Shown here one piece after another: positions 1 through 64,000 of a stretch of DNA of 64,000 nt. The notes beneath the pieces are model-generated. The model searched no databases and had not been told where the DNA came from. It saw only the letters and a list, made by a program, of their open reading frames with translations. Within the stretch, counting starts at the first letter, position 1, and each line of letters opens with the position of its first letter. The position numbers and the translations under genes are program-made. This DNA is from Lachnospiraceae bacterium NE2001 (GTDB lineage Bacteria; Bacillota; Clostridia; Lachnospirales; Lachnospiraceae): the NCBI GenBank assembly GCA_900110635.1, contig FOEK01000007.1:1-64000 (forward strand), read 5' to 3'.

Positions 1-82
1 GAAAGATAGACGATTTATTATAGATTGTTAGAGCCCTTTAGTGCGATTCATCCCCGCCTTATAGAAGACGGAGTATTCTCGC

Positions 83-286
83 TTAGTATTGATAAAACAT
101 ATAATCTGTAGCATATTTCATATGCTTATCATATGATCGTGTAACTGACACACCTCCACGATTACTCTTAAAGGCACTAATCTTAATATCTCCATTTCTG
201 CGTATCATATTAAAACGTATTGCTCTTATGTATTTGTCATCATTTGAATATTGAAATGGTATCTCAAAACTGTTGTATATATCCAT
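83..286 (-). CDS. Small hypothetical protein paired with a Panacea-domain gene
   Basis: A 67-residue protein starting at an ATG that overlaps the 3' end of the upstream Panacea gene by 23 bases, so the two are probably translated together. It carries the motif GGVSVTR after a segment reading SAFKSN. From memory this resembles a family of small proteins that typically continue for another 50-70 residues, so this copy may be truncated. After its stop, another frame stays open to about position 30 but gives no convincing continuation. No catalytic residues are recognised. It could be the toxin or accessory partner of the Panacea protein, by position only. Confidence 0.5.
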   Translation of the reverse strand: MDIYNSFEIPFQYSNDDKYIRAIRFNMIRRNGDIKISAFKSNRGGVSVTRSYDKHMKYATDYMFYQY

Positions 287-1049
287 TTATATCCTCCATT
301 TCTATATCATTTTCAAAAGTATTACCATCTTTATCTTTATGCAACATACGGACTCTTCGATTAAACTCATATATTTCAATATCCAGATAATTATGCCCTG
401 ATCTGACAGTCCCATATTCCAGATCTATACTACCACGTCCGGTTGCACCAACATCAGGTTGTTGTTGAAGTGTAGAGACTAAATCAATTACCTCCTGAAT
501 AAAATCCGCCCCAAAAGCCAAACCGCCTTCGCCATCCCAATTAGATTCATAACAAGCAAACTCTCTAAGTAAATCTACATTACCAGTAAGTTCATTATTC
601 TCATTTATAGACTTATAATGATTTAAAAAATAATCCCTAATTAATTCGTTTGAAATAGTATGTAATGATGGTGTACATCTCCAAGGATCTTCTTTATGTG
701 TCAAATTAGCTAATTCCCATGCAGAGTACTTTGCAAAAGCATTATAAGTATTGAGCAATAACTTTTCTATTTTTATATCTAATTGCGGATACTGAGGAAT
801 ATCAGTTATTCCACTTCTTCCATATTTTTGATATTTCTCGTAAACTTTCTCAACCACAGGGCCATGTTTCCAGGCAACAATATCTTCATAAAATAAACAA
901 TCACCTGTAGACGCCAACGAACACCCCTGTGCATAGTACAATAATTTTTGAATTTTTAAATTTGATATTTCATCCGCCGAATTAAAACGCATTACAGCAT
1001 TATTATGCGCAATAAACCATTCGGCTATAGTAAAGGCACTTATTGACAT
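264..1049 (-). CDS. Panacea-domain (DUF4065, SocA-like) antitoxin with C-terminal NWDG domain
   Basis: A 261-residue protein. The start is set by a strong GGAGGTG site just upstream of the ATG at 1049; a longer reading from 1103 has no such site. Residues about 5-150 match the Panacea/DUF4065 pattern: LQKLLYYAQG-type (here KIQKLLYYAQG), WKHGPVV, then an ELAN-LTHKEDPW segment. Panacea domains are known as promiscuous antitoxin domains (PanA) and in SocA and GepA. Residues about 165-261 form a second domain with NWDGEGG and a beta-rich tail (DVGATGRGSIDLEYG). From memory NWDGxG proteins are often found beside Panacea genes; here the two are fused. The overlapping small gene downstream completes a two-gene cassette. 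Function as an antitoxin is inferred from the domain. Confidence 0.75.
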   Translation of the reverse strand: MSISAFTIAEWFIAHNNAVMRFNSADEISNLKIQKLLYYAQGCSLASTGDCLFYEDIVAWKHGPVVEKVYEKYQKYGRSGITDIPQYPQLDIKIEKLLLNTYNAFAKYSAWELANLTHKEDPWRCTPSLHTISNELIRDYFLNHYKSINENNELTGNVDLLREFACYESNWDGEGGLAFGADFIQEVIDLVSTLQQQPDVGATGRGSIDLEYGTVRSGHNYLDIEIYEFNRRVRMLHKDKDGNTFENDIEMEDINGYIQQF

Positions 1050-1093
1050 TTCACCACCTCCGTTCCAATCGACATTTTGCTCATCTATTTTAT

Positions 1094-1122
1094 ATATTAT
1101 CACGTATCAACTTAGTTGTCAT
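1094..1122 (-). promoter_or_regulatory. Candidate promoter of the Panacea gene
   Basis: On the minus strand ATGACA (1117-1122) and TAATAT (1094-1099) are separated by 17 bases, about 45 bases upstream of the chosen start. Both hexamers are imperfect, so this is a candidate only. Confidence 0.4.
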
Positions 1123-1173
1123 TGAACTTGTAGTCCAATAGTTATCTTATCTGCACCATAGATATTTATTAAC

Positions 1174-1206
1174 AAAAAAACAGGGCACCTCACTTGAGAG
1201 CCCTGT
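1174..1206 (-). terminator. Rho-independent terminator after the U32 peptidase gene
   Basis: On the minus strand ACAGGGC (1200-1206) pairs with GCCCTGT (1180-1186). The 13 bases between them hold a further CTC/GAG pairing, and the stem is followed by a run of seven Ts. It lies 12 bases after the stop codon of the U32 gene and closes the ireB-to-U32 operon. Confidence 0.85.
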
Positions 1207-1217
1207 CAAATACTGCA

Positions 1218-2474
1218 TTATTCTATTGTACGAAGCAGCATACCGCTTTTTATCAATGAAGTATCACCTTCCAGCTTTACGCGGAGCTTTTGTTTAGGAT
1301 GAGGGGCCGATTCCATTTCACGATCATACTCATCCCAGATTGTTATTACCTTATATTCAGGGTTGTAGTTTTCGCTTGTTTTACTGTCGAAGATCATCAG
1401 TTGAAGAGTGTCGCCAACTGAGAACTTGTTCTTCTGAGTAAGAGTTACGACTCCATCTGGAGTTACCTCCTCGATGAGACCCATATAGACAGCATTTCGA
1501 ATATAAGTATTGTTATCGTATATCTGGTCCTCCTCGGATGGCTTGCCATAGTAGAAGCCACGAGTGAAATCACGCATAGTGCAGTTAGAGATTTCTTCTA
1601 TATAATGAGGAATCTTTGATTCATAAAGTTCAGGTGATTCCAGGTAGTCGTCAATCGCCTCGCGATAAGTTCTGGCAGTTACAGCCACGTAGAGGTTTGT
1701 CTTCATACGCCCCTCGACCTTGAAGGAATCGATTCCTGCATTTATCAGATCAGGAATCTTATCGATCATACAAAGGTCCTTGGAGTTGAAGATATATGTA
1801 CCGCGCTCGTCCTCTTCCACTGGAAGGTATTCGCCTGGACGGTGTTCCTCCATAACGGCATATTTCCAGCGACAAGGATGTGTGCAGGCACCACGGTTTG
1901 CATCACGACCTGTGAAATAGTTCGAAAGCAGGCACCTTCCTGAATAAGAGATACACATAGCACCGTGCATAAATGCTTCTATTTCCAAATCATCTGGAAT
2001 ACTGGCACGGATCAAGCTTATCTCTTTAAGCGATAACTCGCGGGCGGCAACTACACGGGTTGCACCCATATCCTTCCAGAATCTATAGGTCATATAATTG
2101 GTGTTGTTAGCCTGGGTGCTGATGTGGATTTCAGTATTGCTTCCTTTTAGTATTTCTCTGGCTATAGAAAAGATACCTGGGTCTGATATAAGTACAGCAT
2201 CCACGCCGATATCTCTTAGCTCCTCAAAATAAGCAGGCGCCTTTTCGATATCCTCGTTGTGCGCATAGATATTGGTTGTGATATATAGTTTTACTCCAGC
2301 CTCTTTGGTTATACGTCTCGCTTCCACCATATCTTCGTGAGTAAAGTTGTCCGCTTTGGCACGAAGACCAAATCGGTTACCGCCAATATACACAGCGTCC
2401 GCCCCGTAATTAACGGCGACCTTCAAGGTTTCAAGGCCGCCGGCTGGAATTAAAAGTTCTGGTTTATTCATCAT
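1218..2474 (-). CDS. trhP: Peptidase U32 family protein, TrhP-like tRNA hydroxylation factor
   Basis: A 418-residue protein. Residues about 165-185 match the U32 signature (EAFMHGAMCISYSGRCLLS), followed by RGACTHPCRW, so the conserved cysteines proposed to hold an iron-sulfur cluster are present. U32 proteins of this type (TrhP; Bacillus YrrN/YrrO, E. coli YegQ) are needed for 5-hydroxyuridine formation at tRNA position 34. The next gene upstream in the operon is the matching methyltransferase trmR, ten bases away, which strongly supports that role rather than collagenase activity. Bacillus has two U32 genes here; only one is seen in this operon. It is the last gene before the terminator. 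The second ATG three bases in is an equally possible start. Confidence 0.85.
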   Translation of the reverse strand: MMNKPELLIPAGGLETLKVAVNYGADAVYIGGNRFGLRAKADNFTHEDMVEARRITKEAGVKLYITTNIYAHNEDIEKAPAYFEELRDIGVDAVLISDPGIFSIAREILKGSNTEIHISTQANNTNYMTYRFWKDMGATRVVAARELSLKEISLIRASIPDDLEIEAFMHGAMCISYSGRCLLSNYFTGRDANRGACTHPCRWKYAVMEEHRPGEYLPVEEDERGTYIFNSKDLCMIDKIPDLINAGIDSFKVEGRMKTNLYVAVTARTYREAIDDYLESPELYESKIPHYIEEISNCTMRDFTRGFYYGKPSEEDQIYDNNTYIRNAVYMGLIEEVTPDGVVTLTQKNKFSVGDTLQLMIFDSKTSENYNPEYKVITIWDEYDREMESAPHPKQKLRVKLEGDTSLIKSGMLLRTIE

Positions 2475-2483
2475 TTTATCCTT

Positions 2484-3131
2484 TTATTTAACGATTGAGA
2501 GGGCCAGGCCATCTCCCACTGACAGAATCGATGTCTCAAGACGTGCATCGTTTGTGATAGTCTGCAAATATTCGCGCATACGGTCGTGTATTGTTCTGTC
2601 CCTCTTTTCTACAAGGAAATGTGATTCAAGAACATCTCCTTCCGCAAGAATGTTGTCTGTTACGATAACTGTCCCGCTATGAGATAAGCGGATAGCCTCT
2701 TCAAGATATATCATATACTGTGCTTTGGCTGCATCTATAAAGATGAAGTCATAGGACTTGGACAGGTTCTTTAATGTTTCAGCTGCATCTCCTCTTAGTA
2801 GTGAAATGCTACTATCATATGAACTTTTCGAGAAGTTTATTTCAGCTGTCTTAATTCGGGATTCATCCAGTTCACAGGTATCGATATGCCAGTCAGAAAC
2901 TATTGCATTAAGTGTATCTGCCATAATAAGCGTTGAATACCCAACTGCAGTCCCTACTTCTAAAACATCTTGGGGTTTTACCATCTGGAGTAGTACTCGA
3001 AGAAAGTCTCGGGTTTCACGTCGAATGATCGGGACTTCGTCTGCTACGGCAATGTCGTAGATTTCTTTGAGGAGTCCTTCATCGTCGTGGGTGTATGATA
3101 TTATGAAATCTCTGATTCTGCTATAGTCCAA
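2484..3131 (-). CDS. trmR: tRNA 5-hydroxyuridine methyltransferase (class I O-methyltransferase)
   Basis: A 215-residue SAM-dependent methyltransferase of the catechol O-methyltransferase type. The SAM loop EVGTAVGYST is at about residues 78-87 and the metal/substrate segment DFIFIDAAKAQY follows. In Bacillus, TrmR (YrrM) methylates the hydroxyuridine made by TrhP to 5-methoxyuridine in tRNA, and trhP is the next gene here. The start codon is TTG. No ATG lies nearby in frame, and GAGGTG sits five bases upstream, contributed by the end of a palindromic repeat filling the gap to the preceding gene. Function is inferred from family and synteny. Confidence 0.88.
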   Translation of the reverse strand: MDYSRIRDFIISYTHDDEGLLKEIYDIAVADEVPIIRRETRDFLRVLLQMVKPQDVLEVGTAVGYSTLIMADTLNAIVSDWHIDTCELDESRIKTAEINFSKSSYDSSISLLRGDAAETLKNLSKSYDFIFIDAAKAQYMIYLEEAIRLSHSGTVIVTDNILAEGDVLESHFLVEKRDRTIHDRMREYLQTITNDARLETSILSVGDGLALSIVK

Positions 3132-3134
3132 GTG

Positions 3135-3187
3135 AACACCTCATCAGTCAGCTATAGCTGACAGCTTCCCATCAAGAGGAAGGCTTA
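3135..3187 (-). repeat. Intercistronic palindromic repeat, family 3, copy 1
   Basis: About 53 bases between the mltG-like stop and the trmR start. On the minus strand it holds two hairpins (a TTCC/GGAA-type arm and GTCAGC/GCTGAC) and ends GATGAGGTGTT. Closely similar copies lie at 4209-4260 and 22411-22465. The end of this copy acts as the Shine-Dalgarno site of trmR. Confidence 0.85.
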
Positions 3188-3188
3188 T

Positions 3189-3791
3189 TTATTCTGTGCC
3201 TTCGCCGCCAGCGTCTCCGCCATCCAGGCCTGAATCTCCGCCGTCCTCAGGTACATAGTCATCACCTTCTGCACCGCCACCAGCACCAACATCGGAATTA
3301 TCGTGTATCTGTGTTGCATCAGTTATAGTTGCCTTTGTTTTATCTGTAGGCACTTCTATCTTCTCGTTGGTAGAGATACCACCTGTTATGATATTGATAA
3401 TCTCACTGTAACGCATTGAAGGAGACAGTTCATATCTTCCAGACTTAATCTTGCCACCAACCTCATTTACCTTAATCTTAGCCATCATCACGTATTTATT
3501 CTTGATGACGCCTGCATCAAAGAGCTCTTCTGATATATTGCTGGCAGATGAATCCGGCGATATAACAACTGTGGAGTAGCTCTTATCACGTGGATCCTTA
3601 GAAGAATCTGCGAATACATCGTGAGCAAAATTAAATGAGGCTGAAAATGCTTTTATAAATAGAAGGATTATCAGAACATCTACGAGCAGCTGAAATGAAT
3701 AGTACAGTCCTACTCGAAGTCTGGCTTCTGTTTTAAATGCATTTTGCCTCTTTCGCTCGGCAATTATTTTTCTTGTCTTGCTGTCTAACAT
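3189..3791 (-). CDS. Short MltG/YceG-like membrane protein lacking the lytic domain
   Basis: A 200-residue protein. The ATG at 3791 follows GAGG by six bases; a longer reading begins at a TTG with no better site. A basic cytoplasmic N-terminus precedes one membrane segment at about residues 30-50. Residues about 70-145 (VVISPDSSASNISEELFDAG, KSGRYELSP, YSEIINIITGG) match the LysM-like N-terminal domain of endolytic transglycosylase MltG. The protein then ends in a low-complexity Gly/Asp/Glu tail with no catalytic YceG domain, whereas MltG is usually about 340-380 residues. Bacillus carries full mltG (yrrL) at the same place beside yrrM. It may be a non-enzymatic relative kept for septal or PASTA-kinase partners; that is inference. 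Confidence 0.72.
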   Translation of the reverse strand: MLDSKTRKIIAERKRQNAFKTEARLRVGLYYSFQLLVDVLIILLFIKAFSASFNFAHDVFADSSKDPRDKSYSTVVISPDSSASNISEELFDAGVIKNKYVMMAKIKVNEVGGKIKSGRYELSPSMRYSEIINIITGGISTNEKIEVPTDKTKATITDATQIHDNSDVGAGGGAEGDDYVPEDGGDSGLDGGDAGGEGTE

Positions 3792-3878
3792 ATTTTTCCT
3801 CAATTATTATTTATTCGTAAGCGTTCAGCATACTTAGATATATTTAGAATAATTATATTATCTATCGAACAGATATAA

Positions 3879-4205
3879 TCATTCTTCAAAATGAATACCG
3901 TCAGTCACCCGGGTAATGACCTTGCGCATCAGTTTCGAGAGCGCGCTCTCCGCTCTAAGATATTCATTCACAACCGAATTATGAAGGAGCTCGTCATTCT
4001 CATAATAGAGCCTGAGGATATCATCGAAGGGGTTGCCATCGGTATATTTCATTACATCCTCATAGTAACGCTTGAACTCCATCACCTTGTTGAAGAGGCC
4101 TTCATTGGACTTGAGGGAGTTGCGGGCAAAGATGTAATTGCGATATTCCTCCGACTCAAGAATGGATATATTCAGTTCTTTACTCAATTCTGTTATTTTA
4201 TCCAA
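3879..4205 (-). CDS. YlbF/YmcA family protein
   Basis: A 108-residue all-helical protein of the Com_YlbF (DUF964) family. In Bacillus, YlbF, YmcA and YaaT form the Y-complex that steers RNase Y processing of operon mRNAs and affects competence and sporulation. Here the gene follows RNase J directly, which suggests an RNA-decay role. The start is a TTG, with GAGGTG five bases upstream supplied by the palindromic repeat that fills the gap after the RNase J stop, exactly as at trmR. No downstream ATG would keep the conserved N-terminus. The family call rests on length, helix pattern and context rather than on a catalytic motif. Confidence 0.7.
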   Translation of the reverse strand: MDKITELSKELNISILESEEYRNYIFARNSLKSNEGLFNKVMEFKRYYEDVMKYTDGNPFDDILRLYYENDELLHNSVVNEYLRAESALSKLMRKVITRVTDGIHFEE

Positions 4206-4208
4206 TAT

Positions 4209-4260
4209 AACACCTCATCAGTCAGCTTCGCTGACAGCTTCCCCTCAAGGGGAAGCCTTA
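4209..4260 (-). repeat. Intercistronic palindromic repeat, family 3, copy 2
   Basis: The best-formed copy. On the minus strand GGCTTCCCC and GGGGAAGC pair around TTGA, GTCAGC pairs with GCTGAC around GAA, and the end reads GATGAGGTGTT. It fills the gap between the RNase J stop and the TTG start of the ylbF-like gene. Confidence 0.9.
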
Positions 4261-4281
4261 TTTTCCTCAAAGGAAAGCCCT

Positions 4282-5949
4282 TTAAACCTCAGAAATAATC
4301 GGGAGTATCATAGGGTTACGCTTGGTGCGCTGCCACAAGAACTCGCCCAGATCCTCTTTGATACAATTCTTTATGCGGTTCCACTCTATGGTATCGCCTG
4401 TGAGACAATAGGACAGGGTTTCGGACACAACATCCTTGCACTGCTCTATAAGAAGCTCAGCCTCGCGAACATAGACGAAGCCACGAGATACGATGTCAGG
4501 TCCAGACAGGATCATATTGGAGCCGCTTTCGATGGTGATAGCAACTACCATAAGTCCATTCTCAGACAGATGCTGACGATCTCTTATTACTATATTTCCA
4601 ACGTCACCTACACCAAGTCCATCAACGAAGACTCCGTGTGCAGGAACCTTACCTACAACGTTAAATGTATCGTCTCCCACTTCAAGCACATCGCCGCAGC
4701 GGATGATCTTAACATTTTCCTTTGGAATTCCCATCTCCTGTGCCAGTTCAGAGTGACGCTTCAGATGTCTGTACTCACCATGAACCGGTATAGCATACTT
4801 CGGCTTGGTAAGTGCATAAATAAGCTTCAGTTCCTCCTGGCAGGCGTGACCGGAAACGTGGGTATCGTGATAGATAACACGGGCGCCCTTCTGCTCCAGC
4901 TCATTCATTACACGATATACCGACTTTTCATTTCCAGGAATCGGGCTTGATGAGAAGATTACCACATCACCAGGGATCAGGGATATCTTGTTATGAACGG
5001 AGTTGGCAATACGTGCCAGAACCGCCATGTTCTCACCCTGGCTTCCGGTAGTTATGTAAACCAATTTCTCATTTGGGTAATTCTTAGCTTCATCAATATC
5101 GATAAGTGTATTATCAGGAATGCTGATATACCCCAGCTCAGAAGCAATATTGATAACATTTACCATACTTCGGCCATCCACTACAACCTTACGGCCATAC
5201 TTGTATGCAGAGTTTATAATCTGCTGAACGCGGTCCACGTTAGAGGCAAATGTTGCTATGATCAGTCTATGATCTCTATTATCATCAAATATATGATCAA
5301 ATGTCTTTCCTACTGTTTTCTCCGAAGGAGTATAACCTGGACGCTCCACATTTGTCGAATCCGCCATAAGCGCAAGAACGCCCTTCTTGCCCAGCTCTCC
5401 AAATCTCTGAAGATCGATAACACCACCAAATACAGGAGTGAAATCAACCTTAAAATCACCTGTATGAACTATGATGCCCGCCGGTGTATAGATAGCCAGC
5501 GCACAGGAATCTGCAATACTGTGATTAGTCCTTATAAACTCGATACGGAAGATACCAAGATTAATAATCTGGCCATAGGTAACAACCTTTCGACGAATGT
5601 TGTCAATAAGGCCGTGTTCTGTCAGCTTGTAATCTATAAGTCCCATAGTCAGCTTCGTAGTATAGATAGGAATATTTATCTCCTTCTCTATATACGGAAT
5701 CGCTCCGATATGATCCTCGTGGCCATGGGTTACAACCATACCACGGATCTTGCTGGCATTTTCCTTCAGATACGTAACATCAGGAATAACAAGATCGACG
5801 CCCAGCATATCATCATCAGGAAATGCCAGTCCGCCGTCTATTACTATGATGTCATCACCATATTCAATTGCTGTTATATTCATTCCGATCTGTTCCAGAC
5901 CCCCCAGCGGGATGATCTTCACAGTCTCGTGCTTATTCTCATTTTCCAT
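4282..5949 (-). CDS. rnj: Ribonuclease J
   Basis: A 555-residue metallo-beta-lactamase/beta-CASP ribonuclease. The metal-binding motif THGHEDHIG lies at about residues 75-83. Later motifs HTGDF, and HVSGHACQEE and PVHGEYRHL of the beta-CASP region, are present. RNase J matures and degrades RNA by 5'-3' exonuclease and endonuclease activity and is central to mRNA turnover in Firmicutes. The open frame continues 58 codons upstream, but that part overlaps ruvX and is encoded by a palindromic repeat, so the ATG at 5949 (MENENKHETVKII) is preferred. No clear Shine-Dalgarno precedes it. It lies in the ireB operon between ruvX and ylbF. Confidence 0.92.
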   Translation of the reverse strand: MENENKHETVKIIPLGGLEQIGMNITAIEYGDDIIVIDGGLAFPDDDMLGVDLVIPDVTYLKENASKIRGMVVTHGHEDHIGAIPYIEKEINIPIYTTKLTMGLIDYKLTEHGLIDNIRRKVVTYGQIINLGIFRIEFIRTNHSIADSCALAIYTPAGIIVHTGDFKVDFTPVFGGVIDLQRFGELGKKGVLALMADSTNVERPGYTPSEKTVGKTFDHIFDDNRDHRLIIATFASNVDRVQQIINSAYKYGRKVVVDGRSMVNVINIASELGYISIPDNTLIDIDEAKNYPNEKLVYITTGSQGENMAVLARIANSVHNKISLIPGDVVIFSSSPIPGNEKSVYRVMNELEQKGARVIYHDTHVSGHACQEELKLIYALTKPKYAIPVHGEYRHLKRHSELAQEMGIPKENVKIIRCGDVLEVGDDTFNVVGKVPAHGVFVDGLGVGDVGNIVIRDRQHLSENGLMVVAITIESGSNMILSGPDIVSRGFVYVREAELLIEQCKDVVSETLSYCLTGDTIEWNRIKNCIKEDLGEFLWQRTKRNPMILPIISEV

Positions 5950-5960
5950 ATTCAAACTGT

Positions 5961-6020
5961 TATGTGCAATGGGGACTGTCCCCAATGCACATAGGTGCGT
6001 CCCTTTCTGCACTTTTTGTA
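5961..6020. repeat. Palindromic repeat, family 2, copy 1
   Basis: The core 5963-5991 is an imperfect palindrome: TGTGCA at one end, TGCACA at the other, with GGGGAC/GTCCCC inside and one mismatch. A degenerate half (GGTGCGTCCC then TGCAC) follows. It lies between the ruvX stop and the RNase J start. Other copies are at 12631-12680, 37466-37520 and 41496-41524. Confidence 0.88.
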
Positions 6021-6022
6021 TA

Positions 6023-6445
6023 TTATTTGTGAAATGTATCGAGGTAGGACTGCAGGATGATCGCCGCTGCCATCTTATCAATGTATTCCTTTCGGGCGCT
6101 GTGTGCAACACCAGTTTCCTCAAGGATACGATCTGCTTCGACGGTGGTAAGACGCTCGTCCACCCAAACTATTTCGAGACCGGTACGTCTCAATAGTTCA
6201 TTTCCAAATGCCTCTGTCAGTTCTACCCTCTCGCCTTCTGTTCCATTCATATTTAGAGGCCTGCCTATAACAATCTTCTGCACATCGTACTCTGCTATCA
6301 AAGCCTCGATTCTTTGATAAGTCTTACGGAGCTTATTTGAACGTTCACGTTCCACAGTCTCTATTGGCTGTGCAGTTATTAGAAGCTCATCAGAAATAGC
6401 TACGCCGACAGTTTTATCGCCATAGTCAAGTCCCATAATTCTCAT
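6023..6445 (-). CDS. ruvX: RuvX/YqgF family nuclease (16S rRNA 5'-end processing)
   Basis: A 140-residue RNase H-like protein. MGLDYGDKTVGVA near the N-terminus gives the first catalytic aspartate, with VIGRPLNMNG in the middle and WVDERLTT carrying the later acidic residues. The length is normal for YqgF. In E. coli it is the putative Holliday-junction resolvase homolog now assigned to 16S rRNA end maturation. It follows ireB by four bases and precedes RNase J, an order close to yrzL-yrrK in Bacillus, and operates in the cytoplasm. Confidence 0.93.
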   Translation of the reverse strand: MRIMGLDYGDKTVGVAISDELLITAQPIETVERERSNKLRKTYQRIEALIAEYDVQKIVIGRPLNMNGTEGERVELTEAFGNELLRRTGLEIVWVDERLTTVEADRILEETGVAHSARKEYIDKMAAAIILQSYLDTFHK

Positions 6446-6449
6446 TTAC

Positions 6450-6725
6450 TTAGTCTCTCTTCCTAAGTTTTGTTTCGATATAGTTCTCCATCAGAAGCTC
6501 CAGTATCTCATCACGCTCAGCCTTCATAATAAGGCTGCGTGCACCCTTGTAGCTAGTGATGTAGGTTGGATCGCCGCTCATTATATATCCAACGATCTGG
6601 TTCACAGGGTTATATCCCTTCTCGGAAAGTGCCTCATAAACGTCAGCCACTATGTCTGACACTTCTATGGTGTACTCTCTTTCGACGTTGATATCCTGTG
6701 TGTGCTGTCCATCGTAACCTTCCAT
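6450..6725 (-). CDS. ireB: IreB/ReoM family regulatory protein (DUF965)
   Basis: A 91-residue protein with the conserved DUF965 body: [31 protein letters not shown] and a charged C-terminus. In Enterococcus IreB and Listeria ReoM this small protein is phosphorylated by the PASTA kinase and tunes cell-wall synthesis, through MurA degradation in Listeria. The kinase and phosphatase are encoded 22-25 kb away in this window. The N-terminal extension ([10 protein letters not shown]) offers a threonine at position 9, but the alignment to known phosphosites is uncertain. A good GGGGAG site precedes the ATG. It is the first gene of its operon. Confidence 0.9.
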
Positions 6726-6796
6726 ATATCTCCCCTTCGTAATTTATATATATGTATCCTTTTTTCAGGATGGCTTACAGATTTACCCATCTATAT

Positions 6797-6825
6797 ATCA
6801 TAATATAATCTTACTTTTGTTTCAA
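6797..6825 (-). promoter_or_regulatory. Sigma-A promoter of the ireB-ruvX-rnj operon
   Basis: On the minus strand TTGAAA (6820-6825) and TATGAT (6797-6802) are 17 bases apart, about 72 bases upstream of the ireB ATG. The leader contains a small ATCCT/AGGAT hairpin. Confidence 0.75.
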
Positions 6826-6850
6826 GTAACATCTTTATCTTACTCAGCTT

Positions 6851-8182
6851 CTATTCAGAAGCAACTTCCTTTTCTCCCTCAATTTTCTGCACTGGCGCTG
6901 CATTTCGATTCTTTAACACGCCATAAATGTACTCAATAGTAAATATCAGGCTGAGAAGGAACAGTATAGCAACATAGAACCCTACTGCACCTCGGATGCC
7001 ATAAAGCACAACCGCCTTTTCAACGAAGAAAAATGAAACTACTGATGTGATAACATAACCGACTAAAATAGCATTTTGATAACGCATTACTGTCAGCAGG
7101 TTGGCAAGAAGTGTAGCCATACCGAGACATCCACTACCGATCAGCATTATCAGAAGATCCATCTTGTATGGTTTCAGATCAGTATTAAAGAGTGCTGACA
7201 TTACTGGTATACCAATAAGTGCAGCTCCAATAAGACAGATGATTGTTATCACAATAACAAATGCAACCTGCTTCAGGGTCTCCTTAACGTACTCTGACAT
7301 TTTTCTATCATTCCAGAGACAGGAGATATAGTATATTCGCGGATTAAAGATAAATGTTACCATCATCTGAACAACGAATACAGGCATTGCCAGGTAGTTA
7401 TAAATAGCCTGAATCGGTTCATCATTTATTACTACTTCTATTGCATCTCTAGGAGCAACACCAATGTACAATGTGAGGTATGCACCTATTGCAAGTGGAA
7501 GTGTAACAAGCAGCTGCTTAAATACACTTTTCATTTTAAAAGGTTCGTATTCAGAAACATACTCTCTTGTAAGGAATATGAATACGCCCATTATGATAAA
7601 TGTCACTATGGTTGATACCGATACTGTAAGAAGCAGATTCTTGGTAGTCACTATCAGCACAAGCATAAGAATAATAGTAACTATATATCTGATCCCCCAC
7701 ATCTTGGAAGCAATATCAAGACGGTTGTTCTTCTGATATTCACCAAAATATACATCCTCAAATGCATCAGGTACCTTAAGAAGGCATATCCAGAGTATAA
7801 TAGCCAGCTTATCATAAGGATTGTCCGAGCTTGGTGCGAACCATAGGACATAACCAACAGAAAGAAGTGTCATAGCGATTGTTGTAAAAAGTCGGCTCAT
7901 TCTGTATTCGCGAAAATTATACTCTTTATCAATGTCGGAAACCTGGAAGAATCTCACTCCATACTTTCCGATACATAAAAACAGATTTGCCTTTGCATAA
8001 CCAAATGCAAATATTCCAGACATTACCTGATTATATTTATTTTCAGTAGTAAGAGTATGGGTCATAACCATAGAGAATATAACCTGCTGGAATGAAAACA
8101 TGATACTCGCCACCATGTTCCATATAGCTCCGGACTTTTCTATATCCTTACTAGTTGTCAAAAACCTTTTAAGTGCTTTCAT
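6851..8182 (-). CDS. Flippase-like polytopic membrane protein (MATE/oligosaccharide flippase fold)
   Basis: A 443-residue protein with about twelve hydrophobic segments, beginning after a short basic N-terminus (MKALKRFLTTSKDIEKSG) as in Wzx-type polysaccharide exporters. A cytoplasmic charged tail follows the last helix. No substrate-defining motif can be read. It is the last gene of a module with a TPP-dependent enzyme, an aldolase and a HAD phosphatase, each separated by a few to about 60 bases. It may export or flip the lipid-linked or free product of those enzymes. The family call is by topology and overall similarity, so the substrate is unknown. Confidence 0.65.
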   Translation of the reverse strand: MKALKRFLTTSKDIEKSGAIWNMVASIMFSFQQVIFSMVMTHTLTTENKYNQVMSGIFAFGYAKANLFLCIGKYGVRFFQVSDIDKEYNFREYRMSRLFTTIAMTLLSVGYVLWFAPSSDNPYDKLAIILWICLLKVPDAFEDVYFGEYQKNNRLDIASKMWGIRYIVTIILMLVLIVTTKNLLLTVSVSTIVTFIIMGVFIFLTREYVSEYEPFKMKSVFKQLLVTLPLAIGAYLTLYIGVAPRDAIEVVINDEPIQAIYNYLAMPVFVVQMMVTFIFNPRIYYISCLWNDRKMSEYVKETLKQVAFVIVITIICLIGAALIGIPVMSALFNTDLKPYKMDLLIMLIGSGCLGMATLLANLLTVMRYQNAILVGYVITSVVSFFFVEKAVVLYGIRGAVGFYVAILFLLSLIFTIEYIYGVLKNRNAAPVQKIEGEKEVASE

Positions 8183-8192
8183 CTAATCTTTC

Positions 8193-10130
8193 CTAGTTTA
8201 ATTTATTGGCTTCGTATTCGTCGCGTTCGAGGAATGGGAACATATCGTCAATTGGTGGGGATACGATCTTTCCATCAGGCAGCACCTTGGACGAAAGCTT
8301 TGGGGAAAAGATCTGTTCGTCGGATACTACAACCTCGCAGAGGACTGGTCCTTCTGCTGAAAGAGCAGTCTCAATCACTTCACTTAGTTTCGAATTGCCA
8401 CTAACTACATCTTTCTCTGAATCTGTATTACCAGATTCTAAAGAGTTAGACTCTATACTATCTATCTTATAGTATTTGAAGCCAAATGTATCTGCCAGCT
8501 TGTCAAATGGTGGGAAGCTGACTCCATTTCCCTTACATACTCCCACAAGACCGTCGTGGAACAGGTTGTTCTGTGTCTGACGGATACTGTGGTAACCGTT
8601 GTTGTTGAGTACAAAGAGCTTGAGGTTCAGATTATTCTCATTGATCGTCTGAAGCTCCTGAAGGTTCATCATCAGAGATCCATCGCCATCCAGACAGATA
8701 ACGCGGTGGCCATCTCTAATGTCTTCCCCTTGAACTCCCGTAAATCTGCTGTCAAGAGCAACTGCCGCACCCAGTGCTGCAGGAAGTCCATAGCCCATAC
8801 TTGCACAACCAGAGTTAGTAAAGAGACGGGTCTTTGACTTGATCACAGCCGCCTGAAAACCAATAACACAGGCTGATCCATTTCCAGTTATACATATATC
8901 ATCCTCTGACATAGTCTCAAAGAGAGACTTAACAAACACATATGGATTAAGTGGTTTATCAGATTCGTAATACTCCGGAAGAACTGCTGGATATTTTTCA
9001 TTTATCTTGAAAGAAAACTCAAGCCAGGACTTGTGTGCTTCAGCGGCTTCGTCACTGGCAAAGCCAGCATAAATTCCATCGTCAATACGACGGTTAAGTG
9101 CCTTCATCAGATCCTTCACATCAGCATGCACCTTCATATCAGGGCTGATGGTTGGCTTATCCAGCTCGTTCTGATCTATATCCACTACTATCTTGTAAGC
9201 ATTCTTTGCCCAGTCCTTGTAGTTATAGCTGATGAGACGAATATTAAGTCGGGAGCCAAGTACCAGGATAAGGTCAGCATTCTCAGTGGCAAAGTTACCA
9301 CCACGGGTACCAACGGTTCCTGGACGTCCAACAAAATAAGGACTGTTATCAGGAAGAGTATCGTGAGCATTCCAGGCTGTAACAACAGGAATCTGAAGCT
9401 TCTCAACCAGCTCCAGGAAATCATTCTCTGAGTCACCAAGTCTTATACCTGTACCAGCGAAAATAAGTGGACGTTTTGCCTCTGCAATTTTCTTCAGTAT
9501 TTCATCAGCAGTTTCATCATTTACAGAACCAGGAACCTCCTCGGTAAGAAGCTCTTTCTCCTCTTCGCTTCCTGTGAAATGCTTCAACTCGTCAGTTTCT
9601 ATTCGAGCAGCCTGAATATCCAGTGGCACATCTATCCATACCGGGCCGCCTCTTCCCTTTGTTGCAAGGAACAGTGCCTTCTCCAGATGATATGCTATCT
9701 CAGTCTCATCCGTCACCATTACAGCATACTTGGTCATATTGCGTACGCTTTCGATTATCTGGTACTCCTGATCCCCCAGCTGTCTAAGTGGTATATCTGT
9801 TGCCCATGTTGTGGTCTCTCTTTTAACCTGACCTGAAATAACAAACATAGGGATAGAATCAAGCCAGCCGCCGAGAACTCCTGTCATTGCATTTGTTCCA
9901 CCAGGACCACTGGTAACATTTACCGCTGCAAGACGACCAGTCAGTCTGGTGTAGCCCTCTGCTGCAACACTGCTTCCCTGCTCATTATGGTTAAATACAA
10001 AATGAAGTCCATCCTTATGTCCCAGGCTGTCATTCAGGTGCATAGCACCACCACCTGTAACACCGAACACAGTGTCAATTCCATTATTCACTAAAAAATC
10101 TGCTATGTAATCTGATAATTTCTGTATCAT
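8193..10130 (-). CDS. Thiamine-diphosphate-dependent enzyme of the acetolactate synthase type
   Basis: A 645-residue protein with the three-domain TPP fold. The N-terminal pyrimidine-binding domain has the catalytic glutamate in NHNEQGSS (about residue 50), SGPGGTNAMTG follows, and a central Rossmann-like domain comes next. The C-terminal TPP domain has GDGSLMMNLQEL and NNNGYHSI. A Ser/Glu-rich insertion of about 25 residues near residue 580 is unusual. It is not placed with ilv genes. Its neighbours (aldolase, HAD phosphatase, flippase) point to synthesis of a branched or acyl-modified sugar or another surface molecule, as TPP enzymes of this kind sometimes do in polysaccharide clusters. A true acetolactate synthase cannot be excluded, but the context argues against it. 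Confidence 0.82.
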   Translation of the reverse strand: MIQKLSDYIADFLVNNGIDTVFGVTGGGAMHLNDSLGHKDGLHFVFNHNEQGSSVAAEGYTRLTGRLAAVNVTSGPGGTNAMTGVLGGWLDSIPMFVISGQVKRETTTWATDIPLRQLGDQEYQIIESVRNMTKYAVMVTDETEIAYHLEKALFLATKGRGGPVWIDVPLDIQAARIETDELKHFTGSEEEKELLTEEVPGSVNDETADEILKKIAEAKRPLIFAGTGIRLGDSENDFLELVEKLQIPVVTAWNAHDTLPDNSPYFVGRPGTVGTRGGNFATENADLILVLGSRLNIRLISYNYKDWAKNAYKIVVDIDQNELDKPTISPDMKVHADVKDLMKALNRRIDDGIYAGFASDEAAEAHKSWLEFSFKINEKYPAVLPEYYESDKPLNPYVFVKSLFETMSEDDICITGNGSACVIGFQAAVIKSKTRLFTNSGCASMGYGLPAALGAAVALDSRFTGVQGEDIRDGHRVICLDGDGSLMMNLQELQTINENNLNLKLFVLNNNGYHSIRQTQNNLFHDGLVGVCKGNGVSFPPFDKLADTFGFKYYKIDSIESNSLESGNTDSEKDVVSGNSKLSEVIETALSAEGPVLCEVVVSDEQIFSPKLSSKVLPDGKIVSPPIDDMFPFLERDEYEANKLN

Positions 10131-10149
10131 TTCTTTTCCTCTGTCTTTT

Positions 10150-11901
10150 TTACATTGTGTAAAGTGATGTAGTAACGAAGTTTACTTCGATATCCTTGCT
10201 TAGCTCAGCCAGTTTATCCTTGGCATATTGATTAAGTTCAGCCGTGCGGTCCTTGATAAATGTATACTCCATATCTGGGTTGATGAAGTTCAGCTTGTCA
10301 TCGGAGTAACCATCGAAACCAGCTACATTTACCTGCTTCACTCCAGCCTTGACCAGCGCCTTAAGAAGCATAATAAACGAATTATCTATGATATCAGCCT
10401 CTTCGTCAATAAGACTGCTATAATTTAACGTATAGTCAAAATCTAATCTCTTGCTTGTCACGTTGGAGGTGGCGATAATCTGAACTCTGTCGCTGCCCTC
10501 CGACTCCACTGGCATACCATTTTCGTCGTAAACTGTTTTGGAATCATTTTCACCTGTTGAAATCAGACGCGCCAGTGCTGAGGACATCTGCAGATATCTC
10601 TTGGAATTGCTGATAAATATCATATCTATCGGAATCTCTTCAGGGATGTAATTTATAGCGATAATCTCGAGGTTCTCATCACCATCTGCCTCCCTGGTCT
10701 TTTCGATAAATGCATCCAGCTTCTCTCTTTCTGTGGATACAGAGCTTCCAGGTCCAATAACCAGGATGTTCTTCTGAATATTGATGCCATCCACCTTATG
10801 CTCGTGGTCGCCTTCATACTCGAATATATCGGTGCTAAGCGAATCAAAACGAGCAGAGAGTCTCTTTATTGCGTCACTATCATCGATATCACGACTCTGA
10901 TACTCGAGATAGAGATCCTCCATATATTTCTTATCATATAGAAGCTTCTTTTCACCCTCAAGACGTGAAAGCAGTTCATTTATGGACTTTATTGAAAGCG
11001 TCTTCTTGTTCATCAGGTCTGCCACATAGTTTGGATGACAGTCATTTGATGCAGCAAGATAAAAGAACAGGTTATAGCCCCAGGTAGATGGCTGATAGAA
11101 GTTCATTATATTTGCATCTATAGCCTCAAGCATCTGAGATATCTTATAGTTCTTGCCATACTTCTGATTCATATGCATAGCGATAAGCTCAAGCGGAGCA
11201 TTTCCCGCGCTCTTTCCCATGCCATAAAGAGTTCCGTCTACCAGCATAGTTCTGTCTGTCTCGTAAGCCAGCATAGCAATACAGTTTGCATAACCCATCT
11301 GGAAATTATTATGGCCGTGATAACCAAGGGCAATATCTGGATCAAGACCCTTATCAAGAAGATCTATAAAATGCATCAGATTGTTCTGGTGCATCAGGCC
11401 GTAGGTATCCACCATTGATACAGCATCCGGCTTAGCCTCGTTAGCAAGACGGATAAGGTCTAACATTTCATCATCAGTATAGCTGGTAACAGACACAAGC
11501 TGCGAATAAACTATATAACCAAGCTCCTTCAGCTGTCGGCAAAAATCAAGAGCCTCCACGCGAAGATGCTTCTTGTAGATAACTCTGATTCCATCTATGT
11601 ATGACTCACTGGCTGGCTTGATATGATCTATAGAACAGGTGCCATAATCGATCATTCCGAAAACTATCTTGCCCTTTTTGTCCACCGTGCCATAGATTTT
11701 CTCCATACAGTCAGTGTCAGGCATTATGCTTCTGTCTATGTCAAACTCGCGACGGTCATCCAGAAATCCAAGCTCGATATAATCAACATTTGAATCAATC
11801 AGCCTCTCATATATACTGATTAGGTTGTTATGACCGAACTTCCAGTCATTCACGTATCCACCATCACGGAGGGTACAATCAAGTAACTTTAATTCTCCCA
11901 T
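10150..11901 (-). CDS. DRE-TIM aldolase-like enzyme with extra C-terminal Rossmann-like domain
   Basis: A 583-residue two-domain protein. Residues 1 to about 300 form an HMG-CoA-lyase/4-hydroxy-2-oxovalerate-aldolase barrel: LLDCTLRDGGYVNDW supplies the catalytic Arg-Asp pair and GYHGHNN the metal-binding histidines. From about residue 365 a separate domain begins with ILVIGPGSSV, a nucleotide-binding-like loop, and includes FISNSKRY. This resembles Rossmann-type domains of the DUF115/sugar-transfer sort, but I cannot place it securely. Plain aldolases of this family are about 270-340 residues, so this is a fusion. It is adjacent to the TPP enzyme, a pairing that suggests consecutive steps on a keto-acid-derived carbon unit. 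The reaction is unknown. Confidence 0.78.
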   Translation of the reverse strand: MGELKLLDCTLRDGGYVNDWKFGHNNLISIYERLIDSNVDYIELGFLDDRREFDIDRSIMPDTDCMEKIYGTVDKKGKIVFGMIDYGTCSIDHIKPASESYIDGIRVIYKKHLRVEALDFCRQLKELGYIVYSQLVSVTSYTDDEMLDLIRLANEAKPDAVSMVDTYGLMHQNNLMHFIDLLDKGLDPDIALGYHGHNNFQMGYANCIAMLAYETDRTMLVDGTLYGMGKSAGNAPLELIAMHMNQKYGKNYKISQMLEAIDANIMNFYQPSTWGYNLFFYLAASNDCHPNYVADLMNKKTLSIKSINELLSRLEGEKKLLYDKKYMEDLYLEYQSRDIDDSDAIKRLSARFDSLSTDIFEYEGDHEHKVDGINIQKNILVIGPGSSVSTEREKLDAFIEKTREADGDENLEIIAINYIPEEIPIDMIFISNSKRYLQMSSALARLISTGENDSKTVYDENGMPVESEGSDRVQIIATSNVTSKRLDFDYTLNYSSLIDEEADIIDNSFIMLLKALVKAGVKQVNVAGFDGYSDDKLNFINPDMEYTFIKDRTAELNQYAKDKLAELSKDIEVNFVTTSLYTM

Positions 11902-11918
11902 ATCATTCTCCTAACTCT

Positions 11919-11944
11919 AAGACAGGGGACGGTTCTCTGTCTTC
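11919..11944. repeat. Palindromic repeat, family 1, copy 1
   Basis: AAGACAG and CTGTCTT arms flank GGGACGGTT. It lies between the HAD gene stop and the aldolase start and is followed by a T-rich run on the plus strand. The same sequence family recurs at 18.4, 35.3, 54.8 and 56.9 kb. Confidence 0.85.
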
Positions 11945-11957
11945 TTTTTTTATATTT

Positions 11958-12602
11958 TTAGCAGAAGAGATCAAGAATGTCCAAAGGACTTTCAGCGATA
12001 CCAAAAGGATCATATTGTTCAATCTCTTCAGGGGTATTAAATCCGAAACCATAGGTAACACCTATGAAAAGCGCACCTGCTTCTTCGGCTCCAATGGCGT
12101 CGTTATCGCTATCTCCCACCATCACTGTTTCGTCTGGCTCATATCCAAGATCACGAATAGTCAGATTTACTATGTCTGCCTTCGTCATATCTGAGGCAGC
12201 ATTTGAACCATGGATAACATCAAAATACTTTGCAAGCCCCTTTTCTTCAAGAAGGGTCTTTGCCATATCCTCGCGTTTATATGTAGATACTCCAACCTTG
12301 AAGCCCAGATCTTTAAGGGAATAAAGAAGCTCGTCCATTCCCTCATAATGCTCAGCCCTGAAGATATCACCCTTTGGATATTCCTCTCTAAAATAAGACA
12401 TAGCCTCCATAGCTTTATCAGGAGCCATACCATACAACCTCTCAAGATTCTTGTTGATAGGCGGACCAATGAAGGATCTCATATCGTCATCGTCCAAATT
12501 ATGTAAACCAAAATGTTCTATCATTTTTTGTACGGAACTAAGCACACCAACAGATGTATCAAGCAGAGTTCCATCTAAATCGAAAATAATTGATCTGATC
12601 AT
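11958..12602 (-). CDS. HAD-superfamily phosphatase, phosphoglycolate-phosphatase-like
   Basis: A 214-residue haloacid-dehalogenase hydrolase. Motif I DLDGTLLDT at the N-terminus, motif II STYKR near residue 105, and motif IV GDSDNDAIGA near residue 162 are all present with a helical cap between I and II. It is the usual length for the Gph/PgmB type. Substrates of such enzymes cannot be read from sequence. It starts the accessory four-gene module downstream of polC, about 80 bases after the polC stop, with a palindromic repeat between them. It may dephosphorylate an intermediate of the aldolase/TPP-enzyme pathway. Confidence 0.85.
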   Translation of the reverse strand: MIRSIIFDLDGTLLDTSVGVLSSVQKMIEHFGLHNLDDDDMRSFIGPPINKNLERLYGMAPDKAMEAMSYFREEYPKGDIFRAEHYEGMDELLYSLKDLGFKVGVSTYKREDMAKTLLEEKGLAKYFDVIHGSNAASDMTKADIVNLTIRDLGYEPDETVMVGDSDNDAIGAEEAGALFIGVTYGFGFNTPEEIEQYDPFGIAESPLDILDLFC

Positions 12603-12630
12603 TTATTATATAACCCTTTTCTATATATTT

Positions 12631-12680
12631 GGTGCAGGTAGGGACAGACCTCGGTGCAGTGGGGACGGACCCCACTGCAC
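12631..12680. repeat. Palindromic repeat, family 2, copy 2
   Basis: The core GTGCAGTGGGG ... CCCCACTGCAC (12654-12680) is preceded by a degenerate half (GGTGCAGGTAGGGAC). It lies between the polC stop and the HAD gene start. Confidence 0.88.
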
Positions 12681-12684
12681 ATTA

Positions 12685-15600
12685 CTACTCGTCGGATAAA
12701 AAGTCAAATGTAAGCTGGCTGGTCTTTGGCATATCGCCCAGGATTCCCAGCTCTGCCATTTTATCAATTACGGTTCCTGAAATGTGAGCGCGGTCTTTGA
12801 GCTCCTGCTGTGACAGGAACTTGCCGCCCTTTGCAGCTTCTTCCATCTGCTGTGCCGCCGACTCACCCATGGAGTCGATTGCCAGGAAGCTTGGCATAAT
12901 CTTGCCATCTACTATCTGGAAGCGGTTAGCTCTGGCGGAGTATATATCAAGTGGAGCAAACTCGAAGCCTCGGGCATACATCTCCTTAACGATCTTCATA
13001 TCCTTGAGAAGGCCCTTCTCTGTCGCTGTCATTTTATTCTTATCCTTAGCTTTGTACTCCTCCAGCACTCCGTCCAGGTGAGCCTCGCCCTGACACATTA
13101 TTTCATAAGAAAATGCATCTGCACGGATACTGAAGTACGCAGCATAGTAAGCAAGCGGATGGTAAATCTTGTACCAGGCAACTCGCCAGGACATCATTAC
13201 GTATGCAACAGCGTGAGCCTTAGGGAACATGTACTTGATCTGCTCACAGCTCCATATGTACCAGTCAGGCACACCCTTCTCCTGCATCTTTGCTTTGAAG
13301 TCAGGCCACTCGTGACAGCCGCCGCTGGCAACGATACCCTTACGAACACGCTCCATTATAGTAAATGCATCTCCAGATTCAAGTCCCTGATTAAGAAGAT
13401 ACACCATAATATCATCACGACAGCATATAGCACTGGCAAGCTTACATTTACCTTCCTGAATAAGCTTCTGCGCATTTCCCAGCCACACGTCAGTACCGTG
13501 GGAAAGTCCAGCGATACGAACCAGATCAGAAAAGCTCTGAGGATCCGCATCGATAAGCATCTGCATAGCGAACTCGGTACCAAACTCTGGAACACCGAGA
13601 CATCCCAGTGGAATTCCACCCATATCCTCAGGTGTTATGCCAATAGGCTCAGTACCCTTGAAGAGTGCCATTACCTTTGGATCATCAAATGGAATGTCCT
13701 TAACATTTATGCCTGTCAGCTCCTCAAGACGCTTGATCATTGTAGGATCATCGTGTCCCAGCACGTCGAACTTCAGCAGGTTGTGCTCTATTGAGTGATA
13801 ATCGAAATGCGTTGTTATGATATCTACGGTCATATCATTTGCAGGTCTCTGTACAGGTGTAAAGCTGCAAATGTCTTCGTCATCTGGAGTTACTATAATA
13901 CCACCTGGATGCTGACCTGAGGTTCTCTTTACATCAACACAGCCCTGAGACAGACGTTCCATCTCAGCCCAGCGCTTTTCAACGCCTCTATATTTACAAT
14001 AGTCACGCACGAAACCAAGTGCGGTCTTATCTGCCACAGTACCTACAGTACCTGCTTTAAATGAATGGTCACGTCCAAAAAGGTCACCAAGGAACTGATG
14101 AGCCTTTGCCTGATACTCACCAGAGAAGTTAAGGTCGATATCAGGCTCCTTATCTCCCTTGAATCCAAGGAAAGTTTCGAACGGAATATCCTGTCCTTCC
14201 TTCTTCATCTTTGTGCCACACTTTGGACAGTCAGCGTCAGGCATATCGCAGCCACACTCTCCAGCGTAGGCTTTAACTCTGTCTGAATCAAACTCAGCGT
14301 AGAAGCAGTTAGGACATAGATAATGTGCGGGAAGAGGATTAACCTCTGTGATACCTGCCATTGTTGCGGCAAATGAAGAACCAACGGAACCTCTGGAACC
14401 TACCAGATATCCATCATCGTTGGACTTCCACACCAGCTTCTGCGCAACAATGTACATAACCGAGTAACCATTTCCTATGATAGAGTCCAGCTCCTTATCC
14501 AGTCGCTTCTGAACTATCTCAGGAGGTGTAGGTCCATACATCTCGTGCATCTTGTCGTAGCATATCTTTCGAAGAGTCTTGTCTGAATCCTTGATACGCG
14601 GAGGCGCCTTGTCAGGACGAACCGGAGACTTCAGTTCAAGCCAGGATGCAACCAGATTAGAGTTTGTTACAACAACCTCCTTAGCCAGTTCCTCACCAAG
14701 ATAAGCAAACTCCTCTAGCATTTCCTCTGTGGTCCTGAAGTAAAGAGGTGGTTCCTCTTCCATTGCTTCTCTTACGAGATCCACATTTTCGTTCTCCTGT
14801 CCCTTGGCGGCACGGGCAGCCTTGGCATTTGCCTCAAGCTCCTCACGCGCCTTGGCATTCAGTCTCTTTATACGAACACTGTCTTTTATAATAGCCCTGT
14901 AGATTGCATCCTCTGGATCAAGGAAATATACATCACCTGTTGCCACAACAGGCTTTCCGTACTTCTTTCCCAGGGCAATGATCTCTTTATTGATATCCTG
15001 CAGATCCTCTACAGTCTTAATTCTGGCAACCTTCTCCTCGTCTATGAGATGCATATTATTGGAAATAGGCTGTATCTCAAGGAAGTCGAAGAAATTAACT
15101 ATCTTCTCTATCTCTTCTTCGTCAAGTCCATCAAGAAGGGCCTGATAGAGATGTCCTGTGGAAGAACCTGAACCAAGAATTAGTCCCTCTCTATACTGAA
15201 CTATTTCAGACATAGGAATCTTAGGAACTCTGTCATAATATTTGATATGTGAATTGGAAATCAGCCTGTACAGATTCGTACGGCCAGTTTCATTTTGCGC
15301 AAATATAAGTCCAGTATGGGCTCTGGATTTTCTTATAACATCGTCAGAGGAGCGTCCCATTTCATTCAGATCATCCACCGACTTTGCTCCTGTCTCGTAG
15401 ATCATCTTAAGCAGTCTGGCAAATATCTCAGCAGTTACCTCAGCATCGTCGCAAGCTCTGTGATGATGAGCATTTGTCAGCTTAAAATAATGAGTCAGAC
15501 GATCCAGTGTGTAACGACCAAGCTCCGGCAGAAGAACGTGAGCCAGAGTCATTGTATCCAGTGCTGTAAAATCATACTCCATGCCAAGGCTGTGTGCTAC

Positions 15601-17286
15601 CACCTTGACAAAGGTAGTATCAAATGTGGCATTGTGCGCAACAAGCATAGCATCCTTGCAGAACTCAAAGAAGCGAGGCAGAACCTTATCGATGGTATCT
15701 GCATCCTTTACCATAGCATCATTTATGGAAGTCAGCTTCTCGATATTATACGGGATAGGCTCCTCAGGATTTACAAACTCTGAAAATCTGGAGATGACCT
15801 CACCTGATTTATCTACTCGTACTGCTCCAATCTCGATTATCTTACAATACTTAAATGACAGACCTGTGGTCTCTATATCGAAGACAACATAGTCCGAGTC
15901 AAGGCTCTGACCGTGAGGATTCATTACAAGAGTCTTTATATCATCAACTATATATGCATCCACACCATAGAGAAGCTTGATTGCATCCTTCTGCTTAGTC
16001 TTGCCCAAATATTTTGTAGCCATGGTAAATGCATTTACCACGCCTGCATCTGTGATACCAATAGCACTGTGTCCCCAGTCAATAGCCTTCTGAAGCACGC
16101 CGCCTATTGGTGTCACACCGTTCATCTCGCTCATCTTGGTATGCATATGGAGCTCAATTCTCTTCTCCTCAGCATTATCCATTCTCTTCTCTCGGGTATC
16201 AGCTGCCTTCTTTACGCCGTCCACCTTATTAAGAAGAAGCTCGTGGGCAAATGTATCATTTTCCGGAACACCCTTAACCATAACAAACTTGCCTGGCTTC
16301 AGTTCATCCATAATGGCGCCCATATCATCATTCTTTACAAACAGCTTAAAGCCTATGGTATCCGAAAAGTCGGTTAAATAAGCTGTAACAATTGTCTTCT
16401 CGTTTCTTATCTCTTTTGTATCAACCTTAACTACCTGTCCCTTTATTACCACATAGTTAGGCATCTCTTCAGTTATATCAGCTATAGCAACTATATCTCC
16501 TTCTACATTCTTTCCGTAGAAGCAGTCCATATCGTTGTAATTCTTCTTTCTGAAATCCTCTGCTGTAGCCTTGAAGTTCTTTTTCTTTGGAGCGTCCTCC
16601 GTATCCCTCTTTCTCATCAGCTCAGGAGAATAATAAACCTCATTTGAATCAGAATCGTAGGACTGGGCCAGCTGTTCTTCAGTCTCGCGGATTTTGTCCA
16701 CCGGAGTCTCCTCTGATTTTTCGAGCTGAACATCGTCCAGCGGTGTCTCCTCCTGAATAGTCTTACGCTTCACAAAATTAACAATGGTGCTTATCTCCAG
16801 TCCAAATCTATCGCGGAACAGATGATTAAAATATTTCTCAATGGCGGGCTTTCTCTGCACTGCCATCATGCCCTCAGTCATGGTGATTGTGATCCTGCTG
16901 CTATCAAACTTAAGATCAGCGTTCTTTACCAGCGTATACTCAACAGGAAAATCCTCTCTCATTTCCTTAAGTATACTGTCGCCATGAACCCTCATGATAT
17001 ACTCTATATCATACTGCTCAGAGAGCTCGTATCTCACCCTGATCTTTACCTTGCGGTCGTCATCATCATCACCATTATCAAATACAAAAAGACGGATGCT
17101 TTCCTCCGCCTTTTTGATGTATTCTATATCAATTAAATGCGTCGATACTATATCGACATACAGAATCTCGGACTTTGTGACAAATGTTAGTTTCTCAACC
17201 TCAACGTTATCAAAAAGGTCGAGAAGGTCGTCCTCCAATTTTTCCGAGATACCCGCAAATGTATCAAAAAATCTCTTTTTTTCCAA
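12685..17286 (-). CDS. polC: DNA polymerase III alpha subunit, PolC type
   Basis: A 1533-residue Gram-positive replicative polymerase with 3'-5' exonuclease. An N-terminal region is followed by an OB fold (about residues 265-350). A PHP domain begins at HMHTKMSEMNG (about 384) and is split by an inserted DEDD exonuclease beginning VVFDIETTG (about 470) with HNATFD. A four-cysteine zinc element (CPNC ... CGCD ... CPKC) comes near 995-1025, and the polymerase aspartates lie in PDIDLNFSG (about 1048). The start codon is TTG at 17286, preceded by GAGGT at good spacing; no early ATG exists. It is the last core gene of the pyrH-to-ispG operon, a common Clostridia order, and ends next to a family 2 repeat. 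Confidence 0.97.
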   Translation of the reverse strand: MEKKRFFDTFAGISEKLEDDLLDLFDNVEVEKLTFVTKSEILYVDIVSTHLIDIEYIKKAEESIRLFVFDNGDDDDDRKVKIRVRYELSEQYDIEYIMRVHGDSILKEMREDFPVEYTLVKNADLKFDSSRITITMTEGMMAVQRKPAIEKYFNHLFRDRFGLEISTIVNFVKRKTIQEETPLDDVQLEKSEETPVDKIRETEEQLAQSYDSDSNEVYYSPELMRKRDTEDAPKKKNFKATAEDFRKKNYNDMDCFYGKNVEGDIVAIADITEEMPNYVVIKGQVVKVDTKEIRNEKTIVTAYLTDFSDTIGFKLFVKNDDMGAIMDELKPGKFVMVKGVPENDTFAHELLLNKVDGVKKAADTREKRMDNAEEKRIELHMHTKMSEMNGVTPIGGVLQKAIDWGHSAIGITDAGVVNAFTMATKYLGKTKQKDAIKLLYGVDAYIVDDIKTLVMNPHGQSLDSDYVVFDIETTGLSFKYCKIIEIGAVRVDKSGEVISRFSEFVNPEEPIPYNIEKLTSINDAMVKDADTIDKVLPRFFEFCKDAMLVAHNATFDTTFVKVVAHSLGMEYDFTALDTMTLAHVLLPELGRYTLDRLTHYFKLTNAHHHRACDDAEVTAEIFARLLKMIYETGAKSVDDLNEMGRSSDDVIRKSRAHTGLIFAQNETGRTNLYRLISNSHIKYYDRVPKIPMSEIVQYREGLILGSGSSTGHLYQALLDGLDEEEIEKIVNFFDFLEIQPISNNMHLIDEEKVARIKTVEDLQDINKEIIALGKKYGKPVVATGDVYFLDPEDAIYRAIIKDSVRIKRLNAKAREELEANAKAARAAKGQENENVDLVREAMEEEPPLYFRTTEEMLEEFAYLGEELAKEVVVTNSNLVASWLELKSPVRPDKAPPRIKDSDKTLRKICYDKMHEMYGPTPPEIVQKRLDKELDSIIGNGYSVMYIVAQKLVWKSNDDGYLVGSRGSVGSSFAATMAGITEVNPLPAHYLCPNCFYAEFDSDRVKAYAGECGCDMPDADCPKCGTKMKKEGQDIPFETFLGFKGDKEPDIDLNFSGEYQAKAHQFLGDLFGRDHSFKAGTVGTVADKTALGFVRDYCKYRGVEKRWAEMERLSQGCVDVKRTSGQHPGGIIVTPDDEDICSFTPVQRPANDMTVDIITTHFDYHSIEHNLLKFDVLGHDDPTMIKRLEELTGINVKDIPFDDPKVMALFKGTEPIGITPEDMGGIPLGCLGVPEFGTEFAMQMLIDADPQSFSDLVRIAGLSHGTDVWLGNAQKLIQEGKCKLASAICCRDDIMVYLLNQGLESGDAFTIMERVRKGIVASGGCHEWPDFKAKMQEKGVPDWYIWSCEQIKYMFPKAHAVAYVMMSWRVAWYKIYHPLAYYAAYFSIRADAFSYEIMCQGEAHLDGVLEEYKAKDKNKMTATEKGLLKDMKIVKEMYARGFEFAPLDIYSARANRFQIVDGKIMPSFLAIDSMGESAAQQMEEAAKGGKFLSQQELKDRAHISGTVIDKMAELGILGDMPKTSQLTFDFLSDE

Positions 17287-17338
17287 TACTTAATACCTCG
17301 TGTACTATCGATTCATTGCTAAATAGTTACGCTCAAAA

Positions 17339-18397
17339 TCATTTCCAGTTATCAAGTTCCTTCTTCAATTCAAGGAGCAGCTGATCCTGTGGCACCTTAC
17401 GAAGAATCTCACCCTTCTTAAATACAAGACCTTCACCTTCACCGCCAGCTATTCCCAGGTCCGCCTCTCTCGCCTCTCCAGGTCCATTAACTGCGCAGCC
17501 CATTACTGCCACCTTGATATTCAGATTCTTGTAGTTACTAATAAGCTTTTCAGTCTCATTTGCAAGACCGATCAGATCAATATGTGTTCTGCCACAGGTC
17601 GGACAGGACACCAGAGTTATTCCATCATTTCTAAGGCCCAGTGTCTTAAGAACAAGCTTTGCTGTTCTTACTTCCTCAACCGGGTCGCCAGTCAGTGATA
17701 CTCGAATAGTATCGCCAATGCCTTCATTTAATATGATACCAAGTCCCACTGAGGATTTGATATTTCCACTCCACAGAGTTCCAGACTCCGTAATTCCAAC
17801 GTGAAGCGGATAGTTAGTGCGCTCTGCAATCAGCTCATGTGTCTTCACCGACATCAGAACATCTGAGGACTTAATGCTGATAACTATGTTGTCATAGTCC
17901 TGTTCCTCAATCATTCTTACCTTGTCCAATGCGCTCTCAACTATGCCCTCGGCTGTAACACCGTGGTATTTGTCAATAAACTGTTGCTCCAGAGAACCGC
18001 TGTTAACACCGACACGGATTGGGATTCCCTTCTGCTTAGCCACATCTACTACTGCCTTAAGGTTATCAGCAGAGCCAATATTCCCCGGATTAATACGAAT
18101 CTTGTCTGCACCGCTCTCCATTGCAAGAATAGCCAGCTTATAGCTGAAATGTATATCAGCAACCAACGGAACGTGGGTTCTCTCCTTCAGTTTCTCAAAG
18201 GCACGGGCAGCTGCCTCTGTGTTAGCTGTGCATCTCACGATATCACAGCCTGCCTCCTCAAGAGCAAGTATCTGGGCTGTTGTAGCCTCTATATCTGAAG
18301 TCTCAGTATTAGTCATGGACTGAATGGCAATCCTGTTTCCACCACCAATCTCAACATTTCCAATCTTTATTTTCTTCGTATTATCTCTATATCTCAT
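17339..18397 (-). CDS. ispG: 4-hydroxy-3-methylbut-2-enyl diphosphate synthase (MEP pathway)
   Basis: A 352-residue IspG/GcpE. The N-terminal TIM barrel begins with IGNVEIGGGNRIAIQSMTNT. The C-terminal iron-sulfur domain has CPTCGRT and GCAVNGPGEA, giving the three cluster cysteines. It converts MEcPP to HMBPP using a [4Fe-4S] cluster. It lies between rseP and polC, and dxr of the same pathway is two genes upstream, so MEP-pathway steps are co-transcribed with uppS, which uses the product for undecaprenyl diphosphate. The length is normal for the short bacterial form. Confidence 0.96.
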   Translation of the reverse strand: MRYRDNTKKIKIGNVEIGGGNRIAIQSMTNTETSDIEATTAQILALEEAGCDIVRCTANTEAAARAFEKLKERTHVPLVADIHFSYKLAILAMESGADKIRINPGNIGSADNLKAVVDVAKQKGIPIRVGVNSGSLEQQFIDKYHGVTAEGIVESALDKVRMIEEQDYDNIVISIKSSDVLMSVKTHELIAERTNYPLHVGITESGTLWSGNIKSSVGLGIILNEGIGDTIRVSLTGDPVEEVRTAKLVLKTLGLRNDGITLVSCPTCGRTHIDLIGLANETEKLISNYKNLNIKVAVMGCAVNGPGEAREADLGIAGGEGEGLVFKKGEILRKVPQDQLLLELKKELDNWK

Positions 18398-18411
18398 AAT
18401 TAACTCCTTGC

Positions 18412-18468
18412 AAGACAGGTGACGGTTCTCTGTCCTATTTTCAAGACAGAGAACCGTCCCCTGTCTTG
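18412..18468. repeat. Palindromic repeat, family 1, inverted pair (copies 2 and 3)
   Basis: Two copies (18412-18434 and 18442-18468) in opposite orientation form a near-perfect hairpin of about 24 base pairs with a short A/T-rich loop, in the gap between rseP stop and ispG start. The paired arrangement resembles REP/BIME units. Confidence 0.88.
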
Positions 18469-18474
18469 TTTTTG

Positions 18475-19548
18475 CTAGCCGTGTAGAACGTTGCCAAGGT
18501 CGTTGAAGAACACGAAAACGGTCAGCAGCAATAATGCAATAACGCCCACAGCTGTTACTATATTTTCCTTATCTCTTGGAACTGGTCGTCCCGATATGGC
18601 TTCTATCAGTATAAAGAGGATTCGACCTCCATCCAGCCCCGGTATTGGCAGCAGATTCATCATACCAAGATTTGCACTAAGCAGACATGCGAAGTCCAGC
18701 ACCGTAACCAGTACTGCGACAAACTGCACCCACGCGCTTTCTTCCTTGGTTTCCTCTTTGGTTTCCTCAATCACCGTATTCATGGTGCTGCTGATACCCA
18801 CCGGCCCCATAAGATGGTCCTTGGAAATCTGGCCTGTCACTAACATTTTAAGGGAATATACCACTGTTTTAATCTGGAATCTAACCTCATAGACAGAGTA
18901 CTTCAGTTCATCCATAAGTCCCTGGGACTGACGTCCATAGCTGATAAAACCAAAATAGTAGTTGCCAGTCTCAGGATCAAGCTTTCTCTTAAGTGTGGTT
19001 GTATACTCCTTGCCATCCCTCAGGTAGGTAATCTCCACAGGCTTTTCAGGACTCACCAGCATACTGTACAGCGTAATCTCGCGATAATTATAGATGCGGC
19101 CGCCATCCAGCCTTATAATTTCATCGCCAACCTGGAAGCCAGCCTCCTGGGCAGCACCGCCATCCATTATATCCATCAAAACTGGCTGATCAATATATGT
19201 GGTGTGACAGATAATAATAGACAAAAAGAATGCTAAAATAAAATTGAACACAGGTCCAGCAAAGCAGACCATAAGCCTCGCCATAATGGACTTGTTGCTG
19301 AAAGCATTTTCATCCTTAGAATCCTCGGCCATACCCTCCATCATACAGTAACCGCCAAGAGGAAGTGCCCTGACGCTGTAGTCAGTCTCACCTCTGGTCC
19401 AGCCTGCGATCTTCGGGCCCATACCCACAGCGAATTCATTTACCTTTATTCCCGAAAGCTTAGCAAAAAGGAAGTGTCCGAACTCGTGGATGGCAACAAT
19501 CAGGCCAAATGTAATTATTATAGATATAACATTAAACAAAGAACTCAT
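18475..19548 (-). CDS. rseP: Site-2-type membrane zinc metalloprotease RseP/RasP
   Basis: A 357-residue M50B intramembrane protease. The zinc motif HEFGH is in the first membrane segment (about residues 20-25). A PDZ domain is at about 120-200 (GAAQEAGFQVGDEI, LDGG). The second catalytic motif NLLPIPGLDGGRILF is at about residue 293, followed by C-terminal membrane helices. It cuts membrane-anchored substrates such as anti-sigma factors and signal-peptide remnants. It sits between dxr and ispG, its usual place in Firmicutes. No classical anti-sigma partner is visible in the window. Confidence 0.95.
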   Translation of the reverse strand: MSSLFNVISIIITFGLIVAIHEFGHFLFAKLSGIKVNEFAVGMGPKIAGWTRGETDYSVRALPLGGYCMMEGMAEDSKDENAFSNKSIMARLMVCFAGPVFNFILAFFLSIIICHTTYIDQPVLMDIMDGGAAQEAGFQVGDEIIRLDGGRIYNYREITLYSMLVSPEKPVEITYLRDGKEYTTTLKRKLDPETGNYYFGFISYGRQSQGLMDELKYSVYEVRFQIKTVVYSLKMLVTGQISKDHLMGPVGISSTMNTVIEETKEETKEESAWVQFVAVLVTVLDFACLLSANLGMMNLLPIPGLDGGRILFILIEAISGRPVPRDKENIVTAVGVIALLLLTVFVFFNDLGNVLHG

Positions 19549-19556
19549 AATTTTTT

Positions 19557-20726
19557 TTAAACTCCGTAACGCTCGGTAAGGAGCCTGTCTGTCTCGTCCC
19601 TGGCAGCAAGTATGGTAGCAAGATCAGCATCAGGGACAACAGTATGCTGAGACATTGCATACTCTATCATATCATATATCTCCAGGAAGGTTATCTTCTC
19701 AGAAAGGAACGCTGCCACAGCGTGCTCATTTGCCTCATTCATTACGGTAGGCATAGTTCCGCCAATCCGACTGGCCTCCTTTGCAAGCGGAATGCCCCTA
19801 AACGTCTCATAGTCAGGTGTCTCAATTATTATTCCACTTATTTTTGTAAAATCAAGTCTTTCTCCAGCCAGATACCTTCTTTCTGGATAGTAAAATGCAT
19901 ACTGAATCGGAAGCTTCATATCAGGAGTACCAAGCTGTGCGATCACAGCACCGTCCTCATACTCCACTGCGCTGTGAATGATGCTCTGAGGCTGTATCAC
20001 AACCTGAATATCATCTATATCAGTATCAAAAAGCCAGTGAGCCTCGATAACTTCTAATCCCTTATTAACCATACTGGCACTGTCTATGGTAATCTTAGGA
20101 CCCATGGACCAGTTTGGATGATTCAGGGCCTGCTGCACTGTAACATCTTTCAGATCCTCACGTGTACGTCCTCTAAATGGACCTCCAGAAGCTGTTAAAA
20201 GTATACGCGACAGCTTATTGTCGAACTCTCCCTGACAACTGCGTCTATTCCCCTGCAGACTCTGAAAGATAGCACTGTGTTCACTGTCCACTGGGAGAAT
20301 CTTTACTCCCTTTTCAGCTGCACGCTTCATCACAAGGTGACCAGCAGTAACAAGAGTTTCCTTATTTGCCAGCGCAATATCCTTGCTCGCCTCAATGGCA
20401 GCCAATGTAGGCTCAATTCCTATCATACCAACTATGGCTGTAAGTACCATTTCAGCCTTGTAATAGGCAGCCACCTCACACAGCCCCTCCATACCAGAGG
20501 TAACCCTGATATCTGTATCTGCCAGTCTTGTACGGAGCGTTGAAGCAGCATCCTCCGACATAACAGAAACAAGCTCGGGAGCGAACTCCCTAGCCTGCTT
20601 CTCAATTAGTTCTATATTCTTACCACATGCAAGGGCTACCACATTCAGATCCCCATTTGCCCTCACTATATCAAGAGCCTGGGTACCAATAGATCCAGTA
20701 GACCCGATAATCGATATATTCTTCAT
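19557..20726 (-). CDS. dxr: 1-deoxy-D-xylulose 5-phosphate reductoisomerase
   Basis: A 389-residue enzyme. The NADPH-binding loop GSTGSIGTQ is at residues 7-15. The metal site PVDSEHSAIFQ lies near residue 148, and ASGGPFRGR and HPNWSMGPKI further on are typical of DXR. It commits DXP to the MEP isoprenoid pathway. It is followed eight bases later by rseP and preceded by cdsA. The C-terminal helical domain is complete. Confidence 0.97.
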   Translation of the reverse strand: MKNISIIGSTGSIGTQALDIVRANGDLNVVALACGKNIELIEKQAREFAPELVSVMSEDAASTLRTRLADTDIRVTSGMEGLCEVAAYYKAEMVLTAIVGMIGIEPTLAAIEASKDIALANKETLVTAGHLVMKRAAEKGVKILPVDSEHSAIFQSLQGNRRSCQGEFDNKLSRILLTASGGPFRGRTREDLKDVTVQQALNHPNWSMGPKITIDSASMVNKGLEVIEAHWLFDTDIDDIQVVIQPQSIIHSAVEYEDGAVIAQLGTPDMKLPIQYAFYYPERRYLAGERLDFTKISGIIIETPDYETFRGIPLAKEASRIGGTMPTVMNEANEHAVAAFLSEKITFLEIYDMIEYAMSQHTVVPDADLATILAARDETDRLLTERYGV

Positions 20727-20760
20727 ATTCTCCTCTTAAAACCAGCTTATGTTATCTCGA

Positions 20761-21657
20761 CTATCTCTGAGAAAGGATTATAACAAACTGGATCAGGTAG
20801 TACAGGATCGGGGCTGTAAATATCATACTGTCGAAACGGTCCAGCACGCCGCCGTGTCCCGGGATCAGTGTTCCATAATCCTTTACATCATTGTTTCGCT
20901 TGATGGCAGAAGCGGCAAGATCGCCGATAACTGCCGGAATCGCTCCAAGTGCGCAGACAACAAAAAGCGTCAGTGATATGTTGACATCAGTAAACTGTTC
21001 CACTCTTCCATTCAGGAATAAACCATAGATAGCTCCCAGAAGGCCTGCACCAACAATGCCTCCTATAAGACCTTCCACCGTTTTCTTTGGGCTCAGCTCC
21101 GGCGACATCTTGTGCTTGCCGAAAAGCCTTCCAGCACAATAGGCCAGCGTATCATTTCCCCAGGAACAGATAAATACAAGAACGATAAAATATCCGCCCT
21201 CATACATAGCACGCAGCTTATAGACATAAGAAAGCATCACGCTTACGTAGAAAAATGACATAAAGGCTGCCATAATCTCACGGTCGTGATACTTTGGAAA
21301 TCTAAAAACATAAAGAGTAAGCATTGCCAGCAGATACAGTATCATTAATGGAAGGATAAGCTTCGTAGCAGAAATAGTCTGTGAAGATGCTTCAAATGTT
21401 GCAGGATTTACATTTGTCTTATTGACTAGTCCACTAAATAGTTCTCCACTCATCAAAACTATATAATATATAAACGTCCACAAAAGAGCTATAACCGTTG
21501 GGGAACGCTTCTCTATTCCATACACTCGGCACAGCTCATATACACCAACTGCCGAGAGCATCAATGTGACTGTGCCTGTTACTACTCCGCCTGCCCACAG
21601 CACCACAAGTGCTATGGCTATAAGTACTATTCCACTAATAAGTCTGGTCTTAAACAT
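20761..21657 (-). CDS. cdsA: Phosphatidate cytidylyltransferase
   Basis: A 298-residue polytopic membrane enzyme with about eight helices. It makes CDP-diacylglycerol from CTP and phosphatidate. The family signature SAIKRNNDVKDYG is present near residue 255, followed by IPGHGGVLDRFDS. The conserved SPKKTVEG segment lies just before. It follows uppS by 23 bases and precedes dxr. The order uppS-cdsA-dxr-rseP is conserved in many bacteria. Confidence 0.95.
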   Translation of the reverse strand: MFKTRLISGIVLIAIALVVLWAGGVVTGTVTLMLSAVGVYELCRVYGIEKRSPTVIALLWTFIYYIVLMSGELFSGLVNKTNVNPATFEASSQTISATKLILPLMILYLLAMLTLYVFRFPKYHDREIMAAFMSFFYVSVMLSYVYKLRAMYEGGYFIVLVFICSWGNDTLAYCAGRLFGKHKMSPELSPKKTVEGLIGGIVGAGLLGAIYGLFLNGRVEQFTDVNISLTLFVVCALGAIPAVIGDLAASAIKRNNDVKDYGTLIPGHGGVLDRFDSMIFTAPILYYLIQFVIILSQR

Positions 21658-21680
21658 ACAATTGCTCCATAAGAGACGCT

Positions 21681-22391
21681 CTATACTCCGCCAAAGCGCC
21701 TGTCTCTGCCATTATAATAATCGATTGCCTTCTTCAGGGCTTCCTTATCAAAGTCCGGCCACAGCGTGTCACAGAAGTAGAACTCCGAATAGGATATCTG
21801 CCATGGCAGGAAGTTCGATGTCCTAATCTCACCACTGGTTCTGATAAGAAGATCAGGGTCCGGAATATCAGCCGTATCGAGTTTAGATGAAATGTAATCT
21901 TCGGTGATATCATCTATCGAGATAGAACCAGCCTTTACTTCTTCGGCAATCTTCTGTGTAGCACGAGTAATCTCATCCCGGCCACCATAATTCAGCGCAA
22001 CAATAAACTGGATTCCAGTATTATCCTTTGTTGCCTCCTCAAGACGATCAATAGCATCGATAATATCAGCATCAAGTCGGTCACGCTTTCCAATAATACG
22101 AACACGCATATTATTCTTGTTGGCCTTATCAATTGACTTTCTCAGGAAATCCCTAAGTATCGTCATAAGACCTGTGACCTCTTCAACTGAACGCTTCCAG
22201 TTTTCAGTGGAAAATGCATACACCGTAAGATACTTTATTCCCAGATCCCAGGCATCCTCGATAACCTGCTCCAGATTATCTGCGCCCGCCTTGTGTCCAA
22301 AGTTTCTTGGCATATGTCTCTGCTTCGCCCAGCGGCCATTACCATCAAGTATTATCGCAACATGCTGGGGAATCTTATATTCGTCACTCAT
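21681..22391 (-). CDS. uppS: Undecaprenyl diphosphate synthase
   Basis: A 236-residue cis-prenyltransferase. IILDGNGRWAKQR gives the catalytic aspartate, TENWKRS follows, and DLLIRTSGEIRTSNFLPW is the C-terminal isopentenyl-diphosphate-binding segment. It makes the C55 lipid carrier for cell wall and surface polysaccharides. AGGAG eight bases before the ATG at 22391 decides the start; the frame is open a little further upstream from a GTG without a better site. The gap to frr carries a family 3 repeat. Confidence 0.95.
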   Translation of the reverse strand: MSDEYKIPQHVAIILDGNGRWAKQRHMPRNFGHKAGADNLEQVIEDAWDLGIKYLTVYAFSTENWKRSVEEVTGLMTILRDFLRKSIDKANKNNMRVRIIGKRDRLDADIIDAIDRLEEATKDNTGIQFIVALNYGGRDEITRATQKIAEEVKAGSISIDDITEDYISSKLDTADIPDPDLLIRTSGEIRTSNFLPWQISYSEFYFCDTLWPDFDKEALKKAIDYYNGRDRRFGGV

Positions 22392-22410
22392 AATCTCTCC
22401 TAAATATTTT

Positions 22411-22465
22411 AACACCTCATCCGACCTCGCTAACGCTCGGCCACCTTCCCCTCAAGGTGAAGGCA
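22411..22465 (-). repeat. Intercistronic palindromic repeat, family 3, copy 3
   Basis: A diverged copy between the frr stop and the uppS start: CACCTTCCCCTCAAGGTGAAGG on the plus strand contains the first hairpin, and the minus-strand end again reads GATGAGGTGTT. Unlike the copies at 3.1 and 4.2 kb it is not placed to act as ribosome-binding site, because uppS has its own. Confidence 0.8.
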
Positions 22466-22475
22466 TTGGCTTGTA

Positions 22476-23015
22476 TTATACAGTCATGATTTCCTTGGTC
22501 TTTGATTCGATGAGCTTGTCAATCTCAGCTACAAACTTGTCAGTAGCCTTCTGGATTGCCTTCTCCTCATCTGCCAGATCATCCTCGGATATCTCGCCAG
22601 CCTTGTTCTGCTTCTTAGCAGCTTCGTTAGCATCACGTCTTACATTTCTTACAGCTACCTTAGCTTCCTCGCCCTTCTTCTTGATGTCCTTAGCAAGCTC
22701 TTTACGTCTCTCTTCTGTAAGTTCAGGGAAGTTGATGATAACATTCTTTCCATCGTTGTTAGGTGTGATACCAAGATCAGATATCTGGATAGCCTTCTCG
22801 ATAACCTTAACCATAGAAGCCTCCCAAGGTGTGATCATCAGAGTTCTAGCCTCTGGAACTGATACGTTGGCAACACTCTGAATACCAGTAGGTGTTCCAT
22901 AGTAATCAACCTTAAGCTTGTCAAGGATGTGTGGATTTGCACGTCCTGCTCTGATCGTTGCATATTCTGCTGATAGATTGTCAATTGCCTTCTGCATTTT
23001 GTCTTCGTAGCTCAT
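22476..23015 (-). CDS. frr: Ribosome recycling factor
   Basis: A 179-residue protein of normal RRF length. AEYATIRAGRANPHILD near the N-terminus and PELTEERRKELAK in the second half are family hallmarks, and the C-terminal half forms the long helical bundle. It splits post-termination ribosomes with EF-G. It follows pyrH and precedes uppS in the usual pyrH-frr-uppS order. It has a GGAGGG site before the ATG. Confidence 0.97.
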   Translation of the reverse strand: MSYEDKMQKAIDNLSAEYATIRAGRANPHILDKLKVDYYGTPTGIQSVANVSVPEARTLMITPWEASMVKVIEKAIQISDLGITPNNDGKNVIINFPELTEERRKELAKDIKKKGEEAKVAVRNVRRDANEAAKKQNKAGEISEDDLADEEKAIQKATDKFVAEIDKLIESKTKEIMTV

Positions 23016-23053
23016 TTTTTAACCCTCCGATTTTTTATAATAATTCTTATAGT

Positions 23054-23758
23054 TTAATCAACTGTTACTGTTGTACCAATCTTCTCTCCCGATACTGCAC
23101 GGATGATCGAATCAGGTTCATTCAGTCCGAAAAGGATCATTGGCATCTTCTGCTCCATAGCCAGAACCGCTGAGGCCAGGTCTATAACTCCCAGCTTCTG
23201 ATCCACGATGTCTGACATCTTCATAGTGTCATATTTCTTGGCATCTGGATTCAGCTTTGGATCACTGTCATATACGCCATCGATAGCCTTTGCCGAAAGA
23301 ACTGCGTCGCACTCAGTTTCAACGGCACGAAGAACAGCTGGCATATCTGTAGAGAAAAATGGATGTCCAGAGCCGCCTGCAAAGAACACAACATAGCCCT
23401 GCTCCATATATTCGATTGCCTTGTCCCTGACATACATTTCAGTCACATCACCAATTGCATAAGGAGATGTAACCTTGCATTTCATACCTGCTCTTCTAAA
23501 TGCATCTGCTGCATATATACAGTTCATAACCGTTGCCAGCATTCCTATCTGGTCAGCCTTTACTCTGTCCATACCGTCAGAGGTACGTCCGCGCCAGAAG
23601 TTTCCACCGCCGATCACTACTCCAACCTGAATGCCTTTATCAACAACCTTCTTTACCTCGGCAGCAACACGAGTTACTTCCTCGTCTGAAAAACCGTGGT
23701 GTGCGTCGCCTGCAAGGGCTTCGCCACTTAACTTAAGTAATATTCTGTGTAATTCCAT
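23054..23758 (-). CDS. pyrH: Uridylate kinase
   Basis: A 234-residue bacterial hexameric UMP kinase of the amino-acid-kinase fold. LLKLSGEALAG, GGGNFWRGR and FFAGGSGHPFFSTD are the phosphate and nucleotide loops, and KAIDGVYDSDPK follows. It makes UDP from UMP. The gene comes directly after the bactofilin gene (15 bases) rather than after rpsB-tsf, which often precede it elsewhere. Confidence 0.97.
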   Translation of the reverse strand: MELHRILLKLSGEALAGDAHHGFSDEEVTRVAAEVKKVVDKGIQVGVVIGGGNFWRGRTSDGMDRVKADQIGMLATVMNCIYAADAFRRAGMKCKVTSPYAIGDVTEMYVRDKAIEYMEQGYVVFFAGGSGHPFFSTDMPAVLRAVETECDAVLSAKAIDGVYDSDPKLNPDAKKYDTMKMSDIVDQKLGVIDLASAVLAMEQKMPMILFGLNEPDSIIRAVSGEKIGTTVTVD

Positions 23759-23773
23759 AATAAATATCTCCTT

Positions 23774-24718
23774 TTATTGAGAATTATCATCCAGATTCTG
23801 GATTCCATCCTCGAAGTAATGCGATACATCTACGCTGGCATATACCTGCTGGCACATTCCCTCAACAACAGCTCCACTGCTGATCTGAACAGCCTTGGAC
23901 TTGATGTTGCCATAGATAACCGCAGTTGAATCTATCTCCACATCACCGTTAACATCTATATCGCCCTTTACTGCTCCGGCTATCATGGCTGAGGTTGCTA
24001 TGATATTTCCAATCAGGACGCTTCCAGCACCTACTCGTACAGTGCCATCCGATGTAATCTTTCCCTCGATGTGTGCATTCTCAGCATACAGATCACCAGT
24101 TGAAATGTCACCATCAACACGACCACCAACAACCAGCTTGCCTGTACATTTTACATTTCCATCAACACGACCAAGAACCTCGATATCTCCATCAATTTCG
24201 ATATCTCCCGTAATCGTGGTGTTCTTTGTGATATAAGTTGTGTTCTCACTAAGTCCAGTGAGTTCTTCTTCTCTTTTAAGTTCGCGTTCCAGATCCGCCA
24301 TCGCTTTTCCCCTCGCTTTTTCCTTCTTATTCTTCTTTCCTGACTCAGCCTTAATTTCAGGTTTTATCTCGGATCTACTAATCGGTTCAATTTCAGGTTT
24401 ATCCTCTGGAACTACCTGTCCCATAGTTTCAGCAACAGGTGTCGATAATTCCTCGGTAAGGTCCTCTGGAATCTCGTCTACAAGTTCATCCTTTATCTCA
24501 ACCGCAAGGGTTTCTTCAACCTCAGCATCAACCTTCTTTTTAATATCAGAAGCCCCAATGAAATCAACTAAAGGAGCATCCTGCATATCATTTACTGCTT
24601 CACCAGATTGCACAACCTCAGGAGAACTTATCTCCTCTTCATCCTGATCCTGACCATCAACTATCATATCTCTGACAGCCGCTGCAAAGTCTCTTTTATA
24701 ACCCTTTAGTCTCTTCAT
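23774..24718 (-). CDS. Bactofilin with long acidic N-terminal region
   Basis: A 314-residue protein. The ATG at 24718 follows GGGAGG; the upstream ATG at 24757 lies on the likely -10 box and is rejected. Residues 1 to about 165 are low-complexity and rich in Glu, Asp and Lys, ending in a charged segment (KKNKKEKARGK). Residues about 180-300 are a bactofilin beta-helix: repeats such as TTITGDIEIDGDIEVLGRV, GKLVVGGRVDGDI and AHIEGKITSDGTV. Bactofilins polymerise into membrane-associated filaments that scaffold envelope enzymes and shape. Being first in an operon with lipid carrier and phospholipid genes fits an envelope role. The extended N-terminus is unusual in length. Confidence 0.85.
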   Translation of the reverse strand: MKRLKGYKRDFAAAVRDMIVDGQDQDEEEISSPEVVQSGEAVNDMQDAPLVDFIGASDIKKKVDAEVEETLAVEIKDELVDEIPEDLTEELSTPVAETMGQVVPEDKPEIEPISRSEIKPEIKAESGKKNKKEKARGKAMADLERELKREEELTGLSENTTYITKNTTITGDIEIDGDIEVLGRVDGNVKCTGKLVVGGRVDGDISTGDLYAENAHIEGKITSDGTVRVGAGSVLIGNIIATSAMIAGAVKGDIDVNGDVEIDSTAVIYGNIKSKAVQISSGAVVEGMCQQVYASVDVSHYFEDGIQNLDDNSQ

Positions 24719-24755
24719 CGGTTCCTCCCTATACATCCCCGCAAAACTAGAAAAC

Positions 24756-24764
24756 ATTATAACA
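24756..24764 (-). promoter_or_regulatory. Candidate extended -10 promoter of the bactofilin-pyrH-polC operon
   Basis: On the minus strand TGTTATAAT places a TGn extension before a perfect TATAAT (24756-24761), about 38 bases upstream of the ATG at 24718. No good -35 box is seen. The long A/T-rich stretch 24770-24880 could act as an upstream element. Confidence 0.5.
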
Positions 24765-24920
24765 TAAAGTTAGTTTTTTTTCTCCGACTTTTTTTAATAA
24801 GTGATTAACATAATAATTTACACATTTTTTAATTTTTATTCATAACTTGTTCATAACTAAGGTTTATATTGAAACCATAGATTTTTCATAACTCTCTCAC
24901 CCTATGAATAGTGTATATTA

Positions 24921-24948
24921 AAAGCACCTCATCTCCGAGGTGCTTTTT
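24921..24948. terminator. Bidirectional-looking rho-independent terminator
   Basis: GCACCTC (24924-24930) and GAGGTGC (24937-24943) form a seven-pair stem with a six-base loop, with A-rich sequence on one side and six Ts on the other. It lies just after the symporter stop codon and should end the yicC-to-symporter transcript. Confidence 0.85.
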
Positions 24949-24954
24949 TCTTGC

Positions 24955-26418
24955 CTACTCTGATATTCTGCTCTTAATTGAACGGAATTCCTTCTCTACT
25001 TCCTTCTCCATCTCGTCATCATTTTTCCTTGTGATAACAGTAAAGAGAACAATAAAAAGAACCGTCGTCAGCATAGATGGGATAACCGAATTGATTCCAA
25101 GTATGTCACAAAGAGATACCCTCTCGCCACCCTGCAAAAAGAATGGAGCAAACTTGAAAAATGGTACCGATGCCAGCCCTGCAACGAGACCAGCCATGCA
25201 CCCGTGAGAATTCATTTTACCCCAGACAAGAGATAAGAAAACTGTTGGTGATATGGAGCAGCCCAGGGTTGCGATGAATGTGATAATAAGACTTATGGAC
25301 ATCTGTTCTATATATGCGGCCACAAGAAGAGTCGTTACACCAACAGAGATTGCGATGATCATTATATCGCGTTTACATTTCTTAGGATTTATCTTCACTA
25401 TTCTTCCACTAGATAATATATCGTCATATAACGAAGTTATAACAACGTGAAGCGAACCTTCAATAGCAGTGATAAAACCTAGAAATATTACAAGCATAAA
25501 CAAGAAGGCAGAGACCCTGCCCATGTCACCTGATTCATTTAACTTTAATACCATCATGCTTATATACTGCGACAAAGAATTAGTCAGTTTTTCAGGGTGA
25601 AGATAACCTCTTGAGATTGCCCCTGTAAAGAATGCAGCCTCAAAAAGTAGTATGCCATATACCACAATCATCTTACGTCCTTTATTGATACCCTTTGCAC
25701 TCTTCGAAGAAAAAAAGATACCAAGCATAAATGGCATACCAGCCGCAAGCAGCCCCATGGAAAGAAGTGATATGTAGTCCTCCGGTTCCAGAAGCTTGCC
25801 GTCGTGATACAAAGTATCCAGATATCTACTTACACTACCCGTAATATCCGAAGACATCAGTGCGCGCATCAGCTTCTCGTTTCCCATACTAAAATACATA
25901 TAGATTGCCACTACTGCCAGACCTATCACAAGAATCACCGCTTTAGGCCAGGCAGTTTTGAACACAAGGTCTATACCAGTTAGTCCTAAAATGCTACTAA
26001 GTAACAGAAGCACAGCCACCATAAGACCAGTAGCATCCAGTCCCATAACTGTGCCGAGAATTATACAGAGTTCCTTAACGAGGAGAGCTGCCAGAACAAT
26101 AGAGAGCACTACTATTTCAACAGCTGCAAAAAGACGAAGAATACCGCCTCTTGCTTTAAAGCGGTACTCAAAAAATCCGGGAAGCGTAAGTATGTTTTTA
26201 CTCTTTCTTTTGTATCGCATAAGCGGATATGACTCCACTCCCCACACAATCAGAGTACATATAGCTATCCCGAGATATTCCCAGAAGATACCCGCACCAA
26301 AAAGGTACAGATAAAAGGGAAGTATAACAGCCGTTGTAAAACCAGCTGTAAATACTATGGATGAGAGGGCAACTGACGAAGCTGACCCATCCCCCAAAGC
26401 AAATCTTCTGATATTCAT
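24955..26418 (-). CDS. Sodium/solute symporter-like membrane protein
   Basis: A 487-residue protein with about thirteen membrane segments and a charged C-terminal tail, matching the sodium:solute symporter (SSS, LeuT-fold) pattern in length, helix spacing and segments such as LPGFFEYRFKARGG and GCSISPTVFLSLVWGK. The substrate cannot be read. Its ATG overlaps the stop codon of the thiamine diphosphokinase gene (TAATG), so translation is coupled. That makes thiamine or a precursor one possible substrate, by context only. It is the last gene of the long operon and is followed by a terminator. Confidence 0.7.
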   Translation of the reverse strand: MNIRRFALGDGSASSVALSSIVFTAGFTTAVILPFYLYLFGAGIFWEYLGIAICTLIVWGVESYPLMRYKRKSKNILTLPGFFEYRFKARGGILRLFAAVEIVVLSIVLAALLVKELCIILGTVMGLDATGLMVAVLLLLSSILGLTGIDLVFKTAWPKAVILVIGLAVVAIYMYFSMGNEKLMRALMSSDITGSVSRYLDTLYHDGKLLEPEDYISLLSMGLLAAGMPFMLGIFFSSKSAKGINKGRKMIVVYGILLFEAAFFTGAISRGYLHPEKLTNSLSQYISMMVLKLNESGDMGRVSAFLFMLVIFLGFITAIEGSLHVVITSLYDDILSSGRIVKINPKKCKRDIMIIAISVGVTTLLVAAYIEQMSISLIITFIATLGCSISPTVFLSLVWGKMNSHGCMAGLVAGLASVPFFKFAPFFLQGGERVSLCDILGINSVIPSMLTTVLFIVLFTVITRKNDDEMEKEVEKEFRSIKSRISE

Positions 26419-27056
26419 TAGTCTCTGGTCTCCATAATTATCATATAATCATTGGATGAAATAATACCTTCATCCTCCACTAGTTCATTACTTACACCAA
26501 GACTCAGAACCTTACCCAAGGTTATATCCTGAACCTCATATTTAAAGCCCGTTTCTGTGAGATGTGTTATTTCATTTTCAAAAGGCATCACAGATACATA
26601 CTTACCAAACTGCTTTTCTCTGGTGATACGGAACTCCCCCCTGGTTACCCTGATACGGTTGGTCTCATCAAGAATATAAGCATCCACCCCTGCATCACAG
26701 GCGAGTCTGAGCAGATTGATACTCGCCAGAGTCTGGTCCATTCTGGTTCCAGTACAGCCCATACATATAAGCTTCTCAGGCTTCATACCGAGTGCATATC
26801 TTAATGCGTGTTCTGTATCAGTATCATCTTTTATCGGATTTAATCGTTCTACCTCAGTAATAGCTTCCAGTGCTGTGACAACAGACTCATCTACAGAATC
26901 AAAGTCACCAATAGCTATGTCAGGCTTTATATCCGCTAGACCAACGTATTCATTTCCCCTATCAACTCCTATTACATAAGGGGTATCCAGCTGCTTATAA
27001 ACTGCACGTAGTTGGTCGATATTCAGTTTTCCGCCTGCTACTAATAATATATTCAT
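26418..27056 (-). CDS. thiN: Thiamine diphosphokinase
   Basis: A 212-residue enzyme that makes thiamine diphosphate from thiamine and ATP. GDFDSVD near residue 57 and DDTDTEHAL near residue 83 are the catalytic acidic motifs, with GCTGTRMDQTLAS following. The C-terminal beta domain binds thiamine. The ATG at 27056 starts the conserved fold; a longer reading runs into the rpe gene. It follows rpe as in the Bacillus prpC-prkC-cpgA-rpe-yloS cluster. The gene downstream is translationally coupled. Confidence 0.92.
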   Translation of the reverse strand: MNILLVAGGKLNIDQLRAVYKQLDTPYVIGVDRGNEYVGLADIKPDIAIGDFDSVDESVVTALEAITEVERLNPIKDDTDTEHALRYALGMKPEKLICMGCTGTRMDQTLASINLLRLACDAGVDAYILDETNRIRVTRGEFRITREKQFGKYVSVMPFENEITHLTETGFKYEVQDITLGKVLSLGVSNELVEDEGIISSNDYMIIMETRD

Positions 27057-27084
27057 GGGAAGCCTTTTTTTATAAATGTTTATC

Positions 27085-27747
27085 TTAGAAGGATGCAAGG
27101 AGGTCGCGGATATTCTGGGCTGTGTCACCTGAGAATACTGCAGAACCTGCAACTATTACATTTGCACCTGCATCCAGGATTTCTTTCACATTATCCTTAG
27201 TTACGCCACCGTCCACCTCTATATCAAATGACAGTCCTCTTTCATCACGAATAGCCTTAAGTGCTTTTAACCTGTCAAATGTGCCTGGGATAAATTCCTG
27301 TCCACCGAAGCCAGGATAAACGCTCATTATCAGCACCATATCTACTACATCAAGCACATCCTCTATATCGCTGATCGGAGTATCAGGACTTATAGCCACG
27401 CTGGCATTTATACCCATACTCTTCAGATTCAGCAGATCTTCTCTAAGGTGCTCGGTAGCCTCAGCGTGGATGGTAATATTGCTTGCACCAAGATTCAGAA
27501 ACTTAGCAAAATATCTGGATGGATTGACCACCATCATATGTACATCCAAAAATGTATCCGGAATAGCCTGCTTTACGTACTTTATTACTGGAGGGCCAAA
27601 TGAAATATTGGGAACAAAGTAACCATCCATCACATCCACGTGAAGAATCTTCATTCCTGCATCAACTGCGATCTTCAGTTCATCCTCCATATGACCAAAA
27701 TCTATAGCCAGCATGGATGGTGCCAGTTTGTTTATAATCTTACCCAT
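27085..27747 (-). CDS. rpe: Ribulose-phosphate 3-epimerase
   Basis: A 220-residue TIM-barrel enzyme of the pentose phosphate pathway. LAPSMLAIDF, HVDVMDGYFVPNISFGP, HMMV and MSVYPGFGGQEF carry the metal ligands and catalytic aspartates, and DGGVTKDN lies near the C-terminus. The ATG at 27747 (MGKIINK) has an AAAGGGAAA site; the longer frame overlaps the rsgA stop. It lies between rsgA and thiN in the conserved order. Confidence 0.95.
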   Translation of the reverse strand: MGKIINKLAPSMLAIDFGHMEDELKIAVDAGMKILHVDVMDGYFVPNISFGPPVIKYVKQAIPDTFLDVHMMVVNPSRYFAKFLNLGASNITIHAEATEHLREDLLNLKSMGINASVAISPDTPISDIEDVLDVVDMVLIMSVYPGFGGQEFIPGTFDRLKALKAIRDERGLSFDIEVDGGVTKDNVKEILDAGANVIVAGSAVFSGDTAQNIRDLLASF

Positions 27748-27782
27748 ACATTTTCCCTTTCTATTATACACCTCACCAACAA

Positions 27783-28688
27783 TTACCACTTACGACGAGC
27801 CTTTACCTCGTTAAACATGTCTATGTAGCTTTCATATCGGAGCTGGGATATAGCCCCCTCCTCCACCTTTTCCTTTACACTGCAGCCTGGTTCCGCTATA
27901 TGACTGCAGCCAGTGAAACGGCAGGTTTCATTCAAACCTTCAAACTCTCTCATATAGAGCTTAACGTCACTCTCATCCTCCACCATAAGCTCTATGGAGC
28001 TGTAGCCTGGAGTATCTATAACAAATGTATCTGCCATATCAGGAACCGGTATTATCTCGGTATGCCTGGTTGTATTCTTGCCCTTACGAAGCTTTTTGCT
28101 GATATCGCCTGTCTCTGCATTAAAGCCTGGGATCAGGCTATTAATAAGTGACGATTTGCCCACACCTGAGGGGCCAGACAAAACAGTGAGTTTTCCGTCT
28201 ATTGCTTCTCTTATATCATCCAGACCGTCTCCAGTAACATTTGACAGTTCTATAACTTGATAGCCTGCTTTTCTGTATGTCTCACATAGAGTCTGAAGTT
28301 CCTCCAGAGATTCTCCCGCCTCATTCATCAGCAGATCCACCTTACTGAGAACGATGATGGTCTTCATCTGCTGAAGTTCCATATTGATAAGGAATCTGTC
28401 CAGAAGACCTGTGCTGGGCACAGGATGGGCACAGGCGAAGATCACCAGCGCTTGATCCACATTTGCCACCGCAGGACGGATCAGTTCAGAACTCCTCTCT
28501 TCTATATCAACGAGATACGCTGTCCTCTCAGTCTCGCTGATAACGTCAATAGTACAGACATCCCCCACAAGAGGTGTGATGCCCTGCTTACGAAAGAGCC
28601 CTCTGGCCCTCGTCTCATATAAAACACCAGCGGCATCTACGTAGTAGAAGCCGCCGATTCCTTTAATTATTTTACCTGTTAGATTCAT
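27783..28688 (-). CDS. rsgA: Ribosome small subunit-dependent GTPase A
   Basis: A 301-residue circularly permuted GTPase that checks maturing 30S subunits. An N-terminal OB fold comes first, then G4 VLSKVDLL (about residue 112), G1 SGPSGVGKSSL (about 171), and G3 DTPGYSS (about 220). The C-terminal zinc knuckle has CRFTGCSHIAEPGC. It follows prkC by six bases. In Bacillus the homolog CpgA is a target of PrkC, which suits the linkage. Confidence 0.96.
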   Translation of the reverse strand: MNLTGKIIKGIGGFYYVDAAGVLYETRARGLFRKQGITPLVGDVCTIDVISETERTAYLVDIEERSSELIRPAVANVDQALVIFACAHPVPSTGLLDRFLINMELQQMKTIIVLSKVDLLMNEAGESLEELQTLCETYRKAGYQVIELSNVTGDGLDDIREAIDGKLTVLSGPSGVGKSSLINSLIPGFNAETGDISKKLRKGKNTTRHTEIIPVPDMADTFVIDTPGYSSIELMVEDESDVKLYMREFEGLNETCRFTGCSHIAEPGCSVKEKVEEGAISQLRYESYIDMFNEVKARRKW

Positions 28689-28694
28689 AATCTT

Positions 28695-30905
28695 TTATTC
28701 TTCTGCGTAGGAAAGTGTCAGCGACTTGCTATACATACCGGATACATCGGCTCCATTTTCATCAACAACGATAAATGATACTGTTCCGTTATTATAAGTA
28801 AGTCCCTCTGATGCACCATTAACCTCAATGTAACCGCCTGGACAGGTAGTTGTATATGCAAGATGATAGCCTGCATCATCATTTATATAAACATTGAGGG
28901 TGACAGTTGCATTTGTCAGATTCTCATCAGTAGTAGATACATTTCCTGTTACGGTACCCTTATATGTCTTGGTCTCTGCACCGTTTGATATTACTATATC
29001 AATGGTGGAGCCTTCCTTAACCTGAGTATCCTTAGGAACGCTCTGGCGGATAACCTTTCCTGCTTCCACATCTGAGTTGAACTCATAAGTAACATTTCCA
29101 ACTGTCAGTTTATTTGCTTCAACACTGCCTCTTGCAGCAGCCTCAGTAAGACCGATCAGATCAGGTACTCCGACAGTTTTCTCTTCCTTACCCTGGCTGA
29201 CATAGATAACTATGGAATCTCCAGCCTTAGCCTTATTACCAGCAGCTGGATCGGTGTAAATAGCTCTTCCCTCTTCTACTTCGTCATCAAACTTGTAGGA
29301 TCTGCTTGGCTTAAAGCCCTGACCAGCAAGGGTCTCATAGGCGCTATCCTCATCCATATTCTTAACATCTGCTATCTCAAGCTCCTCAGCACCTGCGCTG
29401 ACAGTTATGATAATCTGAGTATCCTTTGCGATCTCTGTCTTATATTCAACGTTCTGGCTTATAACATAGCCTTCCTTGACCTCTGTTGAATGCTCCTGTA
29501 CGAACTGATAATTAGTAGAACCTGCTTCCTTCAGTTCTTTCTCAGCAGCCTTCTCAGAAAGACCAACCACATCAGGCATAGTTATCTTAGCCTCTTCAGT
29601 GGTCACCTCTTCAGTGGTTGTCTCTTCAGTGGTTCTTCTTTCACCGAAGCTGAACCAGCCCATCATATTTCCTATGATGACAAATACTATAACAGCCACA
29701 ATGATTGCCGCAGCAATACCGCCAACCATTACAGCCTTTTCCAGCTTTGGATCAACATCTGGACCATAATCGTCATCATCGTCATCATCATCGTAACGAC
29801 GATCATCCTCATAGTCATCAATCTTCTTGATGCTTCGACCTGGAGGTCTGCGAGGTGGCTGCTCTTCATAGAGATCCTCATCCTCCTGATTAAGAAGCGC
29901 CTCTATACGACTTGTGTCAGGTCTTACCTCAGAAGACTGAGGTGTCATAGGTACAGGCTGTCTTGCCACGCTGTCAACAAAGCCCTTGTTAGCGCTGCCA
30001 TTTTTAATCTTCTCCATATCCTCAGTAGTAAACTGTTGGGTTGGAGCACCTGTTACAGTTGCAGGAGCAACTATTATATCGATATTAGGATTATCCTTAA
30101 CACGGTTAAGATCCGCAATAAGAGCTGCAGCAGTAAGATATCTTCTCTCAGGTTTCTTCTGGGAAGCCTTAAGAATAATCTTCTCAAAGCTTGGATAGAT
30201 ATCTGGATACAGCTGTCTTGGTGGGATCATATCGTTCTGTATATGCATCAGAGCGATTGCTACATTTGTATCACCTTCAAATGGCACTCTGCCAGTTACC
30301 ATTTCATACATAGTAATACCAAGGCTGTAGATATCACTACGCTCATCGCTGTAGCCACCTCTTGCCTGCTCTGGTGATATATAATGAACCGAACCAATTC
30401 CGGTTGTAGACATAGTTGTAGATGTAGCAGCCTTTGCGATACCGAAGTCTGTTACCTTAATATTTCCACTCTTAGATACTATAATATTCTGAGGCTTGAT
30501 ATCACGGTGAATAACGTGATGCTCGTGAGCTGCCTCAAGTCCAGATGCAATCTGAATTGAAAAATCTATGGCCTGCGCCATATTCAGACGACCATTAAGA
30601 TTGATGTACTCCTTCAGGGTAATACCCTCCACAAGCTCCATTACTATAAAGTAACGGCCATCGTCCTCGCATACATCATATACACTGACTATATTTGGAT
30701 GAGTTAGTCCAGCTGAGGACTGTGCCTCTGCACGGAACTTGGACACGAAGTTTTGATCGGAGCTGTAGTCTGACTTAAGGACTTTGATAGCAACAAATCT
30801 CTTAAGTCTCTCGTCCTTGGCACGGTATACCGTGGACATTCCTCCAGTTCCGACAACATCTATTATCTCATATCTGTCATCTAATATTGTTCCAGGTCTT
30901 AACAT
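28695..30905 (-). CDS. prkC: PASTA-domain Ser/Thr protein kinase
   Basis: A 736-residue membrane kinase. The cytoplasmic kinase domain spans about residues 10-270, with the glycine loop GTGGMSTVYRA, HRDIKPQN, DFGIAK and the activation segment STTGIGSVHYISPEQ. A linker with a long poly-Asp stretch follows, then one membrane helix at about 390-415 and three extracellular PASTA repeats (about 442-640, each opening MPDVVGLSE- or VPDLIGLTE-like). A final beta-rich domain of about 95 residues has no family I recognise. PASTA repeats bind muropeptides and lipid II. Substrates likely include IreB, encoded at 6.5 kb. The phosphatase gene lies 12 bases upstream. Confidence 0.96.
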   Translation of the reverse strand: MLRPGTILDDRYEIIDVVGTGGMSTVYRAKDERLKRFVAIKVLKSDYSSDQNFVSKFRAEAQSSAGLTHPNIVSVYDVCEDDGRYFIVMELVEGITLKEYINLNGRLNMAQAIDFSIQIASGLEAAHEHHVIHRDIKPQNIIVSKSGNIKVTDFGIAKAATSTTMSTTGIGSVHYISPEQARGGYSDERSDIYSLGITMYEMVTGRVPFEGDTNVAIALMHIQNDMIPPRQLYPDIYPSFEKIILKASQKKPERRYLTAAALIADLNRVKDNPNIDIIVAPATVTGAPTQQFTTEDMEKIKNGSANKGFVDSVARQPVPMTPQSSEVRPDTSRIEALLNQEDEDLYEEQPPRRPPGRSIKKIDDYEDDRRYDDDDDDDDYGPDVDPKLEKAVMVGGIAAAIIVAVIVFVIIGNMMGWFSFGERRTTEETTTEEVTTEEAKITMPDVVGLSEKAAEKELKEAGSTNYQFVQEHSTEVKEGYVISQNVEYKTEIAKDTQIIITVSAGAEELEIADVKNMDEDSAYETLAGQGFKPSRSYKFDDEVEEGRAIYTDPAAGNKAKAGDSIVIYVSQGKEEKTVGVPDLIGLTEAAARGSVEANKLTVGNVTYEFNSDVEAGKVIRQSVPKDTQVKEGSTIDIVISNGAETKTYKGTVTGNVSTTDENLTNATVTLNVYINDDAGYHLAYTTTCPGGYIEVNGASEGLTYNNGTVSFIVVDENGADVSGMYSKSLTLSYAEE

Positions 30906-30917
30906 ATTCTACCTCTT

Positions 30918-31643
30918 TTATACCGAAACTATTACAACGGAAATGTTATCATTTCCACCATAATAATTGGCCCTGCTTATTAAAGAGGATACAGCGTCGT
31001 CCAGGACGGGGTTATCCTGTACTATATCCTTTATTTCATCGTCCTCTACCATATTGGAGAGTCCGTCTGAGCAAATGAGAATCTTATCGCCCACACTTAT
31101 AGGAAGTTCAAAGAAATCAGGCATAGCCTCATCTCTGGACCCCATAGCTCTGGTGATAATATTCTTCTCAGGGTGATTTCTTCCTTTATTACGCTCCAGC
31201 TGGCCGCTCCTGATCAGTTCCTCAACAAGGGAATGATCCATAGTGATCTGTCTTATGTCGTCGTTTACAATATAGAGCCTGCTGTCGCCAATATTTGCTA
31301 CGTATAGCTTATCCTCCAGTATTACAGCACACACCATAGTGGTGCCCATGCCCATCTTGTCCTTATCCTTCTCGGACTCCTTGTATAGCTCGTTGCTGGC
31401 ATAGACCAGGGCACGACGAAGAAGCGAGATGGGGCTTCTCACTGTTGACTGACGTATGAAATCTATAACAACACTAATAGCATACCTGGAGGCAAAATCA
31501 CCTGCTGCGTGTCCACCCATACCGTCTGCAACGATATACAGATTCGGCAGTGGTCCCACCGGCGTATCGCTCACAAATATGCTATCCTGGTTATTACTTC
31601 TCTTTCTACCTTTGTCAGTTCTTCCAGTAGATACAAGCTTCAT
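30918..31643 (-). CDS. prpC: PP2C-family Ser/Thr phosphatase
   Basis: A 241-residue manganese-dependent phosphatase that reverses PrkC phosphorylation. KGRKRSNNQDS, DGMGGHAAGDFAS, NIGDSRLY, SDGLSNMV and GGNDNISVVIV carry the conserved metal-binding aspartates. The ATG at 31643 has an AAGGAAG site; the frame is open 21 codons further but without the fold's start. Order rlmN-prpC-prkC-rsgA is as in Bacillus. Confidence 0.95.
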   Translation of the reverse strand: MKLVSTGRTDKGRKRSNNQDSIFVSDTPVGPLPNLYIVADGMGGHAAGDFASRYAISVVIDFIRQSTVRSPISLLRRALVYASNELYKESEKDKDKMGMGTTMVCAVILEDKLYVANIGDSRLYIVNDDIRQITMDHSLVEELIRSGQLERNKGRNHPEKNIITRAMGSRDEAMPDFFELPISVGDKILICSDGLSNMVEDDEIKDIVQDNPVLDDAVSSLISRANYYGGNDNISVVIVSV

Positions 31644-31761
31644 AATCCGTACTTCCTTCGTAGCTGTCCAATAGGCAGCATCTAAAAATCTGCCCATACC
31701 TTTCATAATACTAATATTATATTACACATTTTTCAAGCATTTTCTTATGGGGCAGGTATTA

Positions 31762-32901
31762 TTATATACCATATTTTCTACGTAATTGTCCACATGCAGC
31801 GTCAATATTTTTACCAAGACCTCGTCTCACAGTGTTATTTATATGGTTATTTTCAAGTATTTTTCTAAAGTTTTCTATTTGAGACTGAGTACCCGGTCTA
31901 TAGTCGCGCTCGTCCACAGGGTTTATAGGAATCAGGTTAACGTGATAGATTCCTGTATGTTCTCCCGCCACACTGGATCTGTTTCTAGGCCTTAGAAGTC
32001 TGGCAAGCTGCTCTGCCTGCTCTACACCGTCATTTACATCATTCATAAGACTGTATTCAATGGTGATCCTTCGACCAGTTTTCTGAAAATAGTAGTCTGT
32101 CGCATCCAGAGTTTCTTCTATGGTATATTTGTTGGCAACAGGCATTATGGTCTTACGGAGCTCATCCGTAGGAGCATGCAGGGATAAGGCAAATGTTATC
32201 CCCAGTCCTTCGTCTGCGAGACGCCTGATATTCGGAACAATACCGCAGGATGACACTGTGATGTTTCGAACACTTACGTTGTAGCCTTCTTCGCTGATTA
32301 TAAGCTTTATAAATCGAATCAGATTATCATAGTTCTGAAGAGGCTCGCCTGTACCCATTACCACTATATTTGACACTCTGCTCTGGGCTTCTATTTCAGC
32401 CCTTCTTTTTTCATAAGCTGCTTTACTGTCAGCTTCAATACCGGCCAGTTTATCTTCTACTAGTTTTTCTTCTGTCACCTTATTCATTGTCATATAGATC
32501 TGGCCCAACATTTCACTTGCAGTAAGATTTCTGATACAGCCTCCGATCGTCGAAGCGCAGAACTTACAGCCCATAGCACAACCAGCCTGTGAAGATATAC
32601 ATATGGAATTGCCATGATGATACTGCATAAAAACAGTTTCAATCATCTGGCCGTCCTCCATCTCAAAGAGGAACTTTCTGGTTCCATCCTCAGAATCGGT
32701 CTGATGTGTAACATACTTAACGTGGGTTATATCCTGGTCCAGTTCATCTCGAATAGCTTTCGGGATATTGGTCATTTCATCCACGGATGTCACATGTTTC
32801 TTGTGAAGCCATTCAAAAACTTGCTTAGCGCGGAACTTCGGCCAGCCTTTTTCTTTTACGTATTCATTTAACTCATCTATATAAAGCGAATTAATATCCA
32901 T
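31762..32901 (-). CDS. rlmN: 23S rRNA (adenine-2503-C2) methyltransferase
   Basis: A 379-residue radical-SAM enzyme. The cluster motif is CAMGCKFCAS and the SAM/substrate region includes VVMGTGEPLQNYDN. It methylates A2503 of 23S rRNA and A37 of some tRNAs. It is about 25-30 residues longer than usual because of a charged insertion near residues 155-185 (ADSKAAYEKRRAEIEAQ), just before the MGTGEP strand. Radical-SAM core motifs are intact, so the enzyme should be active. Confidence 0.95.
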   Translation of the reverse strand: MDINSLYIDELNEYVKEKGWPKFRAKQVFEWLHKKHVTSVDEMTNIPKAIRDELDQDITHVKYVTHQTDSEDGTRKFLFEMEDGQMIETVFMQYHHGNSICISSQAGCAMGCKFCASTIGGCIRNLTASEMLGQIYMTMNKVTEEKLVEDKLAGIEADSKAAYEKRRAEIEAQSRVSNIVVMGTGEPLQNYDNLIRFIKLIISEEGYNVSVRNITVSSCGIVPNIRRLADEGLGITFALSLHAPTDELRKTIMPVANKYTIEETLDATDYYFQKTGRRITIEYSLMNDVNDGVEQAEQLARLLRPRNRSSVAGEHTGIYHVNLIPINPVDERDYRPGTQSQIENFRKILENNHINNTVRRGLGKNIDAACGQLRRKYGI

Positions 32902-32916
32902 AGTTATACCCTAATA

Positions 32917-34344
32917 CTAAACATTACGAGACAGGATGCAGTAATAGAAACCATCGCTGCCATCTCTTCCCTGAAGGAAGGTTCTTTCATCTATGATGCT
33001 GTATGGAAGGGCGCCCTGATAGTGAGGAGCTTTTGCCATCTTATTTGCTGTGTCAAGAAATGCTCGAACCACATCCTGGTTTTCGGCAGGGTTGATGGTA
33101 CAGGTTGAGAAGCATATCCTTCCAAATGGTTTCACGTACTTTGATGCATTGGTCAAAATGTTCAGCCCCTGCTCTGCCAGCTCCTCCATTATCTCTGGTG
33201 ACATATGATACTTGATATCATTTTTTCGACCAATAATACCTAGTCCTGAACAAGGAACATCGGCGATCACAACGTCATATTTTTCTTTATCAGGAAGCGA
33301 AGCAAGTGATTCATCAAGTTCCGTAGCATCACTTATCTCAAGATTTATCCCCTGCTGATATATGTTTCGGGGGTTGGCATTATGTAAACCTATTTCGATT
33401 TTACTTGATGGTATGCCCAAACGCTGGGCATTTTCATATATCTTCTCTATCTTATTTTCAGATATATCTCGTGAAACGATTGTTCCACAAACTGCATTTC
33501 CATTCTTATCCGTTCCACAAGTAAGCTCATATGCAAGAAGTGATTTCCCACCTGGAGCCGAACAGATATCCAGTACTCTGTCTCCAGGTTTAATCCCTAT
33601 ATGTTCTACAGTATAGGTTGATGTTTCGTCCTGAATAGCAAAGAGGCCATCTTTGTAACCTGGCAGCCTTCGCACAGAATCATAACCGCTGATCCTAAGT
33701 GAACGGTCCGATAAAATGCCCGTCTTTACAGTTATCTTGTTTTTTTCAAATAGTTCTTTTAAATCCGGTACAGTTGTCTTAAGCGTGTTTACACGGACTA
33801 CTGTGTCGTGCTCTTTATATTGATCCTCAAGGATAGTTTTTGCCATCTCTTTACCATAGGTCTGGGTGAAAAAATCACACAGCCACTGAGGAGTTGAATA
33901 TCTGGCATCCATACGGCTTACCAGGTAGCTGTCCAGCTTCTTCTCCTCCTTCGCCCGGGATACATTTCTCAGAAGTCCATTCACGTAACCCGCAAGGCCC
34001 TGATATCCAAGAGTTTTAGTAAGCTTCACCATTTCCGAAACTGCTGCGCTGTCAGGAACGGAGTCCATATATCGGATCTGATAGATTCCCATCCTGAGAA
34101 TAATTGTCGTATCAATCTCGCTGGTCTTGTTTCTTCTACTATCTTTCTTAGAGAACTTTCCAATTAAAAAATCAAGGGATATTCTGCGTTCCGTCACGCC
34201 TTCTACGAGACGCGTAATAAACGCCCTATCCCTTTTATCTGAAAACTGCATAGTGCGGAGGGCACTGTCCAGCACCTCTCCCACAAATGCATCTTCTAAC
34301 TCTATTCTCTTAAGTATTTCAAAACTGATTTTCCTGGTATCCAT
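32917..34344 (-). CDS. rsmB: 16S rRNA (cytosine-967-C5) methyltransferase
   Basis: A 475-residue protein with an N-terminal NusB-like RNA-binding domain (about 1-150) and a C-terminal Rossmann methyltransferase. DICSAPGGKSLL is the SAM loop, DVPCSGLG holds the TC/PC cysteine, and FSTCTINPAEN holds the catalytic cysteine. It lies between fmt and rlmN in the conserved def-fmt-rsmB(sun)-rlmN run. It acts on 16S rRNA in the cytoplasm. Confidence 0.95.
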   Translation of the reverse strand: MDTRKISFEILKRIELEDAFVGEVLDSALRTMQFSDKRDRAFITRLVEGVTERRISLDFLIGKFSKKDSRRNKTSEIDTTIILRMGIYQIRYMDSVPDSAAVSEMVKLTKTLGYQGLAGYVNGLLRNVSRAKEEKKLDSYLVSRMDARYSTPQWLCDFFTQTYGKEMAKTILEDQYKEHDTVVRVNTLKTTVPDLKELFEKNKITVKTGILSDRSLRISGYDSVRRLPGYKDGLFAIQDETSTYTVEHIGIKPGDRVLDICSAPGGKSLLAYELTCGTDKNGNAVCGTIVSRDISENKIEKIYENAQRLGIPSSKIEIGLHNANPRNIYQQGINLEISDATELDESLASLPDKEKYDVVIADVPCSGLGIIGRKNDIKYHMSPEIMEELAEQGLNILTNASKYVKPFGRICFSTCTINPAENQDVVRAFLDTANKMAKAPHYQGALPYSIIDERTFLQGRDGSDGFYYCILSRNV

Positions 34345-34350
34345 ACTCTC

Positions 34351-35271
34351 CTACATTCCGAGTTCTACCTTGTTTCCATTCAGGAAGGCTACGCAGTCCA
34401 TTGGCTTCTTGCCTTCCGGCTGAAGGGTCTTAATCTTCAGAGCTCCTTCACCACATTTAATTGTAAAATATTTCTTTGTTACTTCACAGACTTTCCCAAC
34501 ATCAACTGAATCATCGACCACATCCACAACCTCAGCTGACACAAGCTTTATGCTCTTTCCATCTAATGTCGTGTAAGCACAAGGCCAAGGATACAGCCCT
34601 CTCACAAGACGTTCTATCTCAGTCGCAGACTTTGTCCAGTCTATCTCGCCCATAGCCTTATCCAACTTGCCAGCATAACAGCTTTCATCATCATTTTGAG
34701 GAATACGTTTTGCCGTGCCATCCTCTAATTCCTTGATGGTTTTTACTATCAGGTCTGCTCCCAGTTTTGATAATTCAACAGTCAGGCTCTCTGTATTATG
34801 TAAACCAATCTCGATTTCAGCTTTATTTATCATATCACCTGTATCAAGACCCTTTGCCATATACATTATCGTTACACCGGTCTTCTCGTCCCCATTAATT
34901 ATGCTGGCTTCGATAGGCGATGCACCACGGTACTTAGGGAGCAGCGATGCGTGTATATTGATACAGCCATACTTTGGAATGTTCAGAACATCCTCGGAAA
35001 GGATCTGACCATAAGCCGCAACTACTATCACATCCGGGGCGAGACTCCTCAGCTCCTCAACCACTGATTCCTCCCTGAGCCTTTCCGGCTGAAATACATT
35101 TAACCCCAGTTCCTGGGCTGCCACCTTAACATCTGACGGAAGGAACTTCTTACCGCGGCCCTTCTGTCTGTCTGGCTGAGTATATACGCCAACTATTTCG
35201 TGACCTGCCTCATATATCTTCTTCAAAGGGCGCACCGCAAAATCCGGTGTTCCCATATACACTACTCTCAT
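34351..35271 (-). CDS. fmt: Methionyl-tRNA formyltransferase
   Basis: A 306-residue enzyme that formylates initiator Met-tRNA. MGTPDFAV at the N-terminus, HASLLPKYRGASPI carrying the catalytic histidine and folate loop, and MAKGLDTGDM follow. The C-terminal OB domain is complete. The ATG at 35271 has GGAG upstream; an earlier in-frame start is less well placed. Downstream of def, separated by a family 1 repeat. Confidence 0.96.
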   Translation of the reverse strand: MRVVYMGTPDFAVRPLKKIYEAGHEIVGVYTQPDRQKGRGKKFLPSDVKVAAQELGLNVFQPERLREESVVEELRSLAPDVIVVAAYGQILSEDVLNIPKYGCINIHASLLPKYRGASPIEASIINGDEKTGVTIMYMAKGLDTGDMINKAEIEIGLHNTESLTVELSKLGADLIVKTIKELEDGTAKRIPQNDDESCYAGKLDKAMGEIDWTKSATEIERLVRGLYPWPCAYTTLDGKSIKLVSAEVVDVVDDSVDVGKVCEVTKKYFTIKCGEGALKIKTLQPEGKKPMDCVAFLNGNKVELGM

Positions 35272-35286
35272 CTTTTCTCCTATTTT

Positions 35287-35313
35287 CAAGACAGGGGACG
35301 GTTCTCTGTCTTG
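35287..35313. repeat. Palindromic repeat, family 1, copy 4
   Basis: CAAGACAG and CTGTCTTG arms around GGGACGGTTCT, lying between the def stop and the fmt start and filling most of that gap. Confidence 0.87.
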
Positions 35314-35319
35314 TTTGTT

Positions 35320-35805
35320 TTATTCTTCTTCCTCAGGATCTACTGGTTCAACTTTGTAGAGACCATCAATTGCAAGATCCTTGTAAAGGATGCCATCCAG
35401 GTGATCCAGCTCGTGACAGATTGCTCTGGCAAGAAGGCCTTCTCCCTCAACTGTTATCTCTTTCATATCCCTGTCAAGGGCTTTGCAGACCACGTGTTCT
35501 GGTCTTGCAACATCCCCCTGAAGTCCTGGCAGACTAAGACAGCCTTCTGGTCCAACCTGCTCGCCGTCTGATTCAACAATCTCAGGATTTACAAGAACAA
35601 GAGGATTATCATCCATAACATCTATAACTACTATACGTCTGAGAACGCCAACCTGAGGTGCAGCAAGGCCAACACCATTTGCATCGTACATTGTCTCAAA
35701 CATATCATCGATCAAAGTGCTGAGACGCTCTGTCATAACCTCAACAGGCTTACATACCTTCCTTAAAACCTCGTCACCGTCCTCGCGGATATTTCTAATT
35801 GCCAT
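35320..35805 (-). CDS. def: Peptide deformylase
   Basis: A 161-residue type I deformylase. All three motifs are present: GVGLAAPQVG, EGCLSLPG and HELDHLDG, giving the Cys and two His metal ligands and the catalytic glutamate/aspartate position (D in place of the more usual E context: HELDH). It removes N-formyl groups after translation. The ATG at 35805 follows AAAGGAAAG; the longer frame overlaps priA. It pairs functionally with fmt, the next gene. Confidence 0.96.
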   Translation of the reverse strand: MAIRNIREDGDEVLRKVCKPVEVMTERLSTLIDDMFETMYDANGVGLAAPQVGVLRRIVVIDVMDDNPLVLVNPEIVESDGEQVGPEGCLSLPGLQGDVARPEHVVCKALDRDMKEITVEGEGLLARAICHELDHLDGILYKDLAIDGLYKVEPVDPEEEE

Positions 35806-35866
35806 TTTTCTTTCCTTTCTACTTCTGTACAGATAAATGTTGTCAGTAGTTACGTCCCCGTGACAA

Positions 35867-37969
35867 CTACATAATGTGTATCGGATTAAAGTCATACTGG
35901 ATATCAACGCTGTCTTTCTTTAGTTCGAGTGACAGGAAGGCTTCGTTAATTGAAGCCTCTGATATCTCAGCAGCCTTGGTCAGTATATCATATTTTTCCG
36001 ACTTTATATAGATAACACGTCGGAATATGTTGTTAATTCTATATATATAAGCCTCTGTCGGACCTACAATATCTATCTTATCAAATGCACTCTTTATGGC
36101 CTCAGCCACCCTCTGTGACATATCAATACACAGCTTCTCCTCAGCTGAGCTGACACAGATTCCAAGCAAATGATAAATTGGCGGGTAACGAAGCAGCTGA
36201 CGGTAGGATACCTCATAGTTATAGAAGGATTCATAGTCCTGCCCCGCAGCCGATGTGATGGCATAGTGTTCAGGCTGATAGGTCTGAATCACCACCTGAC
36301 CTGGAAGCTCGTCACGACCTGCTCTTCCAGCCGCCTGAGTAAGCAGATCAAATGTTCTTTCTGCCGATTCAAAATCGGTATCAAACAGGCTGAGATCCGC
36401 CAGTATATTTCCAACCACAGTCACCTTCGGAAAATCATGTCCCTTCACTATCATTTGAGTACCAATAAGACAGTCCGCCTTGCCATCGCGGAACTTCTTT
36501 ATGATAGCACCGTGGCTTCCCTTCTTTTGAGTGGTATCTCTGTCCATTCTAAGAGTCTTAACCCCAGGAAAGAGATCACGAATTGTCTCCTCCACCGTCT
36601 CAGTACCAACCCCCAAGCCGTCTATAAGATTGGATTTACACTTCGGACAAACCTTCGGAAGGGGTTCAGTATGACCACAGTAATGGCACATCAGTACATC
36701 CGGTCCACCAGGAGTTATGGTCCTGTGCTGCGATAAAGAAACATCACAGTTGGGACATTTTACAACCTCACCACAAGCTCTGCAGGAGATAAAAGTCCTG
36801 AAGCCACGCCTGTTAATGAAGATCATCGCCTGCTCCTTGCGGCTAAAGGCACCAGCCAACTTGTTATAAAGGGACTGTGATATAATACTGCGATTGCCGT
36901 TCTTCAGCTCCTCACGCATATCCACCACGTCCACCTCTGGAAGACTCACTCCCTTAACCCGGGTAAGCAGACTAAACAATTTATACTCACCCTGCTTAGC
37001 CTTGTAATAGCTCTCAATACTAGGAGTTGCAGAACCAAGAACCACCCTGGCCCCCTCAAGTCGAGCCCTTTCTATTGCAACTTCACGGGCGTGATACTTC
37101 GGAGTCTTCTCACTCTTATAGGATGTGTCATGCTCCTCATCAATTATGATCAGCCCAAGGTTCTGAAATGGAGCAAATAGGGCTGAACGCGGACCGATCA
37201 TTATATGAGTCTCACCACTCTCGGCCTTCATAAACTCACGGTACCTCTCGCCCTTACTGAGCTGTGAATTAAGAATAGAAATATTATCCTGAAAATAACT
37301 GCTAAACCTGGCAACAGTCTGAAATGTCAGCGCAATCTCAGGAACCAGAACTATAACATCCTGTCCACGGGAGAGCACCTCTTCCGCCATTTTTATGTAA
37401 ACCTCGGTCTTACCACTGCCCGTAACCCCATGCAGCAAATACGTAATTCCATCCCACTCCTCAGAATGTGCAGTTGGGGACGCTCCTATGTGCAATGGGG
37501 ACTGTCCCCCTTGCACATTTTGTGAACAAAAAGCATCAACTATGGCTTGCTGCTGGGGCTCCAGTTCGTCGATTGGCTGGAACTCGGGGATACTGTCCTT
37601 TATGTCGATTTCAGTCTTTCTCTCACGAACCTTTTCCTTTACCGGCATTACAGTCATCAGTGCACTGATCATTGTTGAGCCGTAGCGTTCCTTCATCCAT
37701 GCGGCCAGCCGGATCAGCCTGCTTTCGATGGAAATTGAGTTCGTAGAGACTTCATTTATACATTTTATCTTATTGATATCGTAATTCGGTTCATCTGCCA
37801 GTCCAATAACATATCCAGTCCTTATACGGTTGCCCTGGCCAAAGGGTACCTTCACCACAGAGCCCACCGAAACTTCGTCGATCAGCTCGTCTGGTATTCT
37901 ATATCTGAAAGGTCTATCAACATTACTCTGTGAAATATCGATTATTATATCCGCATATTTCTCCGACAT
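35867..37969 (-). CDS. priA: Primosomal protein N' (replication restart helicase) with repeat-derived insertion
   Basis: A 700-residue SF2 helicase. An N-terminal DNA-binding region precedes Walker A in HGVTGSGKTEVY (about residue 180), DEEHDTSYK, and the zinc-binding cysteine cluster (CRACGEVVKCPNC ... CHYCGH ... CPKCKS). QAAGRAGR-type motif VI is near 500. The ATG at 37969 has GGAGG upstream and the gene overlaps the murE 3' end by 47 bases. Residues about 150-170 (SQNVQGG ... TAHSEEW) are encoded by a family 2 palindromic repeat inserted in frame between the N-terminal domain and the helicase core. The helicase motifs on either side are intact. Confidence 0.95.
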   Translation of the reverse strand: MSEKYADIIIDISQSNVDRPFRYRIPDELIDEVSVGSVVKVPFGQGNRIRTGYVIGLADEPNYDINKIKCINEVSTNSISIESRLIRLAAWMKERYGSTMISALMTVMPVKEKVRERKTEIDIKDSIPEFQPIDELEPQQQAIVDAFCSQNVQGGQSPLHIGASPTAHSEEWDGITYLLHGVTGSGKTEVYIKMAEEVLSRGQDVIVLVPEIALTFQTVARFSSYFQDNISILNSQLSKGERYREFMKAESGETHIMIGPRSALFAPFQNLGLIIIDEEHDTSYKSEKTPKYHAREVAIERARLEGARVVLGSATPSIESYYKAKQGEYKLFSLLTRVKGVSLPEVDVVDMREELKNGNRSIISQSLYNKLAGAFSRKEQAMIFINRRGFRTFISCRACGEVVKCPNCDVSLSQHRTITPGGPDVLMCHYCGHTEPLPKVCPKCKSNLIDGLGVGTETVEETIRDLFPGVKTLRMDRDTTQKKGSHGAIIKKFRDGKADCLIGTQMIVKGHDFPKVTVVGNILADLSLFDTDFESAERTFDLLTQAAGRAGRDELPGQVVIQTYQPEHYAITSAAGQDYESFYNYEVSYRQLLRYPPIYHLLGICVSSAEEKLCIDMSQRVAEAIKSAFDKIDIVGPTEAYIYRINNIFRRVIYIKSEKYDILTKAAEISEASINEAFLSLELKKDSVDIQYDFNPIHIM
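37466..37520. repeat. Palindromic repeat, family 2, copy 3, inside priA
   Basis: A full copy (core 37489-37517 plus a degenerate half, TGTGCAGTTGGGGACGCTCC) within the priA coding sequence. It keeps the reading frame and adds about 20 residues ahead of the Walker A motif. Confidence 0.9.
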
Positions 37970-39476
37970 CCTCTTCCTCCAAAATCTCACGTATCAGGTC
38001 ACGTTCATCCATATGATGCTTTACGCCGTGAATCTCCTGATAGTCCTCGTGGCCCTTGCCAGCAAGGATTATTACGTCGCCCTCCTTCGCATTCATAATT
38101 GCGAAACGAATGGCCTCTTTTCTATCAATTATATCTATATATGCCCCACCGGCCTTCTCAACTGATGACTTGATATCATCAAGTATCGCCTGTGGTTCCT
38201 CATCTCTCGGGTTATCACTGGTAATAATAGTAAAATCAGCATACTTAGCCGACACCTCACCCATCTCATAACGACGTGCTTTGGCTCTGTTTCCGCCACA
38301 ACCAAAGAGCGTAACAAGCCGTTCCGGCTCGTACTCACGTATTGCCTTAAGCAGCGACTCCAGGGACATTCCATTATGAGCATAATCGATCATAAGGGTA
38401 AATGCATCTGATATTGGTATCATTTCAACACGGCCCCTAACCTTGATCATCTCAAGAATCCGCTTTATTTCATCGAAGCTGACACCCATACAATCTGCAA
38501 CTATAGTGGCAGCCATAGAATTATAAATGCTGAAATCACCTGGAAGTGCCACGCGGACATGTCCCTCCAGAGTTCCATCTATATCATACTCAATACCAAG
38601 TATACCATTTTCCTGATAAAGCTTATGACCACGGGCTATATAATCAGCATCCTCATTCTTTCCATAGGTAATAGGTGCTGCCGTGCTGCCATCCATCATA
38701 TATTCTGCCTCAGGATCATCGATATTGTAGATTCCGGTTTTGCATATTGAGAAAAGCTTCTTCTTGCACTCCTTATAATTCTCATAGCTATCATGCTCAT
38801 TTGGCCCGATATGGTCAGGAGAAAGATTGGTAAATATTCCAAAATCAAACTCGATACCAGCGACACGATCCAGCATAAGTCCCTGGGATGAAACCTCCAT
38901 TACCACTGCTTCACAGCCATTGTCTGACATATCACGAAGCTTCTTCTGAATAGTAATGGATTCAGGCGTTGTGTTCACAGCAGGAATCTTTTCCTTACCA
39001 TCATCAATCTCAATAGTACCAATGAGGCCAGTCTTTATGCCTGCAAGCTCCAGCATTTCCTTAACCATATAGGTAGTAGTTGTCTTGCCCTTCGTTCCTG
39101 TTATACCGATAATCGTCATCTCCTCAGATGGTTTATCATAAAACTTAGAACTCATTACGCCCATAGCATATCTTATATTCTCAACCTCGATAATTGTGAG
39201 ACTGGTTTCCTCATCCAGGTTGCCATTTACCAGCATATCATTCTCAAGAAGATTCTCCAGTGCCTTTTCAGCCTTCTCAGTTACTATAGCTGCAGCACCA
39301 GCCCTTATTACATCCGGGATAAATACAGCTCCATCAACCTTTGCACCAGGTACTGCAAAGTAAAGGCCACCCTCTACCACTTTTCGCGAATCGTTTGTTA
39401 CATCCTTAATCTCAGTATCCAGGTCTCCACAAATCAGTTCAATCTCTAAATCCCCAACTATATCCCTTAGAAACAT
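37923..39476 (-). CDS. murE: UDP-N-acetylmuramoyl-L-alanyl-D-glutamate ligase (meso-DAP type)
   Basis: A 517-residue Mur ligase that adds the third stem-peptide residue. ITGTKGKTTTTYMV is the ATP loop, TTPESI follows, and the C-terminal domain carries SDNPRDEEP. The DNPR motif is the known signature for meso-diaminopimelate rather than lysine. The 3' end overlaps priA by 47 bases in another frame, which is longer than usual. It follows rpoZ with a stem-loop between. No murF or mraY follows. Confidence 0.95.
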   Translation of the reverse strand: MFLRDIVGDLEIELICGDLDTEIKDVTNDSRKVVEGGLYFAVPGAKVDGAVFIPDVIRAGAAAIVTEKAEKALENLLENDMLVNGNLDEETSLTIIEVENIRYAMGVMSSKFYDKPSEEMTIIGITGTKGKTTTTYMVKEMLELAGIKTGLIGTIEIDDGKEKIPAVNTTPESITIQKKLRDMSDNGCEAVVMEVSSQGLMLDRVAGIEFDFGIFTNLSPDHIGPNEHDSYENYKECKKKLFSICKTGIYNIDDPEAEYMMDGSTAAPITYGKNEDADYIARGHKLYQENGILGIEYDIDGTLEGHVRVALPGDFSIYNSMAATIVADCMGVSFDEIKRILEMIKVRGRVEMIPISDAFTLMIDYAHNGMSLESLLKAIREYEPERLVTLFGCGGNRAKARRYEMGEVSAKYADFTIITSDNPRDEEPQAILDDIKSSVEKAGGAYIDIIDRKEAIRFAIMNAKEGDVIILAGKGHEDYQEIHGVKHHMDERDLIREILEEEDVGEICGYNNRYFTE

Positions 39477-39496
39477 AGAACACTCTCCCTTCTTAC

Positions 39497-39538
39497 AAAA
39501 GAAATGGAGTCAATCGGACCTTTGCCCTGTTGACTCCA
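39497..39538 (-). terminator. Stem-loop between rpoZ and murE, terminator or attenuator
   Basis: On the minus strand TGGAGTCAA (39530-39538) and TTGACTCCA (39505-39513) pair perfectly around a 16-base loop, followed by TTTCTTTT. It may stop part of the yicC-gmk-rpoZ transcript before murE. Confidence 0.65.
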
Positions 39539-39546
39539 CTTTGTTA

Positions 39547-39783
39547 TTATTCTTCGTCACCCATTATCTTGATCTTGCCTTCGTAAAGCTCCTCGACAGC
39601 AACAGATAGAGGTTTCTTACCTTCTGTATCTCTTACCATCGGCTCATCTCCGGCAATAAGCTGTCTAGCTCTCTTTGCTGTTGCAAGCACTATCGAATAA
39701 CGACTCTGAACTACTGGCTCCTCACCAGGTTCAACACCTTCGTTAGCAACGTCCATTAAGTCTCTATATGACGGATGTATCAT
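39547..39783 (-). CDS. rpoZ: RNA polymerase omega subunit
   Basis: A 78-residue protein. HPSYRDLMD, then SRYSIVLATAKRARQL (family SRYxLVxxxAKRAR) and KPLSVAVEELYEGK are typical of omega. The ATG at 39783 has an AGGAGG site eight bases upstream; the open frame begins two codons earlier at TTG. It follows gmk, as in many bacteria, and assists RNA polymerase assembly. Confidence 0.93.
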   Translation of the reverse strand: MIHPSYRDLMDVANEGVEPGEEPVVQSRYSIVLATAKRARQLIAGDEPMVRDTEGKKPLSVAVEELYEGKIKIMGDEE

Positions 39784-39862
39784 AATCAAATCCTCCTACA
39801 CACTCTTCTTTTTAGTCCACCTTATATTTTTGCCATATTTCCAGATAAATGTCAACTTATTT

Positions 39863-40477
39863 TTACAGGCTGTCAAGCTGATTCTTGATACCAATAAGAA
39901 AATCTGTACGATTCTCCTTCTTGCAAGACTGACTTACAACGATGGAGTTAACTGTATCAACGCATTCCTCCAGATCATCATTTATAACGATGAACTCATA
40001 ACTCTCCATAGACTCAGCCTCTTCAGCTGCACGAGCAATACGCTTATTGATCACTTCCTCAGACTCTGTTCCCCTATTTGTTAATCTCTCACGCAGAGTT
40101 TCTATATCCTTAGTACTGATAAATATAAGAATAGCGTCAGGATACTGGGACTTGATATTCATTGCTCCCTGAACCTCGATCTCGAGAATAACATTTTTAC
40201 CAGCTGCAATCTCTTCCTCAACGAACTTTCTAGGTGTGCCGTAATAGTTGTCAACATACTGAGCCCATTCAATAAGTCCGTTATAATCGATGAGGGACAT
40301 AAACTCATCTACGGTTTTGAAATAATACTCTCTGCCATCTTCCTCACCCTCGCGAGGTGCACGAGTTGTAGCGGAGATAGACAAGCTGTATTCATACTTT
40401 TCACGAAGTCTCTTTATTACTGTTCCTTTTCCTGCACCAGAAAAACCTGAAATGACAATTAATTTACCCTTTTTCAT
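39863..40477 (-). CDS. gmk: Guanylate kinase
   Basis: A 204-residue enzyme converting GMP to GDP. The P-loop is GFSGAGKGTVIKRL. TTRAPREGEEDGREYYF is the GMP-binding segment, and IEVQGAMNIK follows. It lies 23 bases after yicC. The remA (DUF370) gene that usually lies between yicC and gmk in Clostridia and Bacilli is absent here. Confidence 0.96.
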   Translation of the reverse strand: MKKGKLIVISGFSGAGKGTVIKRLREKYEYSLSISATTRAPREGEEDGREYYFKTVDEFMSLIDYNGLIEWAQYVDNYYGTPRKFVEEEIAAGKNVILEIEVQGAMNIKSQYPDAILIFISTKDIETLRERLTNRGTESEEVINKRIARAAEEAESMESYEFIVINDDLEECVDTVNSIVVSQSCKKENRTDFLIGIKNQLDSL

Positions 40478-40500
40478 ACTTACTCCTTATCTGCACTATC

Positions 40501-41445
40501 TTATTCGAGGTTTTGTACCTGCTCACGAACCTTCTCGATACACGTCTTCATGTTGATACCAATATCCGTAACTGATAGTGTATCTGACTTGGATAATGTT
40601 GTATTTGCCTCACGGTTCATTTCCTGGATAATGAAGTCCAGACGTCTTCCGATAGAACTTGAATTATCAGAAGCATTTTTACCAGATTCTTCTGCACCAG
40701 TACCTTCAGAACCAGCAGTTTCCATGGATTCAGAAAGCATATCACGCACTGCCTTGATATGACTATGAAGTCTTACCAGTTCCTCGTCAACTGCAACTCT
40801 GTCTGCATAGATAGCAACCTCCTGAACGATACGACTCTCATCTATATTTGCTGTCTCCAGAAGATTACTAACCTTCTCAGTAAGTCTCGCCTGATACTCC
40901 TCAATAACCTTCGGAGCCAGCTCATCAACCTGATTTGTGTAGCCCTCAAGCTCGTCCATCTTTGCAATCAGATCACTTGCAAGATTTGCGCCTTCCTTAG
41001 CACGGGAAGCTCTAAACTGTTTTCCTGCCTCATCCAGAACCTTCTCGATAACCTGATACTCTTCATCCTCAACAAAGTAATTCTCCTCTATAGAGAAAAC
41101 ATCAGGATATCTTGCTATAACTGTCGGCTTATAATCCTCAGTCAGTCCGTAGTCCTCTTCCATCTGCTTAAAATGTGCCATATACTGATCCAGCACGTCC
41201 TTGTTGTACTTAACGACTGCACCTGTATCCTTAAGACTGTTGTACGTGATGAAAACATCAACCTTACCACGCTCCACATAGAGCTTCAGTCTCTTCCTGA
41301 TCTCAGGCTCGAAACGACTGATACTCCTGGGAAGCTTCACGCTTATATCGCAGTATCTGTGATTTACAGACTTTATCTCAATTACTACTCTTCTCGCCTC
41401 GTCAGAATACTCGCTTCTGCCAAAGCCTGTCATACTATATACCAT
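40501..41445 (-). CDS. yicC: YicC-family endoribonuclease
   Basis: A 314-residue protein. The N-terminal YicC domain starts with SMTGFGRSEY and NHRYCDISVKLPR. The C-terminal DUF1732 part has GRRLDFIIQEMNREANT. E. coli YicC and Bacillus YloC are endoribonucleases. A Ser/Gly/Glu-rich insertion of about 20 residues (near 240-265) separates the two parts. It is the first gene of the operon and has a strong promoter. Confidence 0.9.
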   Translation of the reverse strand: MVYSMTGFGRSEYSDEARRVVIEIKSVNHRYCDISVKLPRSISRFEPEIRKRLKLYVERGKVDVFITYNSLKDTGAVVKYNKDVLDQYMAHFKQMEEDYGLTEDYKPTVIARYPDVFSIEENYFVEDEEYQVIEKVLDEAGKQFRASRAKEGANLASDLIAKMDELEGYTNQVDELAPKVIEEYQARLTEKVSNLLETANIDESRIVQEVAIYADRVAVDEELVRLHSHIKAVRDMLSESMETAGSEGTGAEESGKNASDNSSSIGRRLDFIIQEMNREANTTLSKSDTLSVTDIGINMKTCIEKVREQVQNLE

Positions 41446-41495
41446 ATCTTAATTCTCTCCTATAAGACCTCGTCTTATTCTAGTTTACATAAAAA

Positions 41496-41524
41496 TGTGC
41501 AATGGGGACAGTCCCCACTGCACA
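41496..41524. repeat. Palindromic repeat, family 2, copy 4
   Basis: A compact copy, TGTGCA ... TGCACA with GGGGAC/GTCCCC and one mismatch. It abuts the -10 box of the yicC promoter and would form a hairpin at the very 5' end of the long operon transcript. Confidence 0.9.
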
Positions 41525-41552
41525 TTATATTAAACTGTAGAGGTTTTCTCAA
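41524..41552 (-). promoter_or_regulatory. Sigma-A promoter of the yicC-gmk-rpoZ-murE operon
   Basis: On the minus strand TTGAGA (41547-41552) and TATAAT (41524-41529) are exactly 17 bases apart, about 79 bases upstream of the yicC ATG and directly after the helicase gene's stop codon. The -10 box overlaps the end of a family 2 repeat. Confidence 0.82.
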
Positions 41553-41558
41553 CCATTT

Positions 41559-44500
41559 TTAATCGAAGATAACGCGTTTTCTCATTATCTCAATGAGTAC
41601 ATTGCCTGAGTTGGTCTGGGCCGAATCCACCTCAGTGTGTGAAGGATTCGCGGACTCGGTATCGGTCTCGGTTTTCTTCATGAATTTCTCAAAATCACAC
41701 ATAAAGCTGATGCCCTTTTCGGTGTCCTCATCGTCCACATCCAGAAGCTCCAGTGGCTTATCAAGAAGAACGTCCGCCAGAATAACAATGGTCTTCTTCT
41801 TTCCACGAGTAATTGAAACATTTAACCTGTTCCTGCTGTATATGAACTCAGTCTCAGCAATAGCCTTTTCCACATTTGTCACTCCATAGCTTACAACGAC
41901 AGCCTCACGTTCCTGTCCCTGCAGCTTATCAACGGTACCAATGTAGAGCTTATTTCTATCCATTCCAAGCTCCGTCGAGATGTTATCCTTCAGCCTGTTG
42001 ATATGCTCGTGATGTGGTGAAATGATAGCGAAGGCTCCCTTGTGATTTGCATCACCCCAGAACTCCTCGTCGGTTACATAGTGATTGCCATCTTTATCAA
42101 CCATATGTTCCTTTAGAAGTTTTGTTATCTCAGTAGCGAGACGAAGCTCAAGCTCCTGTTTATCAGTTGCCTTTTCAGCAGTAAGCTTCACTAGAACAAG
42201 CGGATAATCAGGATCAAGAATACTCCTCATAAGCTCATCATCTATTCCATCAATTGATGAGCTCACATCCTCAAAGGAATCCATCGTTAGTATCTGCGTT
42301 GCTATCTTATCTCCTATTACATCATTCCGATATGCGTGATAGCCATTTCTTCCATCTCCAGGGACTATGTCCACATCATAGATCTTCTCACCTGGATATC
42401 TGTCAAGGATTTCATTCATACGGAAGTTTTCTTCAAGCTGACAGAGATAATCAAGCCCCTCTCTCTTAGCGATATCATAATACGCTCTAAAGACAGAACC
42501 ATATATATCCGGCTCATCCTCAGGAGCATTGTAACTGCCCTTAATAATAGGCGACAGCTGGTTCTCATCCCCAACAATGAGATAACGAACCAAATCCTTG
42601 GATAGATCCATTCCTATCATTGCATCACCAAACTTAACCTGGGATGCCTCATCGATGATTATGAGATCATAGCCACCAAAATTATTATATCGATCACCAA
42701 AATTATTAGTCTTTTGCAGCAGCTTATTGAACTTATAGGAGCCACCACTTGTTGAACCAACTACAAATGGCTTATTAATCTTATAATTTGGATTATTGGT
42801 TCTTCTATTAGCAAAATCTCTCGTAAACTCATTATATACAAGTATATTCGGATCATTATTAATTTGATTGGAACCATTAAGCTTCGGTCTTCTATGCAGA
42901 TATAGATCAACACCATTTATTCCACTATTTTCATCTTCCTCATCAGAATCACCCTCTGATTCAGCCTCAAACTTTTCATACTTAATAAGCGTTGGGAGCA
43001 TTGCTTCGTCAACACCACCCAGAAGGCGGGACGTCTCAATCTTTTCTGCTAACTTCTCTAATATATTATTGATAGCTGCGTGCGAATTGGCAGTTACCAG
43101 CACAGACATATTATAATGATAAAGCTCTTTAAATAATCCGCAGAGAGCAAGGATGGCTCTTGCAATAAAGTCAGTCTTTCCACTGCCAGGAGGACCAAGA
43201 AGAAGTGTTATATTATGGCTAAACATATGATCAAAGGCACGTTTTTGTGAAGCAGAAAAAGACATTCCATCAAGGGTAATATACTTCTTCATAACATCCA
43301 TATAATCATCCGCCTGGATTGTAGTCCCATCTTCATTCAGAAAATCCGTATAATTATTCCTTGTTTCGCCAGTGTCCTCATCAATATAAGCGCCCTCTGG
43401 ATATATAAGCCCAGGATTCTGAAGACCTTTATTAAGCGTGTCAGCAACTCTGTCACCCGAGATATCTACAAACTTTTCAACAATATATAGAATAGTACCC
43501 GGCTGATATGTGGTATGTCCCATCCTTAATCCATAGATATATGAAGCACCATTCTCCTCTGTATATTTCATCTTATCCAGATATGCAAGTCTAAAATACC
43601 TCTGTGGAAAACGCGGATCCGTAGAATAATCAGGAAGAGATTCCTTGCTTCGTTCATCCAGCATTGCAAGCTCCCCAGCCGCAGCATCTCCTGTTTCAAC
43701 AGTTATAGCCCAGTAGAATGGCTTAAGGAAAAACTTGTCTGCATTTATTTTCTCATACCTAAACCAGCATGCGTCTGCAGATATAAAACTATTTGCAGAC
43801 TTTGAATAATACTGATAAGGTTCCAGAAGCTGTCCCTCAGATACGACTCTTACCTTAAGAATCTTTCCATCATTTGCCGCCTCCTCCAGATCCCCCATTC
43901 GAACCTTACGCATTTCATGAAAGGTAAGCAGCTGCTCATATTTCTGTTCTATATAAAGCTTAGCCATTCTTGTATCAGAAGACATATTCGTATCAACAAG
44001 GAAGAAGGTTGGAGCATTTCTCTTCAGTCCACTATGACCATCTGCAACACTCTGAAGCTTGCTTACTATATTTCCCTCGACACTAAGTCTTATACCTACA
44101 TAGCTTTTAAGCCCTTCTAGATTCTTGGTCTTATCTTCTGGAGTATCCTTATCCTTTTTCGGAAACCAGATATTATTAATTGGTTCACTCTTCAATGCAT
44201 TTGACAGAGGATTAGAATATTTCCTGTTAAGCTCTATATCATAGCTCTCAGAAAATGCTTTGCTTATATCCTCCAGATTGTTGGATATGTATCCTGGCAC
44301 AACATACAGCCTTCCAACTGCGCTTGATAAAACTACTACTGGAATCTCAACTCCAAGGTCAGCAGCCTGATTAACTGAATCTGTAATCATCCTTTCGCCC
44401 TGAAGCCAGAATATGATATTAAGAAGCTTATTCCTGTATTCCTCATCTATATAACCGCGAAGAAGCTCATCAAAAAGCCCCTCCTCAAGGTTGAAGAGCT

Positions 44501-45902
44501 CGTAATTATCCATTACAAAGCCCTGAACAGACAGTTGTCTCTGCCAGTCATTCTCGTTAGCATTATGCTGAGAAACTTTGTATAAGAAATCATACAAATA
44601 TTCCACAAACTCTCTGGTATTAGCGGAAACACTTTCTGGAGTTTCAGCTATAAAAACCCTGTTTTCTTCTGGAAAACCATTTGCATTTACTGGAAAATCT
44701 ATGTAATTCTTTGATTTAAAAATTGATATCTTCAGACCATAAAGATACACCTTATCCAGACCCACATCCCTCTGCGCCGTTATAACAATCTTAACATCCT
44801 GATATTTAGGCATATCCATATTATAAACAGGCTTTGGATAAGCAACATTCCTGTTATCAGTGGCTCTGTCATGAATAGCCCTGAGTACATCTGAAATGTT
44901 ATCAAGACGATTCTTTAAAAATCCAGATTCTTCCTTCATTCGGTCACTGTTATCCTGTTCCGCAGCATAATTCTCAAACTCATCGAGTGTACGAGGAATA
45001 TCTGGATTCTTCATAAAATATTCCTGTGTACGCGGAGTCATATAAGGCATCAGAAGAACAGGAGCATGTTCCTCTGCCCACTTGGTACAGTGCTTCAGGT
45101 TACCACACCACTCACACTTCTGGGAGAGACAGTAATCAAGGGTTTCGTCAAGACGTTCTCCAATCTCGGTACCCTCTGATTCCTCCTCGATACCACGCAT
45201 TTTTTCGATAACATTTGGAAGGGCTTCATTAAAGTAAGCATCAACAAAGGTAATGATATCTGCTGTGCTGAAGCTCTTTGGTTCCTCCGCCTTAAATGGC
45301 CATACATAGCCTGTGGTATCATCGACATAACCTGGGATATCGTGTTCAGCCAGGATAGTTTCTAGCATACGGATATAAACCACGATCTGAACCTTGTGAT
45401 TAATCTTGGCACGCTTTGCATGCTTTACATCTATAACAGAAAACTTTGGACATTTCCTCTCTTCGTCGAACTCAACCTTTATGAGATCAGACATAGAATC
45501 ATTCCAGGTTATCTGATCTGTATCCACCTCAGGCATATACTTCTCACAAAACTCTCTATTTGTATAGAGAACAGCCTGATAGATATAACCTGGCTCAGCC
45601 TTTCTCAAAAACTCCACAGTTTCTCTTCTTCTCTTTTCAGATAATTCTTTCTTCTTGTCCCCCTTTAGAAGTGGATTATCATCTGTTACTTCAAACACCT
45701 TCTCTCCGGCAGCTCGAAGCTTCTCAACGACCTCTAATTCCCAGGCCTCACCAGCACGTTTTGCCACCTCATTAAAGTCCGTCTCTTCGTCCCATCCTAT
45801 GTATTTTCTGTCAGAATTGTTCAAGCCGTCATACACCATATATCTGTCACAGTTATGAACGAAGTAATCCCCTATCCTTGATGGTGATATCTTGTATTTC
45901 AT
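41559..45902 (-). CDS. RecB-like nuclease and SF1 (Dna2/Upf1-type) helicase fusion
   Basis: A 1447-residue protein; the ATG at 45902 follows AGGAGAAGG. Residues about 1-300 hold a RecB-type nuclease (VIDVKHAK with HKVQIVVYI, the D-x-K and Q motifs) and a four-cysteine patch (CLSQKCEWCGNLKHC) of the sort that holds an iron-sulfur cluster in Dna2/AddB nucleases. A long middle region resembles TM0106-type RecB proteins. The C-terminal helicase has Walker A LLLGPPGSGKTD (about 904), IIIDEASQ (about 1080), VGDENQLSPII and GTVDKLQGQEREAVVVS. It is preceded by an XRE regulator and a toxin-antitoxin-like locus. A DNA repair or anti-phage role is likely; the exact role is unknown. Confidence 0.82.
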   Translation of the reverse strand: MKYKISPSRIGDYFVHNCDRYMVYDGLNNSDRKYIGWDEETDFNEVAKRAGEAWELEVVEKLRAAGEKVFEVTDDNPLLKGDKKKELSEKRRRETVEFLRKAEPGYIYQAVLYTNREFCEKYMPEVDTDQITWNDSMSDLIKVEFDEERKCPKFSVIDVKHAKRAKINHKVQIVVYIRMLETILAEHDIPGYVDDTTGYVWPFKAEEPKSFSTADIITFVDAYFNEALPNVIEKMRGIEEESEGTEIGERLDETLDYCLSQKCEWCGNLKHCTKWAEEHAPVLLMPYMTPRTQEYFMKNPDIPRTLDEFENYAAEQDNSDRMKEESGFLKNRLDNISDVLRAIHDRATDNRNVAYPKPVYNMDMPKYQDVKIVITAQRDVGLDKVYLYGLKISIFKSKNYIDFPVNANGFPEENRVFIAETPESVSANTREFVEYLYDFLYKVSQHNANENDWQRQLSVQGFVMDNYELFNLEEGLFDELLRGYIDEEYRNKLLNIIFWLQGERMITDSVNQAADLGVEIPVVVLSSAVGRLYVVPGYISNNLEDISKAFSESYDIELNRKYSNPLSNALKSEPINNIWFPKKDKDTPEDKTKNLEGLKSYVGIRLSVEGNIVSKLQSVADGHSGLKRNAPTFFLVDTNMSSDTRMAKLYIEQKYEQLLTFHEMRKVRMGDLEEAANDGKILKVRVVSEGQLLEPYQYYSKSANSFISADACWFRYEKINADKFFLKPFYWAITVETGDAAAGELAMLDERSKESLPDYSTDPRFPQRYFRLAYLDKMKYTEENGASYIYGLRMGHTTYQPGTILYIVEKFVDISGDRVADTLNKGLQNPGLIYPEGAYIDEDTGETRNNYTDFLNEDGTTIQADDYMDVMKKYITLDGMSFSASQKRAFDHMFSHNITLLLGPPGSGKTDFIARAILALCGLFKELYHYNMSVLVTANSHAAINNILEKLAEKIETSRLLGGVDEAMLPTLIKYEKFEAESEGDSDEEDENSGINGVDLYLHRRPKLNGSNQINNDPNILVYNEFTRDFANRRTNNPNYKINKPFVVGSTSGGSYKFNKLLQKTNNFGDRYNNFGGYDLIIIDEASQVKFGDAMIGMDLSKDLVRYLIVGDENQLSPIIKGSYNAPEDEPDIYGSVFRAYYDIAKREGLDYLCQLEENFRMNEILDRYPGEKIYDVDIVPGDGRNGYHAYRNDVIGDKIATQILTMDSFEDVSSSIDGIDDELMRSILDPDYPLVLVKLTAEKATDKQELELRLATEITKLLKEHMVDKDGNHYVTDEEFWGDANHKGAFAIISPHHEHINRLKDNISTELGMDRNKLYIGTVDKLQGQEREAVVVSYGVTNVEKAIAETEFIYSRNRLNVSITRGKKKTIVILADVLLDKPLELLDVDDEDTEKGISFMCDFEKFMKKTETDTESANPSHTEVDSAQTNSGNVLIEIMRKRVIFD

Positions 45903-45932
45903 TTTCCTTCTCCTACTCAAAAAGTATTCTTA

Positions 45933-46280
45933 CTACTTCTCTTTAGATATTATTTTGTAATATTCGTGAAGCTTTTTCAACTGTTCTTCATCAAAATCCT
46001 GCATTCCCATAGCCATTTCAAATAATATAGTACTGTTGTCTTTTTTGATAATAAGTATGTCTGCTCTCGGATCATCACTTAAACCAGTAAGATAGTCAGT
46101 ATTTGTACCTAAAGCCTGAGCCATCTGCGCAATCGTTGCCTGTGTAGGTTTACGAGTACCCTGTTCATATCTGACATATGAGCTTTGCGGAATGTTCATA
46201 CGTCGTGAAGCCTCTACCCTTGTAATTCCAAGTGCTTCGCGTGCTTTTCTTAAATTGATTGGATCTAAAGCTGGTTGCAT
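45933..46280 (-). CDS. XRE-family transcriptional regulator
   Basis: A 115-residue protein. Residues about 8-65 form an HTH_3 domain (LRKAREALGITRVEASRRM, SYVRYEQGTRKPT, AQALGTNTDYLTG). The C-terminal 45 residues form a small alpha/beta tail ending KKLHEYYKIISKEK. AGGAGG precedes the ATG. It lies 30 bases upstream of the nuclease-helicase gene and is divergent from the small toxin-like gene. The palindrome at 46321-46347 between them is a plausible operator. Confidence 0.85.
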   Translation of the reverse strand: MQPALDPINLRKAREALGITRVEASRRMNIPQSSYVRYEQGTRKPTQATIAQMAQALGTNTDYLTGLSDDPRADILIIKKDNSTILFEMAMGMQDFDEEQLKKLHEYYKIISKEK

Positions 46281-46320
46281 AAATAACCTCCTAAAAATAG
46301 CATATAAAACAAAACTGCAC

Positions 46321-46347
46321 GTTAAACATATATATAATATGTTTAAC
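46321..46347. promoter_or_regulatory. Palindromic operator candidate between XRE gene and toxin gene
   Basis: GTTAAACATAT and ATATGTTTAAC form a perfect 11-base inverted repeat around ATATA. It covers the -10 box of the plus-strand toxin promoter (TATAAT, 46333-46338) and the likely -35 region of the XRE gene. Repressor binding here could control both directions; this is inference. Confidence 0.6.
46333..46338 (+). promoter_or_regulatory. Candidate promoter of the type I toxin mRNA
   Basis: TATAAT with no good -35 box. It is followed by a leader whose first 20 bases are almost the same as those after the antisense promoter at 46610-46615 on the other strand (23 of 26 positions identical from TATAAT through GCAGTCGG). 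Confidence 0.55.
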
Positions 46348-46368
46348 CATGCAGTCGGGGGACGTGCT

Positions 46369-46412
46369 CCTCGCCTGGCCCGGAAGTGTTGTTGTTCCGG
46401 AAGGAGGTGAGG
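46369..46412 (+). promoter_or_regulatory. Leader hairpin predicted to hide the toxin ribosome-binding site
   Basis: CCTCGCC (46369-46375) can pair with GGTGAGG (46406-46412), and CCGGAA (46380-46385) with TTCCGG (46395-46400) inside it. The Shine-Dalgarno AAGGAGGTGA (46401-46410) would then be partly enclosed. Type I toxins commonly sequester the ribosome-binding site like this. Confidence 0.6.
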
Positions 46413-46415
46413 CTT

Positions 46416-46538
46416 ATGAGTAAATATGAAGTTATTACCACTGTTATATCGATAATAAAGCTAATTATCGTGCTAGTTAAACTTTATCTTACACATAAGA
46501 AAAGCCGTCCTGACGTTCGGCAGCGGAAGAACGGCTAA
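46416..46538 (+). CDS. Small hydrophobic type I toxin-like peptide
   Basis: A 40-residue peptide with a very strong Shine-Dalgarno (AAGGAGGTGA, five bases before the ATG). It opens MSKYEVIT, has one membrane helix at about residues 6-25 rich in Ile, Val and Leu, and then a basic tail (THKKSRPDVRQRKNG). This is the build of TxpA/BsrG/Fst-like membrane toxins and of proteins annotated as putative holin-like toxins, many of which begin similarly. It is the only gene on the plus strand with support. A convergent antisense RNA overlaps its 3' end. No homology search was possible, so the call rests on architecture. Confidence 0.7.
   Translation: MSKYEVITTVISIIKLIIVLVKLYLTHKKSRPDVRQRKNG
46497..46536 (-). 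terminator. Terminator of the antisense RNA, inside the toxin gene
   Basis: A nine-pair stem (one G-T pair) with a 16-base loop followed by a short T-rich run on the minus strand. Confidence 0.72.
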
Positions 46539-46603
46539 TCTTATTACTTAACAACTCCGCTACCGGGTCGGGTGATGTGCACTCACCCTCCGACTGCTTC
46601 GTT
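46497..46603 (-). ncRNA. Antisense RNA of the toxin locus
   Basis: From a perfect promoter (46610-46638) a transcript would start near 46603, form a hairpin (GTCGG ... GGGTGA paired with TCACCC ... CGAC, loop GTGCACA), and run into the toxin coding region. It would stop at a terminator formed by AGCCGTTCT (46528-46536) and AGGACGGCT (46503-46511), then TTTTCTT. The length would be about 105 bases. It is complementary to the last 12-14 codons and 3' UTR of the toxin mRNA. Confidence 0.72.
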
Positions 46604-46609
46604 AAGCAT

Positions 46610-46638
46610 ATTATACAAAAGTTCGCAAAAAATGTCAA
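46610..46638 (-). promoter_or_regulatory. Consensus sigma-A promoter of the antisense RNA
   Basis: On the minus strand TTGACA (46633-46638) and TATAAT (46610-46615) are separated by exactly 17 bases, a perfect match to consensus. It is the strongest promoter sequence seen in the window. Confidence 0.88.
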
Positions 46639-46657
46639 AAGCATTTTTTGCGAACTT
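46619..46657. terminator. Perfect 16-base-pair hairpin after the Met/Gly-repeat gene
   Basis: AAGTTCGCAAAAAATG (46619-46634) pairs with its complement at 46642-46657 around a seven-base loop. It lies 31 bases after the stop of the minus-strand repeat gene and overlaps the -35 box of the antisense promoter. T-rich flanks on both sides are modest, so it may serve as a terminator in either direction. Confidence 0.65.
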
Positions 46658-46688
46658 CTAGTTAAATATCTTTTCTAGTTAAATGGCA

Positions 46689-48008
46689 TTACATAGGACG
46701 TGGATTAGCGCAAGCAGAACATACATCACCTGTGTTAGTTGTTCCGCAGCAGTCACATACCCATTGACCGCCACCCTGCATCTGGCCCATGCCCATCTGA
46801 CCTGGCATTCCCTGCTGTGGCATTCCGCCCATCTGGCCTGGCATTCCCTGCTGTGGCATTCCGCCCATCTGGCCCGGCATTCCCTGCTGTGGCATTCCCA
46901 TCTGACCTGGCATACCGCCCTGCATTCCCATGCCCTGCTGCATACCCTGCATCTGCTGCTGTCTCTGCTGCTGCATCATCTGGCTCTGCATATCATTTCC
47001 TGCAAGACCATCCATAGCTGCACCTGCAACTGCTCCGAGAGCCTGTCCTGCAAGACCACCAATTCCGCCACCTGTGAGGTTGTTAACCATCTGGCCAACA
47101 CCACCCATGCCTGAGTTCATACCGCCCATCTGGCCCATGCCACCCATCTGGTTCATGCCGCCCTGCATTCCCATGCCGCCCTGCATTCCGCCCATCTGGC
47201 CCATGCCGCCCTGCATTCCCATGCCGCCTTGCATTCCACCCATCTGGCCCATGCCGCCCTGCATTCCCATGCCGCCTTGCATTCCACCCATCTGGTTCAT
47301 ACCCATCTGGCCCATGCCGCCCATCTGGCCCATGCCCATCTGGCCCATGCCGCCCATCTGGCCCATGCCCATCTGGCCCATGCCGCCCTGCATTCCCATT
47401 CCCATGCCCATACGGCCACCGGAAAGAGCCTGCTGGATCTGCATACCCATCTGCTCAAAGTTATTGTACTGCATATCACCTCTCTGCTTTGGACGAGTAG
47501 ACATGGTTGTAAGCTCGAACTTAATCTCATCAAAATATGGTGAATTAACATTTATTGTTGTCTCAAACTCATAAGAATACTCATATCTTCTAGGATTGTA
47601 AGGAACGTTCTTACCCTCAGAATCCTTTCTAAAGATTTCCTTCTTATGCTCCTCAGCCTCAGTGAATACACTGGAAACCTGGCTGATATCTATAATATCA
47701 GGATTTGTAGATCTCCAATCACGTGCTGATGATACTGCAAATGTAGCTGTGTTCTGATCAACATAAACCTTAGTATCATTTCCAAGAACCATAGTTGGAT
47801 TAAATGCTGCAACGCGCTGCTTGTTCTGCTCACGATACTCAAGGTGCTGCTTGATCTCATCAATAGTAGTATGTCTTCTACCTGATAAGAAAGGTGACAG
47901 CTTAGCTGAGCAGTTCTTGCACATATTGCCATCCTCCAGCTTACGGTTACCCATAAGGCTTATCTTCTCCCCACAGATATCACAGAATTTTGCATCAAAA
48001 AGTCCCAT
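46689..48008 (-). CDS. DUF4428-like zinc-ribbon protein with Met/Gly/Gln tandem repeats
   Basis: A 439-residue protein. Residues about 8-50 form a zinc-ribbon start (FCDICGEKISLMGNRKL, CKNCSAKL) like DUF4428. Residues 60-190 are a folded region with VYVDQNTATFAVSS and EFETTINVNSPYFDEIKFEL. Residues about 205-410 are low complexity: an 11-16-residue repeat of MGQMGG/MQGGMG, then a 12-residue repeat of GMPGQMGGMPQQ. The last 25 residues are a second zinc ribbon (WVCDCCGTTNTGDVCSACANP). The frame is clean through the repeats and a GGGAGG site precedes the ATG. Function is unknown; the metal-knuckle ends and flexible middle suggest an assembly or adaptor protein. Confidence 0.8.
   Translation of the reverse strand: MGLFDAKFCDICGEKISLMGNRKLEDGNMCKNCSAKLSPFLSGRRHTTIDEIKQHLEYREQNKQRVAAFNPTMVLGNDTKVYVDQNTATFAVSSARDWRSTNPDIIDISQVSSVFTEAEEHKKEIFRKDSEGKNVPYNPRRYEYSYEFETTINVNSPYFDEIKFELTTMSTRPKQRGDMQYNNFEQMGMQIQQALSGGRMGMGMGMQGGMGQMGMGQMGGMGQMGMGQMGGMGQMGMNQMGGMQGGMGMQGGMGQMGGMQGGMGMQGGMGQMGGMQGGMGMQGGMNQMGGMGQMGGMNSGMGGVGQMVNNLTGGGIGGLAGQALGAVAGAAMDGLAGNDMQSQMMQQQRQQQMQGMQQGMGMQGGMPGQMGMPQQGMPGQMGGMPQQGMPGQMGGMPQQGMPGQMGMGQMQGGGQWVCDCCGTTNTGDVCSACANPRPM
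46770..46915. repeat. 36-base coding tandem repeats (12-residue unit)
   Basis: Three to four near-identical 36-base units encode GMPGQMGGMPQQ in the C-terminal third of the zinc-ribbon protein. Confidence 0.85.
47105..47410. repeat. 33- and 48-base coding tandem repeats
   Basis: Units encoding MGQMGMGQMGG (11 residues) and MQGGMGMQGGMGQMGG (16 residues) follow one another. Copies are nearly identical at the DNA level, which suggests recent expansion and likely length variation between strains. Confidence 0.85.
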
Positions 48009-48119
48009 CTTAATAACCTCCCTAAATAATAATTCGTTATTTTATATTAGCTCCGATCATGGTCTTAAATACATCGAAACCCGATATCCATATAATACCA
48101 AAAATCGATTGCTTTGTAT

Positions 48120-48142
48120 ATCATCCTTTAGGATGATTTTTT
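48120..48142 (+). terminator. Strong stem-loop with plus-strand T-tract
   Basis: ATCATCC (48120-48126) and GGATGAT (48131-48137) pair around TTTA, followed by TTTTT on the plus strand. It lies three bases after the second-frame stop of the UvrD-like gene. On the minus strand the T-run is missing, so it suits a plus-strand transcript or a processed 3' end better. Confidence 0.55.
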
Positions 48143-48250
48143 AATTTTTCCAAAGAACCTTCTTTAATCCTTCCGCTCTGGCAAAAGGTCCCGGTATAGT
48201 CTTCAGTCCTCTTTTATCCCCAAAGTAATCCTGATAAATATCAGAAGATA
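48141..48250 (-). other. Out-of-frame C-terminal continuation of the UvrD-like gene
   Basis: After the UvrD-like frame stops at 48241, the +1 frame reads on without a stop as SSDIYQDYFGDKRG, then LKTIPGPFARAEGLKKVLWKN and a TAA at 48141-48143. The composition is typical of a folded C-terminus. The +1 frame has stops just upstream (near 48300), so the frame change must fall between about 48245 and 48295. Confidence 0.7.
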
Positions 48251-50379
48251 ATATATTTACCTTCACCCCTAACCGTATTAAAAATCTCTTTAGCTATCAT
48301 ATCTTTCATATATTCTATTATTCCATAATAATTGTCCCTCGAATAACTTCCATCATCTTTAGAAAAGTATCCTGCCTCAGGTATCTCCTTCTTTATCTCC
48401 TCTTCTGTCATATTTTCAAGGCTCTTATCTGTTGGGGTATTTCCAGCAAGAAGATAAGCAACCGAAGACACTGAAGGTCCGAAAGATTTACTGTTTCCTT
48501 TTAATTGCCAATAATGATAAGCACATTCTACAAATATCCTACGTTGATCAATTAACTCCTCATCCTCATCAGGATACTTCTGCTTTAGTAATTCCAGGTT
48601 GCATTTGCCATCAACTATTATCTGTTCTTTTTGTAAAGAATCATTATTCTTAGTTGATGTCGTAGAAATTGGTACCTCTATTATATCCATATCATTCTTT
48701 CTTAATGTATCTTTTAATTCAGTAATAAAACTGGACTCTACTATAGATCTATGTTTAGGAACAATATAAACTCTATTCCTTGTTCTTGTTAAGGCAACAT
48801 AGAATAACCTTCGCTCTTCTTCATATTGCTTATCTTTATCATCCAGTTCTTCAGTTGTTTCAAAGTATATATCGTCACTCACGTCATTAATATACGAGAG
48901 TCTGCTATCAACATCAATTGTACACGGAAAGTCTTTTTTACCAAAGGTCGAATCAGCACTTGACGCATTTAACAATATGACATCATCTCCTTCAAGTCCC
49001 TTTGCTTTATGTATTGTGTAGAAATATATTGGAATACTTTTTAATTCATCTTCCGTTTTCAAAAAATAGGCTTCTTCTCCATTTGAATCCTTTCCTTTTA
49101 TGAGAAAATCCTTAACCTTATAAAAATCATCACCATATCTGCCAAGAAGAATAATTGAGCCAAGCACATTTCTTTCTTCTTCTTTTCTCTGTTCAACTAT
49201 TTTTACAACCATCTCTTTAAGAGGTATCTGCGGTTTCTCCACCCCCGCCATCACAATTACTCTAGGGACATCAAATAAACCCGGTTTATAATCACTATCT
49301 TCAATAAAAAAAATAATTGGATTCTTAATCTCTTTATCCGATTTTAGAGACTTTTGAATCAATCGATCATCTTCCATAATAAACTCACCAGCAATATCAA
49401 GTAGCTGCTGAGCATTTCTTTGTGTTTCGTCTAGTGTTATCTCCTGAACTTCTCCATCGATTAATTCTTTAAACTGAGTAAATAATCTAATCTCAGACCC
49501 ACTAAATGCATATATCGATTGCCAGTCATCACCCACAACTGTCAGCTTAGCATTAGTGCATTCCTTTAATCTTTTGATAAAATCATATCTTGTTTTGGAA
49601 ATATCCTGAAATTCATCAACAAATATATGATCATACGGAAGAATTATCTCTTTCTCTTCTAGAATATCAATTGCTCTAGTGATCATATCACCAAAGCTTA
49701 TCATATGATTCTCTTTTTTATAATTCTGGTAATACTCATAGAAGTTCCTATACATTTCCAGATATTCTCTATCTTCATCTGATTTGGCCGCAGCTAACAT
49801 ACTAGCAAAAGCCACTTCTCTATCATTATGTACTTTAACTTCAAAAAGAGAGATAAAGTATCTCATATTTTTTATAAACAGTTTTTTATCAAAGTCATTA
49901 AAATAGTTATTATTCTTCTTTTCAGCCTTTTTGCACACTTTTTGATATTCATCATACCCTGCATCTGACTCTTTCAATGAATCACAAAAAGATGTAATTA
50001 TCTTGTTATTGATCTGCCCAATTGTTTCACTATCATCATCTTTAAAATCTGCCTCAACCGAATTCCTATAATCGTTCCATATCTTAAGTCCTAAAGAATG
50101 AAATGTTCTTATCTCGCAATCCAGATTAAGCGTATACTTTATTTTTTTCCTTATATCATTCACAGATTTATTAGAAAATGATAATATCAATATTCTTTTA
50201 GGATCTATTCCCTTTTCCTTTACAAGATATTTCGCCTTTGCAGCCAGAGTTGTAGTTTTACCCGTTCCAGCTCCTGCTACAACTATACAGTTATCTGCTT
50301 CTGATTCCACAGCCTCAACCTGCTTTTCATTAAGAACTATATTACATTCATCCTTTAAAATATTTTTTGTATCTATCAT
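48241..50379 (-). CDS. UvrD/PcrA-family SF1 helicase, frameshifted near the 3' end
   Basis: A 712-residue protein as read. The ATG at 50379 has AGGAG nine bases upstream. Walker A is VVAGAGTGKTTTL at residues about 33-45, then LILSFSNKSVNDIRKKI, IFVDEFQDISK, VGDDWQSIYAFSGSE (Q and Gx motifs of UvrD), and, in the C-terminal helicase domain, YTIHKAKGLEGDDVIL and RRLFYVALTRTRNRVYI. The last 120 residues are non-helicase. The frame ends at GEGKYIIF, but coding signal continues in another frame to 48141, so the gene is probably frameshifted or has a sequence error. It follows the larger helicase-nuclease gene by 14 bases. It reads more A/T-rich than the flanking core genes. Confidence 0.85.
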   Translation of the reverse strand: MIDTKNILKDECNIVLNEKQVEAVESEADNCIVVAGAGTGKTTTLAAKAKYLVKEKGIDPKRILILSFSNKSVNDIRKKIKYTLNLDCEIRTFHSLGLKIWNDYRNSVEADFKDDDSETIGQINNKIITSFCDSLKESDAGYDEYQKVCKKAEKKNNNYFNDFDKKLFIKNMRYFISLFEVKVHNDREVAFASMLAAAKSDEDREYLEMYRNFYEYYQNYKKENHMISFGDMITRAIDILEEKEIILPYDHIFVDEFQDISKTRYDFIKRLKECTNAKLTVVGDDWQSIYAFSGSEIRLFTQFKELIDGEVQEITLDETQRNAQQLLDIAGEFIMEDDRLIQKSLKSDKEIKNPIIFFIEDSDYKPGLFDVPRVIVMAGVEKPQIPLKEMVVKIVEQRKEEERNVLGSIILLGRYGDDFYKVKDFLIKGKDSNGEEAYFLKTEDELKSIPIYFYTIHKAKGLEGDDVILLNASSADSTFGKKDFPCTIDVDSRLSYINDVSDDIYFETTEELDDKDKQYEEERRLFYVALTRTRNRVYIVPKHRSIVESSFITELKDTLRKNDMDIIEVPISTTSTKNNDSLQKEQIIVDGKCNLELLKQKYPDEDEELIDQRRIFVECAYHYWQLKGNSKSFGPSVSSVAYLLAGNTPTDKSLENMTEEEIKKEIPEAGYFSKDDGSYSRDNYYGIIEYMKDMIAKEIFNTVRGEGKYIIF

Positions 50380-50393
50380 TTGTCTTCTCCTAT

Positions 50394-53300
50394 TTAGCAA
50401 AGACCTTTCATATAGCAGTTCTTGCACTGGTCCCCTTTACACTTCGGCAGGTTATTACCCCTTATGTTCTCAGCCGCATCTAAGATTCCAGCCTTTACAT
50501 TATCCAGCATATTCTGGTCCACCTCGTCCCTTGCATTGCGAGAACCATCTGGGTGATCCAGGTTGTATATTTCCAAGTAATCAGCCTTTTCGCCCGTTGC
50601 ATTCTCATAGCCAATAGCATATATCTTTAACTGCTCTGCGTTAAGGCACTGCTCCGCATCCTTGCCTGCCGACTTGTAATCAACAATTGCTGTTTTCTCC
50701 GAACCGTCTGCATCCACCTTCTTGATTAGATCTATACGACCATTAACGCTGACACCGTGACCCATTTCTATATTTATTTCCATCTCGGATGCTACTATCT
50801 TGTCCGCATCCTTTTCATTCTGTTCAACGTATGCAGCGGCACATTTTTTAGCTCCCTGAATTGCCTTATTAATCTGATCTGAGTTTGCATATGGCAGATA
50901 TGTTGCATCCTCAGCCACCTTGTCTAGCTCAGCTACAGTTGGTCTCTCTCCATTTATCCACGCTCTGTTAATATGCATCATTATCTCGTGGAGCACCTTG
51001 CCATAACCCTGAATCTCAGAAAATGGCTGAACAAAACCGTAAAAGTTAGACAACTTGAAACGATACGGACAATCATAATAATTTGAAAGCAGTGAGAAGT
51101 TCAGCGCCATAGGTATCGGGTCTGAACTCATTGGTGGCAGATGATCTGCAGAATAGTTTACAGATTCATCGTATTCTTTGAGATAATCAGACTGCTGTGC
51201 CTCAAGAAGATATATTGATGCAATCTGACTGTCCTCGCCATATATATCACTATATGTCAGATACAGATACTTCTTGGCACGGGTGATTGCTACATACACA
51301 AGTTTTCGTGTTGCTTCATCACTATCTCCGAATACATCATAATTTGGAATCCAAAGACTTCCTCTATTATTGGACATAATATCTATGGCATCTACAACAC
51401 CATAGACAGCATTTGCTTTCTTATTAAATGGATCTCTGTTATATATTTCTTTTGTCATAGCCGGAACAAATACAGCTGTAAACTCAAGACCTTTTGACTG
51501 GTGAATGGTCATAAGTTTTACTGCATCTGTTCGGATATAGGCATTATCATCAATTCCCTGAGGATAGAGACCACTGGCAACATTATCAATATGCTTAAAG
51601 AATTGAGTAAGTTTAAATGACGGTGAATCCTTAAAGAAGAGCATCTCATAATCAGCTATCACCTTACTGGTTTTTCCCAGGTTATAGAGAACCAGTTCTG
51701 CCTCCTCACTGTTCTCCATCTTGATAACATTTAGATGTCCTATAAAGTCCTGGAATATCTGCTGCATATTGAACTCGTGACCATAATTCATATGATGAAA
51801 ATCTAAACCTTTCAGGTATTCTATGGCCTCATCTAATCCACTTATAAGTTCAGGAGTTTCGTAATATTCTCCCACTTTTTCCCAGGCCTCTACGAGGTTC
51901 TGTCTTGCTTTCTCTTCGCGAGACATTTCATCCTCTGGATTCATCTCAAAGTAAGCAAAAATATCTTCACTAGTTTCCTGATCTATAGCAAAATCAGCAT
52001 CTGTTTTCTGCTCCCACTTAAATACACCATCAACAGGATCCTTTTTTAAAGTGCAGAAATAATCTCGAATATAATAAAACAACTCAATCGATGCATTATA
52101 CTCAGGCGTAATATGAAGGGCATTCATTCCTTCAACCACATACGGTATATCTCGTTCTCGCAGTTTATTGGTGAGAACTATCTGAAAATCTATTTTTTCT
52201 GTTCCATAATGCAAATATTTACGATTCTTAAAGAGAACAGCCATCTCCGAATAAGGGATATCCAGTTCTTTAAGTTCCACAATTCTTTCAGCAATAAATG
52301 TTGCTTCTTCGTCATAGTTTGCAAACTTCTTCCAGACTGTATCACCATCCTCATAAGCAAGCACACTTTTTTCTATCTTGCCTCTTTTCATAGATTTATA
52401 GTCTGGATCATCTATATGATTATTCTTAATTACAGTATCTGCTATATCAATAACAGCTTCTGTACTTCTAAAGTCCTGATTTAAGTTAAATATTTCTGCT
52501 CCGTATTTGTCTGCGAAACAGAGTATGTTTTTCTCATCACTTCCGCGGAACTGATAGATGGTCTGATCTGCATCACCAACTATGCAGATATTGGTATCTC
52601 CATATTTGTTGAACAGTTCAACCAGCTTCTCCTGAGATGGATTACTATCCTGATACTCATCTATGGTAAGATACTTCACTCTGTCATATATCTCTGCAGC
52701 GATAGGATTCATCTCACCGTCATTAATTTCAGAATCGGGGTCCAGAAGCTCTATCATTTTCCTGATAAGACTGGAATAATCAAAGAGCTTATTTTCGTAC
52801 AGAGCATTGTTATACTTTGAAAGTCTTTCCTTTATATCATCGCTCCAATTTGAAACATGCTCCTTAGAAAAAGCGTTCTGATTCAGCATCGAAACCAGTT
52901 CAATATAATAAGTGATCTTCTTATCTAATCTGTTAACAGGATTTCCCCAGTACATATTAAGATTCGGTGCATTATCAATCACCGAACCCTGAAGTCCGAC
53001 AGAATCATTTTTAAAGTTGTGCTTCTCGATAAATATCTTCGACTGAACATCATCCAGCACAGAGAACTTATTGTATTCCGGCACCATATCCTGTAGAACC
53101 TTAAGACAGAAAGAATCTATAGTTCCCACATACATCTCAGAAAATCCAGTTGTAGATCCAAGGAACTCCTCCCCCGCTGCATAGATACGGGACTTTAATT
53201 CCTCTGCCGCCTTTCTGGTAAATGTTATAGCAACGATATTTGCCGGTGAAACACCATGCGCCAGCAGGTTAATAATACGCAGAGTGACTGTTTTTGTCTT

Positions 53301-53411
53301 GCCAGCACCTGCGCAGGCTATTATCTCCATATCTTTATCGATGCACTTTATAGCCGCCTTCTGGTCATCAGTAAGTGTCATATCTTCCAGCATAGACTCG
53401 AAATCTATCAT
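50394..53411 (-). CDS. UvrD/AddA-type helicase with C-terminal RecB nuclease
   Basis: A 1005-residue protein. Walker A is IACAGAGKTKTV (about residues 32-43), then AITFTRKAAEELK, LTIDEYQDSNPSQE, VGDADQTIYQFRGS, TIHQSKGLEFTAVFVP and RKLVYVAITRAKKYLYL, all SF1A motifs. Residues about 780-1005 hold a PD-(D/E)XK nuclease: AIVDYKSAG gives the D and K, with an upstream glutamate and QLKIYAIGY as the Q motif. The end reads PKCKGDQCKNCYMKGLC, a cysteine cluster as in AddB/RecB iron-sulfur nucleases. It resembles AddA but stands without addB and with a second helicase gene. A role in DNA-end processing or defence is inferred. Confidence 0.88.
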   Translation of the reverse strand: MIDFESMLEDMTLTDDQKAAIKCIDKDMEIIACAGAGKTKTVTLRIINLLAHGVSPANIVAITFTRKAAEELKSRIYAAGEEFLGSTTGFSEMYVGTIDSFCLKVLQDMVPEYNKFSVLDDVQSKIFIEKHNFKNDSVGLQGSVIDNAPNLNMYWGNPVNRLDKKITYYIELVSMLNQNAFSKEHVSNWSDDIKERLSKYNNALYENKLFDYSSLIRKMIELLDPDSEINDGEMNPIAAEIYDRVKYLTIDEYQDSNPSQEKLVELFNKYGDTNICIVGDADQTIYQFRGSDEKNILCFADKYGAEIFNLNQDFRSTEAVIDIADTVIKNNHIDDPDYKSMKRGKIEKSVLAYEDGDTVWKKFANYDEEATFIAERIVELKELDIPYSEMAVLFKNRKYLHYGTEKIDFQIVLTNKLRERDIPYVVEGMNALHITPEYNASIELFYYIRDYFCTLKKDPVDGVFKWEQKTDADFAIDQETSEDIFAYFEMNPEDEMSREEKARQNLVEAWEKVGEYYETPELISGLDEAIEYLKGLDFHHMNYGHEFNMQQIFQDFIGHLNVIKMENSEEAELVLYNLGKTSKVIADYEMLFFKDSPSFKLTQFFKHIDNVASGLYPQGIDDNAYIRTDAVKLMTIHQSKGLEFTAVFVPAMTKEIYNRDPFNKKANAVYGVVDAIDIMSNNRGSLWIPNYDVFGDSDEATRKLVYVAITRAKKYLYLTYSDIYGEDSQIASIYLLEAQQSDYLKEYDESVNYSADHLPPMSSDPIPMALNFSLLSNYYDCPYRFKLSNFYGFVQPFSEIQGYGKVLHEIMMHINRAWINGERPTVAELDKVAEDATYLPYANSDQINKAIQGAKKCAAAYVEQNEKDADKIVASEMEINIEMGHGVSVNGRIDLIKKVDADGSEKTAIVDYKSAGKDAEQCLNAEQLKIYAIGYENATGEKADYLEIYNLDHPDGSRNARDEVDQNMLDNVKAGILDAAENIRGNNLPKCKGDQCKNCYMKGLC

Positions 53412-53438
53412 AATATCGATTCTCCTTTTCCACTCGTT

Positions 53439-54779
53439 TTAGCGTTTATTACTGCGACGCCAGATCATTCGCTTCTCAGCTTCCTTGATCAGGTCGTCAC
53501 GGAAGTCTGGATGGGCGATGGATATAAGGTCCTCTGCTCGCTCCCAGGTGGATTTGCCCTCAAGGTTTACAACACCAAACTCAGTAGCAATGAAATAAAC
53601 CTGGCTGCGAGGAGATGTGATAATGTCGCCGTTAAACTGTGGAGTAATACAAGACTTATAGGAACCATCCTTTTCTTTAAAACGAGAAGCCATACAGATA
53701 AATGCCTTTCCTCCACGGGATGCCGAAGCACCAGTCAGGAAGTCCAGCTGTCCACCTGTACCACTTATCTGGCGGCCTTCGAAACTTTCAGATGCTATCT
53801 GGCCGTATAGATCTACGGCAACACATCCATTTATCGAAACCATATTGTCTATCTGAGCGATAACAAAAGGACGGTTAACATACTCTATTGGATACGCAGC
53901 AACACCAGGGTTGTCGTCCAGCCACTCGTAGAGCTCTCTTGAACCCACAGCGCATCCGAAGACACCCTTGCCTCTATCTATTGTTTTAAGCTTGTTGGTA
54001 AGTTTACCAGAACGGTAAAGCTCGAGATATGCATCCGTGCAAAGCTCGGTATGCATTCCTAGATCCTTGATATCTGACTCGGAAAGCAAAGCTCCGATAG
54101 CATTTGGAATACTTCCTATTCCAAGCTGAAGAGTTGCTCCGTCAACGATATAAGGTATGATATGACCTGCTATCTGCCAATCCAGCTCCCGGGGCTGAAC
54201 AGGCAAAAGATTTTTAAATGGCTGGTGCTCGCCCTCTACGATATAGTCGATATCCGAGATATGTATGCACTCATTGGAGCCGCCGTGGATCTTTGGCATA
54301 TGCTCGTTTACCTCGACTATTACAACATCTGCCTTTTCGCAGATTGGACCTGCAACGCCTGTATTTACTGAAAAATTAAAATAGCCGTGCTTATCCATAG
54401 GAGCCACACTGACCATTACTACATTTACATCTATAAAAAACTCATAGTAGGCAGCGTTGTACTGGAAGACCATCGGAATATAATAACAAAGCCCTCTGTC
54501 AGAGAGCTTACGCTCATATGAAGAGCAGTGCCAGCTATGATATATAAAATGCTCCTGTGACGAATCACATTCTGCAACCTCAATTGGTCCCGGTATCAGA
54601 TTGCCTCGGATTTTTACATCCTCCAGCTCGTCTCGACGTTTTGCCAATGCCGCATCCAGAAGAACTGGCATACCAAGTGAACTGGTGTAATCAACCCAGT
54701 CTCCGCTTCTTACTACCTTAACTGCCTCGTCGGGAGTGCGGAGCTTGTCCCTGTACTCCCTGCTGTAATCTCGTAACAT
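53439..54779 (-). CDS. but: Butyryl-CoA:acetate CoA-transferase-like enzyme
   Basis: A 446-residue acetyl-CoA hydrolase/transferase-family enzyme (AbfT/Cat2/But group). GIGSIPNAIG, SGTGGQLDFLTGA, and TEFGVVNLEGKSTWERA near the C-terminus, with the catalytic glutamate probably in ATEFGVV, then ISIAHPDFRDDL are family motifs. In Lachnospiraceae such enzymes move CoA from butyryl-CoA to acetate in the last step of butyrate formation. Acetate versus 4-hydroxybutyrate or propionate as partner cannot be told from sequence alone. It is just upstream of the helicase pair (27 bases) but unrelated in function. An inverted pair of family 1 repeats precedes it. Confidence 0.78.
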   Translation of the reverse strand: MLRDYSREYRDKLRTPDEAVKVVRSGDWVDYTSSLGMPVLLDAALAKRRDELEDVKIRGNLIPGPIEVAECDSSQEHFIYHSWHCSSYERKLSDRGLCYYIPMVFQYNAAYYEFFIDVNVVMVSVAPMDKHGYFNFSVNTGVAGPICEKADVVIVEVNEHMPKIHGGSNECIHISDIDYIVEGEHQPFKNLLPVQPRELDWQIAGHIIPYIVDGATLQLGIGSIPNAIGALLSESDIKDLGMHTELCTDAYLELYRSGKLTNKLKTIDRGKGVFGCAVGSRELYEWLDDNPGVAAYPIEYVNRPFVIAQIDNMVSINGCVAVDLYGQIASESFEGRQISGTGGQLDFLTGASASRGGKAFICMASRFKEKDGSYKSCITPQFNGDIITSPRSQVYFIATEFGVVNLEGKSTWERAEDLISIAHPDFRDDLIKEAEKRMIWRRSNKR

Positions 54780-54802
54780 TTCCTTCTCCCCAATAATATC
54801 CC

Positions 54803-54860
54803 AAAGACAGGGGACGGTTCTCCGTCTTATTTTTAAGACAGAGAACCGTCCCCTGTCTTC
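54803..54860. repeat. Palindromic repeat, family 1, inverted pair (copies 5 and 6)
   Basis: Two copies in opposite orientation form a hairpin of about 26 pairs with one mismatch and a four-T loop between the EAL gene stop and the CoA-transferase start. Confidence 0.9.
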
Positions 54861-54866
54861 GTTTTC

Positions 54867-56846
54867 TTAATCCTTGACGCCAAGGATTTCGCGGATGAAA
54901 TCCTCCTTAGGTATTGGCTTCGAGAAATAAAATCCCTGCTGGTAGTCTACCCCAAGCTGTTCCAGCAGATGTATCTGTGACTCTGTCTCGACACCCTCTA
55001 CCACTATCTTCTTCTTCATCTGACGAATCATATTGATGCTGTTGGTAAGTATGGTCATTCCAAGTTCGCCCTTCTCAGCAGCCCAGAGAATACTCTTGTC
55101 AATCTTTACCACATCGAAGTCCAGCGAGAAGATAGACTGGATATTGGAGTAACCCGTTCCATAATCATCCATTGCGAACTGATAGCCACTGCCCTTCAGC
55201 TCAGTAATAATCTCACCCAGCTTCATATAATCGTCTGCACCAACTGACTCTGTTATTTCAAATGTTATCATATGCTTGTCGATGCTGTAGCCATCAACTA
55301 TCTGATTGATACGATTGACAAAGCCCTTCTGCATACACTGTATCATAGAGAGATTAACATTTAATGTTTGCATTCCCGCATTAGTTGGAATTCCGCTTTC
55401 TATAAATTCACAGACCTTTCCAAGAACCATATTGTCAACATCATCAATAAGTCCCATCTGCTCTATGACAGGGATAAACTCATCAGGAAATACTGGTCCC
55501 AGTTCCTTATCGTGAAGCCTGAGAAGTGCTTCTGCGCCATAAAGCTTCTTTGAGTTAAGTTCATAAACAGGCTGATAGTAAACCTCAAATCCGCCACCAG
55601 CCATTCCACGGTGGATTGCATTTTCCACTTCAGTTCTGCGAAGCAGATAACCAAGATCATCCTTATCCAGCACCTGCTTATCCAGTTTCTTTGGAAGCGG
55701 GCTGTCAATGAAGAAGAACACCTCTTCGACTGTCTTAAAGTTCTCAGGTATATTTGCCTTAATGATCACAGGGTTAAGACTTGTCTTGGTCTTACCCATA
55801 TTCCAGTTGCCCTTGAAACGTTCGAGTATATCCTCTGCCAATTCATCAATAGAGACCATAGGCTCGTAGTTTCTAAATAGTTTTCTATATCGACGCTGAT
55901 TTTCTTCCTGCTCTCTGTCACCCAAAAGTATGATAAACTGGCTGGGATCTATGTTGTAGATATAAAATCTCTGAATCTTGGTCTTAAGATATTCGGCGAT
56001 ATCATTTGTCAGATTATTTATGTTGGTGAGGCCAATACTTCTAAGACTTGTGCCAACATCAGTAATCCTGAGACTCAGGATATCGCAGTGAAGTCCCAGT
56101 TTGATAGTCATATCCAGATCTATCTCAAGACCGCGGCGATTATAGATTCCTGTCACTGCTTCAATGCGGTCATCCTCATTTTCCATAAGAAGCATGATTC
56201 CCAGGATTCCCAGAGCCTCGGCAAAGAGCTCGCATCTGATATCTGGATAAACCAGCTGAACAACCAATCCAAGAAGCACAACTCCAAGAAAACAGATGAG
56301 TGATAATCTCTTCTTAAATGTCATGGCATTCCAGAATCTGAATATGCAAGCAATAGTGTGAAATATATAAACTGCTGATATAACATATAAAACATACTCT
56401 GCAGGTCCACGTTCAAACCGGCCCGAAGGACTATGATCATATAATAAATGGGTTAACGGATTGGATAGAACAAGCAATTCCATAAAGATAATTGGAACGC
56501 TGAACAGAATCACCTGAATATCCTTCCTCTTTTTGATGGCATCTGTCAGACAAAGCTCATAGAAAAAGAACATCGGTGCTATAAGGCAATGAAACACGAA
56601 ATATAGTATATGACATACATCATCAACAAAAACACAGGCATCCGAGGTGGCAAGATATGGTCTCACAAACTCAGAAATCATTTCAGTAACAGAATTGGCC
56701 ATAACGATACATACCATTACAATAAACGCCAGATTATGTGCCCTGTCGGTTCTCTTCTGGATAATCGACTGCATAAATATAGTAAACGATACCAGAAGGG
56801 CCGCTGCATAAAACGCCATATGAAATTCATTAATGTTTACATGCAT
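54867..56846 (-). CDS. Membrane EAL-domain c-di-GMP phosphodiesterase with degenerate GGDEF
   Basis: A 659-residue protein. Seven hydrophobic segments span about residues 7-225. A GGDEF-like domain follows (about 235-345, starting AVTGIYNRRGLEIDL), but the signature loop is replaced by IDPSQF, so cyclase activity is unlikely. The EAL domain (about 400-655) keeps AEALLRL, NVNLS, FEITES, DDYGTGYSN, KIDKSIL and VEGVETE, the metal and general-base residues, so hydrolysis of c-di-GMP is likely. It ends 12 bases before a family 1 repeat pair. The inner sensory module is of 7TM type; the ligand is unknown. Confidence 0.88.
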   Translation of the reverse strand: MHVNINEFHMAFYAAALLVSFTIFMQSIIQKRTDRAHNLAFIVMVCIVMANSVTEMISEFVRPYLATSDACVFVDDVCHILYFVFHCLIAPMFFFYELCLTDAIKKRKDIQVILFSVPIIFMELLVLSNPLTHLLYDHSPSGRFERGPAEYVLYVISAVYIFHTIACIFRFWNAMTFKKRLSLICFLGVVLLGLVVQLVYPDIRCELFAEALGILGIMLLMENEDDRIEAVTGIYNRRGLEIDLDMTIKLGLHCDILSLRITDVGTSLRSIGLTNINNLTNDIAEYLKTKIQRFYIYNIDPSQFIILLGDREQEENQRRYRKLFRNYEPMVSIDELAEDILERFKGNWNMGKTKTSLNPVIIKANIPENFKTVEEVFFFIDSPLPKKLDKQVLDKDDLGYLLRRTEVENAIHRGMAGGGFEVYYQPVYELNSKKLYGAEALLRLHDKELGPVFPDEFIPVIEQMGLIDDVDNMVLGKVCEFIESGIPTNAGMQTLNVNLSMIQCMQKGFVNRINQIVDGYSIDKHMITFEITESVGADDYMKLGEIITELKGSGYQFAMDDYGTGYSNIQSIFSLDFDVVKIDKSILWAAEKGELGMTILTNSINMIRQMKKKIVVEGVETESQIHLLEQLGVDYQQGFYFSKPIPKEDFIREILGVKD

Positions 56847-56860
56847 ACTTTTCTTCCTTT

Positions 56861-56885
56861 AAGACAGAGAACCGTTCCCTGTCTT
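56861..56885. repeat. Palindromic repeat, family 1, copy 7, at the rqcH stop codon
   Basis: AAGACAGAGAACCG ... CCTGTCTT. The last bases (GTCTTA on the plus strand) overlap the rqcH stop codon TAA at 56884-56886. Confidence 0.85.
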
Positions 56886-58746
56886 ACATTTGTGTTAGGT
56901 TTCCTCGAGATGGGGCAGCCATCATCGAGTAGTTTGTATGATAGATAACGTAGCCTGGTCTCGCCTGAGGCGGTTTCTTCAGGTTCTTACGTTCGGTATA
57001 ATCAACCTCAATTTTCTGGGAGCTTTCTACACCAGCCACAGAACCACCAGATGTGTCTGATTCATTTGACCCACTAGAATAGTATGCAGCTAGCCCGGCA
57101 GCTTCTTCGAAGACTCTGTCCGGAATGTCCTCAAGACGTAAGTCTCCTTCCTTAACCTTCACGATAACGTGGGAGCCCGGCATCTGCTTGGCGTGGAACC
57201 AAAGATCCCTGCCTGTTGCCAGCCCGAAGGTCAGCTCCTCATTTTGTATATTATTCTTTCCTACATATATGTCATATCCATCACTTGAAATAAAGTGAAG
57301 TGGCTTACCTGCCGCCATCTTTCTGGCTCCTTTACTAGAAGCCTTTTTCTTGATCACTCCAGCTCTCTCAAGCTCAGATCTAAGCTCGGCAATATCCTCA
57401 TCATTTTCAGCCATATCCAGACTATGCTTTGCTGAAAGAAGATAATCCAGTTCTTCTCTGGTCTGCTTTACAAAATCCGTAAGAGCCTCGCTGGTTCTCT
57501 TCTTCTTGTTGTACTTGGCAAAATATTTCTGCGAATTCTCCTGGGCTGTAAGAGTCGGATCAAGCGGAATCTTTATCTCCTGATTATCATAGTAATTGAT
57601 ACAAGTGAGGCTGTCCTCTCCACCCCTGAGCTCATAGCCGTAGGTATTCAGCAGCTCACCATATATTCTGTATTTATCTCTATCTTCTGTATCTGCCAGT
57701 TGTCCACGCTGAAGATCATATTTTCTTGCAGAACGTTCTATGGCAGTCTGGAGCAGTTTCTTTATATCGGACGCCTTAGAGCGAACATTTATCTGCTTCT
57801 CCTTCTCACTGTAGAATCTGATTAGGAGCTTTGAGATACTATCCTGATTTTCTAAACCAGTCTGTTCTATGTCCCGGAACTCAGAAATAGACAAATAATC
57901 CTTCGGTCTGCCATCCACATATATGATCTTTGGACTATAAGCTCCCGCCTTAATACTACGAACCGCTAAGCTTAAATACTCGAATAGTCTGTCCTTCTCG
58001 ACTTCGCTTACATCAGCAAAGCTCTTTCTTCCATCTACGCCTGCCGCATCAACTATATACTCCGCTGTTGACTTTGAAAAACCAGTAATGGATGTAAATA
58101 TTGCCTTGGGAATAGGCACACTCTTTGCCACAAGCGTTTTCTCAAATAAATCCCTGTCAAATGGTATCTCTTCACTTACTGGATCGAGTTTGCCCTGGGA
58201 ATCGGGAGCCTCATATTTCTGCCCTGGGAACAATATCCTGTCTTTATTATTAGTAGCATTTGACGCCCCATTCTTCGTGTCTTCAAGTATAGCCGCCCCA
58301 AGATCTGGCATCACTCTTCTAAGACAGTCCATTATCATATAGTCAGCATCTGTAAGTATGATGTTGCTCTGGCGCCCCATTATCTCTATTATAAGATGGC
58401 GCTCAGCCAGGTCTCCCATTTCATCCAAATGCTCAAATACAAAATCAAACACACGGTCAAATCCAGGCTGACGAATATCTGTAAGACGTCCATTTCCCAG
58501 ATGCTTTCTTAGAAGCATACAAAATGCAGGCGCCTGCATAGGTGCCTGTGGTAAGGTGTCGGCGATATATACTATTGGCAGCGAATTATTCACCGACATA
58601 TAAAGCTTCGTCTGCCCCTTAAAACCTTTTATTGTAAATGTGATGGTGTCGCTGGAGGGCTGCTGAACCTTAACAACACGCCCTCCAAGGCACTCACTCT
58701 TTATATCATTTATAACATTACTAATAACTATTCCGTCGTATGCCAT
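56884..58746 (-). CDS. rqcH: NFACT-family ribosome quality control protein RqcH
   Basis: A 620-residue protein. The N-terminal NFACT domain (AYDGIVISNVINDIK ..., GRQSNIIL) recognises tRNA, and a helical and coiled-coil middle (about 300-450) follows. The C-terminal NFACT-R domain has GRDLWFHAKQMPGSHVIVK. RqcH adds alanine tails to stalled nascent chains with RqcP. A Ser/Gly-rich insertion (SSGSNESDTSGG) lies in the last 70 residues. The stop codon overlaps a palindromic repeat. Confidence 0.93.
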   Translation of the reverse strand: MAYDGIVISNVINDIKSECLGGRVVKVQQPSSDTITFTIKGFKGQTKLYMSVNNSLPIVYIADTLPQAPMQAPAFCMLLRKHLGNGRLTDIRQPGFDRVFDFVFEHLDEMGDLAERHLIIEIMGRQSNIILTDADYMIMDCLRRVMPDLGAAILEDTKNGASNATNNKDRILFPGQKYEAPDSQGKLDPVSEEIPFDRDLFEKTLVAKSVPIPKAIFTSITGFSKSTAEYIVDAAGVDGRKSFADVSEVEKDRLFEYLSLAVRSIKAGAYSPKIIYVDGRPKDYLSISEFRDIEQTGLENQDSISKLLIRFYSEKEKQINVRSKASDIKKLLQTAIERSARKYDLQRGQLADTEDRDKYRIYGELLNTYGYELRGGEDSLTCINYYDNQEIKIPLDPTLTAQENSQKYFAKYNKKKRTSEALTDFVKQTREELDYLLSAKHSLDMAENDEDIAELRSELERAGVIKKKASSKGARKMAAGKPLHFISSDGYDIYVGKNNIQNEELTFGLATGRDLWFHAKQMPGSHVIVKVKEGDLRLEDIPDRVFEEAAGLAAYYSSGSNESDTSGGSVAGVESSQKIEVDYTERKNLKKPPQARPGYVIYHTNYSMMAAPSRGNLTQM

Positions 58747-58766
58747 TGTAAGTCCTTACAAAAAGT

Positions 58767-60203
58767 TTAGAGTTCTGAATAAAGCTGGCTGTAGATCTTT
58801 GCACTCTTGTCCCAGCTGTAATCCTGTTCCATTGCTCTCTTCATCATTGCCTGCCAAGCAGCCTTGTCATCAAAGAAAATGTGCTTGGAGTAGTTGATTG
58901 TATTCAGCAGCTCTCTAGCATCGTAATTTGCAAAGCTGAATCCTGTTCCTGTACCCTCAAACTCATTGTATGGTTCAACTGTATCCTTAAGACCACCTGT
59001 CTCACGCACGATTGGAAGTGAGCCATACTTAAGAGCCATAAGCTGTGTAAGTCCACAAGGCTCAAATCTTGATGGAACAAGTATAGAATCACAACCCGCA
59101 TAAATCTTGTGTGACAGTTCATCACTAAAGTAGATATTTGCAGACAGCTTAGCAGGATGGAAGCCCTGATAATATCTGAACATATCCTCGTAACGTCTGT
59201 CTCCTGTACCAAGAACAACCAGCTGAGTTCCATCTGTCATAATGTCATTCATTATGTGATCGATAAGATCAAGGCCCTTCTGATCAGTCAGTCTCGATAC
59301 AATACCCATAACGTAAGCATTTTCATCCTCAGGAAGACCAAGCTCCTTCTGAAGTGCAAGCTTATTCTTCAGCTTATTCTTCTTGTAATTACGGGTGTTA
59401 TATTTGCAGGCAATCTTCTCATCCTTTGATGGATTAAAGATGTCATAATCGATTCCGTTAACGATACCCCAGAGACTCTGCCAACGAGCCTGTAAGAGGC
59501 CATCAAGTCCCTCACCATAGTATGGGGTCTGAATCTCGTGAGCATAGGTATTAGAAACTGTGGTGATCTTGTCAGCATATACAAGACCGCCCTTCAGCAT
59601 AGACGCATCCTTATTCATTTCCAGCTTATCAGGCGTGAAGAGATAATCAGGAAGTCCTGAATACTCCTGAATTGTCTTGATATCCCAACGTCCCTGGAAC
59701 TGCAGGTTATGAATAGTCATAACCGACTTGATTCCCTGGTAAAATGGATTCGATGCGAAAAGTGTCTTAAGATAAACCGGCACTAGTCCTGACTGCCAAT
59801 CATGGCAATGAATGATGTCAGGTCTGAAGCCAATGCTTGGCAGGATTGAAAGTGCTGCCTTACAGAAATAGCAGTACTTCTCTATATCCCATTTCACATC
59901 ACCATAAATATTGAAGCCATTAAAATAGTATTCGTTGTCGATGAAGTATACAGGCACTCCTTCATACTCCATATACATAACACCAACATACTGCTGCTTC
60001 CAGCCAATATCCATGTGGAAATGTGTAATATATTTCATGTTCTTCTTGTATTTCTCAGGAAGACACATATAGTTCGGAATGATGACGCGCACATCATATT
60101 CATTTCGGTCGAACTTCTTAGGAAGTGTACCAACAACGTCTGCAAGACCGCCTGTCTTGATAAATGGTACACACTCTGATGCAATATACGCTACTCTCTT
60201 CAT
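58767..60203 (-). CDS. glgA: Glycogen synthase (ADP-glucose type)
   Basis: A 478-residue GT5 glucosyltransferase. KTGGLADVVGTLP (about residues 17-29) is the ADP-glucose loop, then HCHDWQSGLVPVYLK, GIVNGIDYDIFNP, SRLTDQKGLDL, and SRFEPCGLTQLMALKYG, carrying the catalytic glutamate, with RETGGLKDTV following. It extends alpha-1,4-glucan. No glgC or glgB neighbour is visible. It has its own GGAGGG site and candidate promoter. Confidence 0.96.
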   Translation of the reverse strand: MKRVAYIASECVPFIKTGGLADVVGTLPKKFDRNEYDVRVIIPNYMCLPEKYKKNMKYITHFHMDIGWKQQYVGVMYMEYEGVPVYFIDNEYYFNGFNIYGDVKWDIEKYCYFCKAALSILPSIGFRPDIIHCHDWQSGLVPVYLKTLFASNPFYQGIKSVMTIHNLQFQGRWDIKTIQEYSGLPDYLFTPDKLEMNKDASMLKGGLVYADKITTVSNTYAHEIQTPYYGEGLDGLLQARWQSLWGIVNGIDYDIFNPSKDEKIACKYNTRNYKKNKLKNKLALQKELGLPEDENAYVMGIVSRLTDQKGLDLIDHIMNDIMTDGTQLVVLGTGDRRYEDMFRYYQGFHPAKLSANIYFSDELSHKIYAGCDSILVPSRFEPCGLTQLMALKYGSLPIVRETGGLKDTVEPYNEFEGTGTGFSFANYDARELLNTINYSKHIFFDDKAAWQAMMKRAMEQDYSWDKSAKIYSQLYSEL

Positions 60204-60245
60204 TTTGTAACCCTCCGTTTTGTTAATCCTTCAAGATATATCTCT

Positions 60246-60251
60246 ATTATA
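60246..60251 (-). promoter_or_regulatory. Candidate -10 box upstream of glgA
   Basis: TATAAT on the minus strand, about 43 bases upstream of the glgA ATG. No good -35 box; the inverted repeat at 60263-60282 occupies that region. Confidence 0.4.
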
Positions 60252-60262
60252 TGGTCTCTAAA

Positions 60263-60282
60263 TATTTATACCCCTATAAATA
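60263..60282. promoter_or_regulatory. Inverted repeat, possible operator of glgA
   Basis: TATTTATA and TATAAATA form a perfect eight-base inverted repeat around CCCC, positioned over the -35 region of the candidate glgA promoter. It may bind a regulator. Confidence 0.45.
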
Positions 60283-60307
60283 CAAACCTCATATACGATC
60301 AAAAATC

Positions 60308-60967
60308 TCAGCAGTTCTCATTGCTCTGCTTGATCTTGATAAACTTCTTTATAAGATCCACACAGCCGCTGATTCCAAGCACCGATGTATCAAGTGACAG
60401 ATCATAATTCTTAACATCCGTCCAGTCGCAGCCGGTGTATTTAAAATAATAATCAGCCTTTCTCTCATCTACCTTAGCCAGATAATTCCTAAGCTCTGCT
60501 TCCGGCATATAATGTCTCGACTGTGCTCTCTTTAGCTTGAATCCAATAGGCGCATGCACGAATACATTTACCGCATAAGGATTGTCCTTCATTATATAGT
60601 TTGCGCATCTTCCAACAATAACGCAGGACTCACGACGCGCAAGCTCCATAATTATCTCTGACTGATAATCATATATATTTCTGATATAAGCCATGTCATC
60701 ATCGGGAATCTTTGATGTCAGCACATCATCCAGCTGTGGCGTAGGCAATGGATTTGAATATATCTCCTTTGCCACATCAAAGAGTGATGTATCCTTGATC
60801 AAATCGTCAGTAGCTGCGATTCCAGACTCCATATTTTCATTCTTTGATACAAGCCTAAGCATCTCACTGTTGTAGCAGCTTACCCCAAGCTCCTCTGCCA
60901 GACGACTTGCAATCTTCTGACCACCTGAGCAGTACTCTCTTGCTATTGTAACCACGAATCTATCCAT
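60308..60967 (-). CDS. Cytidylate kinase-like family protein
   Basis: A 219-residue P-loop-like protein of the AAA_26/cytidylate-kinase-like family: VTIAREYCSGGQKIASRLAEE forms the nucleotide loop and CVIVGRCANYIM the middle strand. The true Cmk signature is weaker, and this group is separate from housekeeping cmk. A role in nucleotide metabolism is likely but not proven. It follows yebC by 17 bases. Confidence 0.8.
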   Translation of the reverse strand: MDRFVVTIAREYCSGGQKIASRLAEELGVSCYNSEMLRLVSKNENMESGIAATDDLIKDTSLFDVAKEIYSNPLPTPQLDDVLTSKIPDDDMAYIRNIYDYQSEIIMELARRESCVIVGRCANYIMKDNPYAVNVFVHAPIGFKLKRAQSRHYMPEAELRNYLAKVDERKADYYFKYTGCDWTDVKNYDLSLDTSVLGISGCVDLIKKFIKIKQSNENC

Positions 60968-60984
60968 ACGCCACCCCTAGTACC

Positions 60985-61710
60985 TTATTCAACATTTGTA
61001 TAAACACTTTCTACGTCGTCGTCTGAATCCAGCAGATCAAGAATCTTGTCGAGATTTTTCTGAACATCTGGATCTGTTACAGCCACATAGTTCTGTGGGA
61101 TCATTGTAACTTCTGCAGATGCCATAGGAATACCTTCCTTGTCAAATGCATCTCTAACTGCTGAGAAATCAGCAGGTGCAGTGATAATTTCAAAGGAATC
61201 CTCTTCCTCTGAGAAATCCTCAGCTCCAGCATCCAGAGCGAACATCATCATTTCATCTGCATCCATCTCAACTTCTTCTTTATCGATAATGATCTGGCCC
61301 TTCTCATCAAACATATAAGATACACAGCCTGATACACCGATGGATCCGCCGCCCTTAGTAAATGCACTTCTAACATTTCCAGCAGTTCTGTTGTTGTTAT
61401 CTGTAAGACATTTTACGATGATTGCGATTCCACCTGGGCCATAACCCTCGTAGGTGTTATATGAGAAGTTAACGTTCTCAAGATCACCAGCAGCCTTCTT
61501 AATACCACGCTCTATTGTATCATTTGGCATGTTGTTTGCCTTAGCCTTTGCTATAACGTCGCGAAGCTTTGAGTTATTCTCAGGGTTAGGGCCACCCTCC
61601 TTAACTGCAACAGCGATCTCACGACCGATAACAGTGAACGCCTTACCCTTTGCGGCATCGTTCTTTTCCTTCTTAGCTCTAATGTTTGCAAATTTTGAAT
61701 GTCCTGACAT
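60985..61710 (-). CDS. yebC: YebC/PmpR-family protein
   Basis: A 241-residue protein starting SGHSKFANIRAKKEKNDAAKGK and including GPGGIAIIVKCLTDNNNRT and GCVSYMFDEKG, the family's hallmarks. YebC-type proteins have been described as regulators, and more recent work assigns some of them (YebC2) a role on ribosomes stalled at proline stretches. The full length is present. It follows the CBS gene by 25 bases. Confidence 0.94.
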   Translation of the reverse strand: MSGHSKFANIRAKKEKNDAAKGKAFTVIGREIAVAVKEGGPNPENNSKLRDVIAKAKANNMPNDTIERGIKKAAGDLENVNFSYNTYEGYGPGGIAIIVKCLTDNNNRTAGNVRSAFTKGGGSIGVSGCVSYMFDEKGQIIIDKEEVEMDADEMMMFALDAGAEDFSEEEDSFEIITAPADFSAVRDAFDKEGIPMASAEVTMIPQNYVAVTDPDVQKNLDKILDLLDSDDDVESVYTNVE

Positions 61711-61735
61711 TTATTTTTCCTCTTCTTTCTATATT

Positions 61736-62536
61736 TTATAAATCTTCATCTTTGTTCTTTGTTATCTTGACTGATTTAATGAGTTTGTCCTCAATCGAGA
61801 GAGACTCGAAGGAGAATCCCCCATAATCAATCTTGATATTGCCTTCGTCCTTCGGGAAGCCTCCCAGCTTATACAGGAGGAATCCATTTAAGGTCTCTAT
61901 ATCTGTATCTGGAAACTCCAGACCATCTATCTCATCCTCAAGGTCGTGAAGCTTGATCATACCGTCAACCACATAACCATCGCCGATAGCAGCTTCTCTA
62001 ACCTCTTCTACCTCTGCGTCGTGCTCATCCCAGATATTTCCAACAATCTCTTCAAGCACATCCTCCAGCGTTACCAATCCATCTGTCTGACCATATTCAT
62101 CAAGAACTATGGCCATATGCTTTTTCTCCTTCTGCATCTTCTTTAGAAGCTTCAGTGTGTCAAATGCGGGATGAATAAATAGCGCCTCTTCCATCAGTTC
62201 ATTAACCGGCGTATCCGGCTGATGGATATACTGCTTAGTCATATCCTTCAAATGAAGTATACCAACTATATTATCTATATCCTCTTCGAATACAGGATAA
62301 CGGGAATAACCACTCTCCAGGCAGTCCTCGATGATGTCTTTAACCTGCGCGTCAAAACTAACCGCATATATCTTGCTGCGGTTAGTCATAATCTCACGAA
62401 CCTCCATATCGTCGAGATCAAGGATGTTAGATATCATTTCAACCTCATCCTCCTGAATGAAACCTGACTTCTGCCCCTCTTCAACCATAGAGAGAATCTC
62501 TTCCTCGACCTGTTCTTCGTCTTTCTTCTTAAACAT
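61736..62536 (-). CDS. CBS-pair and CorC/HlyC-domain protein without membrane part
   Basis: A 266-residue soluble protein. Two CBS domains lie at about residues 45-170 (REIMTNRSKIYAV, YSRYPVFE, HMAIVLDEYGQTDGLVTLED), followed by a CorC_HlyC transporter-associated domain (about 185-262, LNGFLLYKLGGFP). Most relatives carry an N-terminal DUF21 membrane domain; this one starts directly before the CBS pair, as in CorC/TlyC. A role in magnesium/cobalt efflux or ligand sensing is inferred. Confidence 0.88.
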   Translation of the reverse strand: MFKKKDEEQVEEEILSMVEEGQKSGFIQEDEVEMISNILDLDDMEVREIMTNRSKIYAVSFDAQVKDIIEDCLESGYSRYPVFEEDIDNIVGILHLKDMTKQYIHQPDTPVNELMEEALFIHPAFDTLKLLKKMQKEKKHMAIVLDEYGQTDGLVTLEDVLEEIVGNIWDEHDAEVEEVREAAIGDGYVVDGMIKLHDLEDEIDGLEFPDTDIETLNGFLLYKLGGFPKDEGNIKIDYGGFSFESLSIEDKLIKSVKITKNKDEDL

Positions 62537-62594
62537 AAATCTCCTATATACATTCAGTCGTAATCGTCAACTGAACATAAACTCGTGATACTAC

Positions 62595-62603
62595 ATTATA
62601 TCA
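62595..62603 (-). promoter_or_regulatory. Candidate extended -10 promoter of the CBS-yebC-kinase operon
   Basis: TGATATAAT on the minus strand (TGn plus TATAAT), about 59 bases upstream of the ATG. The -35 region is poor. Confidence 0.45.
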
Positions 62604-62669
62604 TAGATTGTGTTGAATTAACACTCATAACTTACTGTCAATCAAGTAATATTATTTGTATTTTTCGGA

Positions 62670-63848
62670 TCAATCCACAAGATAATTCTTAGCAAAAACT
62701 TCTTTTCCGTCCTTGAAGTATATTCGTTCAACACGGCGAGATATATTACATACAGCCTCATAATTAAAGCTGTTAGCAGGTTCTGCTATTTCCTCAACTG
62801 AAATGCTATTCTCCCCCTGAGTTCCGAAGAGAACAACCTCGTCTCCAACCTTTACCTTTTCAAACTCAAACTTTCCTTCATCGATACCAGTTACATCCAC
62901 CATAATCTGATCCATACATACGCGACCAATTATTGGAGCATACTCTCCGTGAATCAAAACTCGGCCAAGATTTGAAAGAGCTCTCGGATAACCATCAGCA
63001 TACCCCACTGATACAGTGGCAACTCTGGTATCCTTCTCAGTTACGTAAGACCAGCCGTAGCCCACTCCTCTTCCCGCAGGCAGAGTCTTAACGTGAATAA
63101 CCTTGGACTTAAGTGACATTGCAGGCTTCAGCACCACAGACTTATCAATTTCCTCTGATGGGTAGAGACCATAAATCACGATTCCGAGACGCACCATATC
63201 AAAACCTTCAGAATGAATCTCCATAGCACCTGCACTGTTATCTATATGTCTTATCTTAAATGCAGCACCTCTCTTTTCCATTTCAGAGACAAACCAGGAA
63301 AATCTGTCATACTGGGTTTTTGCATCATTCTTATCTATATAATCAGCTTTTGCATAATGAGTGAAGATGCCTTCAACATCAAGACCTTCCATCTGATAAA
63401 TCTTCATCGCCGCAGCTACACCTTCATCATCACACTGGAAGCCGATACGGCTCATTCCAGAGTCAACCTTGATGTGCACCTTTGCCTTCTTGCCATCCTT
63501 AGTAGCAAATCGAGACAAAGTATCTGCCTCCTGAACATCATATATTGCCAGCGTAATATCGTGATTAATAGCAATAACAAAGTCCGACTCATCCGTATAT
63601 CCAAGTATCAGAATTGGAGTTTCTATGCCTGCATTTCTAAGTTCCACTGCTTCATCTATACAAGCCACTGCATAGTAATCTGCTATATCACTAAACTCCT
63701 TTGCCAGCTGTACTGAACCATGACCATATGCATCAGCCTTAATAACAAGACATACCTTTCTGTCAGTCGGATTAAGAGCCTTTACGGTCTCTATGTTATA
63801 TCTTATTGCATCTAAATCAATATCTGCTTCAACTCTCCTAAATATCAT
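62670..63848 (-). CDS. alr: Alanine racemase
   Basis: A 392-residue PLP enzyme making D-alanine for peptidoglycan. KADAYGHG carries the PLP lysine near residue 36. RLGIVIYGLYPSE and SVGYADGYPR follow, with the catalytic tyrosine-containing C-terminal beta domain (GRVCMDQIMVDVT). The ATG at 63848 has AAGGTGAG at good spacing and is preferred over the in-frame GTG at 63857, which lies within that site. No terminator is obvious downstream. Confidence 0.95.
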   Translation of the reverse strand: MIFRRVEADIDLDAIRYNIETVKALNPTDRKVCLVIKADAYGHGSVQLAKEFSDIADYYAVACIDEAVELRNAGIETPILILGYTDESDFVIAINHDITLAIYDVQEADTLSRFATKDGKKAKVHIKVDSGMSRIGFQCDDEGVAAAMKIYQMEGLDVEGIFTHYAKADYIDKNDAKTQYDRFSWFVSEMEKRGAAFKIRHIDNSAGAMEIHSEGFDMVRLGIVIYGLYPSEEIDKSVVLKPAMSLKSKVIHVKTLPAGRGVGYGWSYVTEKDTRVATVSVGYADGYPRALSNLGRVLIHGEYAPIIGRVCMDQIMVDVTGIDEGKFEFEKVKVGDEVVLFGTQGENSISVEEIAEPANSFNYEAVCNISRRVERIYFKDGKEVFAKNYLVD

Positions 63849-63896
63849 TTCACTCACCTTTTATAGTTTCACTTTTCAGAAAATCGCAACTAATAT

Positions 63897-63905
63897 ATTA
63901 TACCA
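63897..63905 (-). promoter_or_regulatory. Candidate extended -10 promoter of alr
   Basis: TGGTATAAT on the minus strand (TATAAT at 63897-63902), about 49 bases upstream of the alr ATG and just after the terminator of the preceding gene. Confidence 0.45.
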
Positions 63906-63906
63906 T

Positions 63907-63938
63907 AAAAAGAGACGCATTCACGCCTCTTTTTTTTG
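63907..63938. terminator. Rho-independent terminator between the right-edge gene and alr
   Basis: GAGACG (63912-63917) and CGCCTC (63924-63929) pair around CATTCA with A-run and T-run flanks, so it could work in both directions. Confidence 0.8.
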
Positions 63939-63960
63939 TTAGTCTTTGAATTATGTAAAC

Positions 63961-64000
63961 CTATTCTGTATATTCTTTATACTTCTGTTCAAGCTCCGTA
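63961..64000 (-). CDS. Partial coding sequence at the right edge (C-terminus only)
   Basis: From the window edge the minus strand reads TELEQKYKEYTE and a TAG at 63961-63963, followed 22 bases later by a terminator. This looks like the end of a gene continuing beyond the window. Too short to identify. Confidence 0.45.
   Translation of the reverse strand, partial: TELEQKYKEYTE

Follow-up and report, generated by a model that had tools for sequence, protein, structure and literature searches.

RPEs were reportedly described in Rickettsia by Ogata in 2000. These palindromes lie in pre-existing ORFs, where the reading frame is kept and placement is solvent-exposed, and they measure 100–150 bp, with one RPE-4 at 84; the same loci are occupied in related species, and at times another RPE group lies close by (PMC3767692, in part). 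RPE-4 and RPE-6 are CGTC-tagged repeats that were found not associated with transposase genes (PMC3733652, in part). Intragenic REPs are known in many genera, where they occur in replication, repair and tRNA-modification genes and contribute 20–30 residues when dimeric or grouped, and in recB two Xanthomonas species carry different REPs at nearly the same position (PMC3733652, in part). REPs also lie in frame inside transposase genes (PMC6006769, in part). In the TIRYT group, RAYT-like proteins are flanked by GGGGWSAS repeats (PMC3733652, PMC6006769, both in part), and the proteins of TIRYT subclass 2.1 have a C-terminal HTH (PMC6006769, in part). As far as these portions of the sources go, in-frame palindromes in genes are already known, both as RPEs in Rickettsia and as intragenic REPs.

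The repeat described here lies inside priA of the gut bacterium Lachnospiraceae bacterium NE2001 (genome G000), in a stretch of 64,000 nucleotides, called the window below. Its family is shared with Lachnospiraceae bacterium AC2031 (G005). As in the REP/REPIN-RAYT systems, short palindromes are present in about 100 copies, mostly intergenic, flank a Y1 transposase gene and co-occur with it (PMC2817692, PMC3116915, both in part), and the many dispersed copies are mostly extragenic, only 4 of at least 113 sites located by pattern being genic. In apparent contrast to those systems, no fixed unpaired GT[AG]G foot is seen in the family, and its transposase scores below the NCBIfam cut-off. The classes of genes entered resemble those of intragenic REPs, although the repeat families are others (PMC3733652, in part); in the main text of that paper, there are 0 mentions of priA, tsaD, dihydrouridine or response regulator. 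In-frame palindromic copies inside protein genes are a feature shared with the RPEs, from which the present family differs in its 49-nt core, the lack of a CGTC end in the consensus and a transposase gene flanked by the repeat. The transposase most resembles the TIRYT group. Like the TIRYT/TIRtron systems, a RAYT-like Y1 transposase is flanked by GGGGWSAS repeats, here GGGGACAG, and the repeats form a dispersed family with some copies close together; in contrast, the unit here is a 49-nt tail plus palindrome, the flanking copies in G005 face the same way, and some members lie in frame within genes, a placement not described for TIR families in the parts of PMC3733652 and PMC6006769 covered. 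The present case adds to these precedents an association with a TIR-like transposase, the particular genes entered, and the differences in subtype and orientation between two species within one loop. A literature search on in-frame palindromic or REP insertions in PriA found no paper, and among the matches listed in another search none was, by title, on repeats in Lachnospiraceae genes.

The repeat copy in priA and its loop

The identity of priA is supported by TIGR00595 (605.9 bits against a cut-off of 230.35), and the ORF contains the Pfam domains PriA_3primeBD, DEAD, Helicase_C, Zn_ribbon_PriA and PriA_C (Table 1). Its repeat copy, at G000:C28:37468-37516 (+), shows 0 mismatches to the pattern GTGCANNNNGGGNCNNNCCNNNGTGCANNGGGGNCNGNCCCCNNTGCAC. 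The protein reads ...FCSQN-VQGGQSPLHIGASPTAH-SEEWDGITYLLHGVTGSGKTE... across the insert, with the repeat in frame. This full match within an open ORF bears out the first-pass annotation, in which a copy of an intergenic palindrome had been placed in frame inside priA. The palindrome is present, but the unit that repeats is larger, comprising 49 nt with a tail. As DNA, positions 37464-37520 fold with z values of -3.73 and -4.29 for the two strands, and 0 of 200 dinucleotide shuffles folded as well on either strand. Residues are indeed added to PriA; rather than the estimated 20 or so, the repeat encodes 17, and relative to the most frequent loop length, 12 aa, the G000 loop is extended by 18.

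Table 1. Coordinates, strands and properties of the priA features and of repeat copies elsewhere in the window
Feature	Position	Strand	Remarks
priA ORF	35867..37990	minus	replication restart helicase PriA, 707 aa; contains the repeat
49-nt repeat core, subtype A	37468..37516	plus (opposite to priA)	encodes PriA residues 159-175, VQGGQSPLHIGASPTAH
Palindromic half (TGTGCA..GGGGACTGTCCCC..TGCACA)	37489..37517	.	0 mismatches
PriA loop, residues 155-184 (30 aa)	37439..37528	minus	between first helix of helicase lobe 1 and Walker A strand
Walker A GVTGSGKTE, residues 188-196	37403..37429	minus	intact in PriA sequence
Full copy, subtype A	5964..6012	minus	before likely start codon of next minus-strand gene
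Full copy, subtype B	12632..12680	plus	not flagged genic; letter-identical over 49 nt to G005 counterpart
Palindromic half only	41496..41524	.	just before start of ORF 40501-41445 (-)

An AlphaFold2 model of PriA, built with 35 sequences, had a mean pLDDT of 81.7, and its best fold matches were PriA structures (8fak, 6dcr). In this model a helix (145-161) and the Walker A strand (183-188) are separated by a low-confidence loop, in which residues 161-179 fall below 50. This places the insert within helicase lobe 1, ahead of the Walker A strand, and not between the DNA-binding region and the helicase core as had been proposed. The earlier wording was natural given the Pfam boundaries, which place the 3'-DNA-binding domain at 15-116 and begin DEAD at 184. 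Walker A residues G188 and T190-E196 are invariant in the PriA alignment A1.

PriA matches were obtained in 61 genomes (the own genome, 36 of the genus and 24 of the order), and 30 same-genus loci were listed and aligned. The loop between F and LLHG ranges from 9 to 30 aa and is 12 aa long in 20 of these 30 PriAs. Three repeat-free PriAs among the 30 also have a 30-aa loop. Going by the alignment, loop length alone is unremarkable and it is the origin of its letters that is unusual. A check of presence or absence in the priA genes of relatives had been suggested; by eye, among the 30 aligned, the repeat-derived residues occur only in the PriAs of G000 and G005, and no conservation of these residues was seen in repeat-free PriAs. 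Both the range of loop lengths and the low confidence of the modelled loop support the earlier suggestion that PriA tolerates a linker here.

The nearest PriA relatives are those of G005 (85% identity) and G033 (83%). In the case of G033, the loop is INDISQVDISKTPEWDKTTY, 20 aa in length, which makes the G000 loop 10 aa longer; a pattern search of the G033 genome, allowing up to 3 mismatches, found no full repeat copy. The G005 priA does carry a copy in the same loop, of subtype B and in the orientation opposite to that of the G000 copy. Both copies begin five residues after the same Phe (FCSQN-VQ in G000, FCQEM-VQ in G005), and the SEEWDGITY stretch that follows the repeat in G000 is absent from G005 PriA.

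As a separate observation, the distance from VMPVK to the Walker A glycine is 53-74 residues in the genus PriAs (27/27) and 125-128 in 8/8 other PriAs, which were hand-picked from 80 named loci and which we take to be from Lachnospiraceae. On these sequences, a winged-helix stretch seems to be absent from the genus PriA. One of the best fold matches, 6dcr, is an E. coli PriA from which the winged helix was deleted.

The repeat family in G000 and G005

The 49-nt pattern, GTGCA N4 GGGNCNNNCC N3 GTGCA NN GGGGNCNGNCCCC NN TGCAC, was derived from copies in the window and in G005. Its right 27-29 nt form the palindrome, and its left 22 nt form a tail that resembles the first half of the palindrome in direct orientation; a few conserved A/T bases lie on either side of the core. 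When up to 3 mismatches were allowed, 79 full matches were found in G000 and 56 in G005 (a few of them overlapping), and of the 61 genus genomes the remaining 59 contained no full repeat. The palindrome by itself, at the same tolerance, gave 119 matches per strand in G000. Genome-wide, a reversed control pattern gave 0 matches, both for the full repeat and for the palindrome.

Subtype A (CCTATGTGCA) accounts for 55 of the 82 full matches in the G000 stretches and for 0 of 64 in those of G005, the two sets representing 81 and 59 distinct places; most G005 matches read CCTTG or CCTCG. Syntenic pairs between the two genomes numbered 24 of 82 and were detectable only where G005 stretches were covered. 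A G005 counterpart occupies the corresponding site for 14 of the 27 non-A matches in G000, and in 14/14 the relative orientation agrees. For A-type matches the number with a counterpart is 5/55 (priA, cvfB and three intergenic sites). From this difference, B looks like the older stock, with A having expanded later in the G000 lineage. At two intergenic sites (L050) the borders are the same in both genomes, although the G000 copy is of subtype A and the G005 copy is not, and these shared borders point to replacement in place.

No G005 copy was found at the place matching the window copy at 5964. At the two aligned empty sites (this one and L053), where the flanks have diverged, no clean joint was found, nor a target-site duplication of the kind expected for a MITE of a DDE transposase. 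For the copy at 12632, identity to G005 is only 79% and 90% in the flanks against an identical core. The locus L044 was considered as a second case of reversed orientation and rejected; G005 has a tandem array there, so the orientation is unclear. Also rejected was the idea that the element stands out by having every reading frame open. In the B consensus 6/6 frames are open and in the A consensus 5/6, but 16% and 24% of dinucleotide shuffles, respectively, do as well, as do 7% (B) and 8% (A) of shuffles that keep the palindrome.

Other repeats were noted along the way. Two tandem half elements lie just before a likely start codon at L312 (G000:C41) and at L291 (G005). A second family, AAGACAGGGGACGGTTCTCTGTCTT, occurs singly or in facing pairs at window positions 11919-11943, 18412-18467, 35288-35312, 54804-54859 and 56861-56885; its members contain GGGGACGG as well, and a different transposase may serve them. 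At 46791-47402 there are direct repeats, 36 and 72 nt long, that resemble a low-complexity coding stretch.

Copies in other genes and the associated transposase

The search for other in-frame copies that had been suggested, made over the stretches around the matches listed, was productive. Besides priA, internal in-frame copies were found in G000 in dusB, cvfB, tsaD and a response regulator, and in G005 in cvfB, the response regulator and tsaD (a half element). The first three genes were identified through TIGR00737 (dusB), TIGR03723 (tsaD) and Pfam CvfB_WH/S1_2 (cvfB), whereas the response regulator was named from its receiver motifs by eye. The claim that these repeats move or are copied into genes thus stands as far as in-frame copies in five genes go; movement itself we infer from the sequences, as no polymorphism or excision was seen.

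Four of the five genic loops (priA, cvfB, tsaD, regulator) are occupied in both species, and the copies in the last three have the same element orientation in G000 and G005. dusB of G005 was examined as a decayed copy, but there is only some likeness and it was left out of the count. In the case of the regulator, the G000 copy (L321, G000:C30:50814-51146) is diverged and was found by protein search. Its palindrome is changed on both arms and still pairs (GTGCGAGTGGGGG / CCCCCACTCGCAC). By hand count the regulator cores are 51 and 48 nt in the two species, compared to the usual 49, which fits frame adjustment by small indels. Relatives without the repeat fill the same loops of dusB, cvfB, tsaD and the regulator with different residues, and the loop length varies; for dusB and tsaD 8 genomes were compared, for cvfB 6 out of 8 searched, and for the regulator 4 out of 6, G000 and G005 included. 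The PriA, Dus and receiver loops presumably each connect a helix to the strand that follows, at the side of the protein facing away from the catalytic site. A model of TsaD (7 sequences) had a mean pLDDT of 61.6, with 116-147 below 50, and does not resolve the loop.

Genic copies are rare. At least 5 of 114 sites in G000 were genic, as compared to about 102.5 expected at random from the coding fraction of the window (0.899, a codon-score estimate). The 114 sites, themselves a minimum drawn from stretches around the matches listed, are the 113 that the pattern located together with the regulator copy, which a protein search revealed. An automatic filter flagged 9 of at least 113 G000 sites and 15 of at least 98 G005 sites; inspection kept 4 and 4, and those dropped were either leader sequences preceding a start codon or chance frames with a weak coding signal. 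Since the pattern missed the diverged G000 regulator copy, the genic counts are lower bounds.

A transposase gene is flanked by the repeat in both genomes. It lies at G000:C41:113508-114242, and its G005 homologue is 96% identical. Relatives occur in 21 of 61 genus genomes, the next best genome after G005 being at 57%, and G005 has a second relative at 45%. Repeat and close (96%) transposase co-occur in G000 and G005 only, among the 61 genus genomes. Upstream, an element ends about 105 nt before the start codon (full in G005, half in G000); downstream, a full element begins 6 nt after the last sense codon in both genomes. GGGGWSAS, in the form given above, is found in both flanking copies in G005 and in the downstream copy in G000, and is absent from the upstream half. 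The full flanking copies in G005 face the same way, and an inverted arrangement exists only at the level of the self-complementary halves. GT[AG]G letters are present in the core of 22/82 G000 and 44/64 G005 matches; they do not occur in the A consensus, and the GTGG of the B consensus sits within the paired stem.

The protein matches Pfam Y1_Tnp with 45.3 bits (cut-off 23) and has an HVH motif by eye. Its score against NCBIfam REP_Tyr_transpos (NF047646), 52.4 bits, lies under the cut-off of 80. In its C-terminal 91 aa, HTH_3 (E 0.0094) and HTH_7 (E 0.014) matched, both below cut-off, and a phmmer search of the PDB gave no match at E 0.001.

Of the six Y1_Tnp matches in G000, five are at contig ends. 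These IS200-like fragments (L001, L002, L004, L005 and L006) are cut at the contig ends, three with the same start, and they are probably a multicopy IS that breaks the draft assembly. As movers of the element they were judged unlikely. The C54 fragment (L002) has a repeat copy 153 nt away, and another mobiliser may therefore be involved. The C58 fragment has a doubtful copy (6 mismatches) 230 nt away, and of the remaining three, one has a copy 1214 nt away and two have no copy in the stretch examined.

Probable origin and persistence of the priA copy

We consider with good confidence that the insert is a copy of a REP/TIR-type selfish element, mobilised by a transposase and tolerated only in disposable loops. 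The Y1 (IS200-like) transposase encoded by the flanked gene very probably moves or copies the element as a single-stranded hairpin. One copy would have landed in frame in the poorly ordered, length-variable loop of PriA, which would have stayed functional, so that the copy was kept as presumably neutral for PriA. Harmful genic copies elsewhere would have been removed by selection, which would account for nearly all known copies lying outside genes, and the same filter would have left copies in the loops of dusB, cvfB, tsaD and the response regulator. Counting against this reading, the overlap at 4/5 genic sites exceeds what free, lineage-specific hopping would give. The REP_Tyr_transpos score under its cut-off, the GT[AG]G letters that are not fixed, the two empty sites without a clean joint and the copy beside the C54 fragment also weigh against it.

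Judging from the sequences, priA may have been hit twice, in G000 and in G005, or once with later replacement and inversion. The chances seem about even that there was one ancestral priA insertion before the two lineages split, followed in G000 by in-place replacement with a reversed subtype A copy, the mechanism being either gene conversion or an exchange among dispersed copies driven by the transposase. Since the element ends are inverted repeats of each other, such an exchange could conceivably take place in either orientation. The common starting point five residues past the same Phe argues for such a history, as do the cvfB, tsaD and regulator loops, occupied in both species in the same orientation, and the two L050 sites, which keep their borders and differ in subtype. 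Against it, orientation and right border differ in priA, where G005 is without SEEWDGITY, and the 14/14 shared sites with a non-A copy in G000 keep their orientation. One shared ancestral insertion per gene also bears on the idea that the element prefers certain genes or sequences, so that genic copies are not just survivors. Occupation in both species is found for 3/4 genic as compared to 3/53 intergenic subtype A copies (Fisher p 0.0026), but this test was post hoc, and its 53 is one too many, the correct value being 52. Shared ancestral insertions explain the overlap as well, and no shared target letters were seen beyond A/T-rich flanks; we consider a true target preference improbable.

We regard it as equally doubtful that the insert is useful, the added residues or an mRNA hairpin altering PriA or its level and being selected. 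Both species have an in-frame copy despite 15% of positions differing between their PriAs, and many REP insertions in replication and repair genes have been noted, with speculation on their use (PMC3733652, in part). However, other residues fill the loop in other species, its letters differ between these two, and the five genes share no evident pathway. An artefact, whether an assembly error, an incorrect frame or a native linker that is palindromic by chance, is hardly credible. While G000 is a draft of 62 contigs, priA lies mid-contig (C28, 183,628 bases), G005, a genome in a single contig, carries a member of the family in this loop too, and the control pattern gave 0 matches genome-wide.

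A speculative extension, which we consider possible but rather unlikely, is that a few surface loops of housekeeping proteins are standing docking sites. After first being occupied, such a loop would have its element swapped again and again for subtypes active at the time, in one orientation or the other, through replacement driven by the transposase or by recombination. If this were true, in-gene copies would be a maintained, turning-over population within important genes and not one-off scars, and the proteins of sister species would differ in these loops through turnover of the element at the DNA level.

In the preferred reading, of a selfish element tolerated in disposable loops, an in-gene palindromic insert is tied to a specific transposase that is most like the little-described TIR type. 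It also places such inserts in Lachnospiraceae, a host family not named for in-gene repeats in the covered parts of the REP, TIR and RPE literature cited. A pair of related species whose shared loops carry different subtypes offers a testable system for selfish DNA rewriting protein loops, and the loops that are occupied provide a natural map of insertion tolerance in conserved proteins.
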